Source of the DNA: an uncultured Pseudomonadota bacterium
GTDB lineage: Bacteria; Bdellovibrionota_B; Oligoflexia; Oligoflexales; CAIYRB01
Direction of reading: 5' to 3'
DNA length: 64,000 nucleotides
Assembly: GCA_903928445.1 (NCBI GenBank)
Contig: CAIYRB010000198.1
Location: 1 to 64,000 of the forward strand
This document shows, one piece after another, positions 1 to 64,000 of this stretch (positions are counted from its first letter, which is position 1; each line of letters starts with the position of its first letter). The position numbers and the translations under genes were made by a program. The notes beneath the pieces were generated by a model. It was not told the DNA's origin. It ran no database searches and worked only from the letters and a program-made list of their open reading frames with translations.

Positions 1-42
1 GGCCAACCTCTCTAAAAGTCTAGGGAAAATCCTATTTTTATA

Positions 43-92
43 TAAAAAAGCCCTCAATGCCGTGCTGCACGCGGTGTCGAGGGTTTTTAATC
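43..92. terminator. Hairpin flanked by A run and T run
   Basis: An imperfect inverted repeat pairs AAAAGCCCTC with GAGGGTTTTT, with a smaller CGTG/CACG stem at its tip. It has an A run on the left and a T run on the right, so it could end transcription from either side. The upstream gene lies outside the window. Confidence 0.6.
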
Positions 93-197
93 TTTCCAAC
101 GCCTTGGAGCCCATGGCTCAGGGCTTAACTTGATGGCTATGAGTAGACTTTTCAAGCCGTCTACTCCCATCCACTTCCATCCAAATGGACTCCAAAG

Positions 198-1088
198 ATG
201 ACCCACGCCGATGATCTTGGCCCAATGACCGAAAAGGTCATTCTTATTACCGGAGCCACGTTTGGCATCGGCAAGGAAGCCGCCCTTGCTCTGGCGAAGA
301 TGGGTGGCACCATCGTCATCGTCGGCCGCGACCAAGCCCGCACAGCGGGCACGGTTAAATGGCTAAAGGCCGAAAGCGGCAGCCATAAGATCGATTCGTT
401 GCTTGGGGACCTGTCGCTACTGTCTGAAGCGACTAGAGTCGCGACAGAGTTCAAGTCTAAGTATCAACGACTCGATGTCTTACTAAACAATGTAGGTGCC
501 ATATTTGCACAAAGGACGCTGACCGCAGAAGGCTTTGAACACACCTACGCGTTAAATCACCTAGGACCCTTCGCCTTAACGTTGCGCCTTTTGGACCTAC
601 TTCTGACGAGTCAACCGGCACGCATCATCAACACCTCGTCGACCGCGCATCGTCACGGCCATATCAATTTTGATGACCTGCAAACGGCCCAAGGGTTTAA
701 TGGGCTTAAATGCTACGGCGCGTCGAAACTAGCCAATATTCTCTTCACGCGGGCCCTTGCTCGCCGCCTTAAATCCACGAAGATCACTGTCAATGCCTTG
801 CACCCAGGCGTGGTTGGCACCGGCTTTGGACACAACAATCCTGGACTATTCAGGCTCTTGGCATCAGTGATTAAGCCCTTCCTGCTGTCGCCAGCGCAGG
901 GTGCTGCGACCTCGATTTACCTAGCCAGTTCACCAGCTGTGGCTAATACCAGCGGTGCCTACTTCGTTAAATGCCGACCAGCAAAAACCAGCAAGGAGGG
1001 CGAGGATGAAGCTGTGCAAGAACGGCTGTGGGCTATCAGCCTTGAGCAAACCAAATTGCAGCCTATTTGGCGGGCGCTGTCCCTTTGA
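198..1088 (+). CDS. Short-chain dehydrogenase/reductase (SDR), retinol-dehydrogenase-like
   Basis: This is a soluble NAD(P)-dependent oxidoreductase of the SDR superfamily; the substrate cannot be told from sequence. The Rossmann glycine motif TGATFGIG lies near residues 18-25, the NNVG motif (usual form NNAG) follows, the catalytic Ser is in the INTSST stretch, and the active-site pair is in YGASK. Length (296 aa) and the C-terminal GVVGTGFG region fit the retinol dehydrogenase/WW-oxidoreductase-like branch. The start is uncertain: an internal ATG at 225 begins directly before the Rossmann fold (MTEKVILITG) and neither start has a good Shine-Dalgarno sequence. A beta-galactosidase gene follows on the same strand about 60 bases later, so the two may be co-transcribed. 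Confidence 0.87.
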   Translation: MTHADDLGPMTEKVILITGATFGIGKEAALALAKMGGTIVIVGRDQARTAGTVKWLKAESGSHKIDSLLGDLSLLSEATRVATEFKSKYQRLDVLLNNVGAIFAQRTLTAEGFEHTYALNHLGPFALTLRLLDLLLTSQPARIINTSSTAHRHGHINFDDLQTAQGFNGLKCYGASKLANILFTRALARRLKSTKITVNALHPGVVGTGFGHNNPGLFRLLASVIKPFLLSPAQGAATSIYLASSPAVANTSGAYFVKCRPAKTSKEGEDEAVQERLWAISLEQTKLQPIWRALSL

Positions 1089-1147
1089 CGCCATTTCTAG
1101 AGTGGTCTAATTGCAGCGCATCCCACTCCACTGGATCGGAGAGCCTA

Positions 1148-2977
1148 TTGAAGTACGTACTTTTGGCATTGCTTACCCTCTGGCCACGAGCCGTTACCGC
1201 CGCGCCGGACGGCCCTAAAATCCAGACCTTCGCCCTTGAAGACGAGGAATTTGTCTTAGACGGCAAGCCTCACCTCATACGCAGTGGGGAGCTCCACTAT
1301 CCGCGGGTACCCGCCGAGTATTGGCGCGACCGCATGAAAAAAATGCGTAGCATGGGCCTAAACACGCTTAGCACCTATGTGTTCTGGAACTTGCACGAGC
1401 CCAAGCCAGGCCAGTTTAACTTCAGTGGCCAGCTTGATCTGGCGCGATTTATCAAAACTGCAGCGGAAGAAGGGCTGAGCGTCCTGCTGCGCCCGGGCCC
1501 GTATATCTGCGGCGAATGGGAGTTTGGCGGGTTACCCAGCTGGTTACTAAAAATTCCAGACTTGCAAGTGCGCACATCGGACCCCCGCTTTCTCGCCGCT
1601 GTCGATCGCTATCTTAAAAAAGTTGGCGAGCAGGTATCCCACTTGATGCTCCAGCGCGGCGGACCTATCCTGATGGTTCAGGTTGAAAACGAATATGGCT
1701 CCTTCGGCACCGACCGATCCTATATGAACGCAATCAAAAAATCCGTCCGCAATGCCGGGTTCGACGGAGCTTTATTTACCAGCGATAGTGTTTGGGGGCA
1801 CGCCGAGGCACAAAAGGAACTTGGTTTTGGCACCTTTCCCGAGGACCTCGTCACGGTTAACTTCAATCAAAATCTAACACCAGCAACGCAGCTTGCAGAG
1901 CTGACTAAATTCCGGCCAGAAAGTCCAGCCATGTGCGCGGAGTATTGGGTTGGCTGGTTTGACCAAGTCGGTGGAGCGCACGCGGTGAAGAGCAGTAGCG
2001 AAGGCACTACTGGCCTAAGCTGGATGATGCAGCATAACGTCAGCTTCAATATCTATATGTTTCACGGCGGCACGAACTTTGGCTTTATGAACGGCGCCGA
2101 TTGGAACCACGGATTCTACCTTCCAGACACGACCAACTATGACTACGATGCGCCGCTCGACGAAGCGGGTCGACCTACGCCAAAATTCTTTGCCTACCGC
2201 GACACCATTGCGAAGAACCTACCTGAAAAAGAGGATTTCCCAGCGCTGCCGCAGGAGATTCCCATGATCTCCATCCCAACCTTCGCTCTTTCCGAGAATG
2301 CCCCACTGGTGCAGCTCCTACCCCAGCCCATATCCAGCGAACGACCAAAAAGCATGGAGGATCTGGATCAAGCTTACGGCTTTATCCTATATCAGCACAT
2401 GATCACAGCTCCCTACCGCGGGCTGCTGGAGATCAAAGACGTCCACGACTACGCCCTAGTATCCCAGGGCGGAAAGCCCCTTGGTACCTTGGACCGTCGC
2501 CTCAAGCAAAGCACGCTGGATCTTCGGCTTGAGGCCGGAAAGCCGCTGGAGATCCTCGTAGAAAATATGGGCCGCCTGAATTTTTCGACCGAGATGCAAG
2601 ACGAACGCAAAGGCATCACCGAGAGCGTCCTATCGGAGAAAGGCGAGCTGCTTGGCTGGACTATTTATACCCTGCCTTTGGACAACCTCTCGACGCTGCG
2701 CTTTGGCAAGCAGGTCGCGACCGGCCCAGCATTCTACCGCGGCCATTTCGACCTCGCCGAGGTCGGTGATACCTACCTGGACACGAGAGGCTGGGGTAAG
2801 GGCGTTGTCTTTATCAATGGTCACAATCTTGGCCGTTACTGGCGCATCGGGCCGCAGCACGCCCTGTACTGCCCGGCGTCATGGCTTAAAAAGGGCAAGA
2901 ACGAAGTCATCGTCTTTGACCTGGACAGCATGGGCCAACGCACCATGCAGGGGTTGACCCATCCAGTCTACGACTGA
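1148..2977 (+). CDS. Secreted beta-galactosidase, glycoside hydrolase family 35
   Basis: It hydrolyses terminal beta-galactosides, probably outside the cytoplasm. The proton donor is the second Glu of the family signature GGPILMVQVENEYG. The nucleophile is expected in AEYWVGWFD, and the conserved MFHGGTNFGFMNGA stretch is present. C-terminal beta-sandwich domains follow (FYRGHF, GRYWRIGP). The ORF track starts at 1067, overlapping the upstream SDR gene. I prefer the TTG at 1148, because GGAG sits six bases upstream and translation then begins directly with a signal peptide (KYVLLALLTLW...AVTAA). That leaves about 609 aa, usual for bacterial GH35. No sugar transporter is adjacent, so the physiological substrate is unknown. 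Confidence 0.9.
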   Translation: MKYVLLALLTLWPRAVTAAPDGPKIQTFALEDEEFVLDGKPHLIRSGELHYPRVPAEYWRDRMKKMRSMGLNTLSTYVFWNLHEPKPGQFNFSGQLDLARFIKTAAEEGLSVLLRPGPYICGEWEFGGLPSWLLKIPDLQVRTSDPRFLAAVDRYLKKVGEQVSHLMLQRGGPILMVQVENEYGSFGTDRSYMNAIKKSVRNAGFDGALFTSDSVWGHAEAQKELGFGTFPEDLVTVNFNQNLTPATQLAELTKFRPESPAMCAEYWVGWFDQVGGAHAVKSSSEGTTGLSWMMQHNVSFNIYMFHGGTNFGFMNGADWNHGFYLPDTTNYDYDAPLDEAGRPTPKFFAYRDTIAKNLPEKEDFPALPQEIPMISIPTFALSENAPLVQLLPQPISSERPKSMEDLDQAYGFILYQHMITAPYRGLLEIKDVHDYALVSQGGKPLGTLDRRLKQSTLDLRLEAGKPLEILVENMGRLNFSTEMQDERKGITESVLSEKGELLGWTIYTLPLDNLSTLRFGKQVATGPAFYRGHFDLAEVGDTYLDTRGWGKGVVFINGHNLGRYWRIGPQHALYCPASWLKKGKNEVIVFDLDSMGQRTMQGLTHPVYD

Positions 2978-3083
2978 ACATGCCTTAAATATTGAAACTA
3001 CAGGACAAATTAGATTCCTCGCTTGCCATGGCTGGGGATTCTTGATAGACGCGTAGCTCTCGCATTCTGATGCGCTCTGAGCT

Positions 3084-3158
3084 GGTTCCGTGGTGAAATG
3101 GATATCATGCCGCCCTCCGAAGGCGGTGGTGCAGGTTCGATTCCTGCCGGAACCGCCA
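3084..3158 (+). tRNA. tRNA-Arg(CCG)
   Basis: A full cloverleaf of 75 nt including encoded CCA. Acceptor GGTTCCG pairs with CGGAACC. Anticodon stem CCGCC/GGCGG encloses the loop CTCCGAA, giving anticodon CCG, which reads the Arg codon CGG. The T arm GCAGG-TTCGATT-CCTGC is perfect. It stands alone, and decayed sequence begins just downstream. Confidence 0.96.
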
Positions 3159-3159
3159 T

Positions 3160-3650
3160 ATATTTAGAGGGTTAGAAATTCAGAAGTCACCCGTTTTGGA
3201 TGCGTAGGGGGGCTTCCGAAGGCGGCCGAGAAATTAAAGTTAGCCATCAAAACCTGGGGCTAGTTTAGTTTCGAGCGTCAGGAAATCTCGTTCGAGGACA
3301 AAACCGTTTTGGGAGGTCTGACGAAATGGCGCAACAACTAAGACACGGTCAACCGAATGGTGATCCTTCGGTCCTTTAGGCAAGGTTCACCGACACCGCC
3401 CAGTTTAGTGGTTGGAAGACGGAGAGGATGATTCGGTTTTTGTCCATATCCGCCTCGCCGCAGTACGGGACATTAAGTCGCCGAGAAAAATGTAGGCTGA
3501 CGCCGCATTTTTTTTGCCAGGACGCAGATCTGCTTTTTATCCTCGTGGGAGAAAGCGGGTCAAGGCGATGAACTACGGACGAAAACGGTCCGGAACTTCA
3601 CATCAAACTAGACCGTGGAGAACGTGGTCGAGGGAACACGGAGGGGGGCG
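3160..3650. other. Non-coding stretch next to tRNA-Arg, no gene seen
   Basis: About 490 bases without a convincing reading frame on either strand. It contains many stops and short A/T runs. An 11-base repeat of part of the tRNA anticodon arm (TCCGAAGGCGG) occurs at 3215-3225. It looks like the near edge of the decayed region that continues to about 5100. Confidence 0.5.
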
Positions 3651-4100
3651 TTAGGTCGCCTCAGCCTCGGCGGGTATTTCCACGATGTCTTTTGCTTTCA
3701 GGAGCGGCCAAAGGTCTGCGACGGGCCAGCGGCTCTTGCGAATGGAAAGGATAGGGCGAACTGTGCCTGTGCGACGCCCCAGCTCCCGAATTATTGCCTC
3801 TAGCGTCTCGACTCGGCTTTCGCGGGCGACCTCGTCGGCCAGCTTGGCCCCAAAAATTTTTGCTTGCCCGTCCAAGACCTCGTAATAGATATGACCAACG
3901 GAGCGACCTTGCCGATGAAGGCTCAGTCGAGGTGACGGGGTGACGTAGGGCCTAGCCTCATCACCTACGAGTTCATCGAGGAACTCGAAATCAGGAGCGA
4001 CCAGTTTAGACGATGTGGACATATCCTTGGGCCTGCATCTTCGCCCAGAATCCTGAGCTCGTTGGGACAATCCGAGAGTGCTGAACTCAAACTCGTTCAC
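3651..4100 (-). CDS. Hypothetical protein in decayed region
   Basis: I do not recognise this protein. The open frame is 149 aa with a GTG start at 4100; an internal ATG at 4022 (MSTSSKLVAPDFEF) may be the true start. The product would be a small, charged, soluble protein without membrane segments, repeats or clear motifs. It overlaps the end of an acetyltransferase-like fragment and sits among broken genes, so it may itself be a remnant. The absence of stops over 149 codons is the main support. Confidence 0.35.
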   Translation of the reverse strand: MNEFEFSTLGLSQRAQDSGRRCRPKDMSTSSKLVAPDFEFLDELVGDEARPYVTPSPRLSLHRQGRSVGHIYYEVLDGQAKIFGAKLADEVARESRVETLEAIIRELGRRTGTVRPILSIRKSRWPVADLWPLLKAKDIVEIPAEAEAT

Positions 4101-4300
4101 CTCGGTATTTGTTTACCACGGACTCTAACAAACGTCGACCAATGCCTTGCCTATGGAAAGAGCCGAGCACGCCAATCCCGCGAGATAGTCTCAAAAACTT
4201 GCCGGCGAAGAGGTCTTCGACATAGAGTAATCGACCGACATCGTCATTGTAGACTCATGGCCTCGGCACATTTCGCGACATAACGGTCGGGAACTTTCGC
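4087..4300 (-). pseudogene. Fragment resembling the end of a GNAT acetyltransferase
   Basis: On the minus strand the stretch reads RLLYVEDLF, then after an apparent shift SFHRQGIGRRLLESVVN, ending in a stop at 4087. Q-x-G-I-G-R-x-L-L is the acetyl-CoA-binding motif A of GNAT N-acetyltransferases, normally preceded by a strand like LLYVEDL. There is no upstream reading frame of domain length, and stops interrupt all frames. The identification rests on one motif only. Confidence 0.35.
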
Positions 4301-4439
4301 CACAGCGTGCCCTTACCGCCGTCGCCGGGATAGTACTGCTCCCAAATCGCCGAGGCCGTAAACGGGCAGCGGATACCAGCGACGATCTTCCAGACGGGGA
4401 CGAATGCCTTCGCCGGAAACGTGTACCCTGGGCGGCTGA

Positions 4440-5107
4440 TGAACGGTGCACCAACAACTGCTCATTAAGCTTAAGCAGCTCCTTAACGCTCCCGTCGGCC
4501 TCGTGCAACGAGACTGCCGATGCGAGAGCTTTAGTTCGTGACAGCGACTGCGCAAGCGCACTGCGGTAGATGGCTTCATCATCAACGACTAGAACCTTGA
4601 TGGGCCGGCCAAGGCGCCTGCTGCTTGCAATTATTTCGTCTTCCAAAGTTAATTCGTCTTTATCGATGCTCATGCTGCTGTGCGTATCGTCTTTGCCACT
4701 CAGCGATAAAAACGCTCTAGAAATCCCGGAACTATGAGCCGGAAGATGTGCCTTTGTCGTCCCCGCACGTCCAGTGGTGATGGGTAATGTGAAATAGAAC
4801 TCGACCTTTCCTTTCGGAAAATCGTTACCGTTGAATGATTCACACCAGATCCGCTCGCCATGAGTCCTATCACTTTCTAAGCGATTGCGAGTCCCAAGCC
4901 AGTTCCACCCTTTTTCCCTGAGGAGAAGAAGGCCTCGAACAACTTTGGTATATTCTCTGCCGGGATAAATGATCCTGCGTTACCGATGCAGAATTCAATC
5001 TGCGCATCATGTTCTCGTGTTCTGAACCAGATTTTTCCGCTGTAACCTATGGCCTGTACTATGGATTGCTAAATGGCGTTGTTGCGCCGCACTTTTTGAT
5101 AGGCGAT
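4440..5107 (-). pseudogene. Broken paralogue of the hybrid histidine kinase at 7040-9737
   Basis: The minus-strand translation matches the intact kinase domain by domain. IWFRTRE and NAGSFIPAENIPKLFEAFF are followed by SSGKKGGTGLGLAIA (G boxes of the ATPase domain). Then come IWCESFNGNDFPKGKVEFYFTLPI and the receiver start RPIKVLVVDDEAIYRSALAQ. Compare SGKKGGTGLGLAIA and RPIRVLIVDDEAIYRSGLAS in the other copy. The sensor, HAMP and HisKA parts are gone. In-frame TAG codons lie at 4877-4879, where the paralogue has Gln after GLGLAIA, and at 5069-5071. A frameshift follows the first of these. The receiver fades out after about 60 residues. The ORF-track entry 4191-4673 is only the surviving receiver piece plus unrelated frame. 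Confidence 0.88.
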
Positions 5108-5118
5108 TAGCTCTTCGC

Positions 5119-5604
5119 CTAAATCGCTGGTGTAGCCACGAAAAAATAGCCGTATGCCCACTCGGGTAGGGGATGCGGCTTCTTAGTTGAGATTTTTACG
5201 GGATGCTCGATATAAAACCCTCTGGCAAACACACGCCCGTCATCCATTCCTTTCAGTTCGAATCTGACCTTTTGTTTGCCGGGCTCGATTATTTGTATGC
5301 TTGATTCAGCTAGCACCTGATTGGTCCCCTGTATCGGCCGAATAAAGTCTATTTCTAAGTGAGAAGAGAAAAACCCAAGATCCTTTTTGGTGAGTTCATC
5401 TATAGCTATCTTGAAATAATTATAGAAAAAAATGAAACGTGACCCGATTACCAAATCCAAATACCGACCCGTACTCACGTGGCCATACGGGTCTAGGTCA
5501 GCGAAGCGCACATCCATGGGCTGCGCGTAAATAATCGGTTTCGACAAGTCCGCTGACGCGACCAAGAGTTGGCTCGGACTATCGTCGTTTTTCTGCGAGG
5601 TCAT
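5119..5604 (-). CDS. Acyl-CoA thioesterase, 4HBT hotdog family
   Basis: A hotdog-fold thioesterase of 161 aa that would hydrolyse an acyl-CoA; chain length specificity is unknown. The signature RFADLDPYGHVSTGRYLDLVI carries the catalytic Asp (DLDPYGH, as in the D-x-x-x-H-x-N pattern of 4-hydroxybenzoyl-CoA thioesterases, here with Ser in place of the usual Asn). It is followed by the central hotdog helix and the strand EIDFIRPIQ. GGAG lies seven bases before the ATG. The gene is intact inside an otherwise decayed region, and its 3' end abuts the broken kinase, apparently replacing that gene's 5' half. Confidence 0.82.
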   Translation of the reverse strand: MTSQKNDDSPSQLLVASADLSKPIIYAQPMDVRFADLDPYGHVSTGRYLDLVIGSRFIFFYNYFKIAIDELTKKDLGFFSSHLEIDFIRPIQGTNQVLAESSIQIIEPGKQKVRFELKGMDDGRVFARGFYIEHPVKISTKKPHPLPEWAYGYFFVATPAI

Positions 5605-6536
5605 AGGTGTCTCCGGTTATTTTGGTACCGTCAGTAAATGCCGAAGTTCATTCGATGCTGTGGATAACACCAACAACAGGGTAGTGTTTGACTGAGATTG
5701 TCCCACCTGACAAACTCACGCTGGGTCAGTTTTGCAAGCTCCGCGCCAGGACGTTGCCCCGCGACGCGACGCCAAACCCTTAATGAAGTGGACACTTACC
5801 GCCTCGGCACGAGATTCAAACAGTGTTGAAGGATTTGACAGGTGAAGACCAAAGCTATGATAAGGACGTTCCAATTATTCAAACTAATTGAGTTTAGTAT
5901 TCGTCCCTCGGTCCTCGCAAGTCGAACTCTGCTTTTTTACGGATGTCGATGGGCTGAATTGGCCCTTGATTCAAACGTCTTCCATTGGCCGTTTTGGCTC
6001 AGATCCCCACTTCCTGCCTCTATCTTGCGAACTTGAATCGATCCCTGGTGCCAACAGGTACTTCTTCACTTCTTAAAGCTCCACTCAGCACTTAAGCCAT
6101 TGCCTCTGTCCTGCCTCTGTGCGGACGGCACGCCCTCTGCTTTCTGACTCGTCCCAGCGCTACGCTGCGCACGTCCCAAAACTTCGGCGGCGACTCGTGG
6201 TGAGGCCCGCTCCCTTCGACCCTGCCTCCTATTTTATCGTCTTCTATGGCTTCTATGACTTTCTAACCACTGAAACCCTTGAGAAATTTGGCGCACATGT
6301 TGCTTAGTCGACTCGCACGAGACGAGGGCGAGAGAGCACGAACTGGGCCAAGGTCAGGCCGCGGACGATTTTGCAGGGTTCGCTGAAAATGCCGCGCGCC
6401 ATAAACAATTTTTTTCTACGCTATTAGCTGCTTGGGCAGGCGGCGGCTGAAAAAATGGAAAGGTGTGGTAAAAGACGGCCCTTGAGTGCGAAAGCGCGGC
6501 CTCATTAACACCAAACCAACGAATTGAGGGAGCACC
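5605..6536. other. Long intergenic stretch, no supported gene
   Basis: About 930 bases between divergent genes. The three short plus-strand frames in the ORF track (62-64 aa) have no recognisable motif and no good ribosome-binding site, and two of them overlap in different frames. I take the stretch to be decayed sequence plus the promoters of the flanking genes. Confidence 0.5.
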
Positions 6537-7043
6537 ATGACTAACGTTCAGCGTCCTCAGGAAATTATTGCCCAGCTCGGCTTGAGCCCGCTGCCCGAAG
6601 AAGGTGGGTTTTACGCCGAGACATACCGTAGCTCGTACACATTAGACTTGCCGCATGGACCTCGTGCAGCTGGGACCGCCATATTCTATATGATTACCGC
6701 AGGAAACTTCTCAGCCCTACACCGTCTCAAGCACGACGAAATTTTCCACTTCTATCAGGGCGATCCAGTAACGATGTTGCTCATTTCAGAAAACGGCAGC
6801 GGCCAGGAAATCACTCTCGGACACGACATCATATCTGGTCAACGACCGCAAGCTATTGTCCCAGCTGGTGTATGGCAGGGTAGTAGGATCAAGACTCCGC
6901 AGCTCGGATGGTCCTTGATGGGTACTACGATGTCACCAGGATTTGAGTTCGCCGATTTCGAGCTAGCTGATCGAGAGAAGTTGACCGCATCGTGTCCCGA
7001 TTTATCAAGTGAAATAGCTAGCCTCACCAGGGCGAATTCATGA
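6537..7043 (+). CDS. Cupin domain protein, DUF985 family
   Basis: A small cytoplasmic beta-barrel protein of the Cupin_5/DUF985 family; no reaction is firmly established for the family. Typical sequence runs from the N-terminal LGLSPLPEEGGFYAETYRS through TAIFYMITAGNFSALHRLKHDEIFHFYQGDP, where the His and Glu residues resemble a cupin metal site, to VPAGVWQGSRI. At 168 aa the length is normal. GAGGGAG lies four bases before ATG. The stop codon overlaps the start of the downstream sensor kinase (ATGA), so the two genes are translationally coupled. Confidence 0.9.
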   Translation: MTNVQRPQEIIAQLGLSPLPEEGGFYAETYRSSYTLDLPHGPRAAGTAIFYMITAGNFSALHRLKHDEIFHFYQGDPVTMLLISENGSGQEITLGHDIISGQRPQAIVPAGVWQGSRIKTPQLGWSLMGTTMSPGFEFADFELADREKLTASCPDLSSEIASLTRANS

Positions 7044-9737
7044 AATTTGTGCACAAGATTTTTGCGGCTGTTTTTTTGACGTCCATGTCTATCGTCATAA
7101 TCGCTGCGATGAGTTTAAGCTGGGTTTTTGAACGCGAGCAGCTCAGATCCTTTACCGCTAGGTATGAGGCACTGGCCGAGTCGCTTGCTCACACGCTTGT
7201 TCAAGCGGAGAAAAACACCGATATCTTAATGAAGAATGCCGCGCTGGTCGTCCAAGCGAAGGAGTCCCAGAACAGGGGTTTGACGACGCAAGAGCTAAAG
7301 AATCTTGCTAATTTAACTGGTGTTACCCACGTGTTCCTGATTGATGCGAACGGCAAGTTTTTTAGATCCACAAATGAAGACCCTGACCTCATACCGAACC
7401 TTTTTTTTATTTAGTGAAAAATATCGAGGCCTTATAAACGGGACAAGCGACCTAGAAAAAACACCGATTATCCCTCCTCGCCCTGAGCCAACGCCTTTTA
7501 AGTTTGTGCTGGTGCCTAATGCTAAAAGAGATCGCATCATCGAATTGGGCATGAGGGTCGACTTTATATCGGCAACGCTCAAGCAAGCTCTAGCTGGCGA
7601 TCCCGAAGTTACCCAGCTAAGTCTCTACGCGTCAAATGGTGTATCACTTGGGACAGTGGGGCGAAGCGACGACCCAAAGCCAGCTCCTGGTGATGGGTTA
7701 AAGCAAGGTGTTGTACGAGATGATGAGCGAGAGATGACACTTGTCACTAAAATCGCTACCGACCAGGGCAGCGATGCCGAATATTTAACTAGCGCTGGCG
7801 GATATTTTTACACCCTATCTGCAACCGTCTCTAAAGGTGTGTTAATTCGTGACAGAACGCACATACGTAGATTCCTTTTTTTAGTCACTGTCGGAGGCTT
7901 TGTGGCCAGCCTCCTTCTAGCACTTTTTTTATCGAGACGGCTCGTGTCGAAGCTAAACATCATGACATCTAAGTTAAATCACGCATTTTCTGCCGATGAC
8001 TTACAAATGGACGTCAAATTGGACGGTGGAGACGAGATGGGGCAGCTATCAGCTGCCTTTGACTCTATGGCGTCTCGTTTACGCTCCAACCAGAAAAAGA
8101 TACTTGCTGCGCAGAAATCCGAAGCAATTGCTCAGATGATGCAGATGCTTGCCCACGATATCCGAAAGCCATTTTCGATGCTTAAAATGGGCCTAACGAT
8201 GCTGGGAAGAGCTGCGGACCCAGCTGGTGTCAAGGCGACCCTAGCCAAGGTTGTGCCCGAGATCGACAGGGCAATGGGCCACGTCAACGGCATGCTTGAG
8301 GACTTGCTTGAGGTCGGATCAACCTCGACCCAGCTTATTCAAGAGCCCGTCAGCCCCGAGGCCCTTATTGCGCAGACTCTTTGGGACATCTTCCGCGTCT
8401 ACCCGAAGGCAAATGTTTCTATTAGCTACAACTTTGGCCATACCCACGCCGTCAATGCCCACGTCCAAAAAGTAGGTAGGGTATTTAGCAACATAGTAGG
8501 GAACGCTGTCCAGGCAATGAACTATAAGGGGCAAATCTGGTTCGCCACGCGCGAGGTCGTCACCGAAGGCAAACCGTTCATCGCATTCATTTTGGGCAAC
8601 GCGGGCTCTGTGATTCCGCCAGAGAATCTAGCGAAGCTCTTCGATGCGTTCTTCACTAGCGGCAAGAAGGGCGGCACGGGTCTCGGGCTCGCGATCGCCC
8701 AGAAGGTAGTCATGGCGCACGGCGGCACCATTTGGTGCGAGTCCAGTAGGACCGCCCAGCATCCCGAGGGTCAGGTAGAGTTCAAGTTTACGCTGCCGAT
8801 TGCGGCAGGCCAGGCGGTGAAGACCACGGCCAACCTGCCGAACCACAGCTCCGAGATCACCAAGGACCTGCTGGCAGTCGATGAGGCGCCCGGATCTTCA
8901 CTATCAGGCCCCGACGCCACCGAGCTGTCACTGGAGGCTGACATTATAGCTATTGCGAAGGCCAAAGGTCGTCCGATTAGAGTGTTGATTGTAGATGACG
9001 AGGCGATCTACAGAAGCGGCCTCGCATCTTCGTTGTCGCGCAGCTCTGAGCTGGCGGCGGCGATTGTCCTGGTGGAGGCCAAGGATAACGACAATGGCCT
9101 TGCTAAGATCGGTGAAAGACCAGACCTCGTCATTACCGATGTTGATATGGGTCACGAGGTTAATGGCTTCGATTTCGTCACAGCCATTAGAGCGGCGGGA
9201 TTCGCTGGGCTTGTCTGCGTGCATTCAAACCGCATGGTTGCTGAGGACCACCGTACAGCCCTTGAGAGCGGCGCCGACGCCTTTATCAGCAAGCCAGCAT
9301 CGAGAGCGCAGTTGCTCAAGCTCGTTGTTCAAGCGGGTCAAAGGGCGTCGGCAGTGCGTCAGGGAGCAACTACCAAAGTCGCCACCAACGCGAAGCCCGA
9401 AGTCCTCGTTGTGGACGACAACATTTTTATTCTTGAGGCTTGGGAGGATATGTTGAAGGCCGATGCAACAGTCCACATGATCACCACTCAAGAAGACCTT
9501 GAAGCGCGGTTGGCTAAGGACCCTGAATTTTTGGAGCGCTTGTCTCTAGTCATAACCGACTTCCACTTCGATGGTTCCCGCTATGATGGCCAGGACGTCG
9601 CTCGGCTGATCAAGCAGCATCGACCTTCGCTTACGGTGCTCCTGTCTTCTGATGGCGTTTTTGCTGAGGGGCTGGACGGCCCTGACCGTATTATTGGCAA
9701 AGAGCCCGTCAAGTTGAGCAAGCTCGCCATGGCCTGA
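7040..9737 (+). pseudogene. Hybrid sensor histidine kinase with two receivers, frameshifted at a T8 run
   Basis: A membrane-bound two-component hybrid kinase, read as two ORFs (7040-7414 and 7341-9737). Removing one T from the T8 run at 7401-7408 gives one continuous protein of about 898 aa. Order of domains: TM1 (about residues 5-27), periplasmic sensor, TM2 (RRFLFLVTVGGFVASLLLALFL), HAMP, HisKA with phospho-accepting His in AHDIRKPF, and HATPase with N box NIVGNAVQAM and G box GGTGLGLAIA. Receiver 1 (VLIVDDEAIYRSG, VITDVDMG, ISKPAS) and receiver 2 (VLVVDDN, VITDFHFDG, GKEPVK) follow. The start ATG overlaps the cupin stop. The shift could be a real mutation, slippage at the homopolymer or a sequencing error. 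A decayed paralogue lies at 4440-5107. Confidence 0.88.
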
Positions 9738-9755
9738 AAGGCAAAAGAGTCCACC

Positions 9756-9998
9756 GTGAGCCTTAAAGACCTCAATCACCAAAACTTGATCGTCTACAGT
9801 ACCCACAGATCAAAGGCGGCGCTCATTACCTGCCTCATCTTCTCCTACAACGGCAAGCATGCGCATTTCGTCGACGGCTCAGACGGCGGCTACGCGCTAG
9901 CCGCCGTCGAACTCAAAGCCCGACTGCAGCTAGCGAAGCGAGGTAAGCCAAACCAGGACAACCCCGATTCACACCCTCAGCGCCGGAGAGCTCTATAG
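9756..9998 (+). CDS. Small hypothetical protein
   Basis: An 80-aa frame with a GTG start, 18 bases after the kinase gene. I do not recognise it. It has a hydrophobic patch (AALITCLIFSY), a glycine/histidine stretch and a basic C-terminus. Its stop overlaps the convergent stress-protein gene by six bases. There is only a weak AAGAG upstream. It could be a real short gene or chance. Confidence 0.3.
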   Translation: MSLKDLNHQNLIVYSTHRSKAALITCLIFSYNGKHAHFVDGSDGGYALAAVELKARLQLAKRGKPNQDNPDSHPQRRRAL

Positions 9999-10586
9999 GC
10001 TTGACGAGGCTGACTCATCGACAAAGCCCTTCTTGGTCTTCAGAGGAGCCGTCCCCTTGACGATCGCCGATGATTCACCCGCAGAGGCTATATCGTGGCC
10101 ACCCTCTCTCTCGAAGATGTCTTTTGCGCGACGAATGTGATGATGATCTACGGCATGAACTGAAACTAAAATGCCACCATCCTTAACCCGCCCCTCGTAG
10201 CGCTTCGCCTCATATTCGGGAATGCCCATCCCAATGAGCGCGCCGGTAAGACCTCCGACCGCGCCACCGACGCCGACTCCAGCCAATGCGGCAACGATCG
10301 GGCCTGCGGCAATGAGTGGACCAACGCCTGGAATCGCTAGAGAGCCAATCCCAACGAGCCACCCTAGTGCGCCACCGAGGACAGCGCCGGAGGTCGCTCC
10401 TGTCGCAGCACCCTCAGGGGCCTTAGTGCTCCTTTCATGCGCGAAATCCATGGTGCCCTCACGGTCCGGTAAGAGCACCGAAATATCATCATTGCGAAAG
10501 CCACCGACTTTCAAAGCCGCCACGGCCCGATCAGTCGCCAATCGATCAGCAAAAATGGCAAACACTGCGGTATGATTCTCGTCCAT
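9993..10586 (-). CDS. General stress protein 17M/YflT-like domain protein with glycine-zipper core
   Basis: It begins with a ferredoxin-like YflT/GSP17M-type domain (VFAIFADRLATDRAVAALKVGGFRNDDISV). A long Gly/Ala-rich hydrophobic core follows (GAVLGGALGWLVG...GGAVGGLTGALIG), typical of glycine-zipper membrane segments, then IPEYEAKRYEGRVKDGGILVSVHA, common to this family. The biochemical role is not known; homologues are often stress induced. The ORF track starts at 10664, but AAAGGAG stands six bases before the ATG at 10586 (MDENHTAVF), which also starts directly with the domain. Confidence 0.8.
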   Translation of the reverse strand: MDENHTAVFAIFADRLATDRAVAALKVGGFRNDDISVLLPDREGTMDFAHERSTKAPEGAATGATSGAVLGGALGWLVGIGSLAIPGVGPLIAAGPIVAALAGVGVGGAVGGLTGALIGMGIPEYEAKRYEGRVKDGGILVSVHAVDHHHIRRAKDIFEREGGHDIASAGESSAIVKGTAPLKTKKGFVDESASSSL

Positions 10587-10755
10587 GGGAGACTCCTTTA
10601 AAGGCGCTGAGTAAAAGGACTGGCCGGGAACACCCCGACGGCTACCTCCTCGCACACAGTCCAATGCAAAAAGATGGCCATAAACCTAGCGGCCCAGCGC
10701 GGCTGTATCGGAGTTATTGCAGCAAGCCGCTGCAGTCTGCCCACTCCACATGAGT

Positions 10756-12009
10756 CTAATTGACTACAGCGCTCTCGTGCGACTTTAGCTCTGCACGTGC
10801 CTGAGCAGCCGCGAGCAACCACAAGGCAGCGCAGACGACGAAGGCGACCGGGACAATCATCAATGCAGCCACCAACGAGCTTCGGTCAGACATCCAACCA
10901 ATGAGCGACGGCGACGGAACATCGCCCAAAATATGGGTAATGACGTTGCAGATGGCCAACCCCATGGCCCGCATGGGCAAAGGCAGGCTAGCAATAATCG
11001 CACCATTGATCGGACCTGAGCACATAAAGATGGCCAACTCGGCACCGGCTAAACTCACCCAAAACAGCGACATGGACGACGTCGTAAACGCGACGACCAA
11101 CAACGGCACACAGATGAGAACGGAGATCCAGCTGACGACTAAATCCGCATTGCCGAGTCTCTTTCGGAGACCATCGGCGCAAAAGCCACCGAGAAAGGTC
11201 CCAATGCAACCGGTGACGACGATCAAGCCACCGGTGATCACGGCAGCATCCTCGTGACTCATGCCGCGAATCCGCTCCATATAGGCCGGCATCCAAAAAG
11301 CCAGACCGCCAAGTCCAAATGCATAAGCCGCGTAACCTACAGAGGCTAGCAAATAAGTCGACTTGCTAAGCAGCAGCGCCTTCCAGGCGTCCGCGCCGCC
11401 ACTTTTCGTCGCTGCGTCTCCGGCTGCCAAGACGCGCGGTGGATCAACCAGGCGCAGGGCCATAAAACTAAGAAAGATTCCCGGAACTCCCGTAAACAAG
11501 AAGGCACTGCGCCAACCAAAGTGGGCATCTAAGATCCCGCCTAGTACATAGCCGATTGCTGACCCTATGGGGATCGCCGCGAAAAACGTTGCGTATGCCT
11601 TGCCGCTCTTCTCCGCTGGAAAATAGTCCGCGATGAGTGTCGGCGCCACCGTCACATAGGCCGCCTCGCCGATACCGACCACGGCTCGGCAGACGAGAAG
11701 CGCATAAAAGTTCGGCGCCAGACCACTGGCCATCGTCGCCAGACTCCAGATAATCACGGCAAAGGTCAGCAGCTTTGGCCGTGAGACGCGGTCGCCCAAA
11801 TAGCCAAAGACGGGGAACACAAGGGTGTACACCGCTATAAAGGCCGTCATCAACAGGCCTGCTTGGGCATCGCTCAGATGCATTTCGGATTTCTTTAAGG
11901 TCTCGACAAGCGACGAGACGATATAGCGATCCACATAATTAAGCAGGTTCAGGATGCTCAAAGTCCCCAGACTCAGCCAGGCGACTCGATTTGAGATCGA
12001 CACATTCAT
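10756..12009 (-). CDS. MFS transporter, Spinster-like
   Basis: A 12-helix major facilitator of 417 aa in the inner membrane. Helix 1 carries LLNYVDRYIVSSLVE and the helix 2-3 loop has motif A, GYLGDRVSRPKLL. The helix 5 region GSAIGYVLGGILDAHFGWRSAF is conserved. The D-R in helix 1 and the PTLIADYF stretch are typical of Spinster-type and related anion/metabolite carriers; the substrate is not determinable. It lies 38 bases after the ABC1 kinase gene on the same strand and may be in its operon. The Shine-Dalgarno sequence is weak (AAGG one base from ATG). Confidence 0.85.
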   Translation of the reverse strand: MNVSISNRVAWLSLGTLSILNLLNYVDRYIVSSLVETLKKSEMHLSDAQAGLLMTAFIAVYTLVFPVFGYLGDRVSRPKLLTFAVIIWSLATMASGLAPNFYALLVCRAVVGIGEAAYVTVAPTLIADYFPAEKSGKAYATFFAAIPIGSAIGYVLGGILDAHFGWRSAFLFTGVPGIFLSFMALRLVDPPRVLAAGDAATKSGGADAWKALLLSKSTYLLASVGYAAYAFGLGGLAFWMPAYMERIRGMSHEDAAVITGGLIVVTGCIGTFLGGFCADGLRKRLGNADLVVSWISVLICVPLLVVAFTTSSMSLFWVSLAGAELAIFMCSGPINGAIIASLPLPMRAMGLAICNVITHILGDVPSPSLIGWMSDRSSLVAALMIVPVAFVVCAALWLLAAAQARAELKSHESAVVN

Positions 12010-12047
12010 GCCTTAGCTCGCAAGGTGAGAAGGGGAAAAGCTGTGCG

Positions 12048-13352
12048 CTAACCGAGATCGAGCTGTTCGATCCGACTGCGAAATTCAGTCATATCGACGA
12101 CCGCTTCAAAGTCCTTAAGCATGTGAAACATGCCGCCGAGCTTACGCCCGAGAAATGCCAGATCTGTTGGTGGGGGAGTGTGGGCAAAACTTTGGCCGGC
12201 CCTAGTTGCCGACGTTCTGACTTCTTTCAACCAGGCGTCGTTGCGATATTGAAAGGGCTGATACTCAGGATGCATCAGCTGCGCAAGGAGGTCCATGCAT
12301 TCCACTAGCAAACCAACGGACTCTTCTGACTCCGCGGGATGGACCAATCCGAGGTCCTGGCAAGCTTTGACGGCGTCAGTATGGCGCTTCGCCATGACCA
12401 GTTTAATAATGCGCAACAAGTCGCGCCGTTGCTGCAGAGAGTAGGAATGAGTGGCACCAAAATCGAGGAGCACCAAGACCCCTTCTTTCGGAAGGTAAAG
12501 AAAATTGCCGAAGTTCGGATCGGTCTGTACCAGGCCGTTGATCAGCATTTCTTCAATCACCAAGCCCAAGACCAAGCGTGCAAAGTGCCGCGTTTGCTCA
12601 GGGTCTGGCTTGGACTTCAGCCAATCGCTGATACGAATCCCTGATTCAAAGGACAAGGTCAAAACCTGTTCACTAGAAAACTCACGAATCACCTCCGGAA
12701 CCCGGTACGCAGGGTTCACCAGCAGCGCCTTGTATTGCTCCATGCTATTTGCCTCGATGCGGTAGTCGGCCTCACGTTTCAAAGATGCAACTACAGCTTT
12801 GAAAAATGGCTCGAAATCAACCTTCTTACCCTGAATTTGCAGAATCAATAGAACCATACGCTTCAAAACGTTGAGATCTGCATCGATGCTCTTCCCGACC
12901 CCAGGATACTGGATCTTGACCGCGACCGGACGACCATCGAGCAGAGCACGATGTACTTGGCCGATCGACGCGGCAGCGATCGGCTCAGGGGTCAACTGTT
13001 CGAGCCGAGACAGCTTTTCAGCACCAAGCTGGCGCCCCAAGATATAGCGAACCTGGTCAAAGGGCATGAACGAACTATCATCATGCAACTGCCGCAAGAC
13101 GGCCACCACCTCGGGCGGCAACATCTCACTAAACTCTATACTCAAAAGCTGCGCGGCTTTCATCGCTGCACCTTTAAGCTGACCGATCGTACTGACCAGT
13201 TCCTGAGTCTGTTTGATTCTGGTGGCGATAGGCGTCTCGCCACTGCTCAAACGATCAGCTGCCTCCATTGCCACAACCTTAGCGCCAGACAGAAGCATCC
13301 GCCCGGCACGTCCGATCATACTCTGAGGTATTTTCTTGCCTACCTTGGCCAT
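12048..13352 (-). CDS. ABC1/UbiB-family atypical kinase
   Basis: A COQ8/UbiB/AarF-family protein kinase-like ATPase. Members support quinone or lipid metabolism, but the target here is unknown. Seen in order are the [14 protein letters not shown] segment, the Ala-rich nucleotide loop [11 protein letters not shown], the VAVKIQYPG lysine strand, catalytic [11 protein letters not shown] and metal-binding LLDFGAT. The family hallmark KxGQ reads KAAQ, so its glycine is lost. The ORF track starts at 13598, deep inside the cytochrome gene. I chose the ATG at 13352 (MAKVGKKIP) because AGGAG lies ten bases upstream and it follows the cytochrome stop by 13 bases; an ATG at 13382 is the alternative. There is no C-terminal membrane helix pair as in UbiB. 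Confidence 0.87.
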
Positions 13353-13365
13353 CGTCCAATGACTC

Positions 13366-14784
13366 CTATTGGTTTTTCCCATGAGCGATTCGCTGCCAAT
13401 AGGTGGCGAAGTCAAACTTTGGTGAGTGCTGCCGGTTGTGGCAGCTCTGGCAAACTTGTCGCGGGTCCGCTTGTAGTGTCGACTTAGGGATTGGATTTTT
13501 CGTGTGCGCAAGTCGCGGCCCGTGACAGTTTTCGCACTGCACATTGACCAATGATGGACTATCCATGAGCGATACATATCCGCCCCTTTCCTTGGCACCG
13601 ACCACGTGGCAGGCGACGCAGTCGGCGTCCTCCTGCTTTCCCCTGATTTCTAAGGTGTGCATGGCCATGGCATGTTTAGTCTGGGCGTAGACCTTAGCCT
13701 GCTGCGGGTGACAGGCCTGACAGGCTTGCGCACCAGCGTAAGGACTAGACTTTAGATCTTTAAGCCGCTGCTGACTCTGGCCCCGAAAGGCTGTCTGAGA
13801 GGCCTGCGTATAGGCTTCGTAGATACCTTTTAATGGGCTTTCAGCTTCGCTGGCCTCAGGCGTGATCCACGTCACCAGGGTCGCCGGTTTGAGCCAAGGC
13901 TCTGCTGTTGTGGACTTGTCGCCTGGCCCCTCCTTGGGCTTTAAGTAATCGGCAATAGGCTTTGCTTCAGCGAAACGTAGAGCGCCACCACGCAGCATGC
14001 CTTGCCCGCCAAGCGGCGCCGTCAGCACCTCGGGGACCTTACGTCGCAACAGTCGGTTCGGGAACTGCCTTTCTTCGGCGCCGATGACGGTCTGCAATGG
14101 AGCGGGATTCGCACTAATGATGACACCGAACAATTTCGCATCGACGATTGCTCCTAGGTCCTCAGACGGTCCGGAAAACAGCAAAACCCGCTGCTCTATG
14201 GGCGTGTAGCCAAGCAGGCTCTGCCAATGCTTTAGTAAACCCGGACCGACTTTTTGCAGTCGGCTTTTGAACTCTGGCACATAAGTATAGCCAAGTGCGA
14301 CCCAGTCCTTACCGCTGCGGAGATTATTTGCAGCGAAAGGGCGAGAACTCAGTGGCAGTGCATTGCTCAAAACGTAGGGCGGCACATCCAATGGCCGAAG
14401 GTGCCGCAGCGCATCGATCTCGCCGAGGCGCTGCAACTCGAGCTGATTCATCAACACGGCGCCTGGCTTAAATTGTGCGCTGGCGGCGATTAGGAAGGGC
14501 GTTTTCAGCTCCGCTTCCGCCGGCAAAGGCAGGTCATTGCCGAGATCAAAGGCCACAAGCTGCGGATGTAAACTGCGCTCGCGGCTCAAGACAATCCCCA
14601 AGCGCCGGATGCCACCGAGGTCGGTCTCCGGGCTACAACCACACGGCTCAAGGTGGCCACGAAGCTCCCCATAAGCCAAATAATCAATAGCTACGGCCGG
14701 TTGGGTCCAAAAGCCAAGCAACGCAAGACCCCACAGCAGCACCAACAGCCGGTGAAAAAGCGTCTCACTCATCACAAAATCCAT
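13366..14784 (-). CDS. Exported tetrahaem cytochrome c (c554-like) with metallophosphatase-like N-domain
   Basis: A signal peptide (LLVLLWGLALLGF...AVA) sends the protein to the periplasm. The first ~300 residues begin with GELRGHLEPCGCSPETDLGG; the CGC...GG pattern occurs in UshA/metallophosphatase-like domains found with multihaem cytochromes. The C-terminal third carries four c-type haem sites, CQACH, CVACH, CENCH and CQSCH, with extra His residues suited to be distal ligands. This layout resembles cytochrome c554 family proteins, so a role in periplasmic electron transfer is likely, with unknown partner. The start may instead be the ATG at 14772. It is divergent from the A-type carrier gene and upstream of the ABC1 kinase. 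Confidence 0.85.
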   Translation of the reverse strand: MDFVMSETLFHRLLVLLWGLALLGFWTQPAVAIDYLAYGELRGHLEPCGCSPETDLGGIRRLGIVLSRERSLHPQLVAFDLGNDLPLPAEAELKTPFLIAASAQFKPGAVLMNQLELQRLGEIDALRHLRPLDVPPYVLSNALPLSSRPFAANNLRSGKDWVALGYTYVPEFKSRLQKVGPGLLKHWQSLLGYTPIEQRVLLFSGPSEDLGAIVDAKLFGVIISANPAPLQTVIGAEERQFPNRLLRRKVPEVLTAPLGGQGMLRGGALRFAEAKPIADYLKPKEGPGDKSTTAEPWLKPATLVTWITPEASEAESPLKGIYEAYTQASQTAFRGQSQQRLKDLKSSPYAGAQACQACHPQQAKVYAQTKHAMAMHTLEIRGKQEDADCVACHVVGAKERGGYVSLMDSPSLVNVQCENCHGPRLAHTKNPIPKSTLQADPRQVCQSCHNRQHSPKFDFATYWQRIAHGKNQ

Positions 14785-14830
14785 GCTTTAATTGAAGGCT
14801 CCAACCTTTTTAAGGCATAAGACCATCGTC

Positions 14831-14836
14831 TATACT
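14831..14836 (+). promoter_or_regulatory. Possible -10 box for the A-type carrier gene
   Basis: TATACT lies about 20 bases before the ATG of the Fe-S carrier gene, followed by CGG. A matching -35 (TTTAAG, 16 bases upstream) is weak. The same string CTATACTCGG occurs before glnS. Confidence 0.35.
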
Positions 14837-14855
14837 CGGTCCGAAGGAGGATGCC

Positions 14856-15224
14856 ATGCCAGACATAAGCTTAACCCCAGAAGCGCTGCAGATCGCTGAA
14901 CGCATGGCAACGGAGGATCCCGCCAATAGCGGCCTCGCACTTCGCCTGTACCTTGAAGGTAAAGGATGCGACGGTTTCTACTATGGCGTAACCTTCAGCG
15001 CGCCACTTGCCGAGGATATCACTTTTAGCCAAGGGACTCTAACCATTGTCATTGACAAAGCGGCGCTAGAGTTCATGCATGGGTCTATCGTCTCCTGGGT
15101 TGACGACGAGAGAGGCCGTGGCTTTCTCGTCGAGAACCCGCAGCACAAGCGCTTTCGCGGTAAATTTTTCAAACGCAAAAGTTGGCAAGACAAGCTTACT
15201 TCTTCTTCTCCAGAATCACTTTAG
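14856..15224 (+). CDS. HesB/IscA-type iron-sulfur carrier-like protein lacking the C-terminal Cys pair
   Basis: A 122-aa A-type carrier fold. It has the conserved LTPEALQIAERM start, LRLYLEGKGCDGFYYGVTF (first cysteine, compare GGGCSGFQYGF in ErpA/IscA) and IVIDKAALEFMHGSIVSWVDD. In known carriers the C-terminus bears CGCG, which supplies two cluster ligands. Here it reads NPQHKRFRGKFFKR, so those cysteines are absent and only one Cys remains. The protein therefore may not hold a cluster in the usual way. GGAGG is five bases before ATG. The 3' end overlaps the convergent exported-protein gene by 29 bases. Confidence 0.85.
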   Translation: MPDISLTPEALQIAERMATEDPANSGLALRLYLEGKGCDGFYYGVTFSAPLAEDITFSQGTLTIVIDKAALEFMHGSIVSWVDDERGRGFLVENPQHKRFRGKFFKRKSWQDKLTSSSPESL

Positions 15225-16011
15225 TACCGGGCGTGATCTTGGTCACACCCTGACCCAATACCACGATATCGAAGACGCCAAACCCACCACTATTTTCGCT
15301 AAGCGACAAGAGGCCAGACCCCTTGCGTTCGGCGCTGGACAATAGCAGCTTATCTTCTGAATTGCTTACGGCAAGAGCCTGGATTTGTGGTTGGGCCAGC
15401 GCCGCAGTCGATGAGCCTACCAGCAAGAAATCAGCGCTTTGCGCCAAAACCACCGCATCCCAATTGAAGCTGGAAAACAGCCAACTAATGATCGCCTCTG
15501 GGGTCACGCTAGTCGGACCCTGTCCTGAGTGGACCACAGTCGCTTCGTCACCGACTTTGCGTAGAATCTTCCAGTCGCCCTTTTCCGGTGCCAAAATCAA
15601 CGTGTCGGCACCAGTGATTTGGACGACCGCGTCAAACGGGTCAACTTTCTTTAAATTGCTGCTGTTTAGCTTAAAGTCCCAATCGGCGCTCGCAAAATTT
15701 GCAACGCGCAGGTAACTCAAGCTGTCAAACTTGGCTTTATCGAGAGGCAAGAATACGGGAAATTTCCCCGCCTTTGTCGGAAGATCGCGTAGAATCGCCA
15801 GCTGCCGTGGAATGCCACCAGTTGCATCCTTGACGGCCTCTAGCCAAGTCGCCAAAGCCGGTGCAGCGACAGGGCTAGAAGCTGCTGGCATCGCCCTCCC
15901 GGGTGCTTCACCAGCTCTCGCTAAATCACCCCCGGCTAACAACGGCAAAGCCGCAACGATGCAACCCACCAACAGGCCACAGACAATCTGCATAAAGCCC
16001 ATCTCTACCAT
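15196..16011 (-). CDS. Exported hypothetical protein, last gene of envelope operon
   Basis: I do not recognise this family. An N-terminal hydrophobic segment (MQIVCGLLVGCIVAALPLLAG) looks like a signal peptide; start codons at 16011, 16002 or 15993 are all possible. The rest is a soluble, beta-rich sequence of about 240 aa ending in a Lys-rich tail. A Cys within the hydrophobic segment does not fit a lipobox well. Its start overlaps the stop of the barrel-like gene by seven bases, so the two are translationally coupled. The role is inferred only from context: periplasmic partner of the FecR-like and barrel-like proteins upstream. Confidence 0.75.
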   Translation of the reverse strand: MVEMGFMQIVCGLLVGCIVAALPLLAGGDLARAGEAPGRAMPAASSPVAAPALATWLEAVKDATGGIPRQLAILRDLPTKAGKFPVFLPLDKAKFDSLSYLRVANFASADWDFKLNSSNLKKVDPFDAVVQITGADTLILAPEKGDWKILRKVGDEATVVHSGQGPTSVTPEAIISWLFSSFNWDAVVLAQSADFLLVGSSTAALAQPQIQALAVSNSEDKLLLSSAERKGSGLLSLSENSGGFGVFDIVVLGQGVTKITPGTKVILEKKK

Positions 16012-17675
16012 GAGAGCACCGCTCCGATCCCGGCATAGCCAACCGTGTAAGACACTCCAGAGATATTAGAGTCGCCAGGTGCGAGCTCGCCAATAGGCTT
16101 GTTCGCTGACAAATTTACCGATTCGAAGAAATAGAAGGCCATGAGCGCAGTCTTAAGCGGCACACCAAAGAGGGGAATAGTCGGCCCAGCGGTAAAGTAG
16201 GCGTCGATGCCAAACTGGTTCGATGTCACCTTACCACCCGTTTTAATTAATGAAAATCCTGAATTGATCCCATACCACCCGCGAATGGTGTACCAATCCG
16301 AAAGCTCTTCCAACCCAACTTCAAGACCTAAACTGACCGTCGTTCCCAGTCTAAAGTTCGCCGTGTTAGATACCAGTCCGTCTCCATCAATCTCGGATGG
16401 CAACTTGGCATTGAAGGTCCATACTCCAACCTTTGGATCGATTGTCACCCGGTCCACAAGTAGATGCGGGTCAAAGTCAAAAGAGTAACCAAGCGTATGC
16501 CGCGAAAACTGGATACTCGTATCTACAGGCCCGCCGCTTCCTGGCACTGCCGCTGTCGCTTTCGGCAGCAGATCATAATAATAGCGCAAGCCCTTGGCCG
16601 GGCCGCCGCGAATTTCCACCAGTAGTCCAAAAATACTGGTCTTGTTGAGCAAGGTTCCAAGACCTCCAACTCCAGGCAACACCTGCCGGCCGTAACGCAG
16701 CCCGACGTACCCAGACGCAGTGGAGCTAAGTAGGCTGCTCAACAAGTCAAATTTACCCAGCATAAAATCGCCCAACTTGCCACTTTGTGCGGCCGCGGCG
16801 AGTGCGATCTGCGCCTGCTTCAATTGCTCGGCAGTCGCTTTATGCTGCGAGCCTGGACCGGCCGAGGATTGTGCCCAAAGGCTACCCGTTTCCAAGGCAG
16901 CGGCTACCGCAGGGGAGGTTTCATAAATGACCTCACCGCCGACGAGGATAGAGCCCTTCCTTTGCTTCTGCTTCTTCGGGGGAACCACGTTTACCCGTTT
17001 GGCACTACCGACCACGTCGGACCGCCAGCGCTGTTCTGGTTCTACCCATTGCAGCCTATAGAGCACCAAATACTCTGGAGGCTGAGGAACAGCAAATTTG
17101 AAGTCCTTAGCTTTACCTGCACGCCAATAGCGCCCCTTAAACTGCGGTGGGCTCCCGGCAAGATCGGACTTGGTCAATAGTCGAGCCATTGGCGCACCCT
17201 CGAGTAGGGCAAATGCGACCGTGTCAGCAAATTCATCATCGGCAAAGAACTCAAGGGTAAACTCCGAAGACGGCATCGAATATTCAGCAACCACCGAATA
17301 GCCGCGATTGTCCTTATGCTTTAGGACAATCGTGGCCTCGCCCCTGCCATCAACCACCGTAACCAGCCAAGCGGAGTCCTTTTTCTCGCCGGATACCAAA
17401 TCAGCGCCTCTAAAGCAGGAAAACGACGCGAAAGCACCGAAGCCGAAAGGGCCCTTTCCCGCTAATAGCGCCGCTCCTAGTCTTTCGCATCCGACCTTCC
17501 ATTGCTTCCGATACTTATCTTTCTTCTTGCCCTTTGGCAGGGCGCGACTAGCCTTTACATCCAACTCAATACGCAAGTGCCCAGCGTCAATGACTTCTGC
17601 AACAGCCGTCGGGCTGAGGCAGAAGCCAAGCAGTAGGACTATGCTCATGAGACATTGCAAAGTCAGGGTGCTCAC
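16005..17675 (-). CDS. Exported protein with likely outer-membrane beta-barrel C-terminus
   Basis: A 556-aa protein with a signal peptide (LMSIVLLLGFCLSPTAVA). The N-terminal half is a globular region with a basic KGKKKDKYRKQWK patch. The C-terminal ~250 residues alternate polar and aromatic residues in strand-like pieces (GYVGLRYGRQV, TLGYSFDFDP, IRGWYGINSGFSLI, SYTVGYAGIGAVLSW). The chain ends in Trp, as many outer-membrane barrels end in an aromatic residue. No family is recognised. It begins three bases after the FecR-like gene and overlaps the next gene, so these three form one operon. Confidence 0.75.
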   Translation of the reverse strand: MSTLTLQCLMSIVLLLGFCLSPTAVAEVIDAGHLRIELDVKASRALPKGKKKDKYRKQWKVGCERLGAALLAGKGPFGFGAFASFSCFRGADLVSGEKKDSAWLVTVVDGRGEATIVLKHKDNRGYSVVAEYSMPSSEFTLEFFADDEFADTVAFALLEGAPMARLLTKSDLAGSPPQFKGRYWRAGKAKDFKFAVPQPPEYLVLYRLQWVEPEQRWRSDVVGSAKRVNVVPPKKQKQRKGSILVGGEVIYETSPAVAAALETGSLWAQSSAGPGSQHKATAEQLKQAQIALAAAAQSGKLGDFMLGKFDLLSSLLSSTASGYVGLRYGRQVLPGVGGLGTLLNKTSIFGLLVEIRGGPAKGLRYYYDLLPKATAAVPGSGGPVDTSIQFSRHTLGYSFDFDPHLLVDRVTIDPKVGVWTFNAKLPSEIDGDGLVSNTANFRLGTTVSLGLEVGLEELSDWYTIRGWYGINSGFSLIKTGGKVTSNQFGIDAYFTAGPTIPLFGVPLKTALMAFYFFESVNLSANKPIGELAPGDSNISGVSYTVGYAGIGAVLSW

Positions 17676-17678
17676 CGG

Positions 17679-19349
17679 TTAATGGTAGTCAACGATCTCG
17701 ACACTCTGTAAAAAAATTGCCATCGCCTGGGTATCAACAAAAGCAGCAACTTCACTGCTCGTCTTAATGAAGTCTCGACTGACTGGATAAATCTTATTTT
17801 TTTTCATCAAGTAGAGGACCTTACCCTTGTCGAGCAAAGCGCCAATGGTGTCCGACAGGGCCGCCTTACTTGTTGCACGGACATCGTACAGGGCTGATCT
17901 CGCGCCGCGAAAAATGAAATCAGCATTCATGGTCAGCATCACTTTGTCCAAAACTGATTTGTCGATATTTGTACCGGTTACTTGGGCGACTACCTCCTGC
18001 TTTCTAACGACAAATAAGCCAGTCTGACCAACCAGTCCTTGGCCACTCAAGCCGATACGCGTCGCTCCGCGAATGAACGGAACAAATTTCGCATAATCAA
18101 TGCCCGAAGCAAGGTGAAGCCCCACCGGCGCCGCATTTACGTCGATCAGTTGCTTGCTGGCTAGCCAGTGCGTTGAAGGGTCCAATGGTCTTTCATTCAA
18201 GGCGTCAAGACCAATACTCACCGGACCATCAAAGGCGGTTGGAAGGGAGTAGACCCGTGTCATGATGGGCTTTATATTCATCGATTGGCCGCGATCTTTG
18301 CCACTGACTACTGCAGCGCCTCCACGAACGCCAAAGGTGTATATCTTGATCGCGCCTCGCGTGTTTATAGTCGCACTGCTAAGGGCCCTGTCGAGGCCGA
18401 CATAGAGTGACTTTTCGGTGAGCCCAGAGTTAGGGACCTCACTCGGCTGCTTCGCTGCGGCATCGGTCAGCTCGAATCGTGGGCGCCACTCTCCACGCTC
18501 TGGACGTACCGTCGGCAAGGCGACCGGGTAAGCAATGCCTTTGGTTTTAAGTGAGGGCAGAGGCTCCAAGGTCCAATAATCCAGTCCGTCTAGCGGCACC
18601 TCTAGCGAGGCCTCCATCGCTGGTGTCAAAAGTGGCGGCGATGGCACGACTACGGCGACTGGTGGCGGGGCCAGTCGCGGCGTCTTAGCGACGATGGGTT
18701 CAGGGACTACAACAGGAGCCGTCTGAATGAAACTCGGACTAACCACGGCAACCTTTTCTATGGGTGGCTTAGGCGGAACGGTCCAGTCCGTGGTGGTCGG
18801 CTTGAACCTCTGAATAGGCTTGCCTCCCGCCTCTTTTGACACACCCAGCTGCTTACCGGCAACGACGCGGAAGGTCTCCTCACCAGCTCGAATAATAATT
18901 GGACCGCAGCTAGAACAGTCACTCGACACCTCACCAGCGGCCGCCCCCCTGATCAACTTAATCAAAAACGAAAAGTCCCGCCCACTCGTGCTAATGGCTG
19001 TAATTTTCACCTGCGTGCTCTCGCTCAACGTCAATACGCGGTCTGCTCCGAGCCTAATACGTACCTTGCCATCCTCACCAGTCGCAACCATATCGCCGTC
19101 ATACAATCCGTCCTTGGTCACCAACTCGCGCCATCTCACCACGCCTTCAGACCGAACAACCGCCCCACCAATCTTCCTCTCAAGCGTTGCCACCGGTTTG
19201 ATGCTGGCCACAAAAAATCGTTCTTGTTGCGTAATCGCAACCACAACGATGCCAACCAGAAGCAACCAAACAGCGAAGGCAAATCGCTTGAATAGCTGAC
19301 TCTTCTCCTGATCATATCCGTCTGCCAAGATATCCATCGGTAATTCCAT
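17679..19349 (-). CDS. FecR-domain inner-membrane protein
   Basis: One N-terminal membrane helix (FAFAVWLLLVGIVVVAIT) anchors the protein with most of it in the periplasm. A FecR-type domain follows: GAVVRSEGVVRWRELVTKDG, GDMVATGEDGKVRIRLG, LTLSESTQVKI, RGAAAGEV. Next come a long Pro/Val-rich linker (about residues 190-265) and a ~280-aa C-terminal domain of unknown fold. Unlike E. coli FecR there is no adjacent ECF sigma factor, and the linker could span periplasm. It is first in a three-gene operon and is divergent from a membrane SpoIIE-type phosphatase, suggesting an envelope-sensing role. That role is inference. Confidence 0.8.
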   Translation of the reverse strand: MELPMDILADGYDQEKSQLFKRFAFAVWLLLVGIVVVAITQQERFFVASIKPVATLERKIGGAVVRSEGVVRWRELVTKDGLYDGDMVATGEDGKVRIRLGADRVLTLSESTQVKITAISTSGRDFSFLIKLIRGAAAGEVSSDCSSCGPIIIRAGEETFRVVAGKQLGVSKEAGGKPIQRFKPTTTDWTVPPKPPIEKVAVVSPSFIQTAPVVVPEPIVAKTPRLAPPPVAVVVPSPPLLTPAMEASLEVPLDGLDYWTLEPLPSLKTKGIAYPVALPTVRPERGEWRPRFELTDAAAKQPSEVPNSGLTEKSLYVGLDRALSSATINTRGAIKIYTFGVRGGAAVVSGKDRGQSMNIKPIMTRVYSLPTAFDGPVSIGLDALNERPLDPSTHWLASKQLIDVNAAPVGLHLASGIDYAKFVPFIRGATRIGLSGQGLVGQTGLFVVRKQEVVAQVTGTNIDKSVLDKVMLTMNADFIFRGARSALYDVRATSKAALSDTIGALLDKGKVLYLMKKNKIYPVSRDFIKTSSEVAAFVDTQAMAIFLQSVEIVDYH

Positions 19350-19496
19350 GTAGAAAGTGCACCCTCATCGCCTGAGTATCGGAGCTTGAACGAAAACATT
19401 GAGGGCCTGCGACCAGGTCATAGCTCTACAGTTTTGCCGTTATGTGCCGATGGACTCTTAAGGAATTTTTCTGTGCTCAACTGGGAGCTGGTAGGC

Positions 19497-21773
19497 GTGA
19501 AGGTTCACCAACTAAAATCACTCGGCGCCAAACTTTTCTACCAAATGACGATTCTCGTTATCCTCACGATCATGGGAAATTCCTGGCAATTCTTTCGAAC
19601 CTTTCGCACCTACCAACTTCAGCAAATGCAAGATAGTTTGCAGGGACAGGCCGAGCGAACGAAAGATCAAGCTGAAAATATCCTCGAAAATTGGCGTTCA
19701 CAGGTAGCTATCGCTCTACCGACGCTGCGCGGATCGGATACCAAGGACCCCAAAAATGCTCTGCAAAGGTTTATAGATGCCAATCATGAATTCGCATTTA
19801 TCCAACTACTTTCGGCGCCTAGCGCTAGTTCAATCGCCACAAGGCCGCTGGGAGATGCGGCAACATCGCACATCGCCGACAAAAACTTTGAAGACAAGGA
19901 TGCCGCCAAAGTCATCTCTGCAGGGAAAGAGGCGTCTTTAACTTGGCTGAAAACCCAAATCCCTGTGCTCAAGCGCACGAACTTTGCGGTCGAATCCCTA
20001 GCGGAAAAGGTCGATTTGCCGCTCTTGGCGATGGCGATACGCTTTGAGGTTGCAGGCTCTGAAGGAGTTGTTTGGGCGATTCTCGGTATATGGCAAACCA
20101 GTCTCATGCGAACTTTGCTAAAATCTAGCACCATTAACAGTGCCGTCGTGGATGCCAAGGGTCACATTTTTTCTTCCCTAGATCCGACGGAAACTCTTGG
20201 TAAAAAGTCCTTCGGCGGCCGGCCGCTGCTGAAAAAGGCGATCAACGGCAGTAGTCCCTCGGGCTTTGAAAGCGAGTACCGCGACAGCCGAGGTCACCTA
20301 AGAGTGGGGGCCTTTGCCCGACTGCAGCGCTATCCCCTCACCATCCTGATCGAACAAGATGCTGATGCTGCAACACAAACAGTAAAGAAGAGCTTGGTTT
20401 CGACCAGTTTATGGGCGGCAATGTTTGTGCTCTTTGCAATTATGTTCAGTTTCGTCGGGTCTTCGAGCATTACCAAGGGCCTGCGTGCTGTAGCGTATGC
20501 CACAAGCCGAATTTCCGGCGGAGACCTCACCTATAAAATTCCACGTGGTCCCGAAGATGAGGTTGGCGCTCTTGGTCAAGCAGTCAATCATATGTCTGGC
20601 AAAATGATTGAACTGATGCGATCTCAGGTGGATAAAGCCAGGTTTGAGAAGGAGCTTGACACCGCTAAAATGGTGCAAAGTACCTTTTTCCCTAAACAAT
20701 CGATCCATCGTCCGCACTTTGACGTGTCTGGATTCTACACCCCAGCTTCTGAATGCGGTGGCGATCTTTGGGGCCATTTTTCCATTGCTGATGGTGTAGA
20801 GTTTTTGTTCATTGCTGACGCGATGGGTCATGGCGCCCCTGCAGCGCTGGTGACAGCAATGGCATACTCTACAACTATGACAGTGGCAGACATCATTCAT
20901 ACTGATCCTAGCTACAGAGACTCACCCGGAGCACTGCTGCAGCGCATCAATCGGATCATCTTCGAGGCCGTTCGCGGCACAATCTGTATGACCTTTTTCG
21001 CCTCCATTCTCGACCTCAATAAAGGCACCTTGACCTACGCCAATGCGGGCCACAATTTCCCAGTCATCTTACCGCTGGACCCAAAGGATCCGCGCCTTGG
21101 CAAGACGTCGAAGTCTATGCAAAAAATTGGCGCCATTCAGCCGATTTCCCTAAAACTAATGGGCACCCCGCTGGGTATTGCCGCTGACACTGAATTCAAA
21201 GAGCAGGTCTTTGATATCAAGGCGGGTGATAAGATATTTTATTTCACCGATGGCTTAATCGAATGCGTCTCTCCAACCGGTGAGCAGTGGGGTCGCAAGC
21301 ATCTTCTCACGGAGGTTGGCCTTGGCGCATCGATGAATCCGCAGCAGCTTTGCGATGATATCGTCAAGAAAGCCTTCGATTTTTTCGGCGGCGTTCCCCT
21401 TGCCGATGACATCACGGTCGTCGTCGCCGAGATCGGTAAAGAATGGTCCAAACACATTGGCACCGTAGATCAGCAAGATCTGATAAAGGTAGAAGAACAG
21501 CTTCCAGCGCTCAATCTAGCGGCACTAAACTCCGGTCCAACCGTGCCAAGCCCCACATCTTTACCGGAGATCTCAGAGTTACGTGCCATCACCTCGACCC
21601 TTCAGGATATGGTGGCAAACCAGGCGCATGAATCCAATCCGATTGTGCAAGATGGCGCCGACCAAATGCCGGCTTTCGCGGAGCCAGCGCCGAAAATTCA
21701 CACCGTATCAGTGACGCAAGCCAAACCCCAGTCTCTCGGCAAATATAAGCTCAAGTTGCCAAATGCCGTCTGA
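19497..21773 (+). CDS. Membrane SpoIIE/RsbU-type PP2C phosphatase with HAMP
   Basis: A receptor-like serine phosphatase that in known systems dephosphorylates anti-sigma-factor antagonists. It has a TM helix near the N-terminus (YQMTILVILTIMG), a ~270-aa periplasmic sensor, TM2 (SLWAAMFVLFAIMFSFVG) and a HAMP segment. The phosphatase domain reads AKMVQSTFFPKQ, ECGGDLWGHF, FIADAMGHGAPAAL, ANAGHN, FYFTDGLIE-type and ADDITVVVAEI, so metal-binding Asp residues are present. A ~110-aa tail is low in structure. The ORF track opens with TTG at 19386. GTG at 19497 (GGGAG nine bases upstream) or GTG at 19473 (AAGGA eight bases upstream) is more likely. No STAS or anti-sigma gene is adjacent. Confidence 0.86.
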   Translation: MKVHQLKSLGAKLFYQMTILVILTIMGNSWQFFRTFRTYQLQQMQDSLQGQAERTKDQAENILENWRSQVAIALPTLRGSDTKDPKNALQRFIDANHEFAFIQLLSAPSASSIATRPLGDAATSHIADKNFEDKDAAKVISAGKEASLTWLKTQIPVLKRTNFAVESLAEKVDLPLLAMAIRFEVAGSEGVVWAILGIWQTSLMRTLLKSSTINSAVVDAKGHIFSSLDPTETLGKKSFGGRPLLKKAINGSSPSGFESEYRDSRGHLRVGAFARLQRYPLTILIEQDADAATQTVKKSLVSTSLWAAMFVLFAIMFSFVGSSSITKGLRAVAYATSRISGGDLTYKIPRGPEDEVGALGQAVNHMSGKMIELMRSQVDKARFEKELDTAKMVQSTFFPKQSIHRPHFDVSGFYTPASECGGDLWGHFSIADGVEFLFIADAMGHGAPAALVTAMAYSTTMTVADIIHTDPSYRDSPGALLQRINRIIFEAVRGTICMTFFASILDLNKGTLTYANAGHNFPVILPLDPKDPRLGKTSKSMQKIGAIQPISLKLMGTPLGIAADTEFKEQVFDIKAGDKIFYFTDGLIECVSPTGEQWGRKHLLTEVGLGASMNPQQLCDDIVKKAFDFFGGVPLADDITVVVAEIGKEWSKHIGTVDQQDLIKVEEQLPALNLAALNSGPTVPSPTSLPEISELRAITSTLQDMVANQAHESNPIVQDGADQMPAFAEPAPKIHTVSVTQAKPQSLGKYKLKLPNAV

Positions 21774-21789
21774 GGTCTGTTCTCAACGG

Positions 21790-22482
21790 CTACTTTAAAA
21801 CATAGCCGCCACCGTAGACGGTGACGATTTCGACATCGGCGCCTTCCAGGCGCTGCCTAAGACGCGACATATGGCTATCGATAGTACGCGGAGTGACGTG
21901 AACATTTTCCCAAATCAGCTCGGAAATCTCGTCGCGACTAAGACAGACTCCGGGGCGGTCAAGAAAGAGGCGAAGTAGTTGCGCTTCTCGCCTTGGCAGA
22001 GCCACAGCGGCTTCGTTGGGGGCCACGACGTATTCGAGCCGATGATAGTCCAGCATGATGCCGCGGTAGCGCGCGATGCTGCGCGGATTGCTAATCTCGC
22101 TCGTCTGGATAATCTCCTCGACGAAGGCGGATAGTCTTAGCCCATCAAATGGCCGATGGTAGACATGCAGGTTTTGTACCGCATCTTTACCTTTATATTG
22201 ATCGTCGACAGATCCATCTTTTGTTGTTGCCTCCGCTTCAACACAGACTATCGGCGTTTTTGGCAGATGGCAGTCTAGAACCTCCCGCAATTGTGTGGCC
22301 GTAACCCGTTGAGTGGTGGCATCGATCAGTAGTAAATCCGGCAACTGGCTGCGCTTTAGGCGTAACAAGCGAATAAACGAGTTAAGCGAGGCGAAGGCCC
22401 GAACCGCGTAGTCGCCAATTAATGCGCTCGCCAGCTTTGGCTGCGGCGCCTCGGCATGTTCAATGATCCAGATAACACTCAA
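21790..22482 (-). CDS. OmpR-type winged-helix regulator with atypical receiver
   Basis: The C-terminal ~100 residues form a PhoB/OmpR-type winged helix (LPRREAQLLRLFLDRPGVCLSR, TIDSHMSRLRQRLEG, VYGGGYVL) that binds DNA. The N-terminal half resembles a receiver but is unusual. The acidic pair normally in VEDD reads IIEHAEA, the phospho-acceptor position has LLLIDATTQ, and the conserved Lys of the K-P-F motif is Arg (YHRPFDG). It may act without phosphorylation. No kinase is next to it, but a SpoIIE-type phosphatase gene converges on it from the other side. The target genes are unknown. Confidence 0.85.
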   Translation of the reverse strand: MSVIWIIEHAEAPQPKLASALIGDYAVRAFASLNSFIRLLRLKRSQLPDLLLIDATTQRVTATQLREVLDCHLPKTPIVCVEAEATTKDGSVDDQYKGKDAVQNLHVYHRPFDGLRLSAFVEEIIQTSEISNPRSIARYRGIMLDYHRLEYVVAPNEAAVALPRREAQLLRLFLDRPGVCLSRDEISELIWENVHVTPRTIDSHMSRLRQRLEGADVEIVTVYGGGYVLK

Positions 22483-22575
22483 ATCGAGCCTCTCTTCGGA
22501 ACCAATAGCTCGGACAATCCGCCTAAATCAGGCTATATTTAAATTGTAGCCGATTTTCTGGCAAAGAGGATCCAT

Positions 22576-23802
22576 ATGCCTGGTGTAAACATATTGCAGA
22601 TCGAGCAAGCCCTAACCCGCATTCGCCCTTACGTCGCCTGCTCCGCGGTCAAATCCTCGGTCTCACTGCACAAGCGCCTTGGAATGGAAACATTTCTAAA
22701 GCTTGAAAATCTAAACCTAGCTGGATCCTTTAAGATTCGCGGCGCTATCAACGCGCTACTCCAGGTTCCACCAGATCAGCTACAGCGTGGCGTTGTCGCC
22801 GCCAGCGCGGGCAACCATGCGCAGGGAGTCGCTTATACGTGCCGCCTGCTCGGAGTCAAAGCGACGATTTTTATGCCGCTGCGCTCGCCCTTGGTAAAGG
22901 CTGCAGCGACGCGGGAGCTAGGCGCCGAGGTGAGGCTGATCGGCATGAGCTATGATGAGGCTTTTCAAGCCGCCGTGGACTTCCAAAAGACCGATGGAGG
23001 CCTTTTATTGCACGGCTTTCATGACCCACGGGTCATCAGCGGTCAAGGCACGATCGGCCTGGAACTACTCGACCAAATCCCAAACCTGGGAATGGTCATC
23101 GGTAGTATCGGCGGAGGCGGAATGATGGCGGGAGTGGCCATGGCAATCAAGGCCCGTCGCCCGGATATTACGCTGATAGGCGTTCAATCCGTAGCATTCC
23201 CGGCGATGCATCGCTCCTTTCGAGAGCATCGTCTCGTTAGTTGCGCCAGCGGATCGACGATTGCAGACGGCATCGCCATCAAGGAGCCAAGCGCGCTTAC
23301 CTTCAGTATCATCGAGCAATATGTCGATGACATCATCCTAGTCACCGAGGAGGAAATCGCGTCTGCGGTGATGAACCTCATGGAGTGGGAACACATGCTC
23401 GCAGAAGGGGCGGGCGCGGCTAGCCTCGCGGGCCTACTTAAGCTGCCTCCGGAGATTTTGACCAAGCATCATGGACGAGCTGTCGCCTGTATCATCTCTG
23501 GCGGCAACATCGACGTCAATTTGCTCAAGCGCATCATCCCGAGCGGTCTTAAATACTCTGGCCGACTATTTCGTCTGGCTATTCGCATCCAAGACCGACC
23601 TGGCCGTCTGGCCGAGCTCCTGAACACCATTAGCCGCACCGGCGCAAATCTACAAGATGTCCATCACAATCGGCTCTTTGGTGCAGTGTCCTACGAAGAT
23701 GTCGAAGTCCAGCTTGACTTAGAGACCATCGACCAAGCACACCAGGAGCAGGTCATGGACGCCCTGGCTAAAGAACGGTTTAAATTTGCTAAGCTCGACT
23801 AA
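22576..23802 (+). CDS. Threonine dehydratase with single C-terminal ACT domain
   Basis: A PLP enzyme converting threonine to 2-oxobutanoate and ammonia. The PLP lysine is in SFKIRGA (near residue 52), the cofactor loop is SAGNHAQGVA, and the phosphate-binding glycine loop is SIGGGGMMAG. About 75 residues at the C-terminus (LAIRIQDRPGRLAELLNTISRTGANL) form one ACT domain. At 408 aa it is the shorter, TdcB/Thermotoga-like type, while a 502-aa IlvA lies at 46138-47646. GAGG stands six bases before ATG. This copy is not linked to ilv genes, so it may be catabolic, though the enzyme could support isoleucine synthesis too. Confidence 0.92.
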   Translation: MPGVNILQIEQALTRIRPYVACSAVKSSVSLHKRLGMETFLKLENLNLAGSFKIRGAINALLQVPPDQLQRGVVAASAGNHAQGVAYTCRLLGVKATIFMPLRSPLVKAAATRELGAEVRLIGMSYDEAFQAAVDFQKTDGGLLLHGFHDPRVISGQGTIGLELLDQIPNLGMVIGSIGGGGMMAGVAMAIKARRPDITLIGVQSVAFPAMHRSFREHRLVSCASGSTIADGIAIKEPSALTFSIIEQYVDDIILVTEEEIASAVMNLMEWEHMLAEGAGAASLAGLLKLPPEILTKHHGRAVACIISGGNIDVNLLKRIIPSGLKYSGRLFRLAIRIQDRPGRLAELLNTISRTGANLQDVHHNRLFGAVSYEDVEVQLDLETIDQAHQEQVMDALAKERFKFAKLD

Positions 23803-23815
23803 GCGAAACGAAAAC

Positions 23816-23834
23816 AGGAGAGCCTAGCTCTCCT
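23816..23834. terminator. Hairpin between convergent genes
   Basis: AGGAGAGC-CTA-GCTCTCCT, a perfect 8-bp stem, lies between the stops of the threonine dehydratase and lon. It has no T run on either side, so terminator function is likely from position but not certain. Confidence 0.45.
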
Positions 23835-23871
23835 ATCATCGACTACCATCGGATCAATGCTCACCTCGGGT

Positions 23872-26313
23872 TCAGCTAGCCAAATCCTTCGGCCCGTCGC
23901 TGATCAGCGGCGCTGGTGACTCCGCAAAGACATTGACCAGTCCATCGAACATGATGGCTGCAACGTCCACATAGGACTTAACAAACGTCACCTTGATCCG
24001 CTTGCGGACGTTCATCGGGAGCTGTTCAAAAGTAGCCCGATTCTTTTCTGGAAGCAGGACGTGCTCGATGCCTTCGCGCTGCGCCGCAAGGAGTTTTTCT
24101 TTCAAACCACCAATGGGCAGAACCTTACCATGCAGGGTGATCTCTCCAGTCATCGCCACTTTTGAAGTTGGCGCCTTACCAAGAAGGGCAGAAAGGATCG
24201 ATGTGGCAAGTGCAATGCCTGCTGACGGGCCGTCCTTGGGCACTGCACCTGCTGGCAGGTGGATATGCAACTCATGTTCCGCCAGAATTTTTAGGTCGAG
24301 TTTAAAATCGAGTGCCTTCGAGCGGATGTAGCTAAGCGCTGTCTGAGCCGATTCCTTCATGACATCGCCGAGCTGACCGGTCAGCACCAACTTCGCCCTG
24401 GAGCCGGGCAGCAGATTGGTTTCAATCGCCAAAACCTCGCCACCATAACTAGTATAAGCTAATCCTAGGGCTACACCGGTCAGCGCTTCCATATGATAGA
24501 AGTCATCATCGAACCTTTTCGCACCTAGGTGCTTTTGCACTAGCTGCGGTGTCAGCTTGATCAGAGCGCGCTTATCCGTGGTGTCTTCTTCGGCGTACTG
24601 CCGCGCAATTTTCCGGCATACCGATGCAATTTGCTTTTCTAGTCCACGCAGACCGCTCTCACGCGTGTAGCTGTTGATAATCGTCGTCAGAGAGTTGCGC
24701 GAGAAGGAGACCTCATCCTCGGACAAACCAGATTCCTTTAGCTGCTTTGGCACGAGGTACTGGTTGGCGATCGTCAGCTTTTCCTCTTCGGAATAGCCTG
24801 AGACCTCGATAATTTCGAGGCGATCCCGAAGCGGCCCGGGAATAGTGTCTAGACTATTGCAGTTAGCGATGAAAAATACATCCGACAGGTCGAAAGCCAC
24901 GCCGAGGTAATGATCGACGAAGTTCTTGTTTTGTTCCGGGTCCAATACTTCGAGTAGGGCTGACGAGGGGTCGCCGCGATGATCAGCACCCATCTTATCG
25001 ATCTCGTCCAACATGATAAGTGGATTGCAGCTTTGAACCTGCTTCATGCTGGTAACCAAGCGACCTGGGTAAGCCCCGACATAGGTTTTGCGGTGACCAC
25101 GGATATCGGCCTCATCGCGCACGCCACCGAGTGAGATCCGCGAGAAGTGCCGACCCATCGCTCGCGCCACCGAGCGGCCGAGGCTGGTCTTACCAACACC
25201 AGGGGGGCCGACAAAGCAGAGGATTGGGCTTTTGGCCTTAGGATTGAGCTTTTTAACGGCTAGGTATTCGATGATGCGGTCTTTTACTTGGTCAAGGCCG
25301 TGGTGATCTTCATCCAGTACCGCTTTGACCTGCTTGAGCTGAAGTTTATCCTCGGTTTTAACCTCCCAAGGCAGCGCCAGAATCGTCTCTACATGGGTCC
25401 TGGTAAGTGCCGCCTCGCTGGTGTCGCCGTGCATACGCTCAAGCCGCCGAAGCTGACGCGACACTTCCTCGCGGGCCTCAGGCGATAATTTCACCTCATC
25501 CATTTTCTTCCACATGGCATCAAGCTCTTCTTTGCCGTCGACATCACCAAGCTCGGTCTTGATCGCGCGCATTTGCTCACGCAGGTAGTGCTCGCGCTGC
25601 GTGCGGCTTATCTCCTCTTTGGCCAACGACTGAATGCGCACCTGCATCTGGTACACTTCGATTTCGCGCGACAGGTACCGGTGCACCGTGCGCAGGCGTT
25701 CGACTGGATTGTAAACCGCCAGGATGCTTTGAGCTTCTTGGACTTTTAAGCCGAGATTTGCCGCCACCAGATCCGCCAGTCGGCCGGGATCGGTCACATC
25801 CTCTAAGACCATCAGGATATCAGGCGACAGGACCTTACCCAGACTGACAACCTTTTCTAGGTTTTCCCGCGTGGCTCGGATCATCGCCTCCACTTCCGGC
25901 GAGTTCTTCACAATGACTGGCTCTTCGACGGATTTGATATGGACTAGCGGAAAAGGCTCGCTATGACTCAACTGCTGGACCTCGGCCTTTGATATTCCTT
26001 GGACCAGGACTTTCATGCGCCCATCTGGGAGCTTGCGTGTCCGCATGATCGAACAGATCGTCCCGATATCATAGACATCGAAGGGCGGCTCTAAGGTGCA
26101 CTCGAGGCCATCGCCCTTCTCTCCGGCCACCTTGAAGGCCGACAGGAAGATCTTGCGTTGGTGGGCAAGAGCGTGCTCCACCGCATTGATGCACAGATCT
26201 TCATTGATAAATACCGGAACGATCATGTGAGGAAAGACAACGATGTCTTTCAGTGGGAGGAGTGGAATCTCGGTGGTCGCGTCAGCTAGTGGGGGGGTGA
26301 TCTGTCCGGTCAT
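23872..26313 (-). CDS. lon: ATP-dependent protease Lon
   Basis: A cytoplasmic AAA+ serine protease that degrades misfolded and regulatory proteins. The N-terminal substrate domain (IPLLPLKDIVVFPHMIVPVF) is followed by a coiled region. The ATPase has Walker A GPPGVGKTSLGRS and Walker B LIMLDEIDKMG. The protease domain has catalytic Ser in PKDGPSAGI and catalytic Lys in GGLKEKLLAAQ. At 813 aa it is standard bacterial Lon. The gene is transcribed away from grpE's end on the same strand, with 260 bases between, so it probably has its own promoter; both are quality-control genes. Confidence 0.97.
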   Translation of the reverse strand: MTGQITPPLADATTEIPLLPLKDIVVFPHMIVPVFINEDLCINAVEHALAHQRKIFLSAFKVAGEKGDGLECTLEPPFDVYDIGTICSIMRTRKLPDGRMKVLVQGISKAEVQQLSHSEPFPLVHIKSVEEPVIVKNSPEVEAMIRATRENLEKVVSLGKVLSPDILMVLEDVTDPGRLADLVAANLGLKVQEAQSILAVYNPVERLRTVHRYLSREIEVYQMQVRIQSLAKEEISRTQREHYLREQMRAIKTELGDVDGKEELDAMWKKMDEVKLSPEAREEVSRQLRRLERMHGDTSEAALTRTHVETILALPWEVKTEDKLQLKQVKAVLDEDHHGLDQVKDRIIEYLAVKKLNPKAKSPILCFVGPPGVGKTSLGRSVARAMGRHFSRISLGGVRDEADIRGHRKTYVGAYPGRLVTSMKQVQSCNPLIMLDEIDKMGADHRGDPSSALLEVLDPEQNKNFVDHYLGVAFDLSDVFFIANCNSLDTIPGPLRDRLEIIEVSGYSEEEKLTIANQYLVPKQLKESGLSEDEVSFSRNSLTTIINSYTRESGLRGLEKQIASVCRKIARQYAEEDTTDKRALIKLTPQLVQKHLGAKRFDDDFYHMEALTGVALGLAYTSYGGEVLAIETNLLPGSRAKLVLTGQLGDVMKESAQTALSYIRSKALDFKLDLKILAEHELHIHLPAGAVPKDGPSAGIALATSILSALLGKAPTSKVAMTGEITLHGKVLPIGGLKEKLLAAQREGIEHVLLPEKNRATFEQLPMNVRKRIKVTFVKSYVDVAAIMFDGLVNVFAESPAPLISDGPKDLAS

Positions 26314-26490
26314 CCGAACCTCTCCTTGCAGTAGTCAGCCGCGGGGTGCGGCTCTCAGTGTGTGGGATCAACACTAGGTCATCGGCCGAATCCGCGAAGA
26401 GCTTAATGGTCAAGCCCGAGACACGGAAAGTGGGAGGCAATGGAAGGAGTACTTTGACATTCTAAGCAGGCGTTTAAACTAAGGAGCTTT

Positions 26491-26515
26491 ATGGGGCTAA
26501 CCCCTCCTTTTTGGC
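26491..26515. terminator. Possible hairpin between grpE and lon
   Basis: GGGG-CTAA-CCCC followed by TCCTTTTT on the plus strand, with an alternative CCCCTC/GAGGGG pairing overlapping it. Both flanking genes are on the minus strand, where the tail is not T-rich, so I give it low weight. Confidence 0.25.
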
Positions 26516-26574
26516 TTTAGCGAGGGGCGGAGGACGAAGTGTGGTCACGGTGTCGGAAACTCTTTTGCGTCGCT

Positions 26575-27153
26575 CTAATTTCCAACCGGGGTCAGAACAC
26601 TTACCATAGCAGGACGGATCAGCCGGCCGTTCAGGTTATAGCCACGCGCATACTCATCTGCCACCGTTTCAACCTCAACATCGGCCGACTCGATGCGTTG
26701 GATACCCTGGTGAACATTTGGATCAAAGGGCACACCTAGTGAAGTGATCGGCTCTAGCCCGTGTTTTTTGCAAACATCCAAAAGCTGCCGTTTCACCATC
26801 TGCATGCCTTCGTAATAGCCACCTGCGCCCTCCTTCGCCGCAGCCGCACCTTCAACCTGATCGGGGATCGCCTTATCGAGGCTGTCTAGTACCGGCAGCA
26901 GGTCCTTAAAGACCGTCTCGAGTGCATATTTAAGGAGATCGCCGCGTTCGCGCTCCTGGCGCCGCCGCATGTTTTCCATCTCGGCGAACACACGGACATA
27001 TTTATCCTTAAGCTCGGTGACTTCGGCTGCCAAAAGGGCATTGGCCTCGGCCCCTTCATCCATCGGTGCAGCCGCGCTTGGTTCAGCCTCGGCCGATGCT
27101 CCATTGGTTTGCGACACTGGCTTCTGATTATTCACGGATTCTTCTTGTTGCAT
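26575..27153 (-). CDS. grpE: Nucleotide exchange factor GrpE
   Basis: It releases ADP from DnaK. The acidic, disordered N-terminus (about residues 1-40) leads into the long dimer helix (ELKDKYVRVFAEMENMRRRQERERGD). The C-terminal beta domain ends in VPFDPNVHQGIQRIES and the family signature ending VADEYARGYNLNGRLIRPAMVSV. The length of 192 aa is normal. dnaK and dnaJ are not in this window, so the usual grpE-dnaK cluster is split. The nearest relative in function is lon, downstream. Confidence 0.95.
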   Translation of the reverse strand: MQQEESVNNQKPVSQTNGASAEAEPSAAAPMDEGAEANALLAAEVTELKDKYVRVFAEMENMRRRQERERGDLLKYALETVFKDLLPVLDSLDKAIPDQVEGAAAAKEGAGGYYEGMQMVKRQLLDVCKKHGLEPITSLGVPFDPNVHQGIQRIESADVEVETVADEYARGYNLNGRLIRPAMVSVLTPVGN

Positions 27154-27332
27154 GGCGATATATCCCTAGCTACTAATTCACAAGTTGCTCAAGGGATTTA
27201 ATATGCCATTGTGAGGGAGACGGCAAGACCATGGCTGGGGTTCGTCCTTCGCTACTCTTCAATCTTAGCATGCCTGAGCCAGAGTGGAACAGGGGCAGCG
27301 CCAGATCCGAAAAAAATTTTTATGTTAGATAA

Positions 27333-27361
27333 TTGACACCTTAGCGCCCCCCTGCTAGTTA
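27333..27361 (+). promoter_or_regulatory. Sigma-70-like promoter for the Fis-like gene
   Basis: A perfect -35 TTGACA (27333-27338) is separated by 17 bases from a -10 TAGTTA (27356-27361). The GTG start of the Fis-like gene is about 70 bases on. An A/T-rich stretch (A7T5) lies just upstream. Confidence 0.5.
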
Positions 27362-27434
27362 TTCCCTCTCCAAATTGCCTAGCAGATGGTAGGCACTATG
27401 GTGGCAAACTGCTGAAAATCTTGGAGCTCCACCT

Positions 27435-27797
27435 GTGGATCATCTTGGTTCTTCCCTGCACAACTCTCATGTAGCCAAAGAGATTCAAGATCTCGATGTT
27501 GCAGCTGCAACGCTCAAGGGTGACCATGCCTCGCAGATTGATCATGAGTTAGCATCGCGCCTTGATAAGCACTCGCTGGAAGCGATCGTTGAGTTAAAGA
27601 TATCCCGCTTTCTTGACCAGATCGGCACGTTCTACCCTGAAGACTTGCACACACTGATCATGAAGAAGGTGGAGAAGCCACTGCTCAGCCAGATCCTTCG
27701 ACGCACCGGTGGCAACCAAGTCCATGCGTCCAAGATCCTTGGCATCAATCGCAATACCCTGCGCAAAAAAATGAAGCTGTACGGCTTTTCGACCTGA
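27435..27797 (+). CDS. Fis-family helix-turn-helix protein
   Basis: A 120-aa protein whose C-terminal ~45 residues are the Fis/NtrC-type DNA-binding domain: EKPLLSQILRRTGGNQVHASKILGINRNTLRKKMKLYGF. The N-terminal ~70 residues are helical and have no NtrC ATPase, so it is a small Fis-like nucleoid or regulatory protein rather than an enhancer-binding activator. Start is GTG with GGAG eight bases upstream. It is convergent with dnaB. It is not shown to be the orthologue of E. coli Fis, whose usual neighbour dusB is absent. Confidence 0.85.
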   Translation: MDHLGSSLHNSHVAKEIQDLDVAAATLKGDHASQIDHELASRLDKHSLEAIVELKISRFLDQIGTFYPEDLHTLIMKKVEKPLLSQILRRTGGNQVHASKILGINRNTLRKKMKLYGFST

Positions 27798-27827
27798 GCT
27801 TGATGGTCTGCAAGGCCCGTTAGTCTG

Positions 27828-29156
27828 TTAGGTTTGCTGCAGATTGGTAAACTTGAGAAAATTAGGCGCGAAGGCGAGATAGATATCCTCAAGCGAGCCG
27901 TGCCGGTTCTTTCCAATCCTTATCAAGGCCTTGCCTGCCTGTTCTGATTCTGGATTGTAGTATTCATCTCGGTAGATGAACATAATCATATCGGCATCCT
28001 GTTCCATGGAGCCTGATTCACGCAAATCACTTAGCTTTGGTACTTTGTCCGGCCGGCCTTCAACACCTCGGTTTAGCTGTGCCAGGGCTATCACCGGTAC
28101 GCTCAGCTCTTTCGCCAGGGCCTTAAGTCCCCCAGAAATCTCAGAAATCTCTCGCTCGCGACTCTCATACTTCTTAGTTCCTGATGGCCCCATGAGCTGC
28201 AGATAATCGATGACGATTAAATCAAGGCCGTGCTCCTTCTTAAAGCGTCGGCACCTTGAACGCAGTTCAAGGAGACTGATGCCCGGGGTTTCATCGATTC
28301 CCATCATCGCTGGCATGGTGCTGATGCTGCGGACCCCATGCATGAGGCGATCCTGCTCCTCTTCATTGAGGTCGCCCTTTCGCATCCGCGACGAGTCGAT
28401 ACGCGCCTCGCTAGAGATGACGCGCTCCATCAACTGCGTCTTGGACATCTCAAGCGTGAATACCACCGTTGATTTGCCTGCCTTGACCGCGTTGGTCACG
28501 CAGTTTAGAGCGAACGCCGTCTTACCCATACCAGGCCGCGCAGCGATGATGATGAGATCGCTCTTTTGCCAGCCCCCCGTGATGCGGTCAAGATCGACAA
28601 ACTGCGACGGAACACCCGTCATCTTGCCATCACCATTCAGCCGGGCTTCGATCTCCGCTATCGTCTTTTCCAGCACCTCATCGGTCGTGCTGATACCGCC
28701 GACATCCTGCTGATTAGCGATGGCGATGAACTCTTTTTCAACGTCTTCGATAAAGCCGGCAACACTACCATCATATCCCATCGCCTTTTGGACGGTCGAC
28801 TGACAGGCGGTAATGATGCGGCGCAGGTAGTAGTAATCGCGTACGACCTTGGCGTAGTACTCGATATTTTGTGACACGGGCGAACGCTCGGTCAGTTCCA
28901 CCAGGAACGCTGGACCAAGATAGTCACTATCAGCATGCAGACGCCGGAGCTTCTCCGCGACCGTCATGATGTCAGTCGGCTCGTTCTGCTGATAAAGCTC
29001 GCACATCGCAGCGTAAGTCTGACGATGTGCGTCTAAATAAAACTGCTCAGGGCTGAGCTTGTCCGCTATGGCATTTAGCGCATCCGCATCGCGAAGGATC
29101 GCACCCAACACCGCCCGTTCGGCGTCGAGTGAATGCGGAGGCGCTAACTCAGACAT
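27828..29156 (-). CDS. dnaB: Replicative DNA helicase DnaB
   Basis: The hexameric helicase that unwinds DNA ahead of the fork. The N-terminal primase-interacting domain (PPHSLDAERAVLGAIL) is followed by the RecA-like ATPase: Walker A ARPGMGKTAFA, Walker B LDLIVIDYLQLM and the arginine-rich C-terminal motif. There is no intein or insertion and the length of 442 aa is standard. It is the last gene of the rplY-pth-rpsF-rplI-dnaB run, six bases after rplI. Confidence 0.97.
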   Translation of the reverse strand: MSELAPPHSLDAERAVLGAILRDADALNAIADKLSPEQFYLDAHRQTYAAMCELYQQNEPTDIMTVAEKLRRLHADSDYLGPAFLVELTERSPVSQNIEYYAKVVRDYYYLRRIITACQSTVQKAMGYDGSVAGFIEDVEKEFIAIANQQDVGGISTTDEVLEKTIAEIEARLNGDGKMTGVPSQFVDLDRITGGWQKSDLIIIAARPGMGKTAFALNCVTNAVKAGKSTVVFTLEMSKTQLMERVISSEARIDSSRMRKGDLNEEEQDRLMHGVRSISTMPAMMGIDETPGISLLELRSRCRRFKKEHGLDLIVIDYLQLMGPSGTKKYESREREISEISGGLKALAKELSVPVIALAQLNRGVEGRPDKVPKLSDLRESGSMEQDADMIMFIYRDEYYNPESEQAGKALIRIGKNRHGSLEDIYLAFAPNFLKFTNLQQT

Positions 29157-29162
29157 AGAACC

Positions 29163-29609
29163 TTACTGGGCAGCGACGACCCAAACCTTAAACTTGGGAG
29201 TAACCTCAGCATGCAGCTTAACCTGAGCGGCGTAGACGCCGACTTTCTTGATGTCATCAAGAATGGTGATGTCCTTTTTGGACACCTTCAGGCCTTCCGC
29301 TAACAGCAGCTCTTCCAGCTCGCCAGCCGTTACGCTGCCGAAAATCTTCTCGTCTTCGCCAACCTGCTTGGAGACCGTGACCGACGTCTTTTCGATCTGT
29401 GCGGCCAGCTCCTTGGCGGCGACCAAGATTTTCTCGCGGCGCTTTTCAAGGACGCGCTTGTGGTGGTTCAACGCGGACTGATTTTCTTCGTTGGCGAGCG
29501 CAGCGAGTCCACGTGGCAACAAAAAGTTGCGAGCGTAACCGTTGCGGACATTGACGACATCGCCGATCGAGCCAAGGCTCGCTACTTCATTGGTCAGGAT
29601 AACTTTCAT
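29163..29609 (-). CDS. rplI: 50S ribosomal protein L9
   Basis: An rRNA-binding large-subunit protein. The N-terminal domain MKVILTNEVASLGSIGDVVNVRNGYARNFLLPRGLA is the family signature. A long central helix connects to the C-terminal domain. At 148 aa it is standard. It follows rpsF by 36 bases, without the rpsR (and ssb) genes that commonly sit between them. Confidence 0.97.
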   Translation of the reverse strand: MKVILTNEVASLGSIGDVVNVRNGYARNFLLPRGLAALANEENQSALNHHKRVLEKRREKILVAAKELAAQIEKTSVTVSKQVGEDEKIFGSVTAGELEELLLAEGLKVSKKDITILDDIKKVGVYAAQVKLHAEVTPKFKVWVVAAQ

Positions 29610-29645
29610 AACAAAACAACCTCACCCGGCATCCCGGACTGGACC

Positions 29646-30041
29646 TTATGATTCCTTACGACGCTTCTGCTCAAGGTCACGCTCGCGCGCTTCCTTCTCT
29701 TGGTTGGCTAGCTCAGCCTTGCGCGCTTCGATATCGACCGAACCTTCGGTCGATTCATCGAGGCGGACGACCAAGTGCCTTAGCACGTTGTCATCAATGC
29801 GCATCAAACGCTCCATCTCGGCCAGGTTCTCTGGCGTACCAACGAAGTCGTAGTTGATGTAGTTGCCGCGGAAGCTCTTCTTGATGGGGAAGGCCAATTT
29901 CTTGGTGCCCCAGGGCTCGCGCTTGAGGATCTCGCCGCCGTCCTTGACCATCAGGGCTTCGTAGCCCTCGATGACTTTGGCAGCGTCGGTTTCGGGCAGT
30001 TCACCCTTGGTAATCAGCGTGAAATCGTATTCGCGTAACAA
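29646..30041 (-). CDS. rpsF: 30S ribosomal protein S6
   Basis: Small-subunit protein that binds 16S rRNA together with S18. The N-terminus (YDFTLITKGELPETDAAKVIEGY), AYPIKKS-type segment (KLAFPIKKSFRGNYINYDF) and VLRHLVVRLD are typical. The C-terminus carries a charged extension (KRRKES). Its usual partner gene rpsR is not in the window. Confidence 0.96.
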   Translation of the reverse strand: MLREYDFTLITKGELPETDAAKVIEGYEALMVKDGGEILKREPWGTKKLAFPIKKSFRGNYINYDFVGTPENLAEMERLMRIDDNVLRHLVVRLDESTEGSVDIEARKAELANQEKEARERDLEQKRRKES

Positions 30042-30096
30042 ATTAAACTCCCTTATGGATTAAACAGCCAGCAACCAATTGCCAGCAAGAGAGGCC

Positions 30097-30633
30097 TCAC
30101 ATCTTGTGATCGAAGATCTGCTTCATCCGTATATCTACGTCCTTTAGCATACCTTCTTGCAAACCAAGGAGCTCTGTATCCGTCATCGCTCCGAGCACCC
30201 AATCCGCCGTGTCCCACCCTTCAGGTGGCCGTCCCACACCGAGCTTCAAGCGATGAAACTCGACTAAGCCAGTTTCATCTATGATGCTCCTCACACCGTT
30301 ATGGCCACCGTGACCGCCGCCAACCCGCGCCCTAACCTTACCTGCTGGAACATCGACATCATCGAATATCACCACCAGGTCTCGCACTTCTATCTTAAAA
30401 AACCGCATCACCGCACCGACAGACCGCCCACTCAGATTCATGAAAGTGAGCGGTTTCAATAGAACGGAGCTTTCTCCCCAGAGGCTTCCACGACCAATCA
30501 GGCCTTGAAACTTGGATGCCTCCCAGTTGATCTTGGCTCTCTGAGCAATCTGGTCAAGCAGTAGAAACCCGGCATTGTGCCTAGTGGTTTCGTACTTGGG
30601 GCCCGGGTTGCCTAAACCGACGATCAACTTCAT
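30097..30633 (-). CDS. pth: Peptidyl-tRNA hydrolase
   Basis: It releases peptides from prematurely dropped peptidyl-tRNA. MKLIVGLGNPGPKYETTRHNAGF contains the conserved catalytic His and Asn. KPLTFMNLSGRSV, IFDDVDVPAGKVRARVGGGHGGHNGVRSI and FHRLKLGVGRP are all family motifs. The length of 178 aa is slightly short but complete. It lies 11 bases after rplY, the common rplY-pth pairing. Confidence 0.97.
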   Translation of the reverse strand: MKLIVGLGNPGPKYETTRHNAGFLLLDQIAQRAKINWEASKFQGLIGRGSLWGESSVLLKPLTFMNLSGRSVGAVMRFFKIEVRDLVVIFDDVDVPAGKVRARVGGGHGGHNGVRSIIDETGLVEFHRLKLGVGRPPEGWDTADWVLGAMTDTELLGLQEGMLKDVDIRMKQIFDHKM

Positions 30634-30644
30634 AACCGATTAAC

Positions 30645-30938
30645 TCAACCGACCGGAGCTAAGTCCACGTGCAAAGCTAAGCGCTTGACGGGATCGATAT
30701 GCAACTCGGTGATCTTAACGCGGTGGGTCGAGCCAGCCAAAACCAGATTGAACTGCTTGGTCTCACTCTTCCACGCCCGCGGCAGAAGTTTGGGATCGAG
30801 TTCGATCACCGTCGATTTGCCGCCGCCGTTGAGCACCGCTGGGATCTTGCCAGCTTTGCGCAGCTTACGCGTGTAGGTTTTGCCACGGCCATCGCGTGTC
30901 GTAGCTTCAATCGTCACATCCGTCGTCTTATCTGACAT
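30645..30938 (-). CDS. rplY: 50S ribosomal protein L25, short form
   Basis: A 5S rRNA-binding protein. The L25 core is present (TRDGRGKTYTRKLRKAGKIPAVLNGGG, and HRVKITELHIDPVKRLALHVD). At 97 aa it is the short form without the CTC C-terminal domain. The ORF track starts at GTG 30941; I prefer the ATG at 30938 because GGAG is seven bases upstream. A good promoter lies just before it. Confidence 0.93.
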   Translation of the reverse strand: MSDKTTDVTIEATTRDGRGKTYTRKLRKAGKIPAVLNGGGKSTVIELDPKLLPRAWKSETKQFNLVLAGSTHRVKITELHIDPVKRLALHVDLAPVG

Positions 30939-30967
30939 CACAAATCTCCAACAATATAGAGCCAGGT

Positions 30968-30996
30968 CTTATAGCGGGAAGGGGGGAGGCTGGCAA
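30968..30996 (-). promoter_or_regulatory. Sigma-70-like promoter of the rplY-dnaB operon
   Basis: On the minus strand TTGCCA (-35) is followed after exactly 17 bases by TATAAG (-10), about 30 bases before the rplY start. It lies in the only gap wide enough between prs and rplY. Confidence 0.6.
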
Positions 30997-31039
30997 CAAG
31001 TTCCCGCCGGTCAAATTTTAATCCATTTATATCAGAGCG

Positions 31040-31975
31040 TTATATAAAAAGAGCGCTTATGGAGTCGTCATTATGGATCCGGCGAATCGCCTTACCAAGC
31101 AGCTCGGCGAGGCTGAGCTGCGTGATCTTGCCGCAAGCCTGAGCCTGGGGCGAAAGCATGATGGAGTCGGTCACCACCAACTCTTCGATCTTCGAGTTCT
31201 GCAGATTGTCGATGGCTTTGCCACTCAGGACAGCGTGGCTGATAGCAGCTCGGACCGACAACGCTCCTGCCTCGATCAAGGCATCGGCGGCCTTGGTCAA
31301 AGACCCGGCGGTGTCGACGATATCATCGATGATCAGACAGTTTTTGCCGCGGACCTCGCCGATGACGTTCATGACCGCGCTTTCATTCGGCTTATCACGA
31401 CGCTTGTCGACGATCGCCAGGCCGCAATTAAAGTGCTTAGCCATGGCTCGAGCTCGCTCCACACCGCCAGCATCGGGTGACACCACCACCAGGTTTTCAC
31501 CGCGCTGAAAGTGGTTGGCAAACACCGGCTTGGCATAGAGGTGATCGACCGGAATGTTAAAGAACCCTTGGATGGCCGAGGTGTGTAGTTCCACCGTCAG
31601 CAGGCGATGAAAATGCGCCGCCTGAATCAAATCCGCGACCAGTTTGGCAGAAATCGGTGTCCGCGGAGCACTCTTGCGCTCCTGGCGAGCATAACCGAAA
31701 TAGGGCGCAACGAAGGTCACTCTTGAAGCCGAGGCGCGATGGCAAGCATCTGCCATGATCAACGCCTCCATCAGATGATGGTTGGACGGACATGAAGTCG
31801 ACTGGATGATAAAGACGTCGCGGCCCCGCACGTTGCTGTTGAGTTCAACGCGGGTTTCACCATCGGAGAACTGGGAGACCAAGGCCTCACCAAGCGGCAT
31901 ATCTAGCCAGTCACAGATCTTTTCAGCCAACGGGCGATTAGCGTTGCCTGAAAAAACAATGAGTTCGGCGTCCAT
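31040..31975 (-). CDS. prs: Ribose-phosphate pyrophosphokinase (PRPP synthase)
   Basis: It makes PRPP from ribose 5-phosphate and ATP for nucleotide, His and Trp synthesis. The class I enzyme features are VTFVAPYFGYARQERK, VVSPDAGGVERA, and the PRPP loop LIIDDIVDTAGSL. The ATG at 31975 (MDAELIVFSG) has GGGAG eight bases upstream, so I reject the ORF-track TTG at 31990. It is upstream of rplY on the same strand. prs, rplY and pth are commonly neighbours in proteobacteria. Confidence 0.96.
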   Translation of the reverse strand: MDAELIVFSGNANRPLAEKICDWLDMPLGEALVSQFSDGETRVELNSNVRGRDVFIIQSTSCPSNHHLMEALIMADACHRASASRVTFVAPYFGYARQERKSAPRTPISAKLVADLIQAAHFHRLLTVELHTSAIQGFFNIPVDHLYAKPVFANHFQRGENLVVVSPDAGGVERARAMAKHFNCGLAIVDKRRDKPNESAVMNVIGEVRGKNCLIIDDIVDTAGSLTKAADALIEAGALSVRAAISHAVLSGKAIDNLQNSKIEELVVTDSIMLSPQAQACGKITQLSLAELLGKAIRRIHNDDSISALFI

Positions 31976-32060
31976 GGCGGTGTCTCCCAACGAGGTTGTT
32001 TTTGCGAGGCGCTAGAGACTGAGGCTTAACTGAGACATTGCGCGGGATCAGAAGTGAGGT

Positions 32061-32135
32061 TGGCTGGGGCGGGAGGGATCGAACCTCCGAATGCCGGAAT
32101 CAAAATCCGGTGCCTTACCACTTGGCGACGCCCCA
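32061..32135 (-). tRNA. tRNA-Gln(TTG)
   Basis: Cloverleaf of 75 nt with encoded CCA. Acceptor TGGGGCG/CGCCCCA, anticodon stem CCGGA/TCCGG with loop TTTTGAT giving anticodon TTG, T arm GGAGG-TTCGATC-CCTCC. It precedes prs. Confidence 0.96.
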
Positions 32136-32221
32136 CTACTTTAGATGACAAAAAGTCCTTGCCCGTGGGGGGATTAAATAACGTGGGCAGTGGGGGGGTG
32201 TCAACAACTGCGTGAGAGGAT

Positions 32222-34891
32222 TTAACGCAAATAGTAACCGGGCCGATGCTGGAGTCGCCAACGGACCACATCGTCGTCGAAGATCTCAACATCCCAGGCG
32301 CCATGGCCCAGTGCTGGATGGGTCAGGAGCCTAGTGGCCACGGCGTCGACCACCTGGGTTTCAAAGGTGCGCCGCAACGCTCGACCACCAAAAGCGCTGC
32401 CCTGCGCCGAGGCAATAAGTGTCTGGGTCAGGTTTGGACCAATACCAACACGAAACAAGCGATCGCTCAACCTGCCATTGAGCTCGCCAAGCAGGCGCTC
32501 TAGCAGATGCGATAATTGCGGCCTACCGAGCCGCTTAAACACCACCACTTCGTCAATGCGGTTGACGAACTCTGGGCGCAGCTGCAGGGCTAGACTGTCA
32601 CGCAAAGCTTGTTCGCTGGCTGCTTCCGGATCGGCAATCCGCTGAAGTGCCAAGTTGGACGTCATAATGATGAGAGTGTTGCGAAAATCGACCAAGCGCC
32701 CACTGCCGTCCGTCAGCCGCCCATCTTCGAAGGTCTGCAGCAGAAGGTCTAAGACACGCGGATGAGATTTTTCGATTTCATCAAACAGCACGACTGAATA
32801 CGGCTTATGCCGCACTGCTTCCGTCAATTCACCACCTTCGCCAAATCCGACATAGCCTGGAGGTGAACCGACTAGGCGTGCCGCAGCATGCTGTTCCATA
32901 AACTCCGACATGTCGATGCGGATGATCTTCGCATCATCGGCAAACAGTTCCGCTGCAAGGGCTTTGGCGGTCTCGGTCTTACCAACACCAGTAGGTCCAA
33001 GAAAAAGAAACACGCCTAGTGGGCGCCCTGGGTCATTGATGCCAACTCGCGCCCGCTTCAGGGTTCTAGCGATTTTTGCCAACGCCTGATCCTGGCCAAA
33101 GACCCGCTTGGCAAGCCGGGCCTCAAGGTCAAGCAACTTGCGCATATCGTCTTCGAGCAGACGGCCAACAGGAATGCGGGTCCAGACGGAAACCACCTCA
33201 GCGATTTCCCGGGCGCCGACAACCTGGCGCAAAAAAGCATGGTCCTTCTGCATCTGTGCTAGTGCCGCCTTGAGATGGGCTGACTCGCCGCCCAAACGCG
33301 GCAACTCGCCGTATTGCAAGCGAGCGGCAAAATCAAAATCCGACTGACTCTTGGCCGCCTCGTAGAGGTCAAGGCCTTCTTGGCGGCTCTTCTCTGCCTG
33401 GTGCAATTTCGCCAACAGGTCTTGATGCCGCCGCCAGATGGCTTCGATGCGCGCATATTCAACCTTAGCCTTGTCGAGCCGCACGGCAAGCTGTGCCAGT
33501 GCGGCTTTGTGACCGGCGCTGTCGGTGCCGATCGCTTTGCGCTCGATTTCATTTTCACCGATCTCTGATTTTAGCTGGTCCAGGATCGCTGGCACGCTTT
33601 CAATTTGCAAGTGCAGACGGCTCGCCGCTTCATCGATCAAGTCGATCGCCTTATCTGGGAGCTTGCGATTGGGCAGGTAGCGAATCGATTGGGCGACCGC
33701 AGCACGTAGCGCTTCATCATCGATTTGCACCTTGTGGTGGATCTCATAGCGGCTTTTCAGACCGCGCAAGATCGCCAATGTCGTCTGGGCATTTGGCTCC
33801 TCGACCATGATCGGTTGAAAGCGTCGTTCTAGCGCCGGATCCTTTTCGATATATTTGCGAAATTCATCGAGCGTCGTTGCACCCAAACACTGCAGTTCGC
33901 CGCGTGCTAGGGCCGGCTTAAGTAGGTTGGCCGCATCAGCTCCACCCTCGTGATTTCCGGCTCCGACGAGCATGTGGATTTCATCGATAAACAATATAAC
34001 TTGCCCGCGCAGAGCCTCGAGAGCCTTAAGCAGGTTCTTCATCCGCTCTTCAAATTCGCCGCGGAACTTTGCACCAGCCAGCATCGCACCAAGATCCAAC
34101 GATAGAACGCGCATTCCCCGCATTGACTCCGGCACCGCGCCACTGGCTATACGCAAGGCAATGGCCTCAGCCACGGCGGACTTGCCAACTCCCGGCTCAC
34201 CGATCAGAATCGGGTTGTTCTTTTTCTTGCGACCAAGGATTTCCAACACACGACGGACTTCGGCGTCGCGGCCGATGACCGGGTCGAGCTCACCGCGCTC
34301 GGCTGAGGCCGATAGGTCCACTGTGAATAAGCGTAGGTCTTTGCCTAGCTTGTCAGGCACCGGGTTTTCGGCCGCCGCTTTGCTCGCAGTCTTGGCCTTA
34401 GCCTTAGAATTGGAACTAGCGTTGGAACTGGATTTACCTGGGTTGGGCGTTGGCGAGCCATCGCCGGAGGCCCGTTTGCCGACCATAGGACTAAAGTCCT
34501 CATCGACTCGACTCCGCTCTTCGGCAGCTTCAGCGCTGCGGGTGAGGAAGCTCTGGATGATGGTCGATTGGCGACAAAGTGCCTCCCACAACACCGTCTC
34601 TTTAACCAGCGTCGTCGCGGCCTGGGCTTCGGCTAGGTCCAGGGCCGCGTCCAAGCGTCGACCAAACTCGACCTTGATCGTCCCGTAGACCCGTGGCGAC
34701 CGGGCCAGGTGTGCCTCCAGGTGGCGCTTCATCCGGTCACCCAACTGGCCCTTAAGGGTCACGGCATCGGCGCGAAGCATCGCCAGCGCCACATGCTCTA
34801 CCTCGAGTAGCTGGTGCCCCAGACTGCGCGCATACTGCAGACCTTGGTGTAAGGCCTTCTGGCAGCCGAATTCGTAGCGCGAGACATCCAT
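32222..34891 (-). CDS. clpB: ClpB-type AAA+ disaggregase
   Basis: A hexameric chaperone that pulls proteins from aggregates together with DnaK. The Clp N-domain ([27 protein letters not shown]) is followed by an unusual Ser/Lys/Ala-rich linker (about residues 145-180). AAA1 has GEPGVGKSA and [11 protein letters not shown] coiled-coil middle domain of ClpB size ([19 protein letters not shown]...LQYGELPRL) precedes AAA2 with GPTGVGKTE and [10 protein letters not shown]. No ClpP-binding IGF/L loop was noticed. The middle domain argues for ClpB rather than ClpA; T6SS ClpV is less likely as no T6SS genes are present. Confidence 0.87.
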
Positions 34892-34976
34892 GCAGCTTGC
34901 CCTTCCTCAGGCTGGAGACCATCAGTCCAGCCCCCAGTCAGGGGATCGGCCCACACAACCGGCTCCTTGAGGCAAG

Positions 34977-35255
34977 TTACCGGCTCACCTCGATCATTTT
35001 AAGCTGTAGGTCGTGAATCAACTGCCTGATAAGACGGTCTTCTTCGGGCAAGAGGTTGTTTTTGGTCTTGGTCTGAAGAAGGCGGATAAACTCGATATTC
35101 TGCCTTGCCAAGGGCAGGTTCTTCTGTGGCGGTCGGCCCTCGACGGTCGCTTCCCCCATGTAGTACAGAGCTGCCGAGGAAAACCCCAAAATCAGTCCGG
35201 AAAAATCCACCGATCCAGAATTTGGCCCACCATTCTCAGCATTTGATTCGACCAT
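34977..35255 (-). CDS. DUF1844 family protein
   Basis: A 92-aa protein of the DUF1844 family, whose function is unknown. It shows the family pattern FSGLILGFSSAALYYMGE, NLPLARQNIEFIRLLQTKTKNNLLPEEDRLI and a final helix LIHDLQLKMIEV. The start is the ATG at 35255, six bases after AGGAG, rather than the track's GTG. It is upstream of clpB on the same strand and divergent from the FHA gene. Confidence 0.85.
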   Translation of the reverse strand: MVESNAENGGPNSGSVDFSGLILGFSSAALYYMGEATVEGRPPQKNLPLARQNIEFIRLLQTKTKNNLLPEEDRLIRQLIHDLQLKMIEVSR

Positions 35256-35405
35256 CACAGACTCCTCATGGCAGCAGAGGGACCAATCTTAACGGAAGGC
35301 ACCTCGCTAAGGAAGGGCGAAGCAAGGCCCTGCCCCTCTGCCTCGCTACATTAAAGCTTTGCCTTAAATGGCCGATAGATAGCTCGGAGCAATGGAAGCG
35401 GGGGC

Positions 35406-36146
35406 ATGGCGAAACAAGCAAAAATCAACAAGCAGCGCGGCGTCCTTTACGGCGTCGACGGCAAGGGCAACGGTCAAGCGATCAAGCTGCGCCGGGACGC
35501 CACGCTTTTTGGCCGCGAAAAAGGCGACATCCTCATCGAGGACCATGAAATCTCGTCGACGCACTGCCAAATCCAAAATATCAACGGCGTTTATCATGTC
35601 TTCGATATGAACAGCACCAACGGTACCTTTGTGAACAAGGAACGCATCGTCAAATCCCGGCTGACTTCAGGCGACATCATCACGGTCGGCCAAAGTAGCT
35701 TCCGCTTTCAGCTCGAAGACGAAGCCCAGGTGCGCCATATCGCAACGATTTTCAAATCAAAGGAAAAACGCTCCCTGAACGATAGCAAAGCACCTAGCCT
35801 AGTCGATACCCTGATCGAGGGCGAACTGCGCTCAACGCACTCAGAGTCCATCGAGCTGCGCATCACCTACCAGGACGGGACCAAGGAAGAGGTCGAATTA
35901 AACCAAAAAACCCTTTTTATTGGCCGCGCGTCGAGCTTTGGCAAATTCGAGCAAGATCCCGAAATCTCGCGCAAACACCTCCTGGTCAAGCTCAACGACA
36001 CCGGCCAGGTATTTATCGAAGACCAGGGCTCGACCAATGGCTCCTTTCTCAACGCTAAACGGATCACCGGCATGCATCTGGTGCAGCCCGAGGACCAGGT
36101 CAAAGTCGGCACGGCCATGATTAAAATCCGTGCGAAAACCTCCTGA
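35406..36146 (+). CDS. Protein with two FHA domains
   Basis: Two phosphothreonine-binding FHA domains in tandem. The first (about residues 30-95) has FGREKGDI, EISSTHCQI and NSTNGTFVN. The second (about 165-235) has IGRASSFG, EISRKHLLV and GSTNGSFLN. The recognition residues Arg, Ser, His and Asn are kept in both. No kinase or secretion gene is adjacent, so its partner is unknown. The promoter of glnS overlaps its 3' end. Confidence 0.9.
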   Translation: MAKQAKINKQRGVLYGVDGKGNGQAIKLRRDATLFGREKGDILIEDHEISSTHCQIQNINGVYHVFDMNSTNGTFVNKERIVKSRLTSGDIITVGQSSFRFQLEDEAQVRHIATIFKSKEKRSLNDSKAPSLVDTLIEGELRSTHSESIELRITYQDGTKEEVELNQKTLFIGRASSFGKFEQDPEISRKHLLVKLNDTGQVFIEDQGSTNGSFLNAKRITGMHLVQPEDQVKVGTAMIKIRAKTS

Positions 36147-36171
36147 CACACACCGCCGCTTTGCCTATACT
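36143..36171 (+). promoter_or_regulatory. Promoter of glnS
   Basis: CTGACA (-35) and TATACT (-10) are spaced by exactly 17 bases. The -35 box overlaps the stop codon of the FHA gene, and the glnS ATG lies about 50 bases downstream. Confidence 0.5.
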
Positions 36172-36223
36172 CGGCCTCTTGCGACCTACCGCGTAAGCTG
36201 TTCACCCGAGGCCGAGGCACGCC

Positions 36224-37912
36224 ATGTCTACACCCGAAAAAAAGCCGGGATCCAACTTTATCCGCACCATCGTCAACGAGGATAATGCCAGCGGCAAGCA
36301 CGCCGGCAGGGTTCATACAAGGTTTCCGCCCGAGCCAAACGGCTACCTGCATGTCGGCCACGCCAAGTCGATCTGTCTGAACTTTGGCCTAGCCAAGGAA
36401 TATCAGGGTCTGTGTAACCTGCGCTTTGACGACACCAACCCAGTGTCCGAGGACCCTGAGTTCGTCAAGTCGATCCAAGCCGACGTCAAGTGGCTCGGTT
36501 TTGATTGGGAAGATCGCCTGTTCCACGCCTCGGATTACTTCCAGCAGTTCTATGACTACGCCGAGCAGCTCATCAAGGCGGGCAAGGCCTATGTGGAGAG
36601 CTTAAGCGCGGACGAGATCCGCACTTACCGGGGCACCCTGACCGAACCCGGCAAACCAAGCCCTTACCGCGACCGCTCCGTCGCCGAGAACCTCGATCTG
36701 TTCCGGCGGATGAAGGCAGGCGAGTTCGCCGATGGCACTCACATCGTTCGAGCTAAAATCGACATGGCCTCGCCGAATATCAATATGCGCGACCCGGCGA
36801 TCTACCGGATCCGCAAGGCCGAGCACCACACCACCGGCAATGCCTGGTGCATCTATCCGATGTACGACTACGCCCACTGCATCTCCGATGCCTTAGAAAA
36901 GATCACCCACTCGATTTGCACCCTGGAATTCGAAGACCATCGGCCGCTCTACGACTGGTTTCTCGACCAGCTCGGGTTTCACCAGCCAAGGCCGCAGCAG
37001 ATCGAGTTTGCCCGCCTGGACCTGAGCTATACCATCACTAGTAAGCGCAAATTAAAGGCTCTAGTCGAGGAGCAGCACGTCTCGGGATGGGACGACCCGC
37101 GCATGCCAACCATTTCCGGAATGCGCCGCCGCGGCTATCCGCCTGCTGCCGTACGCGACTTCTGCGAACGCATCGGTGTCGCCAAGGCCGCCAACATCGT
37201 CGACATGGGTGTGCTCGAATTCTGTGTGCGCGAGGACCTAGAAAAGCGGGCGGGCCGAGTGCTAGGCGTTCTGAACCCGATTAAAATAGTCATCGAAGAT
37301 TACCCCGAGGGCAAAGTCGAGACGATCGAGGCACCCTTCCACCCCCAAGACCCGACTCTTGGAACCAGGCAGGTCCCGTTCTCGAGGGAGCTGTATATTG
37401 AGGCGGACGATTTCATGGAGGAGGCCCCAAAGGGCTACTTCCGTATGGTCCCGGGAGGTGAGGTGCGGCTGCGCAATGCCTACATCGTTAAGTGCAAAGA
37501 GGTCATCAAGGACGCCCACGGCGCCATCGTCGAGCTGCGCTGCAGCCATGATCCAGAGACCCTAGGCAAAAATCCGACCGATGGACGCAAAGTAAAGGGC
37601 ATCATCCACTGGGTCTCAGCAAGCCATTCGCTGCCGGCTGAGGTCCGCCTTTATGATCGCCTCTACACTGTGGCCAACCCGGGAAATGTAAAGGATGGCG
37701 AGCATACGGATTATTTGAACCCAAGCTCGCTCGTGGTGATGGCCAAAGCCCGGGTTGAGCCGAGCCTACGGACGGCCACACCTGACCAACGCTTTCAATT
37801 TGAACGTCTAGGTTACTTCTGCACCGACCGTGACTCGACGCCAGAAAAGCTAGTGTTTAACCGGGTCGTTTCCCTGCGCGACACCTATGGCAAGGACCAG
37901 CAAAAGAGCTAG
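36224..37912 (+). CDS. glnS: Glutaminyl-tRNA synthetase
   Basis: A class I synthetase charging tRNA-Gln. The HIGH motif reads HVGH in [16 protein letters not shown], the KMSKS-like loop is [12 protein letters not shown], and [28 protein letters not shown] is GlnRS-typical, separating it from GltX. At 562 aa it includes the C-terminal anticodon-binding barrel. Presence of GlnRS means that Gln-tRNA need not be made by GatCAB. It is followed by tRNA-Leu. Confidence 0.96.
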
Positions 37913-37982
37913 ACCGGAACAGCCTTTGACTTTGGCGATGGATTTGCTAGAACAAACGGCCACCAGGACCGAGCGCGAACAC

Positions 37983-38067
37983 GCGGACGTGATGAAATTG
38001 GTAGACATGCTGGTCTTAGAAGCCAGTGGGGTAACCCGTGTCGGTTCAAGTCCGACCGTCCGCACCA
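37983..38067 (+). tRNA. tRNA-Leu(TAG)
   Basis: A class II tRNA of 85 nt with encoded CCA. Acceptor GCGGACG/CGTCCGC, anticodon loop CTTAGAA giving TAG (reads CUA/CUN), a variable arm (TGGGGTAACCCG) and T arm GTCGG-TTCAAGT-CCGAC. Confidence 0.96.
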
Positions 38068-38112
38068 TCGCCTCTCCTGGCTAAAGCAGCCCAAAGCTGA
38101 CTGGCTCTCCCC

Positions 38113-39750
38113 CTATCGGGTGGGCAAATCTGAAACGCGACCCTGGAGCCTGGCGACATTGGCAGCAAGCTCCTGATTGTTCGGGTCCAGGATATAGGCA
38201 TGCTGATAGCTGGCTAGCCCCGCTGCCGCCTGATTCAACTGGACCTGGGAAAAGCCGATGACCTCGAGCATGCGGGCAATGCCGGGAACGGACAGCGGAC
38301 TCCTCTTGATCTGCTCTTCGCCGGGCACCAAAGGTGCGACGCGCTCCAGGACCTCAGAAAATCTGCCCAGCCTCGCCAAGGCAAGTCCCAGGTTGGCCAA
38401 GGCGAGGACATTGGTCGGTTGCTGTACAAGCGCGGCCTCGTAATGACCAAGAGCCTTTAGCGCGTCGCCCTGACTCAGCGCCGTCGTGCCCAACCCATTG
38501 TGAGCGCTGAAGCTCGTCGGATTCCCCTGCAGCATCGCCGAAAAAAACACCTCGTCGTTCTTCCACTTGGACGTCGCCTGGTTCGAGAGGGCAGCAAGTA
38601 CGACACACCCCAGTAGGGTCAAAGGCTGCCATTTAGACGGCAACTTTCGGACCAAGCAGGCGACGACGATGGCACACCCAATCATCGGCAAATACATATA
38701 GCGATCGGCGACAGTCGACACCCGCTGAAAGGCAAAGGGAACCCCACCCGAGGTCGGCAGAAGCAGGCACAACCCTAGTGCTGCTCCGCTTAGGAGTGCC
38801 CCGCGCCACCCGACCAGGGCGGCGATGATGCCGCTGAAAATCAGACCGCCGCCAACGGCGGCGTAGACCCAAGAGGCTTGCGCCAAGACCATCTCCGACG
38901 TGCGGCCGTAGTCTGCGAATTGAGTGAGTGGCACAGCGAGTTTGAGCACATAAAACCCAATGGCATCAAGGGCGACCAGGCCGCGTTGGGCCAGACCAAT
39001 CGCAGCTAAAGTAGGCGTGATTGACTCAGCTTGAACCTGCGCAGTCACAGCAACAAATAGTGCGGCCACAGCGAGCCAAGGGGCCAAGGCTCGGAGCGAG
39101 GACTTCAAGTCGCGACCTCGTGCGACCAGCTCCAAACAGAGGATCCCGGCAGGTAACATCACCGAGTTTGGTTTACATAGTAGACTGAGGACAAAAAAGC
39201 AGAGCGAGAGGGCGTATCTATAGCCGCGCCAGGAGGTAGCTGACAGATAGGTGAGGATGGCCAGCAAGGCAAAGAAACCGCAGCTAAGGTCCCGAAAGCC
39301 CGCAACCCAAGCGACCGCTTCCGTCTGCACAGGATGCAGGCCGAAGGACAAACCGCCCACGAGGACTGACATAAGATCTGACCGGCGACTCTCGACGCCT
39401 GGGCCCTTCATCAAAACACGGCGCACCAGCACAACGACTAATGCCGTATTGATGGCGTGCATGACGATATTGGCCATGTGAAACATGCTAGGGTGCGGCG
39501 ACACCAGATGAATCATCGTCCAAATGGTGTACGGCACCGGAACATAGAGTCCGGTATAAGGCTGCAACCAAAACCGCCACCACTGCGCCGCGAGCAGCCA
39601 CGGATTGGCATAGATGTGGATGTCGTCATCCCAAGACAGAAAGCCAAACGTTGCCGTTTGCACATAGGGCAACACCGCGACTACCGCAGCAGCAACTAGG
39701 CCGAGGAGCAGGCCCCGGTTTGTATCTCGCGGGCTTCCAGCGCGCATCAT
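38113..39750 (-). CDS. Polytopic membrane protein with C-terminal TPRs, TMTC-like
   Basis: About ten hydrophobic helices fill residues 15-390, and TPR repeats follow (NGLGTTALSQGDALKALGHYEAAL, ANLGLALARLGRFSEVLE, YQHAYILDPNN). The first loop carries FLSWDDDIHIYANPWL, the paired-Asp motif seen in TMTC-type and related GT-C glycosyltransferase-like proteins. A role in transferring lipid-linked sugars is possible but not shown. The track starts with TTG at 39753; ATG codons follow at 39750 and 39747. The ribosome-binding region is inside a long hairpin (39755-39800). It is downstream of ilvD on the same strand. Confidence 0.82.
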   Translation of the reverse strand: MMRAGSPRDTNRGLLLGLVAAAVVAVLPYVQTATFGFLSWDDDIHIYANPWLLAAQWWRFWLQPYTGLYVPVPYTIWTMIHLVSPHPSMFHMANIVMHAINTALVVVLVRRVLMKGPGVESRRSDLMSVLVGGLSFGLHPVQTEAVAWVAGFRDLSCGFFALLAILTYLSATSWRGYRYALSLCFFVLSLLCKPNSVMLPAGILCLELVARGRDLKSSLRALAPWLAVAALFVAVTAQVQAESITPTLAAIGLAQRGLVALDAIGFYVLKLAVPLTQFADYGRTSEMVLAQASWVYAAVGGGLIFSGIIAALVGWRGALLSGAALGLCLLLPTSGGVPFAFQRVSTVADRYMYLPMIGCAIVVACLVRKLPSKWQPLTLLGCVVLAALSNQATSKWKNDEVFFSAMLQGNPTSFSAHNGLGTTALSQGDALKALGHYEAALVQQPTNVLALANLGLALARLGRFSEVLERVAPLVPGEEQIKRSPLSVPGIARMLEVIGFSQVQLNQAAAGLASYQHAYILDPNNQELAANVARLQGRVSDLPTR

Positions 39751-39754
39751 CAAA

Positions 39755-39800
39755 ACGCCCTAACTCCATGGTACCTCAATGGTACCATGGAGTTAGGCGT
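39755..39800 (-). promoter_or_regulatory. 17-bp stem that buries the ribosome-binding region of the TPR gene
   Basis: CCTAACTCCATGGTACC pairs perfectly with GGTACCATGGAGTTAGG across a five-base loop (TCAAT), extended by three more pairs beyond a bulged C. In the minus-strand transcript its 3' arm holds GGAGTTAGG just before the TTG/ATG start, so the only Shine-Dalgarno-like bases are paired. No T run follows, arguing against a simple intrinsic terminator of the ilv operon, though it could protect its 3' end. Confidence 0.6.
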
Positions 39801-39895
39801 GGGTGGGGGCTTTGTTAAAAAATTCCGATCCTCCCTGCCTCCGCGACTCCGCGACTCCGTGGTCTAAAGCAGGCCTTCGGGCACAAAAAACGCCT

Positions 39896-41572
39896 TTATT
39901 CGTCGGTGACGCATCCGTGCGCCGCAGAGCCAACCGTCTTTATGTACTTAAACAGAAGCCCCTGAGTCACCTTCAATTCAGGCGCCGTCCAGCGCTGGCG
40001 CCGCGCCAGAGCCTCACTCTCGCTCACATCCCAGCTCATGGTCAGCGTCCTCGCATCGATGGTCACGACGTCACCATCGGCGACCAATGCGATAGGGCCT
40101 CCCACCTGCGCTTCGGGACAGACATGGCCAACGATAAAGCCATGCGACCCACCAGAAAATCGACCATCCGTGATCAACGCGACATCGTTGTGCAAGCCAG
40201 CACCGACAATCGCCGAGGTCGGCGTGAGCATCTCCGGCATCCCGGGACCGCCCTTTGGCCCCTCATATCGAATAATAATCACTTCACCTTTGACGATCGT
40301 CCCTTCGGTCAAGGCCCGAAGCATCGCCTCCTCGGAGTCAAACACTCTAGCTGGTCCGGTAAACGAGTGACCTTCTTTTCCCGTTATCTTTGCCACTGCA
40401 CCCTCGGGCGCAAGATTGCCGCGCAGGATCTTTAGATGACCCTGTGTATCCCCGGGGGAACTGACTTGGATGACCTCTTGCTTCGGACTTAGGCCAGATA
40501 ATGGTGCCAGATTCTCTGCCAAAGTCTGACCGGTCACGGTAAGGATGTCGCCATGGATCATTCCTCGCTCGAGGAGGTGCTTCAGCACCGCTGGAGTGCC
40601 ACCCACGGCATGTAAATCGCTCATCACAAACCGTCCACTGGGCTTCAGGTCCGCAATATAGGGAACCCTGGCGCTGATCCGAGCAAAATCGTCCAAACCA
40701 AACTCGACACCAACCGCCTTGGCCATGGCTATCAGATGCAGCACCGCATTCGTTGAGCCACCCAAAGCCATGGTGATGGCAACGGCATTTTCAAACGCTT
40801 TAAAAGTCATGATATCGCGCGGACAGATCTGTGCTTGCAAAAGCCGCAGCATGGCCGACCCTGCCGATCGACATTCGGCGATTTTACGAGGATCGGCAGC
40901 AGGCGTGGACGAAGAATAGGGTAGGGTCATACCCATCGCCTCGATCGCACAGGCCATCGTATTTGCCGTATACATACCGCCGCAAGCACCTTTGCCCGGA
41001 CAGCTGTGACGAACGATGGACTGCCTTTCCGTTTCGTCGATGGCACCACTCAAGGCTTGGCCGTAGCTTTGAAAAGCCGATACGACATCCAGGCGCTCAC
41101 CAGCAACACGGGACCCGGGCAGGGTTGAACCGCCGTAGATCATCAGACCCGGTCGATTGACGCGGCCCAAAGCCATCAATGCCCCTGGCATGTTTTTATC
41201 GCATCCAGGGATGGCCACACAGGCGTCGTACCACTGCGCCTGCATCACCGCCTCAATGGAATCGGCAATAATATCTCGCGAAGGCAGCGAATAACTCATG
41301 CCCCGAGTGCCCATCGAGATCCCATCGCTGACACCAATAGTGTGAAAGCGCATGCCCAAAAGCCCGGCTTCGGCGACCGACTCCTTCACTACGGCAGCCA
41401 GATCGCCCAAATGCATATTACAGGGGTTGCCATCGAACCAGTTGGCGACAATCCCCACCTGCGCTGAGTTCATTTGCTCAGGCGTAATGCCCGTCGCGTA
41501 CAGCATGGCCTGTGCCGCGCCATGGGCTCTGCTCTGGGTCAGCTGTGCGCTAAAACGATTGAGTAAAGACAT
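39896..41572 (-). CDS. ilvD: Dihydroxyacid dehydratase
   Basis: An Fe-S enzyme making the 2-oxo acids that precede valine and isoleucine. Cluster cysteines are in [17 protein letters not shown] and [17 protein letters not shown], and [16 protein letters not shown] is the conserved C-terminal motif. I place the start at ATG 41572 (MSLLNRFS), ten bases after GGAG; the track's 41596 adds eight residues. At 558 aa it is standard. Last gene of the ilvEBNCD operon. Confidence 0.96.
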
Positions 41573-41622
41573 CAACAAGACACTCCGTGCAATCAAAGGC
41601 GGACCATCGAAAACCGTCGCAA

Positions 41623-42633
41623 CTAAGTGGGCTTGGTAAAGGACATCCGTGAGCGAAGCGAAGCGCCAATCTTCTCCATCAGATGGCCTTGCTCCAAATG
41701 CCGCAGCTTTTTAAACGTCGCTCCGCCACTTTGATGTTCCGCGAGCCACTGGTTGGCGAACTCTCCAGCCTTGATGTGACCCAATACCTCCTGCATACGT
41801 TCACGCGTCTGAGCAGTCACGACTTTAGGTCCAACCAAATAATCGCCAAACTCAGCGGTATTCGAGATCGATGCACGCATGTGGGAGAGCCCACCTTCGT
41901 AAATCAAATCAACAATCAACTTCATCTCGTGGACACATTCGAAATAGGCCATAACCGGGCTATAACCATTCTCGACCAAGGTCTCAAAACCCATCTTCAT
42001 CAGACTAGTCAAGCCACCGCATAATACGGCCTGCTCGCCAAACAGATCGGTTTCCGTTTCTTCTTTGAACGTCGTCTGGAACACTCCCGCTCTGGTGCCG
42101 CCAATAGCCTTAGCATAGGACAAGGCAAGGCGCAGTGTATCTGGATGCTCTTCGTTAAGAACACCGACCAGACATGGAACCCCTTTTCCCTGCACGAATT
42201 GCTGACGGACGGTACGACCCGGACCTTTAGGCGCGGCAAGAAAGACTTCGACGCCTGCTGGCGGAACGATCTTACCAAAGTGAACGTTAAAGCCGTGGGC
42301 AAAAGCGAGAAAATCACCGGGCTTCAGGTTGGGCGCAATGTCTTGCTGGAAGACTTCAGCAGCGACTTCATCGGGCACAAGCATCATCACCACGTCAGCC
42401 CCAGAAGCTGCCTGGGCCGGGGTAAGCACCCGTAAACCCTCAGCCTCGGCCCGAGCCTTAGAGGCGCTGTGGAGAGGCAAGCCGACGGTCACCGCCACCT
42501 CACTATCACGCAGATTGAGGGCATGGGCATGACCCTGGCTGCCGTAGCCAATCACCGCGACCTTTTTACCGCGCAGCCACTTTAGATCCGCATCTTCATC
42601 GTAAAAGACCTTAAAATTATCGACACTCGTCAT
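41623..42633 (-). CDS. ilvC: Ketol-acid reductoisomerase
   Basis: An NADPH enzyme that rearranges and reduces acetolactate and acetohydroxybutyrate. The Rossmann loop is [18 protein letters not shown]. Catalytic residues lie in the [13 protein letters not shown] metal site and in the C-terminal knotted domain ([16 protein letters not shown]). At 336 aa it is the short class I form. ATG at 42633 has GGAG five bases upstream, so I start there rather than at 42651. Confidence 0.96.
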
Positions 42634-42656
42634 AGGTTCTCCATGGGACAATTAAG

Positions 42657-42989
42657 TTATGTGAGGGCTCTCTGGCCATATTCAAATTGTGAAGAGACGT
42701 CACTTTCGTTCCACTCGGCAACAGCCAGGCGTTCTACATCCACGAGCTTCACTAGGTCACGACATACGGAATCCAACTGGGAGCTATTGCCATGAAAGCG
42801 AAGCCTAATTTGAGCACCCTCCTCCTGGCCGGCCTCTGCCAAAGAAAAGGACGCGATATCTAGACCTCGACGCGAGAAAATAATCGCGACCCGAGCAATG
42901 ATGCCGAGCTCCCTACGAACACTGAGATGCAGGGAAAATAGCTTCTCCCTGACATTCAGAAAAGGCGAACCTGTCACTTTGGTCATCAT
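42657..42989 (-). CDS. ilvN: Acetolactate synthase regulatory subunit, short form
   Basis: An ACT-domain subunit that activates the catalytic subunit and gives feedback sensitivity. FSLHLSVRRELGIIARVAIIFSRRGLDIASFSLAEA matches the ACT fold. At about 110 aa it has little of the C-terminal domain of IlvH and resembles short forms such as IlvM or IlvN. ATG at 42989 follows GGGGAG by eight bases and immediately follows the ilvB stop; the track's 43043 start lies inside ilvB. Confidence 0.9.
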   Translation of the reverse strand: MMTKVTGSPFLNVREKLFSLHLSVRRELGIIARVAIIFSRRGLDIASFSLAEAGQEEGAQIRLRFHGNSSQLDSVCRDLVKLVDVERLAVAEWNESDVSSQFEYGQRALT

Positions 42990-42990
42990 G

Positions 42991-44739
42991 TTAGGTACTC
43001 CCCGTGGGCATCGGCAGAGCAACCGCTGGCGGCGACAAGACAATATCCTCTGCCGACCTGCCCGCTGGAATCATCGGCCAAACATTATCCTCGCTAACGA
43101 CTCTGGCGTGAATCAGACAAGGCCCTGCGTCATAGGCCAAGGCCTCCTGCAACATTGGCTGCATCTGGTCTTGCTGCTCGATGTAGAATCCCTTTATGCC
43201 GTAGGCCGCGCCCAATGCCAGAAAGTCAGGATTCCCCTCCAACAGGACGCTGCTAAGCCGGTTGTGATAAAACAGCTCTTGCCACTGCCGCACCATGCCA
43301 AGGCATTGATTGTCGATAATCAAAATTTTGATGGGTAACCGATGAATCGCCGCGGTCGCTAACTCGGCTTGAACCATCTGGAAACCACCGTCACCAACCA
43401 CGGCAATCACCGTCGCCTCAGGCCTAGCAAACTGCACGCCGATTGCGGCCGGCAGGCCGAAGCCCATGGTTCCAGCGCCGCCTGATGACAACCAGGTGCG
43501 TGGCGCCTTGGTCAACATGAACTGCGCTGCCCACATCTGATGCTGACCTACGTCCGTGGTGACGACGGCCTCGCGAGGCGCAGCTTCGTACATCGCCTGC
43601 ATGACCTGGGCCGCCCGAACTGGAAGACCCACAGCGGGAGTACCGACGGCTGAAAAATAACCACTGTCGCACCGCAGCGGATGGCTCTCGCGGTAGTCGC
43701 GCAGTTCCCGCAACCATTCAGCGGTAGGGAGCGGGCCGATATGTCGCAGGATTTCGCGCAGCGCAACCTTTGCATCCGCACATACTGCGGCGTCGGGCTG
43801 GACGACCCGGCCTATTTCGCCCGGATCGATATCGATATGCAGCTTCTTTGCTAGGGAGCAAAACCTCTCGTTGCAGCCATTGATGCGGTCGTCAAAGCGA
43901 CTACCGATCGACAGAATTAAGTCGCACCGGGTTGTGGCGTAGTTGGCATAGGCATTGCCATGCATCCCTAGCATTCCAAGCGACAATGGGTGTTGCTCTG
44001 GGAAGCCCCCTTTGCCAAGCAGGGTATTAGTGACCGGGGATTGCAAGGTTTCGGCTAGCCTCCCCACTTCAGGCGAGGCACCTGAGATAATAGCACCGTG
44101 GCCTACAAGCAGCAGCGGGCGCTGACTAGCCATGATCAGTCTGGCGATCTTTTGACACGCGAGGATTTGCTGTGGCGACAGTTCTGCCGCTACAGCAGCG
44201 TCTTCCTTTGCCGGGAACGACGGCTCATAGTCGATCTTAGTAGCCGAAATATCCTTAGGAAGATCCAGCAACACCGGTCCAGGGCGAAGACTTGTCGCAA
44301 TCTGAAACGCCCTGCGCACCGCTGGGGCAATGTCGTCAACACTCAAGATGAGGCGGCTATGCTTCACCAATGGCAAGGTAACGCCAAAAACATCGGCTTC
44401 CTGAAACGCATCCTTGCCGAGATTACCGCTGTTGGTCTGCCCAGAAATCACCAGCAAAGGCACCGAGTCCATCTTAGCGGTCAAAAGTCCAGTGACCGTG
44501 TTCAGCGCTCCGGGGCCACTCGTCACTAACACCACGCCAATTTTGCCGCTGGCTCTAGCGTAGCCATCCGCCATATGGGTTGCGCCCTGCTCATGACGAG
44601 CGAGGATCAGCTTAATTGGCGAGTCATAGAGCGCATCAAAGATATTGATTGCAGCACCACCTGGGTAGCCAAAGATATGGGTCACCCCAAGCTGCTCTAG
44701 TTCTTTGACAAGGATTTCCGCACCGCTGCGCAAAGTCAT
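42991..44739 (-). CDS. ilvB: Acetolactate synthase catalytic subunit
   Basis: A ThDP enzyme joining pyruvate with pyruvate or 2-oxobutanoate. The catalytic Glu is in [17 protein letters not shown], the FAD/regulatory middle domain includes GSRFDDRI, and the ThDP-Mg motif is GDGGFQM...IIDN. At 582 aa it is standard. It is 18 bases after ilvE and directly coupled to ilvN. Confidence 0.96.
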
Positions 44740-44757
44740 GGCCTTCTTCCCCTCTCT

Positions 44758-45849
44758 TTAGGTGTGACCGACACGGTGCAACCACCCATCTGGGGCAACC
44801 TGCCTGCCTGTTTGCATGGCCATGAGTTGATCCCTTAGTATTAGACTTAGAGACGACGGCGTCGAGGGCGGCACTTCATAGGTCGTTCCATCGATCTCCG
44901 CGAGCGCGTCGACTGGTGTAATCACCGCAGCCGTACCACAGGCAAACATTTCCGCGCACAGTCCACGCTTAATCGCCGCCAAAAGCTCGTCGATATGCAG
45001 CGGCTTCTCAGCCACCGGTATGTTTCTACCGCGTGCCAACTGAATGACACTGTCGCGCGTAACACCACGTAAGACTGAGTCGCTGACGCTTGGCGTACAG
45101 AGTTCACCATCGACTACGGCAAAGAAATTCATTCCCGAGAACTCTTCGATGTAGGACTTGTGAACGGCGTCTAGCCAGAGCGTTTGCTGACATCCGCGCT
45201 GCGTCGCCTTGATGTCGGCACGTATCCCGGCGCCGTAGTTACCTGCGACTTTATAAGCGCCTGTGCCGCCAGGTGCCGCACGGCAATCACGCCGCTCAAT
45301 CAGGGCGGTGACTTTTCCTGCCGCAAAATACCCACCCGATGGACTTGCTATGACCAGGAACACATAGGATGTCGAGGGCTTTAAGCTGAGTCCGACATCG
45401 GTCGCTAGCATCAAAGGGCGCAGGTATAAAGACTCATTTGGTCCCCGCGGAATCATCGGCTGAAGGTGCCAGACCAAGCTCTCCAGTGACTGCATAAACA
45501 ACTCGGAAGGGACCGCAGGCATGGCCATTCTTGCGGCCGAGTCATTGAGCCTCGCCAGATTCATCTGGGGCCTAAACAAGGCACCTTCACCTGTCTCTAA
45601 GGCAAACGCCTTCATCCCCTCAAAGACCTGCTGGCCGTAGTGCAGCGACTTGCAAGCCGGATCCAAGGTCAGCCCTTGGTACGGCACCAGCTCGGGCATC
45701 GACCATTCGCCGTTGCTATAGTCTGCGCGCACCATCACGGGAGCCATAACCTGGCCAAATCCAAGTGGCTCTTGGCGCTGATAAGATGCCACAGCTTGCT
45801 TCAGGTGCGGGGCTAGCGGGAGAAGTGGTCTGCTGACGATCGGTGCCAT
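44758..45849 (-). CDS. ilvE: Branched-chain amino acid aminotransferase
   Basis: A fold-IV PLP aminotransferase that performs the last step to Val, Leu and Ile. It is the longer (363 aa) mitochondrial/Bacillus-type form. Motifs are LHYGQQVFEGMKAF, the PLP lysine in GAYKVAGNYGAG, and EEFSGMNFF. It is the first gene after the attenuator and so the first controlled by it. AAGG lies nine bases before ATG. Confidence 0.95.
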   Translation of the reverse strand: MAPIVSRPLLPLAPHLKQAVASYQRQEPLGFGQVMAPVMVRADYSNGEWSMPELVPYQGLTLDPACKSLHYGQQVFEGMKAFALETGEGALFRPQMNLARLNDSAARMAMPAVPSELFMQSLESLVWHLQPMIPRGPNESLYLRPLMLATDVGLSLKPSTSYVFLVIASPSGGYFAAGKVTALIERRDCRAAPGGTGAYKVAGNYGAGIRADIKATQRGCQQTLWLDAVHKSYIEEFSGMNFFAVVDGELCTPSVSDSVLRGVTRDSVIQLARGRNIPVAEKPLHIDELLAAIKRGLCAEMFACGTAAVITPVDALAEIDGTTYEVPPSTPSSLSLILRDQLMAMQTGRQVAPDGWLHRVGHT

Positions 45850-45884
45850 GATGGGGGGCCTTGCGTGCTGGTTCGAGTTACAAC

Positions 45885-45916
45885 AAAAAACCCGGGTCTT
45901 GGTTGAGACCCGGGTT
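45885..45916 (-). terminator. Attenuator terminator in the ilvEBNCD leader
   Basis: On the minus strand AACCCGGGTCT pairs perfectly with AGACCCGGGTT around a six-base loop, followed by TTTTTT. It stands between the leader peptide stop and the ilvE start, so it would end transcription before the operon. The 5' arm can also pair with AGACCC inside the leader peptide gene. Confidence 0.88.
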
Positions 45917-45942
45917 GCAAATTAAGCTAAAAGCTTGCGTTC

Positions 45943-46008
45943 CTAGGTCCTAAGTGGGTCTAGAATAATCGCAATAATCAAAATGTTGGCTGGTGTCAGG
46001 GGCATCAT
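45943..46008 (-). CDS. ilv leader peptide (21 aa)
   Basis: A short frame missed by the ORF track. It starts at ATG 46008 (a second ATG follows at 46005) and ends with TAG 27 bases before the terminator stem. The peptide contains ANILIIAIILDP; 5 of its 21 codons are Ile (ATT) and 4 are Leu. Such peptides measure charged tRNA supply in attenuation of ilv and leu operons. A stalled ribosome at the Ile run would leave AGACCC (within CTA GAC CCA) free to pair with GGGTCT of the terminator. The Shine-Dalgarno sequence is weak (GAG). Confidence 0.8.
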   Translation of the reverse strand: MMPLTPANILIIAIILDPLRT

Positions 46009-46089
46009 GATGCTCAAACTCGGCGGATAAGTATCGGTGGCTCAACTCTTGCCAAAGTGGAACTGATACCAGCCGTGGCGTGGGCCGGA

Positions 46090-46118
46090 CTCTAATCTCA
46101 TCGAAGGACGACTGTCAA
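46090..46118 (-). promoter_or_regulatory. Promoter of the ilvEBNCD operon
   Basis: A perfect -35 TTGACA and a -10-like TTAGAG at 17-base spacing, 20 bases after the ilvA stop and about 80 bases before the leader peptide. The -10 box is poor, which suits either a weak or an activated promoter. Confidence 0.5.
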
Positions 46119-46137
46119 CTAAGTATTCTCGCATTAG

Positions 46138-47646
46138 TCACAGCAGCAAAGTATAGGCGGGATTTTCGCTCTCCCAGCTGAAAGGATAGCCGATTTGCTG
46201 CAGATGCCGCTCAAAATCCAGCCTTTCTTCGGGGCTTATCTCGAAGGCGATCAATACCCGGCCATAGTCAGCGCCATGGGAACGGTAGTGAAAAAGTGAA
46301 ATATTCCAGCGATGGCTGATCACCGCCAAAAAATCGGCCAGAGCACCCGGCCTCTCCGGAAAGACAAAGCTATAAAGTTCCTCTTCAATGGCCTGTGGCG
46401 CCCGCCCGCCCACCATATGACGAACATGCTCCTTCGCCAATTCATTGGCCGTTAAATCATGAAATTCATATCCATTTTGCTGCAAGCTCTCGATAAACCG
46501 TCCATGCATCGCACTGTGCTGTAGGGAGATCCCAAGGAGAATATAGGCCTCGGTTGCTCCACTTGTGCGATAATTGAACTCGGTGATACTGACGCCCTGC
46601 AGAATCGTTGTACAAAAATCTTTGAGCGAACCCGGCCTCTCCGCCAGCTTGATCGCCAGCAGACATTCACGCCCTGCACCAACGGTGGCCCGCTCGGCGA
46701 CAAATTGCAGCCTTTCGAAGTTCATGTTGGCGCCCGAGCTGATGGTCACAATATGCTGACCCTTCGCTCCAGTGGATTTAATGTAGGCTTTAGCACCTGC
46801 CCAAGACAGCGCTCCAGCAGGCTCCACCACAGTGCGGGTCTCGCGGTAGATGTCATGAATCGCTGAGCAAATTTCGTCCGTCGAGACTCGAATGAAGCCC
46901 TCGACCAAGGTCTGACAGATGGCAAAAGAATGGTGCCCAACCTGCTTAACCGCTACACCATCGGCAAATACCCCGACATTCTTGAGCACAACACGCTCGT
47001 GTGCCGCGACCGACCGAGCCATGGCATCGCTGTCGACGGGTTCAACGCCGTAGATGCGGACGTTCGGATAGAGAGCCTTGATGTAAATCGCTACCCCGGC
47101 TAAAAGTCCACCGCCACCGACTGGAACGAAGATGCAGTCTAGCTGGGGGCAATCCTCGACGATTTCTTTGCCAATGGTCCCCTGGCCGGCAATGACGAGC
47201 GGATCGTCAAAGGGATGAATCATGGTGGCCCCGGTATCTTGGGCTAGCTGCAGGCTGTGCTCGTAGGCCTGAGAGTAATGATCACCGACCAATATAACCT
47301 TCGCTCCATAGCTTGCGACCGCCTGGACCTTAATCTCCGGAGTCGTCGTCGGCATCACGACCCAGGCCGGAATTCCTAGCATCTTTGCCGAAAGCGCTAC
47401 ACCCTGACCATGGTTGCCTGCCGATGCGCAGATCACTCCTTTGGCCAGCTGCTCAGCACTCAAAGCCGCAATCTTGTTATAGGCACCGCGAATTTTGAAG
47501 GAAAAGATCGGCTGTAGATCTTCTCGCTTGATGTAGACCTTATTGCCGCTGGCAGCGCTCAGCGTTGGCGCCAAATCTAGGGGCGTGCGCCGTGCTACTT
47601 CATAGACGCGAGCTTTGAGAATTTCTTTAAACAGCCCTGAGTCCAT
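46138..47646 (-). CDS. ilvA: Threonine dehydratase, biosynthetic
   Basis: It makes 2-oxobutanoate, the first step to isoleucine. The PLP lysine is in FSFKIRGAYNK, with SAGNHGQGVALSA and VPVGGGGLLAGVA as cofactor loops. The C-terminal ~175 residues form two ACT-like domains (LLAIKLAERPGSLKDFCTTI and SFVFPERPGALADFLAVISHRWNISLFHYR), the arrangement through which Ile and Val act on E. coli IlvA. At 502 aa it matches the biosynthetic type. It lies upstream of the ilvE leader on the same strand with its own stop and no shared leader. Confidence 0.95.
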   Translation of the reverse strand: MDSGLFKEILKARVYEVARRTPLDLAPTLSAASGNKVYIKREDLQPIFSFKIRGAYNKIAALSAEQLAKGVICASAGNHGQGVALSAKMLGIPAWVVMPTTTPEIKVQAVASYGAKVILVGDHYSQAYEHSLQLAQDTGATMIHPFDDPLVIAGQGTIGKEIVEDCPQLDCIFVPVGGGGLLAGVAIYIKALYPNVRIYGVEPVDSDAMARSVAAHERVVLKNVGVFADGVAVKQVGHHSFAICQTLVEGFIRVSTDEICSAIHDIYRETRTVVEPAGALSWAGAKAYIKSTGAKGQHIVTISSGANMNFERLQFVAERATVGAGRECLLAIKLAERPGSLKDFCTTILQGVSITEFNYRTSGATEAYILLGISLQHSAMHGRFIESLQQNGYEFHDLTANELAKEHVRHMVGGRAPQAIEEELYSFVFPERPGALADFLAVISHRWNISLFHYRSHGADYGRVLIAFEISPEERLDFERHLQQIGYPFSWESENPAYTLLL

Positions 47647-47822
47647 TAGCTCGTGTTCCCGTTCTAGTGCAACAAAGGCTTATTGCGATGAAGGCTGGGC
47701 AATGTCCAGGGTAAACTCGGATATCCTCAATCTGCCAGTCACTTTCCCGGTGATCATCGCTGGTTAAAATTGGCAAGAGCGAATGGCTATGACCACGGCC
47801 CAGCCAGGTAGCGCCGATTACC

Positions 47823-50402
47823 TCAGCGATTGCCAGCCTTCCTTGCTCGCCGTGTCGACCACTGGTCAGTGACGTCGATTAATTTTTGCGCCATTTCTTG
47901 AATGGGCAGTTCGACTTCGACAGCACCATTCCGCATTGCCGCACCAGGCATGCCATAGACAACGCAGGTCGCCTCGTTCTGGCCCAATGTGTAGGCCCCA
48001 GACTCCCGCATGCGGAGCAATCCATCCGCCCCATCTTTTCCCATCCCGGTGAGAATCACGCCCACGGCGCCCGCACCCAAAACCTGCGCCCCCGAGCGAA
48101 ACAGCACGTCGACCGAAGGCATGTGCCCACTCACCGTTGATCCAGCAAAGACGCGCACCTTAAGTGCAGACGTCGTTTGCCTGAGATCCATTTGATAGCC
48201 ACCAGGTGCTATCAATACCCGACCATCTTTAACATCGTCGCCGTCAGCCGCCTCTTTAACTTCAAACGGCATAGTCGCGGCCAGGCTCGCGGCGAAGGCT
48301 TTGGAGAATTGTGCGGGAATATGCTGCACGATGACGATTGGCGGAATATTTGCTGGCATTTCCCGAAGAATCTCGCGCACAGCTTCAATTCCTCCGGTCG
48401 ATGATCCAATCAATATAATCGGGCGAATCCCACTCGCCTGGATCCGACGCCGAATCGGCGTAATTCTAGCTGGCTCGACGCGTACCTTAGCCCGACTAGC
48501 ACTCCTAAAGCGCTGGCAAATCTCGCTCGCGGACGCATCGATCTCACTTAGTGACGGCTTCTGAATGTAGTCGACGGCACCCGCCGCTAAGGCTTGCATC
48601 ACTTGATCACCCTGATCCATGCTCAAGGACGTGACCATCACGATCGGCAAGCGCAATTTTGGCACAAGAAGGCGTACTAAGGTCACACCGTCCACCTCCG
48701 GCATATTGACATCCAATGACAGTACGGTTGGTCTAAGTCGCGCGATCTGCTTTTCAACATCCAAAGGGTTTTGGCACTCGCCGACCACTTCAATGTCTGG
48801 GTCCCGAGCAAAGATATTACGCAACACCTGTCGGATCGTTTTCGAGTCGTCGACAATCAACACCCGAGTCTTTCCGTAGGAATCGTGTTGATTTCGTTCA
48901 ATAGGCAGCAAAGCACCGATTGGATTTTTAAAAGCACGGGATTCGCCAGGCGGCATCTCCCTTGAAGCCACCAACGGCTTACTCGCCTGCACTTGAGATT
49001 TACGCTCCAAGACACCCTGCGTAGGGGCAGCTGCGGTACCGACCGCATGGGTTGCCACCGCACACCTAAGCTTCATCTTTAATTCATCGCCGCGCTCCGC
49101 CATGTTACCCAAAGAGGGCTTCTCCACATAGTCGACGGCACCTAGTTCAAGGGTTTTCACGCCTAGCGTCGTTTCCTCGCGAGAAATCGAACTGAGCATG
49201 ACGATCGGCGGGTGCCCAAGCACTCGTCGCTGCTGCAGGTAGTCAACCCCGCTTTTCACTGGCATGTGTATGTCTAGCGCCATAACGTCAAAACTTAGGC
49301 GCGACGCCAGCTGTAAGGCTTCCTCGCCATTGGCTGCGGTACCAACGATGTCAAAACCCGCGTCCTTCGTCAGAATACTCTTAAGAATTGCCAGTATCGT
49401 CGGCGAATCATCGACCGCCAAAACACGAATGCGCGACTGTGGCAGCGTCTTCGTCTCTACCGTGCTTACAGTGGACTTGGTCACCCCAGCGCCACTTCCT
49501 GGGACATGACCTGTCATTGGGCTGGATAACACATCTGGCTTGGGAGCAAGCTGGTAGACAGAGGTACCAAGATTAGCAATAGGCAGCTTTAAGCCACTGA
49601 GGCTTTCTGTCGTGCCAATGACGAAATATGCATGAGAGGATAGAAATGCCATAATACGCGCAGTAACTTCGCGTATCTGTATCGGCGTAAAATAAATAAA
49701 AACGTTCCGACAGAAGACCAGATCGTAGGCCTCTCCCGGCTTGGGCGCTGATATCGCCATCAAGTTGCCGACATCAAAGCGACAAACCTGACGCAGAACA
49801 TCCTTAGCGCGAACAAAGTTCGCAATATCACCAGTCCCGCGCGCCCAGCAACCACTGGTATAGACCGCCGGAGCAGACTTGATCTCATCCATCCGATAGA
49901 CGCCATTCTTGGCAATCGCCACGGATTCAGGGTCAACATCGGTGGCATAGATTTCGAAGGTACCGCCAGGCATATGTTGCGGCCAATGCTGCGATAAAAA
50001 CATGGCCAATGAATAGGTTTCCTGGCCGCGGCTGCAAGCCATAGTCCAAACTCGCAGATGCCTTTTACCTAAGGCCTTGAGAGCTACCGCAATCCGGCCA
50101 AGGCCATGCTCCCGTAGAAACTCAAAGTGCTCGAATTCGCGAAAGAAAAAGGTATGATGCGTCGTCAGTAGAGAAACCAAAGCAGCGGTTTCAGCGGTCA
50201 GATGTGCCTCGAGGTAGCGCTCATAAGCACGTGGATCAGACATTCCCAGGTCGATCATACGCCGCGAAATGCGCGCTTCGACCATCGAACGCTGGCGCTC
50301 GCCAAGCTGAACGCCGGTAATTTCGTGAACCAAACCCGAGACTCGGTCGATCAAGCGCTGGCCAAGCTCAGGTGCTGGGAGCAACGGCGCAACTGTGGAC
50401 AT
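47823..50402 (-). CDS. CheR methyltransferase - receiver - receiver - CheB methylesterase fusion
   Basis: One 859-aa protein holding both opposed adaptation enzymes. CheR part (about 1-285): TTHHTFFFREFEHFEFL, SAM loop ACSRGQETYSLAM (family ACSTGEEPYSIAM), EIYATDVDPESV, LVFCRNVFIYF. Receiver 1 (about 325-445): VLAVDDSPTI, MALDIHMP, MLSSIS, VEKPS. Receiver 2 (about 515-630): VLIVDDSKTI, LSLDVNMP, MVTSLS, IQKPS. CheB (about 665-850): catalytic Ser in LIGSSTGG, His in VVQHIPAQF, Asp in LTGMGKDGADG. All catalytic and phosphorylation residues look intact. It is last in cheA-cheW-mcp-cheRB, with its ATG directly after the mcp stop. Confidence 0.93.
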   Translation of the reverse strand: MSTVAPLLPAPELGQRLIDRVSGLVHEITGVQLGERQRSMVEARISRRMIDLGMSDPRAYERYLEAHLTAETAALVSLLTTHHTFFFREFEHFEFLREHGLGRIAVALKALGKRHLRVWTMACSRGQETYSLAMFLSQHWPQHMPGGTFEIYATDVDPESVAIAKNGVYRMDEIKSAPAVYTSGCWARGTGDIANFVRAKDVLRQVCRFDVGNLMAISAPKPGEAYDLVFCRNVFIYFTPIQIREVTARIMAFLSSHAYFVIGTTESLSGLKLPIANLGTSVYQLAPKPDVLSSPMTGHVPGSGAGVTKSTVSTVETKTLPQSRIRVLAVDDSPTILAILKSILTKDAGFDIVGTAANGEEALQLASRLSFDVMALDIHMPVKSGVDYLQQRRVLGHPPIVMLSSISREETTLGVKTLELGAVDYVEKPSLGNMAERGDELKMKLRCAVATHAVGTAAAPTQGVLERKSQVQASKPLVASREMPPGESRAFKNPIGALLPIERNQHDSYGKTRVLIVDDSKTIRQVLRNIFARDPDIEVVGECQNPLDVEKQIARLRPTVLSLDVNMPEVDGVTLVRLLVPKLRLPIVMVTSLSMDQGDQVMQALAAGAVDYIQKPSLSEIDASASEICQRFRSASRAKVRVEPARITPIRRRIQASGIRPIILIGSSTGGIEAVREILREMPANIPPIVIVQHIPAQFSKAFAASLAATMPFEVKEAADGDDVKDGRVLIAPGGYQMDLRQTTSALKVRVFAGSTVSGHMPSVDVLFRSGAQVLGAGAVGVILTGMGKDGADGLLRMRESGAYTLGQNEATCVVYGMPGAAMRNGAVEVELPIQEMAQKLIDVTDQWSTRRARKAGNR

Positions 50403-52577
50403 CTAAAGGTCCTCAAAGCGGGGGTCATCGGCCATCGGCACGCTGTCACCACCGACGGCTTTAGCTGCGCGTGGGCGGCCCCCAGCCGCCGCATTTGCGG
50501 CGCGGTCGTTAGCTACAGCAAGCGATGGACTGGGGCGCCTTAATTCGTGTACCTGAGCGGAACGAACGGATTCGGTCGAGCGGTGCGAAGGAGACGTAGG
50601 CCTAGTGCTTGGCACCAACGGATGCCCCTGCTGTGGAGTGCGGGACGCAGGAGAAGCCGCACTTCCTTGTACGATCTGCCGCAGCTCCTGGGTGTTGTGA
50701 GCCAGCGTCGAAACTCGCTCAGCGATCCGTTCCGCTTCTTCAGCAGTTGACCTTGAAGCACTAGAGTTAGCATGAGTGACCTGATCGATCTGATTAATCG
50801 CCTTGGTGATTTCTGCAAGTCCGGTCGATGTCTCGGCCGTTGCATTCGATATTTCGCCGACCATGGCGCCAACACTGGTCACGTTTTGCACTACTTCCTC
50901 AAGCGCTACATCACATTGACGGGCCAGACCGACCCCGGTTTCAACCCGGGCGCGGCCACTGCGTACAGCTTGCTCCACCCTGGTTTTCGTATCGCTTACG
51001 ATCTGCTCGACTCGCCGAATCGATCCGTCGAGCATGTCAGAAATTTCCCTAGCGGCTTTGCCACTCATCTGCGCCAAATTGCCAACCTCTTCGGCAACGA
51101 CGGCGAATCCCTTACCGTGCTCTCCCGCACGGGCTGCCTCTACCGAGGCGTTAAACGACAGTAGTTTTGTTTGGAAGACGATCTCGTTGATGACTTTGGT
51201 TTTGCCGCCAATTTCATTGATCACTCGCGTAATTTCGACCAGTTGACGATTCGATTCCTCAACCTGGTGGGCGACCTCAGAATTGCTAGCATTGATTTCA
51301 TCCATAGCACCAATCATGCTCTGTACAGCGGCACGACTACGCCCAGCGGCATCTTGGCTTGATGCGGCGACTCGCCGAGACTGCTCGGCATTCTCAGCAC
51401 TTTTGCGGACCATTGCATTCATTTCTTCGACCGACGCCGCGGTTTCTTGCACCGCCGCCGCCTGTTCGGTAACCGCCGAAGCTAGTTCACTAGACGTCGT
51501 TGAAATGGCATCGGCAGCCTGCCTCGTCTCGTCAGTCGCTTGCACTAGAGCTGCATTTACCCTTGTCAGCTTGGCGGTGGTGCGATTTATCGCGACGTAG
51601 ACCAACACCATGGTCGCAAAGATAAGCAAAATCGAAATCACAGCCATCACCAATACATCGCCCTCGGCTGGATCATGCTTGGATATCATGACACCAACGC
51701 GCCAATTTAGACCTGGATAAGAGGAATAGCCCTTGGACGGGGCAACGCCGATATGGGCCGACCCAGACAACCCAGCAACCCGCGTGTCCCTGACAAAATT
51801 GCGCGGCGTCGTGGTCGCTGTTGCGGCCTCCGAGCTTAGGAACTTTTCCTTTAACACTGCGGTCTCTTTGCTCGAATCCGACAGCGTGGTTCCATCTTGG
51901 CGCATCAAAATCGTCTCAACTTGCTGCACCGACTCGCTTTTCGCTGTATTTGCTGACTCGGCTAGAACGGCTTGAACGACATCCTTCCATGACACGACAT
52001 TTCGCCACACTCCGATAAGCTCACCGTTTTTTCCATGAATCGGCGCTGAGAACGCCATTGCTGCGCCATCGCTGGAGAATGTTTGGCCACTCATTGCATC
52101 AAAATACAGGTCTTCAATAAATGAGGTTCCAGGCTTAACCGCGCCGCTGGTGTTCGCTTTAAACCATTCCGCGTCTGCCGCAGATTGGCCGATAAACCTT
52201 TGCATTTGTAACGGTTGACCAGTCTTTGACCCGCCATTCACCGCGACAAGTATCCCCTTCGCATCATAGACCGTCATAAGATCGTAGATCGGAGCATAGA
52301 TCTTGATCATGACATCCATGAAGTCGCGGATTTTCTGCGCATCTCCGCTTATTGCTGCTTCAGACGAAGCAAATGCTTGAACATCGCCGTAGCGCTCAAA
52401 CAAGTTACGGTCGAGAATATCAGCAATGGTCTTTGCCGCCGTTTCAGATACAATACCTCGACCCCTATCAATCGTTCGAATCTCGCTCCAAATATTGATG
52501 AGCGTCGATGAAACGCCGATGATCCCAAGTACCAGAGTCAGTGCCAGGAGGCGAAATTTGAGTGATCGATGCTGCAT
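50403..52577 (-). CDS. Methyl-accepting chemotaxis protein
   Basis: An inner-membrane chemoreceptor. TM1 ([21 protein letters not shown]) is followed by a large ~280-aa periplasmic dCache-like sensor, TM2 ([22 protein letters not shown]) and a signalling coiled coil with hairpin tip [33 protein letters not shown]. After the coil there is an ~80-aa Ser/Pro/Arg-rich tail ending DDPRFEDL. A flexible tail ending in an acidic-aromatic motif resembles the tethers that dock adaptation enzymes, so it may recruit the adjacent CheR-CheB fusion; that is inference. Ligand unknown. Confidence 0.93.
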
Positions 52578-52620
52578 ATGATACCCCTATGTTGTTCGTT
52601 TAATTTCTTTGAAAAAATAT

Positions 52621-53130
52621 TTACGATGCTGCGGCCAACTTTTTCATCGCGATTAAATCCTCCAGAGAGAGGGCCTTTGGCAGGTCAAGCACCAGCACCA
52701 AGCGTTGATCCCGTCTAGCCACACCCTGGATATATTCGGCATTAACTCGAGTATCGACGTCTGGCCGAGGAGCAATATCCGCATCATCCAAGGTCATCAC
52801 GGCCTCCACGGAATCAACGACGACGCCAAACCTGAGTGGTTCAAAGTCACAGATGACCACCGCAGTTTCACTACTCCGCTCTGATTTGAAGCCAAGCTTG
52901 GCTCGCAAATCAAAGATAGAAATGATCTGACCACGTAGGTTCATGATGCCGAGAAAGTGTGCTGGTGTATGCGGGACTCGCGTCGTCTCGGGCATGGCAA
53001 CTACTTCCCGAATCGATAGCAGCGGTATTGCGAAGTCCTCCTCGGCAAGGCGGAAGCGAAGGTAGCGACTGTGATGACTTGATGCAGCACCTTTGACGAG
53101 TGCTAGTCCCTGATGTGTTCTTTCGTTCAT
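52621..53130 (-). CDS. cheW: Chemotaxis adaptor CheW
   Basis: It couples receptors to CheA. A 169-aa CheW domain: YLRFRLAEEDFAIPLLSIREVVAM, HFLGIMNLRGQIISIFDLRAKLG (conserved N-L-R-G) and FGVVVDSVEAVMTL. It overlaps the cheA stop by four bases (53127-53130), so the genes are coupled. A few extra residues at the N-terminus (about 20) have no recognised role. Confidence 0.95.
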   Translation of the reverse strand: MNERTHQGLALVKGAASSHHSRYLRFRLAEEDFAIPLLSIREVVAMPETTRVPHTPAHFLGIMNLRGQIISIFDLRAKLGFKSERSSETAVVICDFEPLRFGVVVDSVEAVMTLDDADIAPRPDVDTRVNAEYIQGVARRDQRLVLVLDLPKALSLEDLIAMKKLAAAS

Positions 53131-54881
53131 GCGGCACCCCTGGATCTTTTGTCCTTTTTAACTAGCTCCTTGAGATCAAGAATCAGCGCCGCGGTACCAT
53201 CGCCGAGAACGGCTCCTCCGGTCACGCCACGCGATTGCCTGACTTCACTGCCGAGTCGCTTGATCACCACCTGTTGCCTCGACACGATTTCATCAACCGT
53301 GATGGCAAATGGTTGACCCTTATCGCGAATGATCATCGCGGTTTCGTCTGGTGGCTGATTCTTCAGTCCGCGCTGGCCCAACTGTGTGGCGAGTGAATGC
53401 ATCGGAATATGCTCTCCGCGCAGGCTCAAAATGGCGCCCAGCCCGACGACGTTGTGAACATCCTCGCGGCGTGCGCGAATGGACTCATGCACCTGCGTCA
53501 AAGGAATCACGTAGCGCTCACTACCCGACCGCACCACGAGGCCATCGATAATCGCTAGGGTCAACGGCAGGTAGATGCGAAAAGTCGTGCCCTTTCCTAG
53601 CTCTGTCACCATTTGGATCTCACCCTTCAGCACTGTTTCGACGTTGGTCTTCACCACATCCATGCCAACCCCACGTCCGGAGATATCTGATGCGGATGCC
53701 TTGGTGGAAAACCCTGCGATGAAAATCAGGTTTTGACACTCCTCTTGGGTCAAAGACTGGTCGGTTCGAATCAGACCTTTCTCGACGGCCTTCTGCCGCA
53801 AAACCTGGGCGTTTAGGCCCTTCCCATCGTCGGATATTTCCAACATGATTTTTCCACCCTCATGCCCCGCCGAAAGGCGGATGCGACCTTTGGCAGACTT
53901 ACCAGCCGCCGCGCGTTCACCAGGTGTTTCAATGCCGTGATCAGAGGCATTGCGGATGAGATGCACCAAGGGATCGCCAAGCAGGTCCACGACCGTCTTG
54001 TCCAATTCGGTATCTTCACCATTGAGCTCTAGCTCGATTTCCTTACCGAGGCTTTTTGCGGTGTCGCGGACAATGCGCTGCATTTTTTGAAAGGTCTGGC
54101 GCAGCGGCATCATCCGCAGACTCATTGAATTGTCCTGGATTTCCTTTGTAATTTTTGCTAGTTGAACCACAGTCTTCTGCAACAGCGGTGATTCAATCTG
54201 ATGCCGCTGCTGACTTAAAACAGTCTGCAAAATGACCAGCTCACCGATCATGGTGACGAGGCTGTCAACCCGCCCAAGGCTGACGCGAATACTGTCGTCT
54301 ACGACGGAAGACACGGCTTTCTTAGCCGCAGCGGCTTCAACCTGCGCCTTGGCAAGGTTAGCTGCCGGGGGAGGTAAGGGTTGATCAACAGGTGGGTGCA
54401 GCATGGAGGCTACAGCAGCCTGCTCAGGCTCTACAGGTGGCGCGGGATCCGTAAATATCTCAAAGCCAACCTCAGCAACGCTACTTGGGTTCGCTAGCTG
54501 GCCATTGATCGCCGCCTTTAGCCGTTCAGCAAGCTCTGGATCGGTGGCCACTGCGTCACCGCCGCGTTGACCGAGTACCATACGCCTAAGTTCGTCATTG
54601 CATCGTAAGAGCAAGTCAAAGACCTGCTGTGACACAGGAATTTCCTGATTTTTAATCTTCAGCATCAGGGACTCGAGATCGTGGGTAAATGCGCCAATCT
54701 CTGCCAAGCCCACAGCCTTCGAACTGCCCTTTAGGTTATGGGCTGAACGAAAGATTTGATCGATTAGTTGGGTATTCGTTCGATCGTTTTCCCAAGCCAA
54801 AAACGCGTGTTCCAGCGTCTCAAGCGTATCGACCGCTTCTTCAAGGAAAGTAGCCCTAAGCTGTTGCTGTAATTCGTCCAC
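53127..54881 (-). CDS. cheA: Chemotaxis histidine kinase CheA
   Basis: The receptor-coupled kinase. P1 has the phospho-accepting His in FRSAHNLKGSSKAVG (about residue 48). A Pro/Ala-rich linker of ~70 residues takes the place of a P2 (CheY/CheB-binding) domain. P3 dimer (SLGRVDSLVTMIGELVILQ), P4 ATPase (DPLVHLIRNASDHGIE, ISDDGKGLN, GRGVGMDVVK, GKGTTF) and CheW-like P5 follow. At 584 aa it is shorter than E. coli CheA, consistent with loss of P2. No cheY is in the operon; receivers exist in the CheR-CheB fusion. Confidence 0.95.
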   Translation of the reverse strand: MDELQQQLRATFLEEAVDTLETLEHAFLAWENDRTNTQLIDQIFRSAHNLKGSSKAVGLAEIGAFTHDLESLMLKIKNQEIPVSQQVFDLLLRCNDELRRMVLGQRGGDAVATDPELAERLKAAINGQLANPSSVAEVGFEIFTDPAPPVEPEQAAVASMLHPPVDQPLPPPAANLAKAQVEAAAAKKAVSSVVDDSIRVSLGRVDSLVTMIGELVILQTVLSQQRHQIESPLLQKTVVQLAKITKEIQDNSMSLRMMPLRQTFQKMQRIVRDTAKSLGKEIELELNGEDTELDKTVVDLLGDPLVHLIRNASDHGIETPGERAAAGKSAKGRIRLSAGHEGGKIMLEISDDGKGLNAQVLRQKAVEKGLIRTDQSLTQEECQNLIFIAGFSTKASASDISGRGVGMDVVKTNVETVLKGEIQMVTELGKGTTFRIYLPLTLAIIDGLVVRSGSERYVIPLTQVHESIRARREDVHNVVGLGAILSLRGEHIPMHSLATQLGQRGLKNQPPDETAMIIRDKGQPFAITVDEIVSRQQVVIKRLGSEVRQSRGVTGGAVLGDGTAALILDLKELVKKDKRSRGAA

Positions 54882-54947
54882 GTCCCCTCTGCCCTTAAAC
54901 CAGGTTCACAAAGGCCCATCGGTCAAATTCAAAATTTATTTAGGCAA

Positions 54948-54976
54948 AATATGCGAGAGGGTATCTTTAGTTGCAA
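54948..54976 (-). promoter_or_regulatory. Possible promoter of the chemotaxis operon
   Basis: On the minus strand TTGCAA and CATATT are spaced by 17 bases, about 70 bases before cheA. No convincing sigma-28 (flagellar) box was seen here. Confidence 0.35.
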
Positions 54977-55206
54977 TTACCTTGAGTTTTTAGCCATGCA
55001 GCTTTGGATGCGGCGGTTTGGTTGGTCCGTTGGTCCACGCGCGATACGCCCCGGCCACTATCCTAGGTCCTCACTAGATGTAAGTTGTCAGAAATTATGA
55101 GAACATGAGATTAAACTAAGTAATATTTATACTTGCACATCTAAGTCAGATGCCTAAGCTCGCCAGGTGACTAGGGTTACTCTTCTAACTTTTAAAGGAG
55201 ATCCTC
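54977..55206. other. Divergent intergenic region cheA / DUF4142 gene
   Basis: A/T-rich sequence containing regulatory DNA for both directions. There is no reading frame of note and no clear repeat. The DUF4142 gene's ribosome-binding site AAAGGAG ends this stretch. Confidence 0.5.
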
Positions 55207-55878
55207 ATGATTCACGGCAACTTCCGCATCGTTATGTTGACGGCCACCCTTTCCGTACCCAGCCTTGGTTTGAGCGCGCCCGCCCCTGGAGGCGATGCCA
55301 GCGAGCAACCTGGTCGACTTGGTCGTGGTCACGGGCATGGTCATGGCCAAGTCCAACAGGTTAGGCAGGGAGCTCAGCGCCCTTTCGGTGGCGAAGAGGA
55401 CGAAGATTATGCCGACAAACTCAGTGAGCCGGAGGTTGCTGGGATACTTGCATCGGCAAACAACGGAGTTTTAGAGATCGCCAAGCTGGCTGTGTCGCGG
55501 GCCACCGGCAAGGAGATCAAAGAGTTTGCCGTGACCTTGGTAAAAGACCATAGCGATGTCACCAGGAGGGCGGGCGAGGTCAACTCGCAGCTTGGTCAAG
55601 AACCACGCGAAACTATGAAGAGCATGCAGCTAAAGGCCTCATCGATCCTCAATCTTGCGATCCTTAATGCGGCGCAGGGGATTGAATTTGACAAGATGTT
55701 TCTCGGCCAAACAATCGAGCGCCACGAAGAGCTGCTCGGCCTGATCGACGGGGAGTTAGTGCCAGCGGCTCAGAGCGATAAGCTGAAGGCATTTCTTACC
55801 GACCTACGCTCGGTCGTCGTGGCACACATCGAAGCAGCAAAAAAACTCCACTTCGATCTCGTTGATGTCCCTAGCTGA
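55207..55878 (+). CDS. Exported DUF4142 protein
   Basis: A signal peptide (IVMLTATLSVPSLGLSA) is followed by a Gly/His-rich stretch (GRGHGHGHG) that could bind metal. A helical DUF4142 domain follows: VAGILASANNGVLEIAKLAVSRATGKEIKEFAVTLVKDHSDV and HIEAAKKL. DUF4142 proteins are ferritin-like in predicted fold, and the function is not settled. AAAGGAG lies seven bases before ATG. It stands alone with a hairpin terminator after it. Confidence 0.87.
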   Translation: MIHGNFRIVMLTATLSVPSLGLSAPAPGGDASEQPGRLGRGHGHGHGQVQQVRQGAQRPFGGEEDEDYADKLSEPEVAGILASANNGVLEIAKLAVSRATGKEIKEFAVTLVKDHSDVTRRAGEVNSQLGQEPRETMKSMQLKASSILNLAILNAAQGIEFDKMFLGQTIERHEELLGLIDGELVPAAQSDKLKAFLTDLRSVVVAHIEAAKKLHFDLVDVPS

Positions 55879-55905
55879 TCGAACTAACAAGCTTTAACCG
55901 TCTTG

Positions 55906-55933
55906 GGGCCATCGACTATGTCGGTGGCCCTTT
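55906..55933 (+). terminator. Terminator hairpin after the DUF4142 gene
   Basis: GGGCCATCGA pairs with TCGGTGGCCC (10 pairs with one G-T) around CTATG, followed by TTT. It lies 28 bases after the stop codon. Confidence 0.6.
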
Positions 55934-55985
55934 GCGATGGCGACAATGGCAGCCAAGCCGCCGCTTCGCTCATCGTGGTAAGGCG

Positions 55986-58127
55986 CTAAAACTCCTTACT
56001 CAGATGAACAAAATACTCTCGACCTGCCGCATAGTGAGACCCGTTGAAGCCGTTGGCCACGGTAATGGGATAGCGATCGTCTGAGATGTTTAAAATATCG
56101 GCGGACACTTTTATACCGGAGGTCAACTCCTCGGACTTGGCGAAGGCATAACCCACCGTCGTATCGGCGGTCGTGTGCGGTGGCAAGGACCTTCTATTAT
56201 TGGCTCCAGTCCTTAAACCACCGCCGTAAAGCGCCTGAGTCGTCCACCAAAAGCCTGTGTGTTTGTAAGTGACGCCTGCATTCGCAGTATTCATCTGTAG
56301 GTGATCTAGATAGGTGTAGGAATCACCGGGTCCACCACCTGACGGAAAGATGAACAAGCCACCAGAAAGGCCGCGCCCTTGCGCGATTTCATAGGAGTAA
56401 TTAAAAAAGTCCGACCAATGGCTCGTTAACTGCCCGGCAAGCGAGACCTCGGTGCCATAAGCGAAGCCTTCTTTGAAATTGTACGGCTGTGCGACTGAGG
56501 TGTTGAGCAGCTGCGCATCGTCGATCATATTTTTGGCTTTCTTGTACCAGGTGTTCACCACCAAGGTCTGATCGCCTAACACCTGAGCCAATCCCGCTTC
56601 GTAGTAGTCGTCCTTTTCCGCTTTAATATCGTAGGGAAGCAGCTGCCCCCCAGCGACTGCCGCAAAGGTTTTCCGCAGGTTCTCCACAGCCGCCGGTTGG
56701 AATAATTTGCCGTAGAACAGGTGCAGCCGAGTCGTCTCACTGACAGTGAAGGTGGCGCCCACTCGCGGCTGTAAAGCCTGATCCTGGGGCTTCTCATCTT
56801 CGAATTCAAATTTTGTGTAATCGTAGCGCACACCAATGTTTAGCCTCAGCCAATGGCTTGCAGCGATCTCGTCTTGGAGGTAAACCGCACCAAACTCTCC
56901 TTGATCGGTACCGTCGTCCTTGCTTTCAATCACCGTTGGCGCCACGCTTCCTGCCGCAGTAGCCGTCGCAGTAAACACGTCAATCGATCCGGTGGTCCGT
57001 GAACGTTGCCCCTGAAAGCCAGCTTTGATCCGGTTCGATTGGCCAAGATGAGTGCTGAAGTCCGTTTTTAGGCCGTAATTATTGGTCGTGCGATCTTCCG
57101 TAAAGGAGGATGCCGTCGCGCCCGGAATCACCGAGGCAGCCGTCAAATCAGCAGCTAAATCGTTGCCAATGACGATGTCGGAGCCTTTCCAGTACGGTGC
57201 TACTTGAATATAAGTATCCGCAGAAAAGCTATGCTTCCAGACCAGCTGAGTATAACGATTGCGCTCCGACTGGTCATCCCCGGTCGCCGGTGGAGCATAT
57301 TTGAAGCCCCCTTGATTGCCCCAATGATCAACGAAGTCGCCAGCAAAAAATGGGCTCGTTGGACTAAACGAACTGGGATAATTCGGGATCTGGTAGTGAC
57401 TACGGGAGTTGAAGGCGATGAGCGAGAGCGTATCATTAGCCTGAATCAGATCGAATTTGGCGAACTCATTGTCCGAAGTCGCTGCGTCATGGACCGCCTG
57501 GCGGCCTCCTTGCAACTGCTGTGTCGGGCTTTCAGGCTGCGGCGTGTCCAGGCCGCGGTCGGTCTTAGTGTAACTGCCGGACAGGTAATACTTGAATACT
57601 CCGTCCTTGGTCGAGCCGCTGACTTCAAGGTTAGGGGTAAAGGTGCGATAGGAGCCGTAGGACAGCCCAACCGTCGCCCCTGGTTCCTCCGTCCCACTTT
57701 TACTTACGACGTTGATCACGGCGGAAAGGCGTTCACCGTACTCGGCAGGGATGCCGCCCGTGATCACTTCCATGTGGTCGATGTTACGCGGACTGAACGA
57801 CTGGCCAAAGGTATTCGATGGTGAGTCGGGTAGCTGCACCCCGTCGATCTGGTACTGGATATTCGCGTGATTGCCACGCACAAAAGTCTGGCCAAAAGGC
57901 CCTTCGACGATTCCAGGCGTCGTCGCTGCTAGCAGCTTTGGCAGCGCTATATCGCCGCCTTGGGGCATGCTTTCAATTGCCTCTCTATTCATCTGTTTGA
58001 CACTAGCTGGTGCTGAGTTGATATGGCGCTTGCCAATCACCACCACCTCTTCAGCACTCGGCGATGACTCGCTTGCCCCAAGCGCAGGAAGAGCTATGCC
58101 TAGCCCGATAATTACCGGCCATTTCAT
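55986..58127 (-). CDS. TonB-dependent outer-membrane receptor
   Basis: A ligand-gated outer-membrane channel. The signal peptide MKWPVIIGLGIALPALGA is followed by a TonB-box-like EEVVVIGKR. A plug domain follows (QTFVRGNHANIQYQIDGVQLPD, NIDHMEVITGGIPAEYGERLSAVINVVSK), then a 22-strand-type barrel ending in Phe (YFVHLSKEF). The ORF-track start at 58214 adds 29 residues before the signal peptide; ATG at 58127 has AAGGG six bases upstream. At 713 aa it is normal. No siderophore or vitamin B12 genes are adjacent; the ligand is unknown. Confidence 0.92.
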   Translation of the reverse strand: MKWPVIIGLGIALPALGASESSPSAEEVVVIGKRHINSAPASVKQMNREAIESMPQGGDIALPKLLAATTPGIVEGPFGQTFVRGNHANIQYQIDGVQLPDSPSNTFGQSFSPRNIDHMEVITGGIPAEYGERLSAVINVVSKSGTEEPGATVGLSYGSYRTFTPNLEVSGSTKDGVFKYYLSGSYTKTDRGLDTPQPESPTQQLQGGRQAVHDAATSDNEFAKFDLIQANDTLSLIAFNSRSHYQIPNYPSSFSPTSPFFAGDFVDHWGNQGGFKYAPPATGDDQSERNRYTQLVWKHSFSADTYIQVAPYWKGSDIVIGNDLAADLTAASVIPGATASSFTEDRTTNNYGLKTDFSTHLGQSNRIKAGFQGQRSRTTGSIDVFTATATAAGSVAPTVIESKDDGTDQGEFGAVYLQDEIAASHWLRLNIGVRYDYTKFEFEDEKPQDQALQPRVGATFTVSETTRLHLFYGKLFQPAAVENLRKTFAAVAGGQLLPYDIKAEKDDYYEAGLAQVLGDQTLVVNTWYKKAKNMIDDAQLLNTSVAQPYNFKEGFAYGTEVSLAGQLTSHWSDFFNYSYEIAQGRGLSGGLFIFPSGGGPGDSYTYLDHLQMNTANAGVTYKHTGFWWTTQALYGGGLRTGANNRRSLPPHTTADTTVGYAFAKSEELTSGIKVSADILNISDDRYPITVANGFNGSHYAAGREYFVHLSKEF

Positions 58128-58369
58128 TGCTTGCCCTTTTATGTCAGCTACCAGTTCAGGAAGTCGAAAATACCCAAGTGTGCGAATGCTAGATCTAATG
58201 CAAAAAATATGCATCTAGAAATTTGCTCTAAAACTCAGACGGCGCACGCTACGCGGCTACTTCGGCGGCGACAGCGCTTTATCCGTGTCTGCTTCTATTG
58301 CCCGCACATGCTACATGCATGCAGGCGATGAATATTCATTCTAGGCGAATACCGCACAGGACAAAGACA

Positions 58370-58426
58370 AAGAAAGACCGAGGCCAGCAAGGCCCGATCC
58401 TTCTTTGTCAAAGAAGCTTTTTTAGC
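58370..58426 (-). terminator. Possible terminator after rplT
   Basis: On the minus strand a GGGCC-TTGCT-GGCCT hairpin is followed by a pyrimidine-rich tail (GGTCTTTCTTTG). A second inverted repeat CTTCTTTG/CAAAGAAG is nested beside it. Position just after rplT supports a terminator role, but the tail is interrupted. Confidence 0.4.
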
Positions 58427-58786
58427 TTATTGCGCTAGTGCAGACTTAGCCTGGCCAACGAGTTGGCTAAATGCAGGCTGATCATGAAGCGCAAGCTCGG
58501 CAAGGACACTTCGGTCCAAGCTGATGCCTTTGATCTTCAGACCATGGATAAACTCCGAGTAGCGCAGGCCGCCAGCACGTGCCGCCGCATTAATGCGGAC
58601 GATCCACAGCTTACGGAAGTCCCGCTTACGGGTCCTACGGTCGCGGTACGAGAATTTTAGCGCCCGGCGAACCACATGAATGGCTGTACGGTAGCGGTTT
58701 TTGCGCGAGCCACGGAAGCCGCTGGCTAGGGCAAGGATCTTTTTTCTTCTGCGGCGGGCTTTAAAGCCCCGTTTGGCGCGGGTCAT
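58427..58786 (-). CDS. rplT: 50S ribosomal protein L20
   Basis: A 23S rRNA-binding assembly protein. [33 protein letters not shown] and [17 protein letters not shown]-type sequence ([20 protein letters not shown]) are diagnostic; 119 aa is standard. It lies 22 bases after rpmI. infC, which usually begins this operon, is not in the window. Confidence 0.97.
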
Positions 58787-58808
58787 AGCTTACGAGTATC
58801 CTTCCAAC

Positions 58809-59009
58809 TTAACCGTTCGGCAGACAGGGGAGCACACGACTAATATTAGACGGGTGGACGTATGCCCCTTTTTTCAGTTTATTTTTGCGATTACGCGCCT
58901 TCTTTGTCAGAATGTGGCGCTTACCGGCTTGAGCACGCTTAATCTTGCCAGATGGCTTGATCTTGAAGCGCTTAGCGGCCGCTTTCCTCGTCTTAACTTT
59001 GTATGCCAT
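58809..59009 (-). CDS. rpmI: 50S ribosomal protein L35
   Basis: A small basic large-subunit protein of 66 aa: MAYKVKTRKAAAKRFKIKPSGKIKRAQAGKRHILTKK-type sequence is characteristic. It is followed by rplT. The gene upstream on this strand is an unrelated exported protein, not infC. Confidence 0.96.
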   Translation of the reverse strand: MAYKVKTRKAAAKRFKIKPSGKIKRAQAGKRHILTKKARNRKNKLKKGAYVHPSNISRVLPCLPNG

Positions 59010-59098
59010 TGCAACTGCCTCAAAAAACAGCAGACCTACGATTCACACCGCCTTATTGCGGCGGCCCAACCAAGAATCGATGGATGTAGCACAAGCTT

Positions 59099-59875
59099 TT
59101 AGGGCAAGGCAACGGCAATCGTGCCATTGATCAAGAGTGACTTGTGGCCATGAATGGCCTCGTCCCATTCCTGGCGCCTGACGACAAAGCGGCCATCCTT
59201 GGGGACGACAGCGATGGCCAGTGGGTTTTTCCCGACCGCCCCTTCCAACTCGTCTCCGGTAGGGTGCCTAAACCAGCGCCCCATCAGGTTCTTCTTGTAG
59301 GACTCCTGGGCCATGTCGCGGACGTCAAAGACCACGTCACCGTGCTCATCGACGATGGAATACAACGCTCTGGGTTTGGTCGAGGCATTGGCGCGCAGCA
59401 CCACTCCGGTGTACTGGGCAGGAACGAGCTCGGCGGCTTCACGCTGGCGAAAATGCAAGCCAGACAGAGACAGCGCCTTGGGCAAAGCGCTTTCCAGATG
59501 CACGCGTACCGTGCCGTCGGCAACATAGGTCGTGTTATAGGAATGAGTAGAACTAGCTATCTGCTTAAGGGCCTTGGCCGCATCTTCGGACGATTCATCG
59601 GCACCTGTGCCGGTAGCAGCAACCAGAGTCATATTGAGACTCCGCACTGCCTCACTAGCGTAGGCCATGCCCTCATGCCAGGCATCTTTCTCCGCCTGTT
59701 TAAAGCCCTCGGCCCCGGACCCAACGGCTGCTTGACCGAAAAACCGTAAGCGAAGCGTACTCCAGTTGACCTCAAGGCGGTCGTCCGCCTCAATCAAAGG
59801 GGCAGAGGACGCAGCTGAAGCGAACCCGAGAAATATATAGCAGACGACTAACCATGCCTGAGCGAAACGGCGCAT
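59099..59875 (-). CDS. Exported hypothetical protein
   Basis: An N-terminal signal peptide (WLVVCYIFLGFASAASSA) without a lipobox Cys. The mature part starts with RLRFFGQAAVGSGAEGFKQAEKDAWHEGM, a pattern like the repeated Ala-rich segment of LPP20/FlgT-type exported proteins (a G-x-A strand, then an A-E-x-D-A helix). About 230 mature residues remain. GAGGAGGAG lies close before ATG. It is between the inositol-phosphatase gene and rpmI on the same strand. Function unknown. Confidence 0.75.
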   Translation of the reverse strand: MRRFAQAWLVVCYIFLGFASAASSAPLIEADDRLEVNWSTLRLRFFGQAAVGSGAEGFKQAEKDAWHEGMAYASEAVRSLNMTLVAATGTGADESSEDAAKALKQIASSTHSYNTTYVADGTVRVHLESALPKALSLSGLHFRQREAAELVPAQYTGVVLRANASTKPRALYSIVDEHGDVVFDVRDMAQESYKKNLMGRWFRHPTGDELEGAVGKNPLAIAVVPKDGRFVVRRQEWDEAIHGHKSLLINGTIAVALP

Positions 59876-59946
59876 AGGCTCCTCCTCACGGGACTAATTC
59901 GCATCTCTAGAGCAAACTTCGGAGCATGGATTGGGACGCATTTATC

Positions 59947-60768
59947 TTACCATAGAAGCTGGATGATCGATTGGGTCGCCATAGGCGACCCGGCGATGAT
60001 GCCTGCGCCCTGGATATCGTAAGGCTTTCCGTCAGGCGGCACATAGTTGCCAACGGCGCCCCCAGCCTCGGCGACTAAAAGCGAGCCGGCGGCAACGTCC
60101 CAGGGCTGCAGGCCAGCCTCCCAAAAAGCATCGTAGACCCCCTCTGCGACCATGGCCAAGTCGAGTGCCGCCGCCCCATCACGGCGGATGCTTTGACAGT
60201 GGGTGGACACCTTGGCAAAGCGTTCGATCTCGGTCTGCAATGACTTGCCCTGCATGTAATAGAAGCCCGCGACCAAAAAACATTGACTAAAGGGGCGGCT
60301 GGCGGCAACTCGGATCGGCCGTCCATCCACATAGGCACCTTCGCCAAGGCCAGCATAGAAGAAACGCTGCCGAGGAGCGTCAAATACTGCGCCATGCAGC
60401 ATTTCGATCGAACTATCAGCGCGAAATCGCCCACGGCCAATCGAAATGCAATAAAATGGATAGCCGTTGGCGTAGTTGGTGGTGCCATCGAGCGGGTCGA
60501 TCACCCACACGAAGGTACCAGGCGTAGCCGCGGCTGATGAGCGCCCTGCCTCCTCGGAATAGATATCATCGCCAGGAAACTGCCGCTTGATGCGGTCGAT
60601 AATCACCTTTTCACTGGCCAGGTCGGCAGCTGTGACCAAGCTGGTGTCAGGCTTGAGCGAGATCTGCAGGGTGCTACCCCGCCGCGATTCCAGCTCCTTG
60701 GCCGCAAGACCCATCGTCTCGGATAAGAAATGGTAGATTTCGGAGCTGATCCTCTTATCAAGTACCAT
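59947..60768 (-). CDS. Inositol monophosphatase family protein
   Basis: A Mg-dependent phosphatase of the IMPase/SuhB/CysQ superfamily. The metal-binding motifs are IYSEEAG (about residue 70), IDPLDGTTNYANG and WDVAAGSLLVAEAGG. The ORF track begins at 60906, but the first ~46 residues look non-coding and cross the divergent promoter. ATG at 60768 (MVLDKRISSEIY) is preferred, giving about 273 aa, normal for the family. Specific substrate cannot be assigned. Confidence 0.92.
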   Translation of the reverse strand: MVLDKRISSEIYHFLSETMGLAAKELESRRGSTLQISLKPDTSLVTAADLASEKVIIDRIKRQFPGDDIYSEEAGRSSAAATPGTFVWVIDPLDGTTNYANGYPFYCISIGRGRFRADSSIEMLHGAVFDAPRQRFFYAGLGEGAYVDGRPIRVAASRPFSQCFLVAGFYYMQGKSLQTEIERFAKVSTHCQSIRRDGAAALDLAMVAEGVYDAFWEAGLQPWDVAAGSLLVAEAGGAVGNYVPPDGKPYDIQGAGIIAGSPMATQSIIQLLW

Positions 60769-60919
60769 GAGGTCCCCACAAAGCTGAAAGCGGGGCGTCA
60801 AATGACATCCCCAGGACAAGTAACCGCAGTATATTGTATTACGGTACGATACGGGCTGCCACCCAGAGCACACGACGCTTGGGACACCAGCTCGACAAGC
60901 CTTCAAGGAGTCTCCGCCT

Positions 60920-62482
60920 ATGCCCTATTTGTTGCTAGCAATTGCCGCTATCGGTGTTGGCTACCTGCTGTTTTTCGTCGTTTACCACGCACTGCCAAAG
61001 CGGCTTCGCACCGATCACCAACGCCAGCACGATGACATTTTAGCAGACGCACGCAGTCAGGCCGTTGAGCGTCGCAAGAATGAAGCGGAACGGCTGGAGG
61101 ACGAGCATCAGCTGATGATTGAACAACTCGATGCCGACATCAAAGAGCGGCAAGAAGACATGAAGATCACCGAAGAAGACCATATTGCCCAGGAGCGCTC
61201 GCTAGCGCTCGAAGAAACCCACCTGCAAAAGCTCACCAAAGAGATGGAAGTCCACGAGCAAAAAGTCAGCCTACTGCGTCAGGCTCACGAAGCAAAACTA
61301 GCAGAGGTCCAGGACCTACGCTCCCAGCTGAAGCAAAAGTTAGAAAGTCTGGCCAGCGTCGACGCCGTCGCGGTTAGCAAGAGCATACAGACGAACCTGA
61401 TCGAATCGCGGCAGCGCGAGTGCCAAAAGCAGCTGAAAAATCTCGACGACGAGCTAGCTTCCTCACACAAACGCCTGGCTCAACGCACGATGACTCGGGT
61501 GATGGCAAGGTACGCACCAGAGTTCTACTGGCCCAAGTCGATAAACTTTGTCGAACTCGCCGATCGGCAGATGGCGGAGAAGTTGCTTGAAGACGGCGTC
61601 GGCCTCATCGCCGACTTGAAGGAAAAGGCAGAGATTGAAATCGAAGTTTTGAACGATCCGTCGATGCAGATGGCCATCGTAAAATTGGCCGGAGGTGCCG
61701 GTATCAATCGCGAAGCGGTACGGCTTGCCTTTAACGACTTACTACCCAAAGGGCCTAGTGGCTGGGGCAAGGCTGCGACTACTTATGATAAACATCGAGC
61801 TTTGCTGGAACAACAAGCGGTTAAATTGGGTCGTCAAGCGGTTCGGGAAGTTCAATTAGAAGGCATCCATCCGGAAATCCAACGCCTCGTCGGCTACCTC
61901 AACTGGCGGACCAGCTACCGGCAAAACCAGTGGTACCATACCGTCGAAGTTGCCAAGCTAGCCGGCATCATCGCCAGTGAGCTCGGCGTCGATGCCGATG
62001 CGGCCAAGCGCGTCGGACTACTTCACGATATCGGCAAGGCCATCGACTACCGGATTGAAGGTAGTCATGCCGTCATCAGCGGCGACTATGCTGATCGCTT
62101 TGGCGAGCGGCGCATGATTTGCGACACAGTCATGTCTCACCATAGCGACCTGCTCGTTGAGACCCCCTTAGCCTATGTGCTGCGCTCAGCAGATACCCTA
62201 TCAGGGGCTCGCCCGGGAGCTCGAGTGAACCTTGAGGAGGGCTATCAAACTCGGATGTCAGGGATCGAACATTGCGTCCGCAGTTTTCCTGGAATCGTCA
62301 GTCTTTCCATCATGAACGGCGCCCGAGAGGTCCACGTCGAGGTCAGCCACAAACGGGTGCAGGAGAACGATATGGAGCTGTTATCACAAAGCATCGCCAA
62401 AAAAATCCAGGAAGAGGTCGCTTTCCCTGGGGAGATCAAGATCCTTGTCTCACGGCGCTTTGAGGCTACAGCCGTCGCATGA
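60920..62482 (+). CDS. rny: Ribonuclease Y homologue
   Basis: A membrane-anchored endoribonuclease in known species. TM helix (LLLAIAAIGVGYLLFFVVYHAL), a long coiled coil (about residues 35-190), a region where KH should be, then the HD domain: GYLNWRTSYRQNQWYHTVEVAKLAG, LLHDIGKAID and SADTLSGARPGAR are RNase Y signatures. At 520 aa it is normal. The KH GxxG loop, usually GREGRN, reads EDGVGL here, so RNA binding by KH may be lost or changed. The last four bases overlap the next gene's start (ATGA). Confidence 0.92.
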   Translation: MPYLLLAIAAIGVGYLLFFVVYHALPKRLRTDHQRQHDDILADARSQAVERRKNEAERLEDEHQLMIEQLDADIKERQEDMKITEEDHIAQERSLALEETHLQKLTKEMEVHEQKVSLLRQAHEAKLAEVQDLRSQLKQKLESLASVDAVAVSKSIQTNLIESRQRECQKQLKNLDDELASSHKRLAQRTMTRVMARYAPEFYWPKSINFVELADRQMAEKLLEDGVGLIADLKEKAEIEIEVLNDPSMQMAIVKLAGGAGINREAVRLAFNDLLPKGPSGWGKAATTYDKHRALLEQQAVKLGRQAVREVQLEGIHPEIQRLVGYLNWRTSYRQNQWYHTVEVAKLAGIIASELGVDADAAKRVGLLHDIGKAIDYRIEGSHAVISGDYADRFGERRMICDTVMSHHSDLLVETPLAYVLRSADTLSGARPGARVNLEEGYQTRMSGIEHCVRSFPGIVSLSIMNGAREVHVEVSHKRVQENDMELLSQSIAKKIQEEVAFPGEIKILVSRRFEATAVA

Positions 62483-63231
62483 GTCAACCCAACCGCGCCG
62501 AACTTAGCGAGATTCGTAAAAAGGTCGACCTCTACCTAAGTGTGCATCGCTACGATGCCGCCGAAAAGTTGTTGCGCGCCACACTAGCCGATCATGGCCC
62601 ACTGGCGAATATACACAACTTGCTTGGCGTGACCTTCCACCAACAGTCAAAGTTTGTTGAAGCCCTCAAAGAGTTCCATAAAGCACTCAGCCTCAACGGG
62701 GAGTATGTCGAGGCAGCGCTCAACTTAGCCGCCACTTTGTGTGACCTCAGCCGCTACGAGGAAGCCCAAGCCATCTTTACCAAGCTTGACCAACAGGTCG
62801 GTGGCAAGAAAAAGCAACCCGGCCTGGTCCTTGGTCGGCTCGCCAATCATCACGCCCAAAGCGGCCAGTCCTACGAAGAAAGTGGCATGCTCAGCGAGGC
62901 TATTCTTGAGTACCGCAAGGCGCTATCGCTGTTCGAACGCATGCCCGACATCAAACTCGCCTTAGTGAAGCTCTACGTCCGCACCGGGCAAACCGATAAA
63001 GCCAAGCAGGAGTGCGAGGACATCGTCAAGATTTGCCCGGACTTGGCCAGTGGCCACACGTGGCTGGGGATCCTTTACTACAAGTTAGGGCGCCGCGAGC
63101 TCGCTCGCAAACACTGGGAAAAAGCCCAGCAATTATCCCCTGATGACCTGGCATCTCGGGCCTACTTGAAGCTTGCCCGGGCTTGGCCACCGGGGGAAGC
63201 AGCCCGGACGAGCCGCGAAAAATCACAATAG
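62479..63231 (+). CDS. TPR protein coupled to rny
   Basis: A 250-aa protein built of about five tetratricopeptide repeats: NIHNLLGVTFHQQSKFVEALKEFHKALSLN, AALNLAATLCDLSRYEEAQAIF, YEESGMLSEAILEYRKALSLFE, ALVKLYVRTGQTDKAKQECE and HTWLGILYYKLGRRELARKHWEKAQQLSP. It has no signal peptide or enzyme domain. ATGA overlap with rny suggests a stoichiometric partner, perhaps a scaffold for RNase Y; that is inference. Confidence 0.88.
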   Translation: MSQPNRAELSEIRKKVDLYLSVHRYDAAEKLLRATLADHGPLANIHNLLGVTFHQQSKFVEALKEFHKALSLNGEYVEAALNLAATLCDLSRYEEAQAIFTKLDQQVGGKKKQPGLVLGRLANHHAQSGQSYEESGMLSEAILEYRKALSLFERMPDIKLALVKLYVRTGQTDKAKQECEDIVKICPDLASGHTWLGILYYKLGRRELARKHWEKAQQLSPDDLASRAYLKLARAWPPGEAARTSREKSQ

Positions 63232-63283
63232 CTAAACTCCACGGCCGCATCTGCCGATGCCAAGGGCTGGGGGTAACCGATTC

Positions 63284-64000
63284 GTGAGCAACGAGTTTCT
63301 TTTTAATCCAGCCAGCCTGACAATCATGATCGTCGATGACCACGATCCGATCCGCAAGGGGATCAAGCGGATCGTCGCAGCTATGGGTTTTACGGAAATC
63401 ATCGAGTGCTTCGATGGTGAAGAGGCCCTTAAGATTCTGAACAAGCGCCCCATAGACCTGATGATTCTAGACCTATATATGCGTCATTACTCGGGATTTG
63501 ACGTTCTCGAGCATATCCGCAACCGGGCCATTGCGGCTGACATTCCCGTGATTGTCGTCACCGGAGAAGCAAGTAAAGAAGAGATCGTCAAGGCTGCTGA
63601 TATGGGCGCTGAGGACTACCTGTTAAAGCCCTTTCAAGCCAATGACCTAGAAAAGAAAGTGATTAGGACGCTGAATAAATACTACTCGCCCACCCCGCTG
63701 CTAAAAACCCTGCGCAAAGCTGAGCGCCTTTACCTTGAGGACAACTATGGCGACGCCTTAAAAGGTTTTGACGCGGCCTTGGCCCTGGATGCCCTGAGCG
63801 CTAGAGCTGTTCACGGTAAATCCCTCAGCCTCGACAAGTTAAATCGGCACGAAGAGGCGATAGCAACTCTTAGCGAGTCGATCAAAAATAATAGCAGCTA
63901 TCATAAAAGCTTTGGCGCCATCGCTGACATCTTCATCAAGCACAACCGTCCGGTCGAGGCGATCGATGCCATGCAGCATGAGCTAGAAATCAACCCAAAG
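63284..64000 (+). CDS. Response regulator with C-terminal TPR region, cut by window end
   Basis: Not in the ORF track because no stop lies in the window. From GTG 63284 the frame stays open for 239 codons. Residues ~10-130 are a receiver: IMIVDDHDPI, phospho-acceptor Asp in MILDLYMRHYSGFDVLE, Thr in VVTGEAS, Lys in LLKPFQ. TPR-like helices follow (LKTLRKAERLYLEDNYGDALKGFDAALALD, HEEAIATLSESIKNN, RPVEAIDAMQHELEIN). This is a receiver with a protein-interaction output rather than DNA binding. It follows the TPR gene by 52 bases on the same strand and may share its operon. Confidence 0.85.
   Translation, partial: MSNEFLFNPASLTIMIVDDHDPIRKGIKRIVAAMGFTEIIECFDGEEALKILNKRPIDLMILDLYMRHYSGFDVLEHIRNRAIAADIPVIVVTGEASKEEIVKAADMGAEDYLLKPFQANDLEKKVIRTLNKYYSPTPLLKTLRKAERLYLEDNYGDALKGFDAALALDALSARAVHGKSLSLDKLNRHEEAIATLSESIKNNSSYHKSFGAIADIFIKHNRPVEAIDAMQHELEINPK

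Follow-up and report, generated by a model that had tools for sequence, protein, structure and literature searches.

In Escherichia coli, the attenuators of the ilvGMEDA and ilvBN operons (ilvL and ilvBL) combine a leader open reading frame (ORF) rich in codons for branched-chain amino acids (BCAAs) with a terminator and an alternative antiterminator pairing, and earlier comparative surveys of proteobacterial attenuators exist. The E. coli ilv leader attenuators are cited in PMC10272879, where the ilvB-OMG and Leptospira ilvB motifs appear as predicted BCAA-rich upstream ORFs (uORFs) that precede ilvB in various phyla. Attenuation is backed by reporter assays or mutational analysis for two actinobacterial leaders, the ilvB-II motif of Corynebacterium and that of C. 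glutamicum ilvBNC (PMC10272879, PMC11857589).

The leader considered here precedes an ilvEBNCD operon on the minus strand of the window, by which is meant the whole 64,000-nucleotide stretch of DNA analysed, from an uncultured bacterium of the GTDB lineage Bdellovibrionota_B. It shares with the E. coli ilvGMEDA and ilvBN leaders a BCAA-rich ORF, a terminator before ilv genes and a putative alternative antiterminator, but it differs from ilvL and ilvBL in the operon that it precedes, in its shorter, Ile-dominated leader, in its phylum, and in a predicted antiterminator arm that overlaps the stop codon, and no sequence relationship between them is detectable in Rfam. With ilvB-II and C. glutamicum ilvBNC it has in common a BCAA-codon-rich uORF and a terminator before ilv genes; those actinobacterial leaders stand upstream of ilvB, whereas this one stands upstream of ilvE and has no Rfam match. 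The uORFs of ilvB-OMG and Leptospira ilvB carry many threonine codons as well and precede ilvB, in contrast to the present leader, which precedes ilvE and has no related Rfam match at E<=10. The mechanism itself is textbook; for its occurrence in this uncultured lineage, no earlier description was found in the literature searched, which lay mostly outside subscription journals.

Gene identities were taken from NCBIfam models with curated cut-offs, and they bear out the order ilvE-B-N-C-D read earlier from the letters alone. The first gene under the putative attenuator is ilvE (44758..45849; branched-chain aminotransferase; TIGR01123, 317.5 bits), followed by ilvB (42991..44739; acetolactate synthase large subunit; TIGR00118), ilvN (42657..43043; acetolactate synthase small subunit), ilvC (41623..42651; ketol-acid reductoisomerase; TIGR00465) and ilvD (39896..41596; dihydroxy-acid dehydratase; TIGR00110), all on the minus strand. 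Each scores over its cut-off except ilvN, which overlaps ilvB, has an uncertain start and reaches a best E of 1.5e-10, below the curated cut-off. The operon thus encodes enzymes for Ile and Val synthesis. Immediately upstream of the leader, also on the minus strand, lies ilvA (46138..47646; biosynthetic threonine ammonia-lyase; TIGR01124, over cut-off), which by its position is outside the control of the attenuator; no separate leader was found before ilvA in the window's genus. Directly upstream of ilvA, the minus strand at 47823-54881 carries a chemotaxis-like gene run, judged from sequence alone, with a CheR/CheB-like response regulator fusion and methyl-accepting, CheW-like and CheA-like proteins; this region is different in the sister L099.

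Between ilvA and ilvE, the minus strand holds a 21-codon ORF, MMPLTPANILIIAIILDPLRT, running from ATG at 46008 to the TAG stop codon at 45945-45943 (46008-45943), as the earlier note had recognized in describing an unlisted, ATT-rich leader frame. Its start codon is uncertain because the upstream Shine-Dalgarno sequence is weak, and alternative starts occur at ATG 46005 and TTG 46017. The putative regulatory codons, ATT TTG ATT ATT GCG ATT ATT CTA (I L I I A I I L; 45961-45984, minus strand), belong to a run of I/L/V codons that is kept in all relatives. With 5 Ile, 4 Leu and 0 Val residues, the leader does contain both amino acids of the 'Ile/Leu' attenuator first proposed, but Ile dominates; all 5 Ile codons fall within codons 9-15, the last two being codons 14 and 15. 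The short ORF thus carries a codon run for an amino acid made by ilvEBNCD, and when the 288-nt intergenic region was shuffled 3000 times with its dinucleotides preserved, an ORF of equal I/L/V density arose in just 6 of the shuffles.

Between this ORF and ilvE, the first structural gene, a sequence scan detects a strong predicted intrinsic terminator on the minus strand, with an 11-bp stem and a 6-nt loop at 45916-45889 and a U tract extending to 45885 (AACCCGGGTCT-CAACCA-AGACCCGGGTT, then a T run, over 45916-45885). The perfect stem and U run of the original description are therefore present, and the stem pairing covaries in relatives, with both sides changed at 5 of the 11 pairs among 7 distinct leaders. 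The 206-nt leader is also more stable than all 200 of its shuffles (z = -3.3). The promoter placed ahead of the leader ORF in the earlier note fares less well: the candidate TTGACA-18-TAGAGT (46118-46089, minus strand) matches at 10 of 12 positions and both hexamers are identical in L002, the sister genome with 97% IlvE identity, yet the scan yields 1 promoter-like site against 1.1 expected by chance.

A search with the ilvE protein covered 58 genomes of the phylum, which belong to a single class; an orthologue at E <= 1e-75 occurs in 8 of them (50-97% identity, four genera in three families). All 8 have a leader ORF and a terminator before ilvE, and the leaders of the 7 genomes other than the window's are likewise 19-21 codons long and I/L/V-rich, with the frame open in every case. 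The leader of L002 is identical to that of the window; the others are L003 (MIASNIIIISIIATILRRDRT), L004 (VITFQIIIIAIISSILERDRT), L005 (VRQIQIIIAIISSILPRDRN), L006 (MFKKISNIMILIVVIIRET), L007 (MQNIIVNIVVILVVLLSEQET) and L008 (MLNINVIIVILIVLLVSERT). Because the arrangement recurs in seven further genomes, chance can be dismissed, and the Ile-rich frame and terminator, on whose persistence in relatives the earlier note had made its proposal depend, have both been kept. A covariance model built from the 7 distinct leaders matches exactly these 8 genomes at E <= 2.5e-12 and finds no match at E <= 0.01 in the remaining 50; the positives are not independent, since the model was trained on the matched leaders, but the absence from the other 50 is. 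Its weak matches to genomes beyond these 8, with E 0.03 at best, were taken as chance. The ilvE genes of class-level relatives (37-41% identity) were also scanned, and no BCAA leader with terminator was found before them. A search for 16S rRNA, intended for placing the genome, gave no match in these assemblies. In G005, a member of the same genus, neither an ilvE orthologue nor ilvB was detected at the thresholds used; operon and attenuator seem to have been lost together there, or to be missing from the assembly.

Gene order around the leader varies among these genomes. It is ilvA, leader, ilvE-B-N-C-D in the window's genus, and leader, ilvE-B-N-C-D-A in G023. In G022 the leader is followed by ilvE-D-A; the separate ilvBNC sits on a different contig, where no leader rich in I/L/V and followed by a terminator was found before it. 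In G011 the leader is followed by ilvE-B-C-D, and the stretch taken gave no match to ilvA or ilvN. From these orders, the putative attenuator stays with ilvE through operon rearrangement. The same orders bear on a reading in which the hairpin is simply the transcription terminator of ilvA, the Ile-rich ORF is accidental and ilvE is expressed from a constitutive promoter. The location of ilvA just upstream in the window's genus suits this reading, since transcripts of ilvA would stop at the hairpin as well, but both elements, leader and terminator, persist where ilvA is downstream of ilvE (G022 and G023) or is not upstream (G011). Moreover, the leader retains the same length across 50% IlvE identity, and a terminator that stands between leader ORF and ilvE in 8 of 8 genomes would block a constitutive ilvE transcript, which leaves a plain ilvA terminator with very little probability. 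In place of ribosome sensing, a riboswitch that binds a ligand or an antiterminator that depends on a protein could be considered, since either would fit with a terminator conserved ahead of a biosynthetic operon. Against this, a search of the leader with all 4227 Rfam models gave no family at gathering score and, at a relaxed E<=10, unrelated families alone; in addition, consensus folding of the 7 leaders finds the terminator as the sole conserved structure, the conservation upstream of it being that of the coding frame of I/L/V codons. Control by a ligand or protein is accordingly just as improbable. Ribosome-mediated transcription attenuation of the classical kind, as suggested in the earlier note, very probably controls ilvEBNCD, a reading well supported by the conserved frame, the leader length, the terminator and a predicted alternative pairing.

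Which segment of the leader forms the antiterminator can be asked of the same seven sequences. The 3' arm would be segment 3, CCCGGGTCT (45906..45914, minus strand), which also serves as the 5' arm of the terminator. For the 5' arm, the relatives support segment 2, GGACCTAGG (45942..45950, minus strand), which overlaps the stop codon TAG at 45945-45943. The earlier note had instead proposed AGACCC (45956..45961, minus strand), pairing with GGGTCT in the terminator 5' arm. That complementarity is real, with six Watson-Crick pairs and a duplex energy of -10.7 kcal/mol, close to the -11.4 kcal/mol of the GGACCTAGG : CCCGGGTCT duplex in the window, which comprises eight pairs, two of them G-U, and an A-C mismatch; energy alone therefore does not decide between the arms. 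It is position and conservation that separate them, favouring GGACCTAGG. Each distinct leader was examined for the segment that pairs best with the terminator 5' arm. Counted from the first base of the stop codon, this segment lies within -11 to +10 in all seven: L003-L005 (-11 to -4), the window (-5 to +3), L007 (-4 to +4), L008 (-7 to +3) and L006 (+2 to +10). All seven leaders thus have an arm at the stop codon or adjoining it, whereas a counterpart of AGACCC exists only in the 97%-identical sister genome.

The position of the ribosome also argues against AGACCC. With an assumed ribosome footprint of 12 nt downstream, an A-site at codons 13 to 16 covers AGACCC and leaves GGACCTAGG free, so that, contrary to the original suggestion that a ribosome stalled at Ile codons would leave AGACCC available, the segment is covered at the last two of them. 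With the ribosome further upstream, at codons 7-12, AGACCC is free in the folding model, but it pairs with a probability of only 0.2-0.26, as compared to 0.67-0.75 for GGACCTAGG. AGACCC as antiterminator arm is probably wrong on these grounds; a version of the same attenuator in which it is the working arm (45961-45956) appears most unlikely, and its predicted pairing is a minor alternative.

Masked folding, in which RNA transcribed only to the terminator loop is folded with the ribosome position masked, is consistent with a switch that uses segments 2 and 3. The 2:3 pairing has a probability of 1.00 in all 7 distinct leaders when the ribosome stands on the last Ile codon, and of 0.00 in all 7 when it has reached the stop codon; in silico, therefore, each leader has an antiterminator that excludes the terminator, is freed by stalling and is covered at the stop codon, although individual p values are modest. 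The energy gain from stop to stalled position was equalled by a fraction of 0.007-0.149 of dinucleotide shuffles, depending on the leader, and Fisher's combined chi-square is 53.5 with 14 df, to which L003-L005 do not contribute independently. By the looser test of 2:3 duplex energy against shuffles, the window gives p = 0.12, and the 2:3 pairing is often marginal leader by leader; when arms were exchanged between leaders in a cross-arm duplex matrix, the native pair was not always favoured. The earlier note had looked to covariation in both pairings, and it is found in the terminator but is mixed, and not clean, in the 2:3 helix, for which consistent position and the folding model provide the support. 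Full-length folds always prefer the terminator, so the predicted switch depends on co-transcriptional timing, and such a preference is as expected for a kinetic switch. A further element, segment 1 (TTCTAG, 45960..45965, minus strand), is predicted to form a protector hairpin with CTAGGA (45946-45941) in RNA free of ribosomes; this 1:2 structure is predicted for the window sequence (= L002) and L008 only, and not for L003-L007.

Taken in sequence, the proposed mechanism would begin with transcription of the leader by RNA polymerase and, at the same time, translation of the 21-codon Ile-rich ORF by a ribosome. Were charged tRNA-Ile ample, the ribosome would reach the stop codon and cover GGACCTAGG (45950-45942), leaving CCCGGGTCT free, so that the terminator would form and transcription would end before ilvE. 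Were isoleucine short, the ribosome would stall in the ATT run, GGACCTAGG would be free to pair with CCCGGGTCT, and, with the terminator thereby blocked, ilvEBNCD would be transcribed. In the window's species, termination would be the default without translation, as the 1:2 hairpin (TTCTAG/CTAGGA) would hide segment 2. Of this scheme, the analysis shows the sequence features, their conservation, the covariation of the terminator and the mutually exclusive pairings of the folding models. The transcription start, the translation of the ORF, the stalling and the change in read-through are inferred.

The amino acid content of the leaders is not uniform. Excluding start codons, leaders in the window's genus have 5-8 Ile, 0 Val and 1-4 Leu, and those in G022, G011 and G023 have 4-6 Ile, 2-5 Val and 1-4 Leu. 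The latter three genera have leuB over cut-off together with leuA and leuC homologues near the ilv genes; in the window's genus no leuB was found (best E 4e-6 to 1e-4), nor a convincing leuA, and a leuC-like gene below cut-off is present in the window genome and its sister. It is possible, although doubtful, that leader codon content tracks the pathway repertoire and that the sensor was retuned to Ile when the window's genus lost the leucine pathway, a contrast of one genus with three others that is a lead only. Elsewhere in the window's genome (G000:C193:3252-14396), two leuC-like genes lie together, one of them below the leuC cut-off at 507 bits, along with two weak leuA-like genes of 323-333 aa, in a genome without leuB; these possibly belong to a different pathway.

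The lineage appears to use the leader-peptide strategy elsewhere, because leuA of G023 and of G011 is preceded by Leu-rich leader ORFs with terminators. At L106 (G023:C668, about 9670-9990), leuA is divergent from the ilv leader and has its own Leu-rich ORF, ending SLLLLLCLLT*, followed by a terminator, AGCCTTGGTAGTTAACCAAGGCT-T7; judged by eye, AAGCCTTGG in the terminator arm could be paired by the post-stop segment CCAAGAGCTT. L129 (G011:C76), in the region ahead of leuA at 31701, has a Leu/Ile-rich ORF (ISLSSILINLSILGLIIILLGGGPPL*) and then a terminator, GGCTCCAC-GTGGAGCC-T8, and is a probable second leu attenuator. A Trp-rich leader was also sought before trpE in the genus, where short, spurious W-containing frames alone were seen, and no conserved leader.

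Attenuation by BCAA leader peptides would thus extend to an uncultured lineage, with the exact segments named. The leaders across four genera may, in turn, serve as a small natural test set for whether codon composition reflects which amino acids a cell can still produce.

Follow-up and report, generated by a model that had tools for sequence, protein, structure and literature searches.

A single-chain CheR-REC-REC-CheB protein as a predicted receptor-tethered enzyme of chemotactic adaptation

The 64,000-nucleotide stretch of DNA analysed here (the window) contains a single gene that joins the CheR methyltransferase and the CheB methylesterase of chemotactic adaptation in one chain, with two receiver (REC) domains between them. 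The fusion is real, rare, repeatedly evolved and apparently undescribed in the literature that was searched. From sequence comparisons, we consider it likely (a probability of about 0.75) that the protein is a receptor-tethered bifunctional adaptation enzyme serving the single receptor of its operon, with a history of domain decay followed by gene merger.

The gene, its domains and its operon

The fusion is the last gene of a minus-strand operon with the order CheA (without P2)-CheW-MCP-fusion, with the following features.

53127..54881, minus: CheA with Hpt, dimerization, HATPase and CheW domains (Pfam; P2 match absent)
52621..53130, minus: CheW (Pfam)
50403..52577, minus: MCP with a weak dCache match (below the cut-off) and a C-terminal tail of about 120 residues (Pfam, sequence)
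50403..50426, minus: putative C-terminal tether motif DPRFEDL of the MCP, plus the stop codon (sequence, motif search)
47823..50402, minus: CheR-REC-REC-CheB fusion gene, 859 residues (one open frame; orthologue in genome G001 93% identical, full length)
49548..50360, minus: CheR methyltransferase domain, residues 15-285 (Pfam CheR_N and CheR; FFRE, SAM-site and FCRN motifs conserved)
49113..49427, minus: REC1, residues 326-430, a CheB-type receiver with DD/D/S/K intact (groups with the receivers of CheR-REC-CheB proteins)
48873..49067, minus: inter-receiver linker, residues 446-510 (low model confidence; the fastest-evolving part; no traces of decayed CheB or CheD)
48543..48869, minus: REC2, residues 512-620, the receiver of the CheB unit (within the match to the NCBIfam CheB model PRK00742, residues 511-845)
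47877..48422, minus: CheB methylesterase domain, residues 661-842, with Ser, His and Asp present (Pfam, motifs, structure matches)

The frame starts with the ATG at 50402 and has no internal stop in 859 residues. All of the Pfam matches lie above the curated cut-offs and follow the order CheR_N and CheR (residues 19-276), two Response_reg domains and CheB_methylest (663-841); the original prediction of this order in one gene at 47823-50402 is thereby confirmed, with the strand being minus. The NCBIfam model of full-length CheB, PRK00742, covers the C-terminal 335 residues (449 bits against a cut-off of 293), and none of the NCBIfam models among the matches listed covers the whole architecture. 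The closest solved structures are those of separate CheB (6YMZ, 1A2O) and CheR (1AF7, 1BC5) proteins.

The catalytic residues and both phospho-Asp sites had been predicted to be intact, which the motifs bear out. In all 50 aligned modules CheB keeps its Ser/His/Asp, CheR its FFRE and SAM-site motifs and REC1 its DD/D/K; REC2 likewise keeps its phospho-acceptor residues, bar one DD-to-ED change. The protein contains both the CheR_N and CheR domains with the SAM-site motifs that mark a CheR, and the receiver followed by a catalytic domain with Ser, His and Asp that marks a CheB. We infer that the fusion comprises a predicted CheR methyltransferase, acting on receptor glutamates with SAM, and a predicted CheB methylesterase activated via receiver phosphorylation. 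Purifying selection is seen on each of the four domains when the window is compared with G001 (dN/dS of 0.11, 0.02, 0.07 and 0.11 in domain order, with 0.02 for REC1). An AF2 model (low depth) has four folded domains and three low-confidence linkers (residues 288-322, 454-508 and 639-658); its pTM of 0.39 makes it uninformative on domain packing, and it was left out of the proposed mechanism.

The CheA and CheW genes overlap, the stop codon of the MCP directly adjoins the start codon of the fusion (TAGATG), and a threonine dehydratase-like gene comes after the fusion. The operon order CheA-CheW-MCP-module is kept in many relatives. The claims that the CheA lacks P2 and that the operon lacks CheY both stand: Pfam finds the other CheA domains and no match to P2, and the operon contains no CheY-like gene or other lone receiver. 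The source genome encodes FliM and five CheA proteins, and CheR/CheB fusions are present in three of the five CheA operons, namely that of the window, one with a REC-CheR-REC-CheB protein (C204) and one with a CheR-REC-CheB protein (C163). The same genome also has an older-type CheB-CheR fusion with an open frame of 1519 residues (L007, C202). Elsewhere in the window, two adjacent 556-residue genes (16005-17675 and 17679-19349) are mutually dissimilar and have no Pfam match, and a gene encoding a receiver with TPR repeats (63236-64000) runs off the window end.

Distribution and origin of the fusion

Single-gene fusions with two receivers were found 17 times in 16 genomes of two phyla. The phylum of the window (58 genomes) has nine in eight genomes, and Bdellovibrionota (the phylum of a Pseudobdellovibrionaceae MAG; 369 genomes) has eight more at full length. 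An artefact of assembly or gene prediction, a thought invited by the draft state of the source genome (212 contigs), is vanishingly improbable. The identical 859-residue frame is present with 93% identity in a second species (MAG LacPavin_0920_SED2_MAG_57_20, from Lake Pavin sediment and filed as Proteobacteria), and this frame together with the 15 further full-length fusions, some of them in one-contig genomes or on megabase contigs (G047, G049, G238), excludes an assembly join, the error that had been named as able to overturn the prediction.

In the majority of relatives the module is instead encoded by two adjacent genes, CheR-REC-tail and head-REC-CheB, and one form or another of it is present in 115 of the 369 Bdellovibrionota genomes (E ≤ 1e-125). 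Frames of about 1100 residues were counted as split, and one locus with an assembly gap between the halves was left out (L197 in G231). A reading of the ~1100-residue frames as long fusions was rejected, as the domain scan resolves them into two genes in the same frame, one stop codon apart. In G002, of the same genus as the window, the module as sequenced reads in three frames (L039:5740-9241): CheR with a TAA stop, real or due to a sequencing error, REC-tail and then head-REC-CheB. Three other phyla (399, 297 and 296 genomes) gave nothing at E 1e-118 in a search that scored the two to three best candidates per genome and had no positive control, and no full-length match was found on plasmids. 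No published description of a CheR-REC-REC-CheB protein was found in a search of the openly accessible literature. The architecture, which had been called uncommon, is therefore rare and apparently undescribed but not unique, given the 17 fusions and the many two-gene versions in two phyla.

The split form has about 200 residues after CheR-REC and about 140 residues before REC-CheB, both without Pfam matches. Aligned with hhalign, the tail matches CheB (probability 92.7, E 4e-7, score of 47.5 against 22.6 for the best of 100 column shuffles) and the head matches CheD (probability 96.7, E 3e-10, score of 63.5 against 18.5 for the best shuffle). Other domains score below 2% against the tail and head profiles, and the contrast also holds against reversed profiles. 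In addition, the NCBIfam CheB model extends through REC1 into the tail of the split form, and the tail profile, run in plain HMMER, aligns in the expected register with the first part of genuine CheB domains. None of the 30 tails has the GMG.DG motif, and none of the 33 heads has the Cys and His motifs of CheD. These profile comparisons identify the CheR-REC tail as a decayed CheB and the REC-CheB head as a decayed CheD. Undecayed CheD-REC-CheB proteins exist in both phyla (Pfam CheD E of 1e-22 to 1e-26), and their presence, together with the identities of the decayed regions, indicates that the ancestral pair was probably CheR-REC-CheB and CheD-REC-CheB. The intact CheD-REC-CheB proteins, with deamidase and methylesterase in one chain, are encoded at L042, L048, L196:4471-6066, L028, L034 and L115. 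Catalytically dead CheB tails on CheR-REC and dead CheD heads on REC-CheB, possibly with a docking role, occur in many Bdellovibrionota (L040, L050, L052, L170-L195, L198-L201).

Both extra regions are present in 33 of 33 split pairs and neither in any of the 17 fusions, in which the receivers are separated by 38-83 residues and no remnants of the decayed domains were found in the linkers. In a tree of concatenated CheR, REC1, REC2 and CheB, the window and G001 have the split forms of G002 and of G007, a genome from their order, as nearest relatives (support 100/97), and the remaining fusions lie elsewhere. An AU test rejects a single clade of all 17 fusions (p = 0.00012). The genes have therefore undergone two or more separate mergers, none of which retained a decayed domain. 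In the history that we propose, the ancestral pair would have decayed to CheR-REC-psiCheB and psiCheD-REC-CheB, and at least two gene mergers would then have left out both decayed domains.

A putative receptor tether

In E. coli the pentapeptide NWETF tethers CheR and CheB. The receptor of the operon seems to carry a dedicated putative tether resembling NWETF at its C-terminus, where the ~120-residue tail is followed by 12 terminal residues (letters not shown). Ends of the form [FW][EK][DE][LIVMF] are present on 31 of 40 operon receptors of two-receiver modules compared with one of 23 other receptors (p = 7e-9). The exact DPRFE[DE]x-stop end occurs in six of 54 genomes of the window's phylum, once in each and always on an MCP adjoining a fusion, and the reversed pattern has no match among the same 54 genomes. 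The motif is altered in the fused clade of Bdellovibrionota (DPGF..).

The published pentapeptide is xZxxZ, where Z is F, W or Y (PMC7390727), which the MCP end RFEDL matches with its aromatic residue at position 2 but from which it departs with Leu at position 5. The tether census required an aromatic last residue and would thus miss DPRFED[LIV], which ends in L, I or V (PMC7390727). Tethers can select activated CheB (PMC8609364), and insulation by a tether is known for McpB/CheB2 of P. aeruginosa, after which a receptor-specific tether here would be a second example of pathway insulation (PMC7698151). The conserved receptor C-terminus VPS.NDPRFED[LIV], an NWETF variant outside the published consensus, was observed at window positions 50403-50426 and at L038, L043-L047 and L176-L201.

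Proposed role and known systems

REC1 is the most constrained part of the protein. Judged by its grouping, it is a receiver of the CheB type; the esterase that belonged to it is decayed in the relatives and absent in the window protein. An origin of REC1 as a fused CheY was considered and found to be unsupported, since REC1 groups with the receivers of CheR-REC-CheB proteins (in a short alignment with many forks open). Being the most constrained part and derived from a CheB-type receiver with a lost esterase, REC1 may have taken on the control of CheR or persist as a buffer for phosphate; most likely it gates or tunes CheR, or takes up phosphate in competition with REC2.

In the proposed mechanism, the putative tether would hold the fusion enzyme on its receptor, to which the CheR domain would add methyl groups. 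Phosphate from CheA on REC2 would open CheB, which would remove the methyl groups in the standard feedback. REC1, a leftover of the CheR-REC-CheB ancestor, would also accept phosphate, either to tune CheR or as a competitor of REC2, and covalent joining would fix the opposed activities at a 1:1 ratio in one place. As had been suggested, CheA phosphate might be divided between the two receivers and thereby set both activities. Receptor methylation is unregulated in the textbook view, which a CheR with its own receiver would break if the proposal is true. Further, a natural fusion with at least two origins allows a direct comparison of the same module in fused and in split form.

An extension of this scheme, in which the decayed CheB and CheD would be docking modules that link the two enzymes and become redundant once these are fused, appears unlikely; in this reading, too, phosphate on REC1 would lower CheR and phosphate on REC2 would raise CheB, turning a chain that methylates its tethered receptor into one that demethylates it. 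One deletion could create each fusion, so the joint loss alone is no proof of a docking role. The fusion might even confer no functional advantage, a chance single deletion between REC1 and REC2 having taken out the stop codon along with the decayed domains and been tolerated. This would account at once for the fusion and the loss of both decayed domains, and for the strict split-versus-fused pattern of the extra regions, but the two or more independent origins, the persistence in two phyla and the purifying selection on every domain make it somewhat doubtful. We are similarly hesitant about REC1 as a mere phosphate sink or buffer that gains and then loses CheA phosphate and so slows CheB activation, with CheR unregulated: the invariably kept phosphorylation residues of REC1 and an operon with no lone receiver speak for it, whereas the near-invariance of REC1 and its place beside CheR, in split and fused modules alike, suggest a contact role too.

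The preferred reading, a receptor-tethered bifunctional enzyme, can be set beside known systems. The separate CheR and CheB of E. coli and Salmonella (1AF7, 1BC5, 1A2O) are alike in their catalytic domains and residues, in a CheB under its own receiver and in a C-terminal receptor tether; the window protein differs in being one chain with a second receiver, and its putative tether is xFE[DE][LIV] rather than xWExF. CheB-CheR fusions, often termed CheBR and counted for example in Geobacter (PMC8396549), likewise hold both enzymes in one chain, but in the window protein the order is reversed, so that CheB does not precede CheR, and receivers are present. The CheR-TPR fusions that are known (PMC3447774) also provide CheR with a regulatory appendage, although this is TPR instead of receivers and CheB is absent. 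The two-gene modules of Bdellovibrionota and relatives share four homologous domains, the operon and the tether with the fusion, but are two proteins with one decayed extra domain each. The CheR-REC-CheB and REC-CheR-REC-CheB proteins of the window's phylum (C163 and C204 in the source genome) also place CheR before CheB in a CheA-CheW-MCP-fusion operon, but have one receiver between the enzymes and receptors without the DPRFED[LIV] end. REC-CheR-REC-CheB proteins, with their N-terminal receiver, were observed in operons of their own at L053:9008-11431 and L026.
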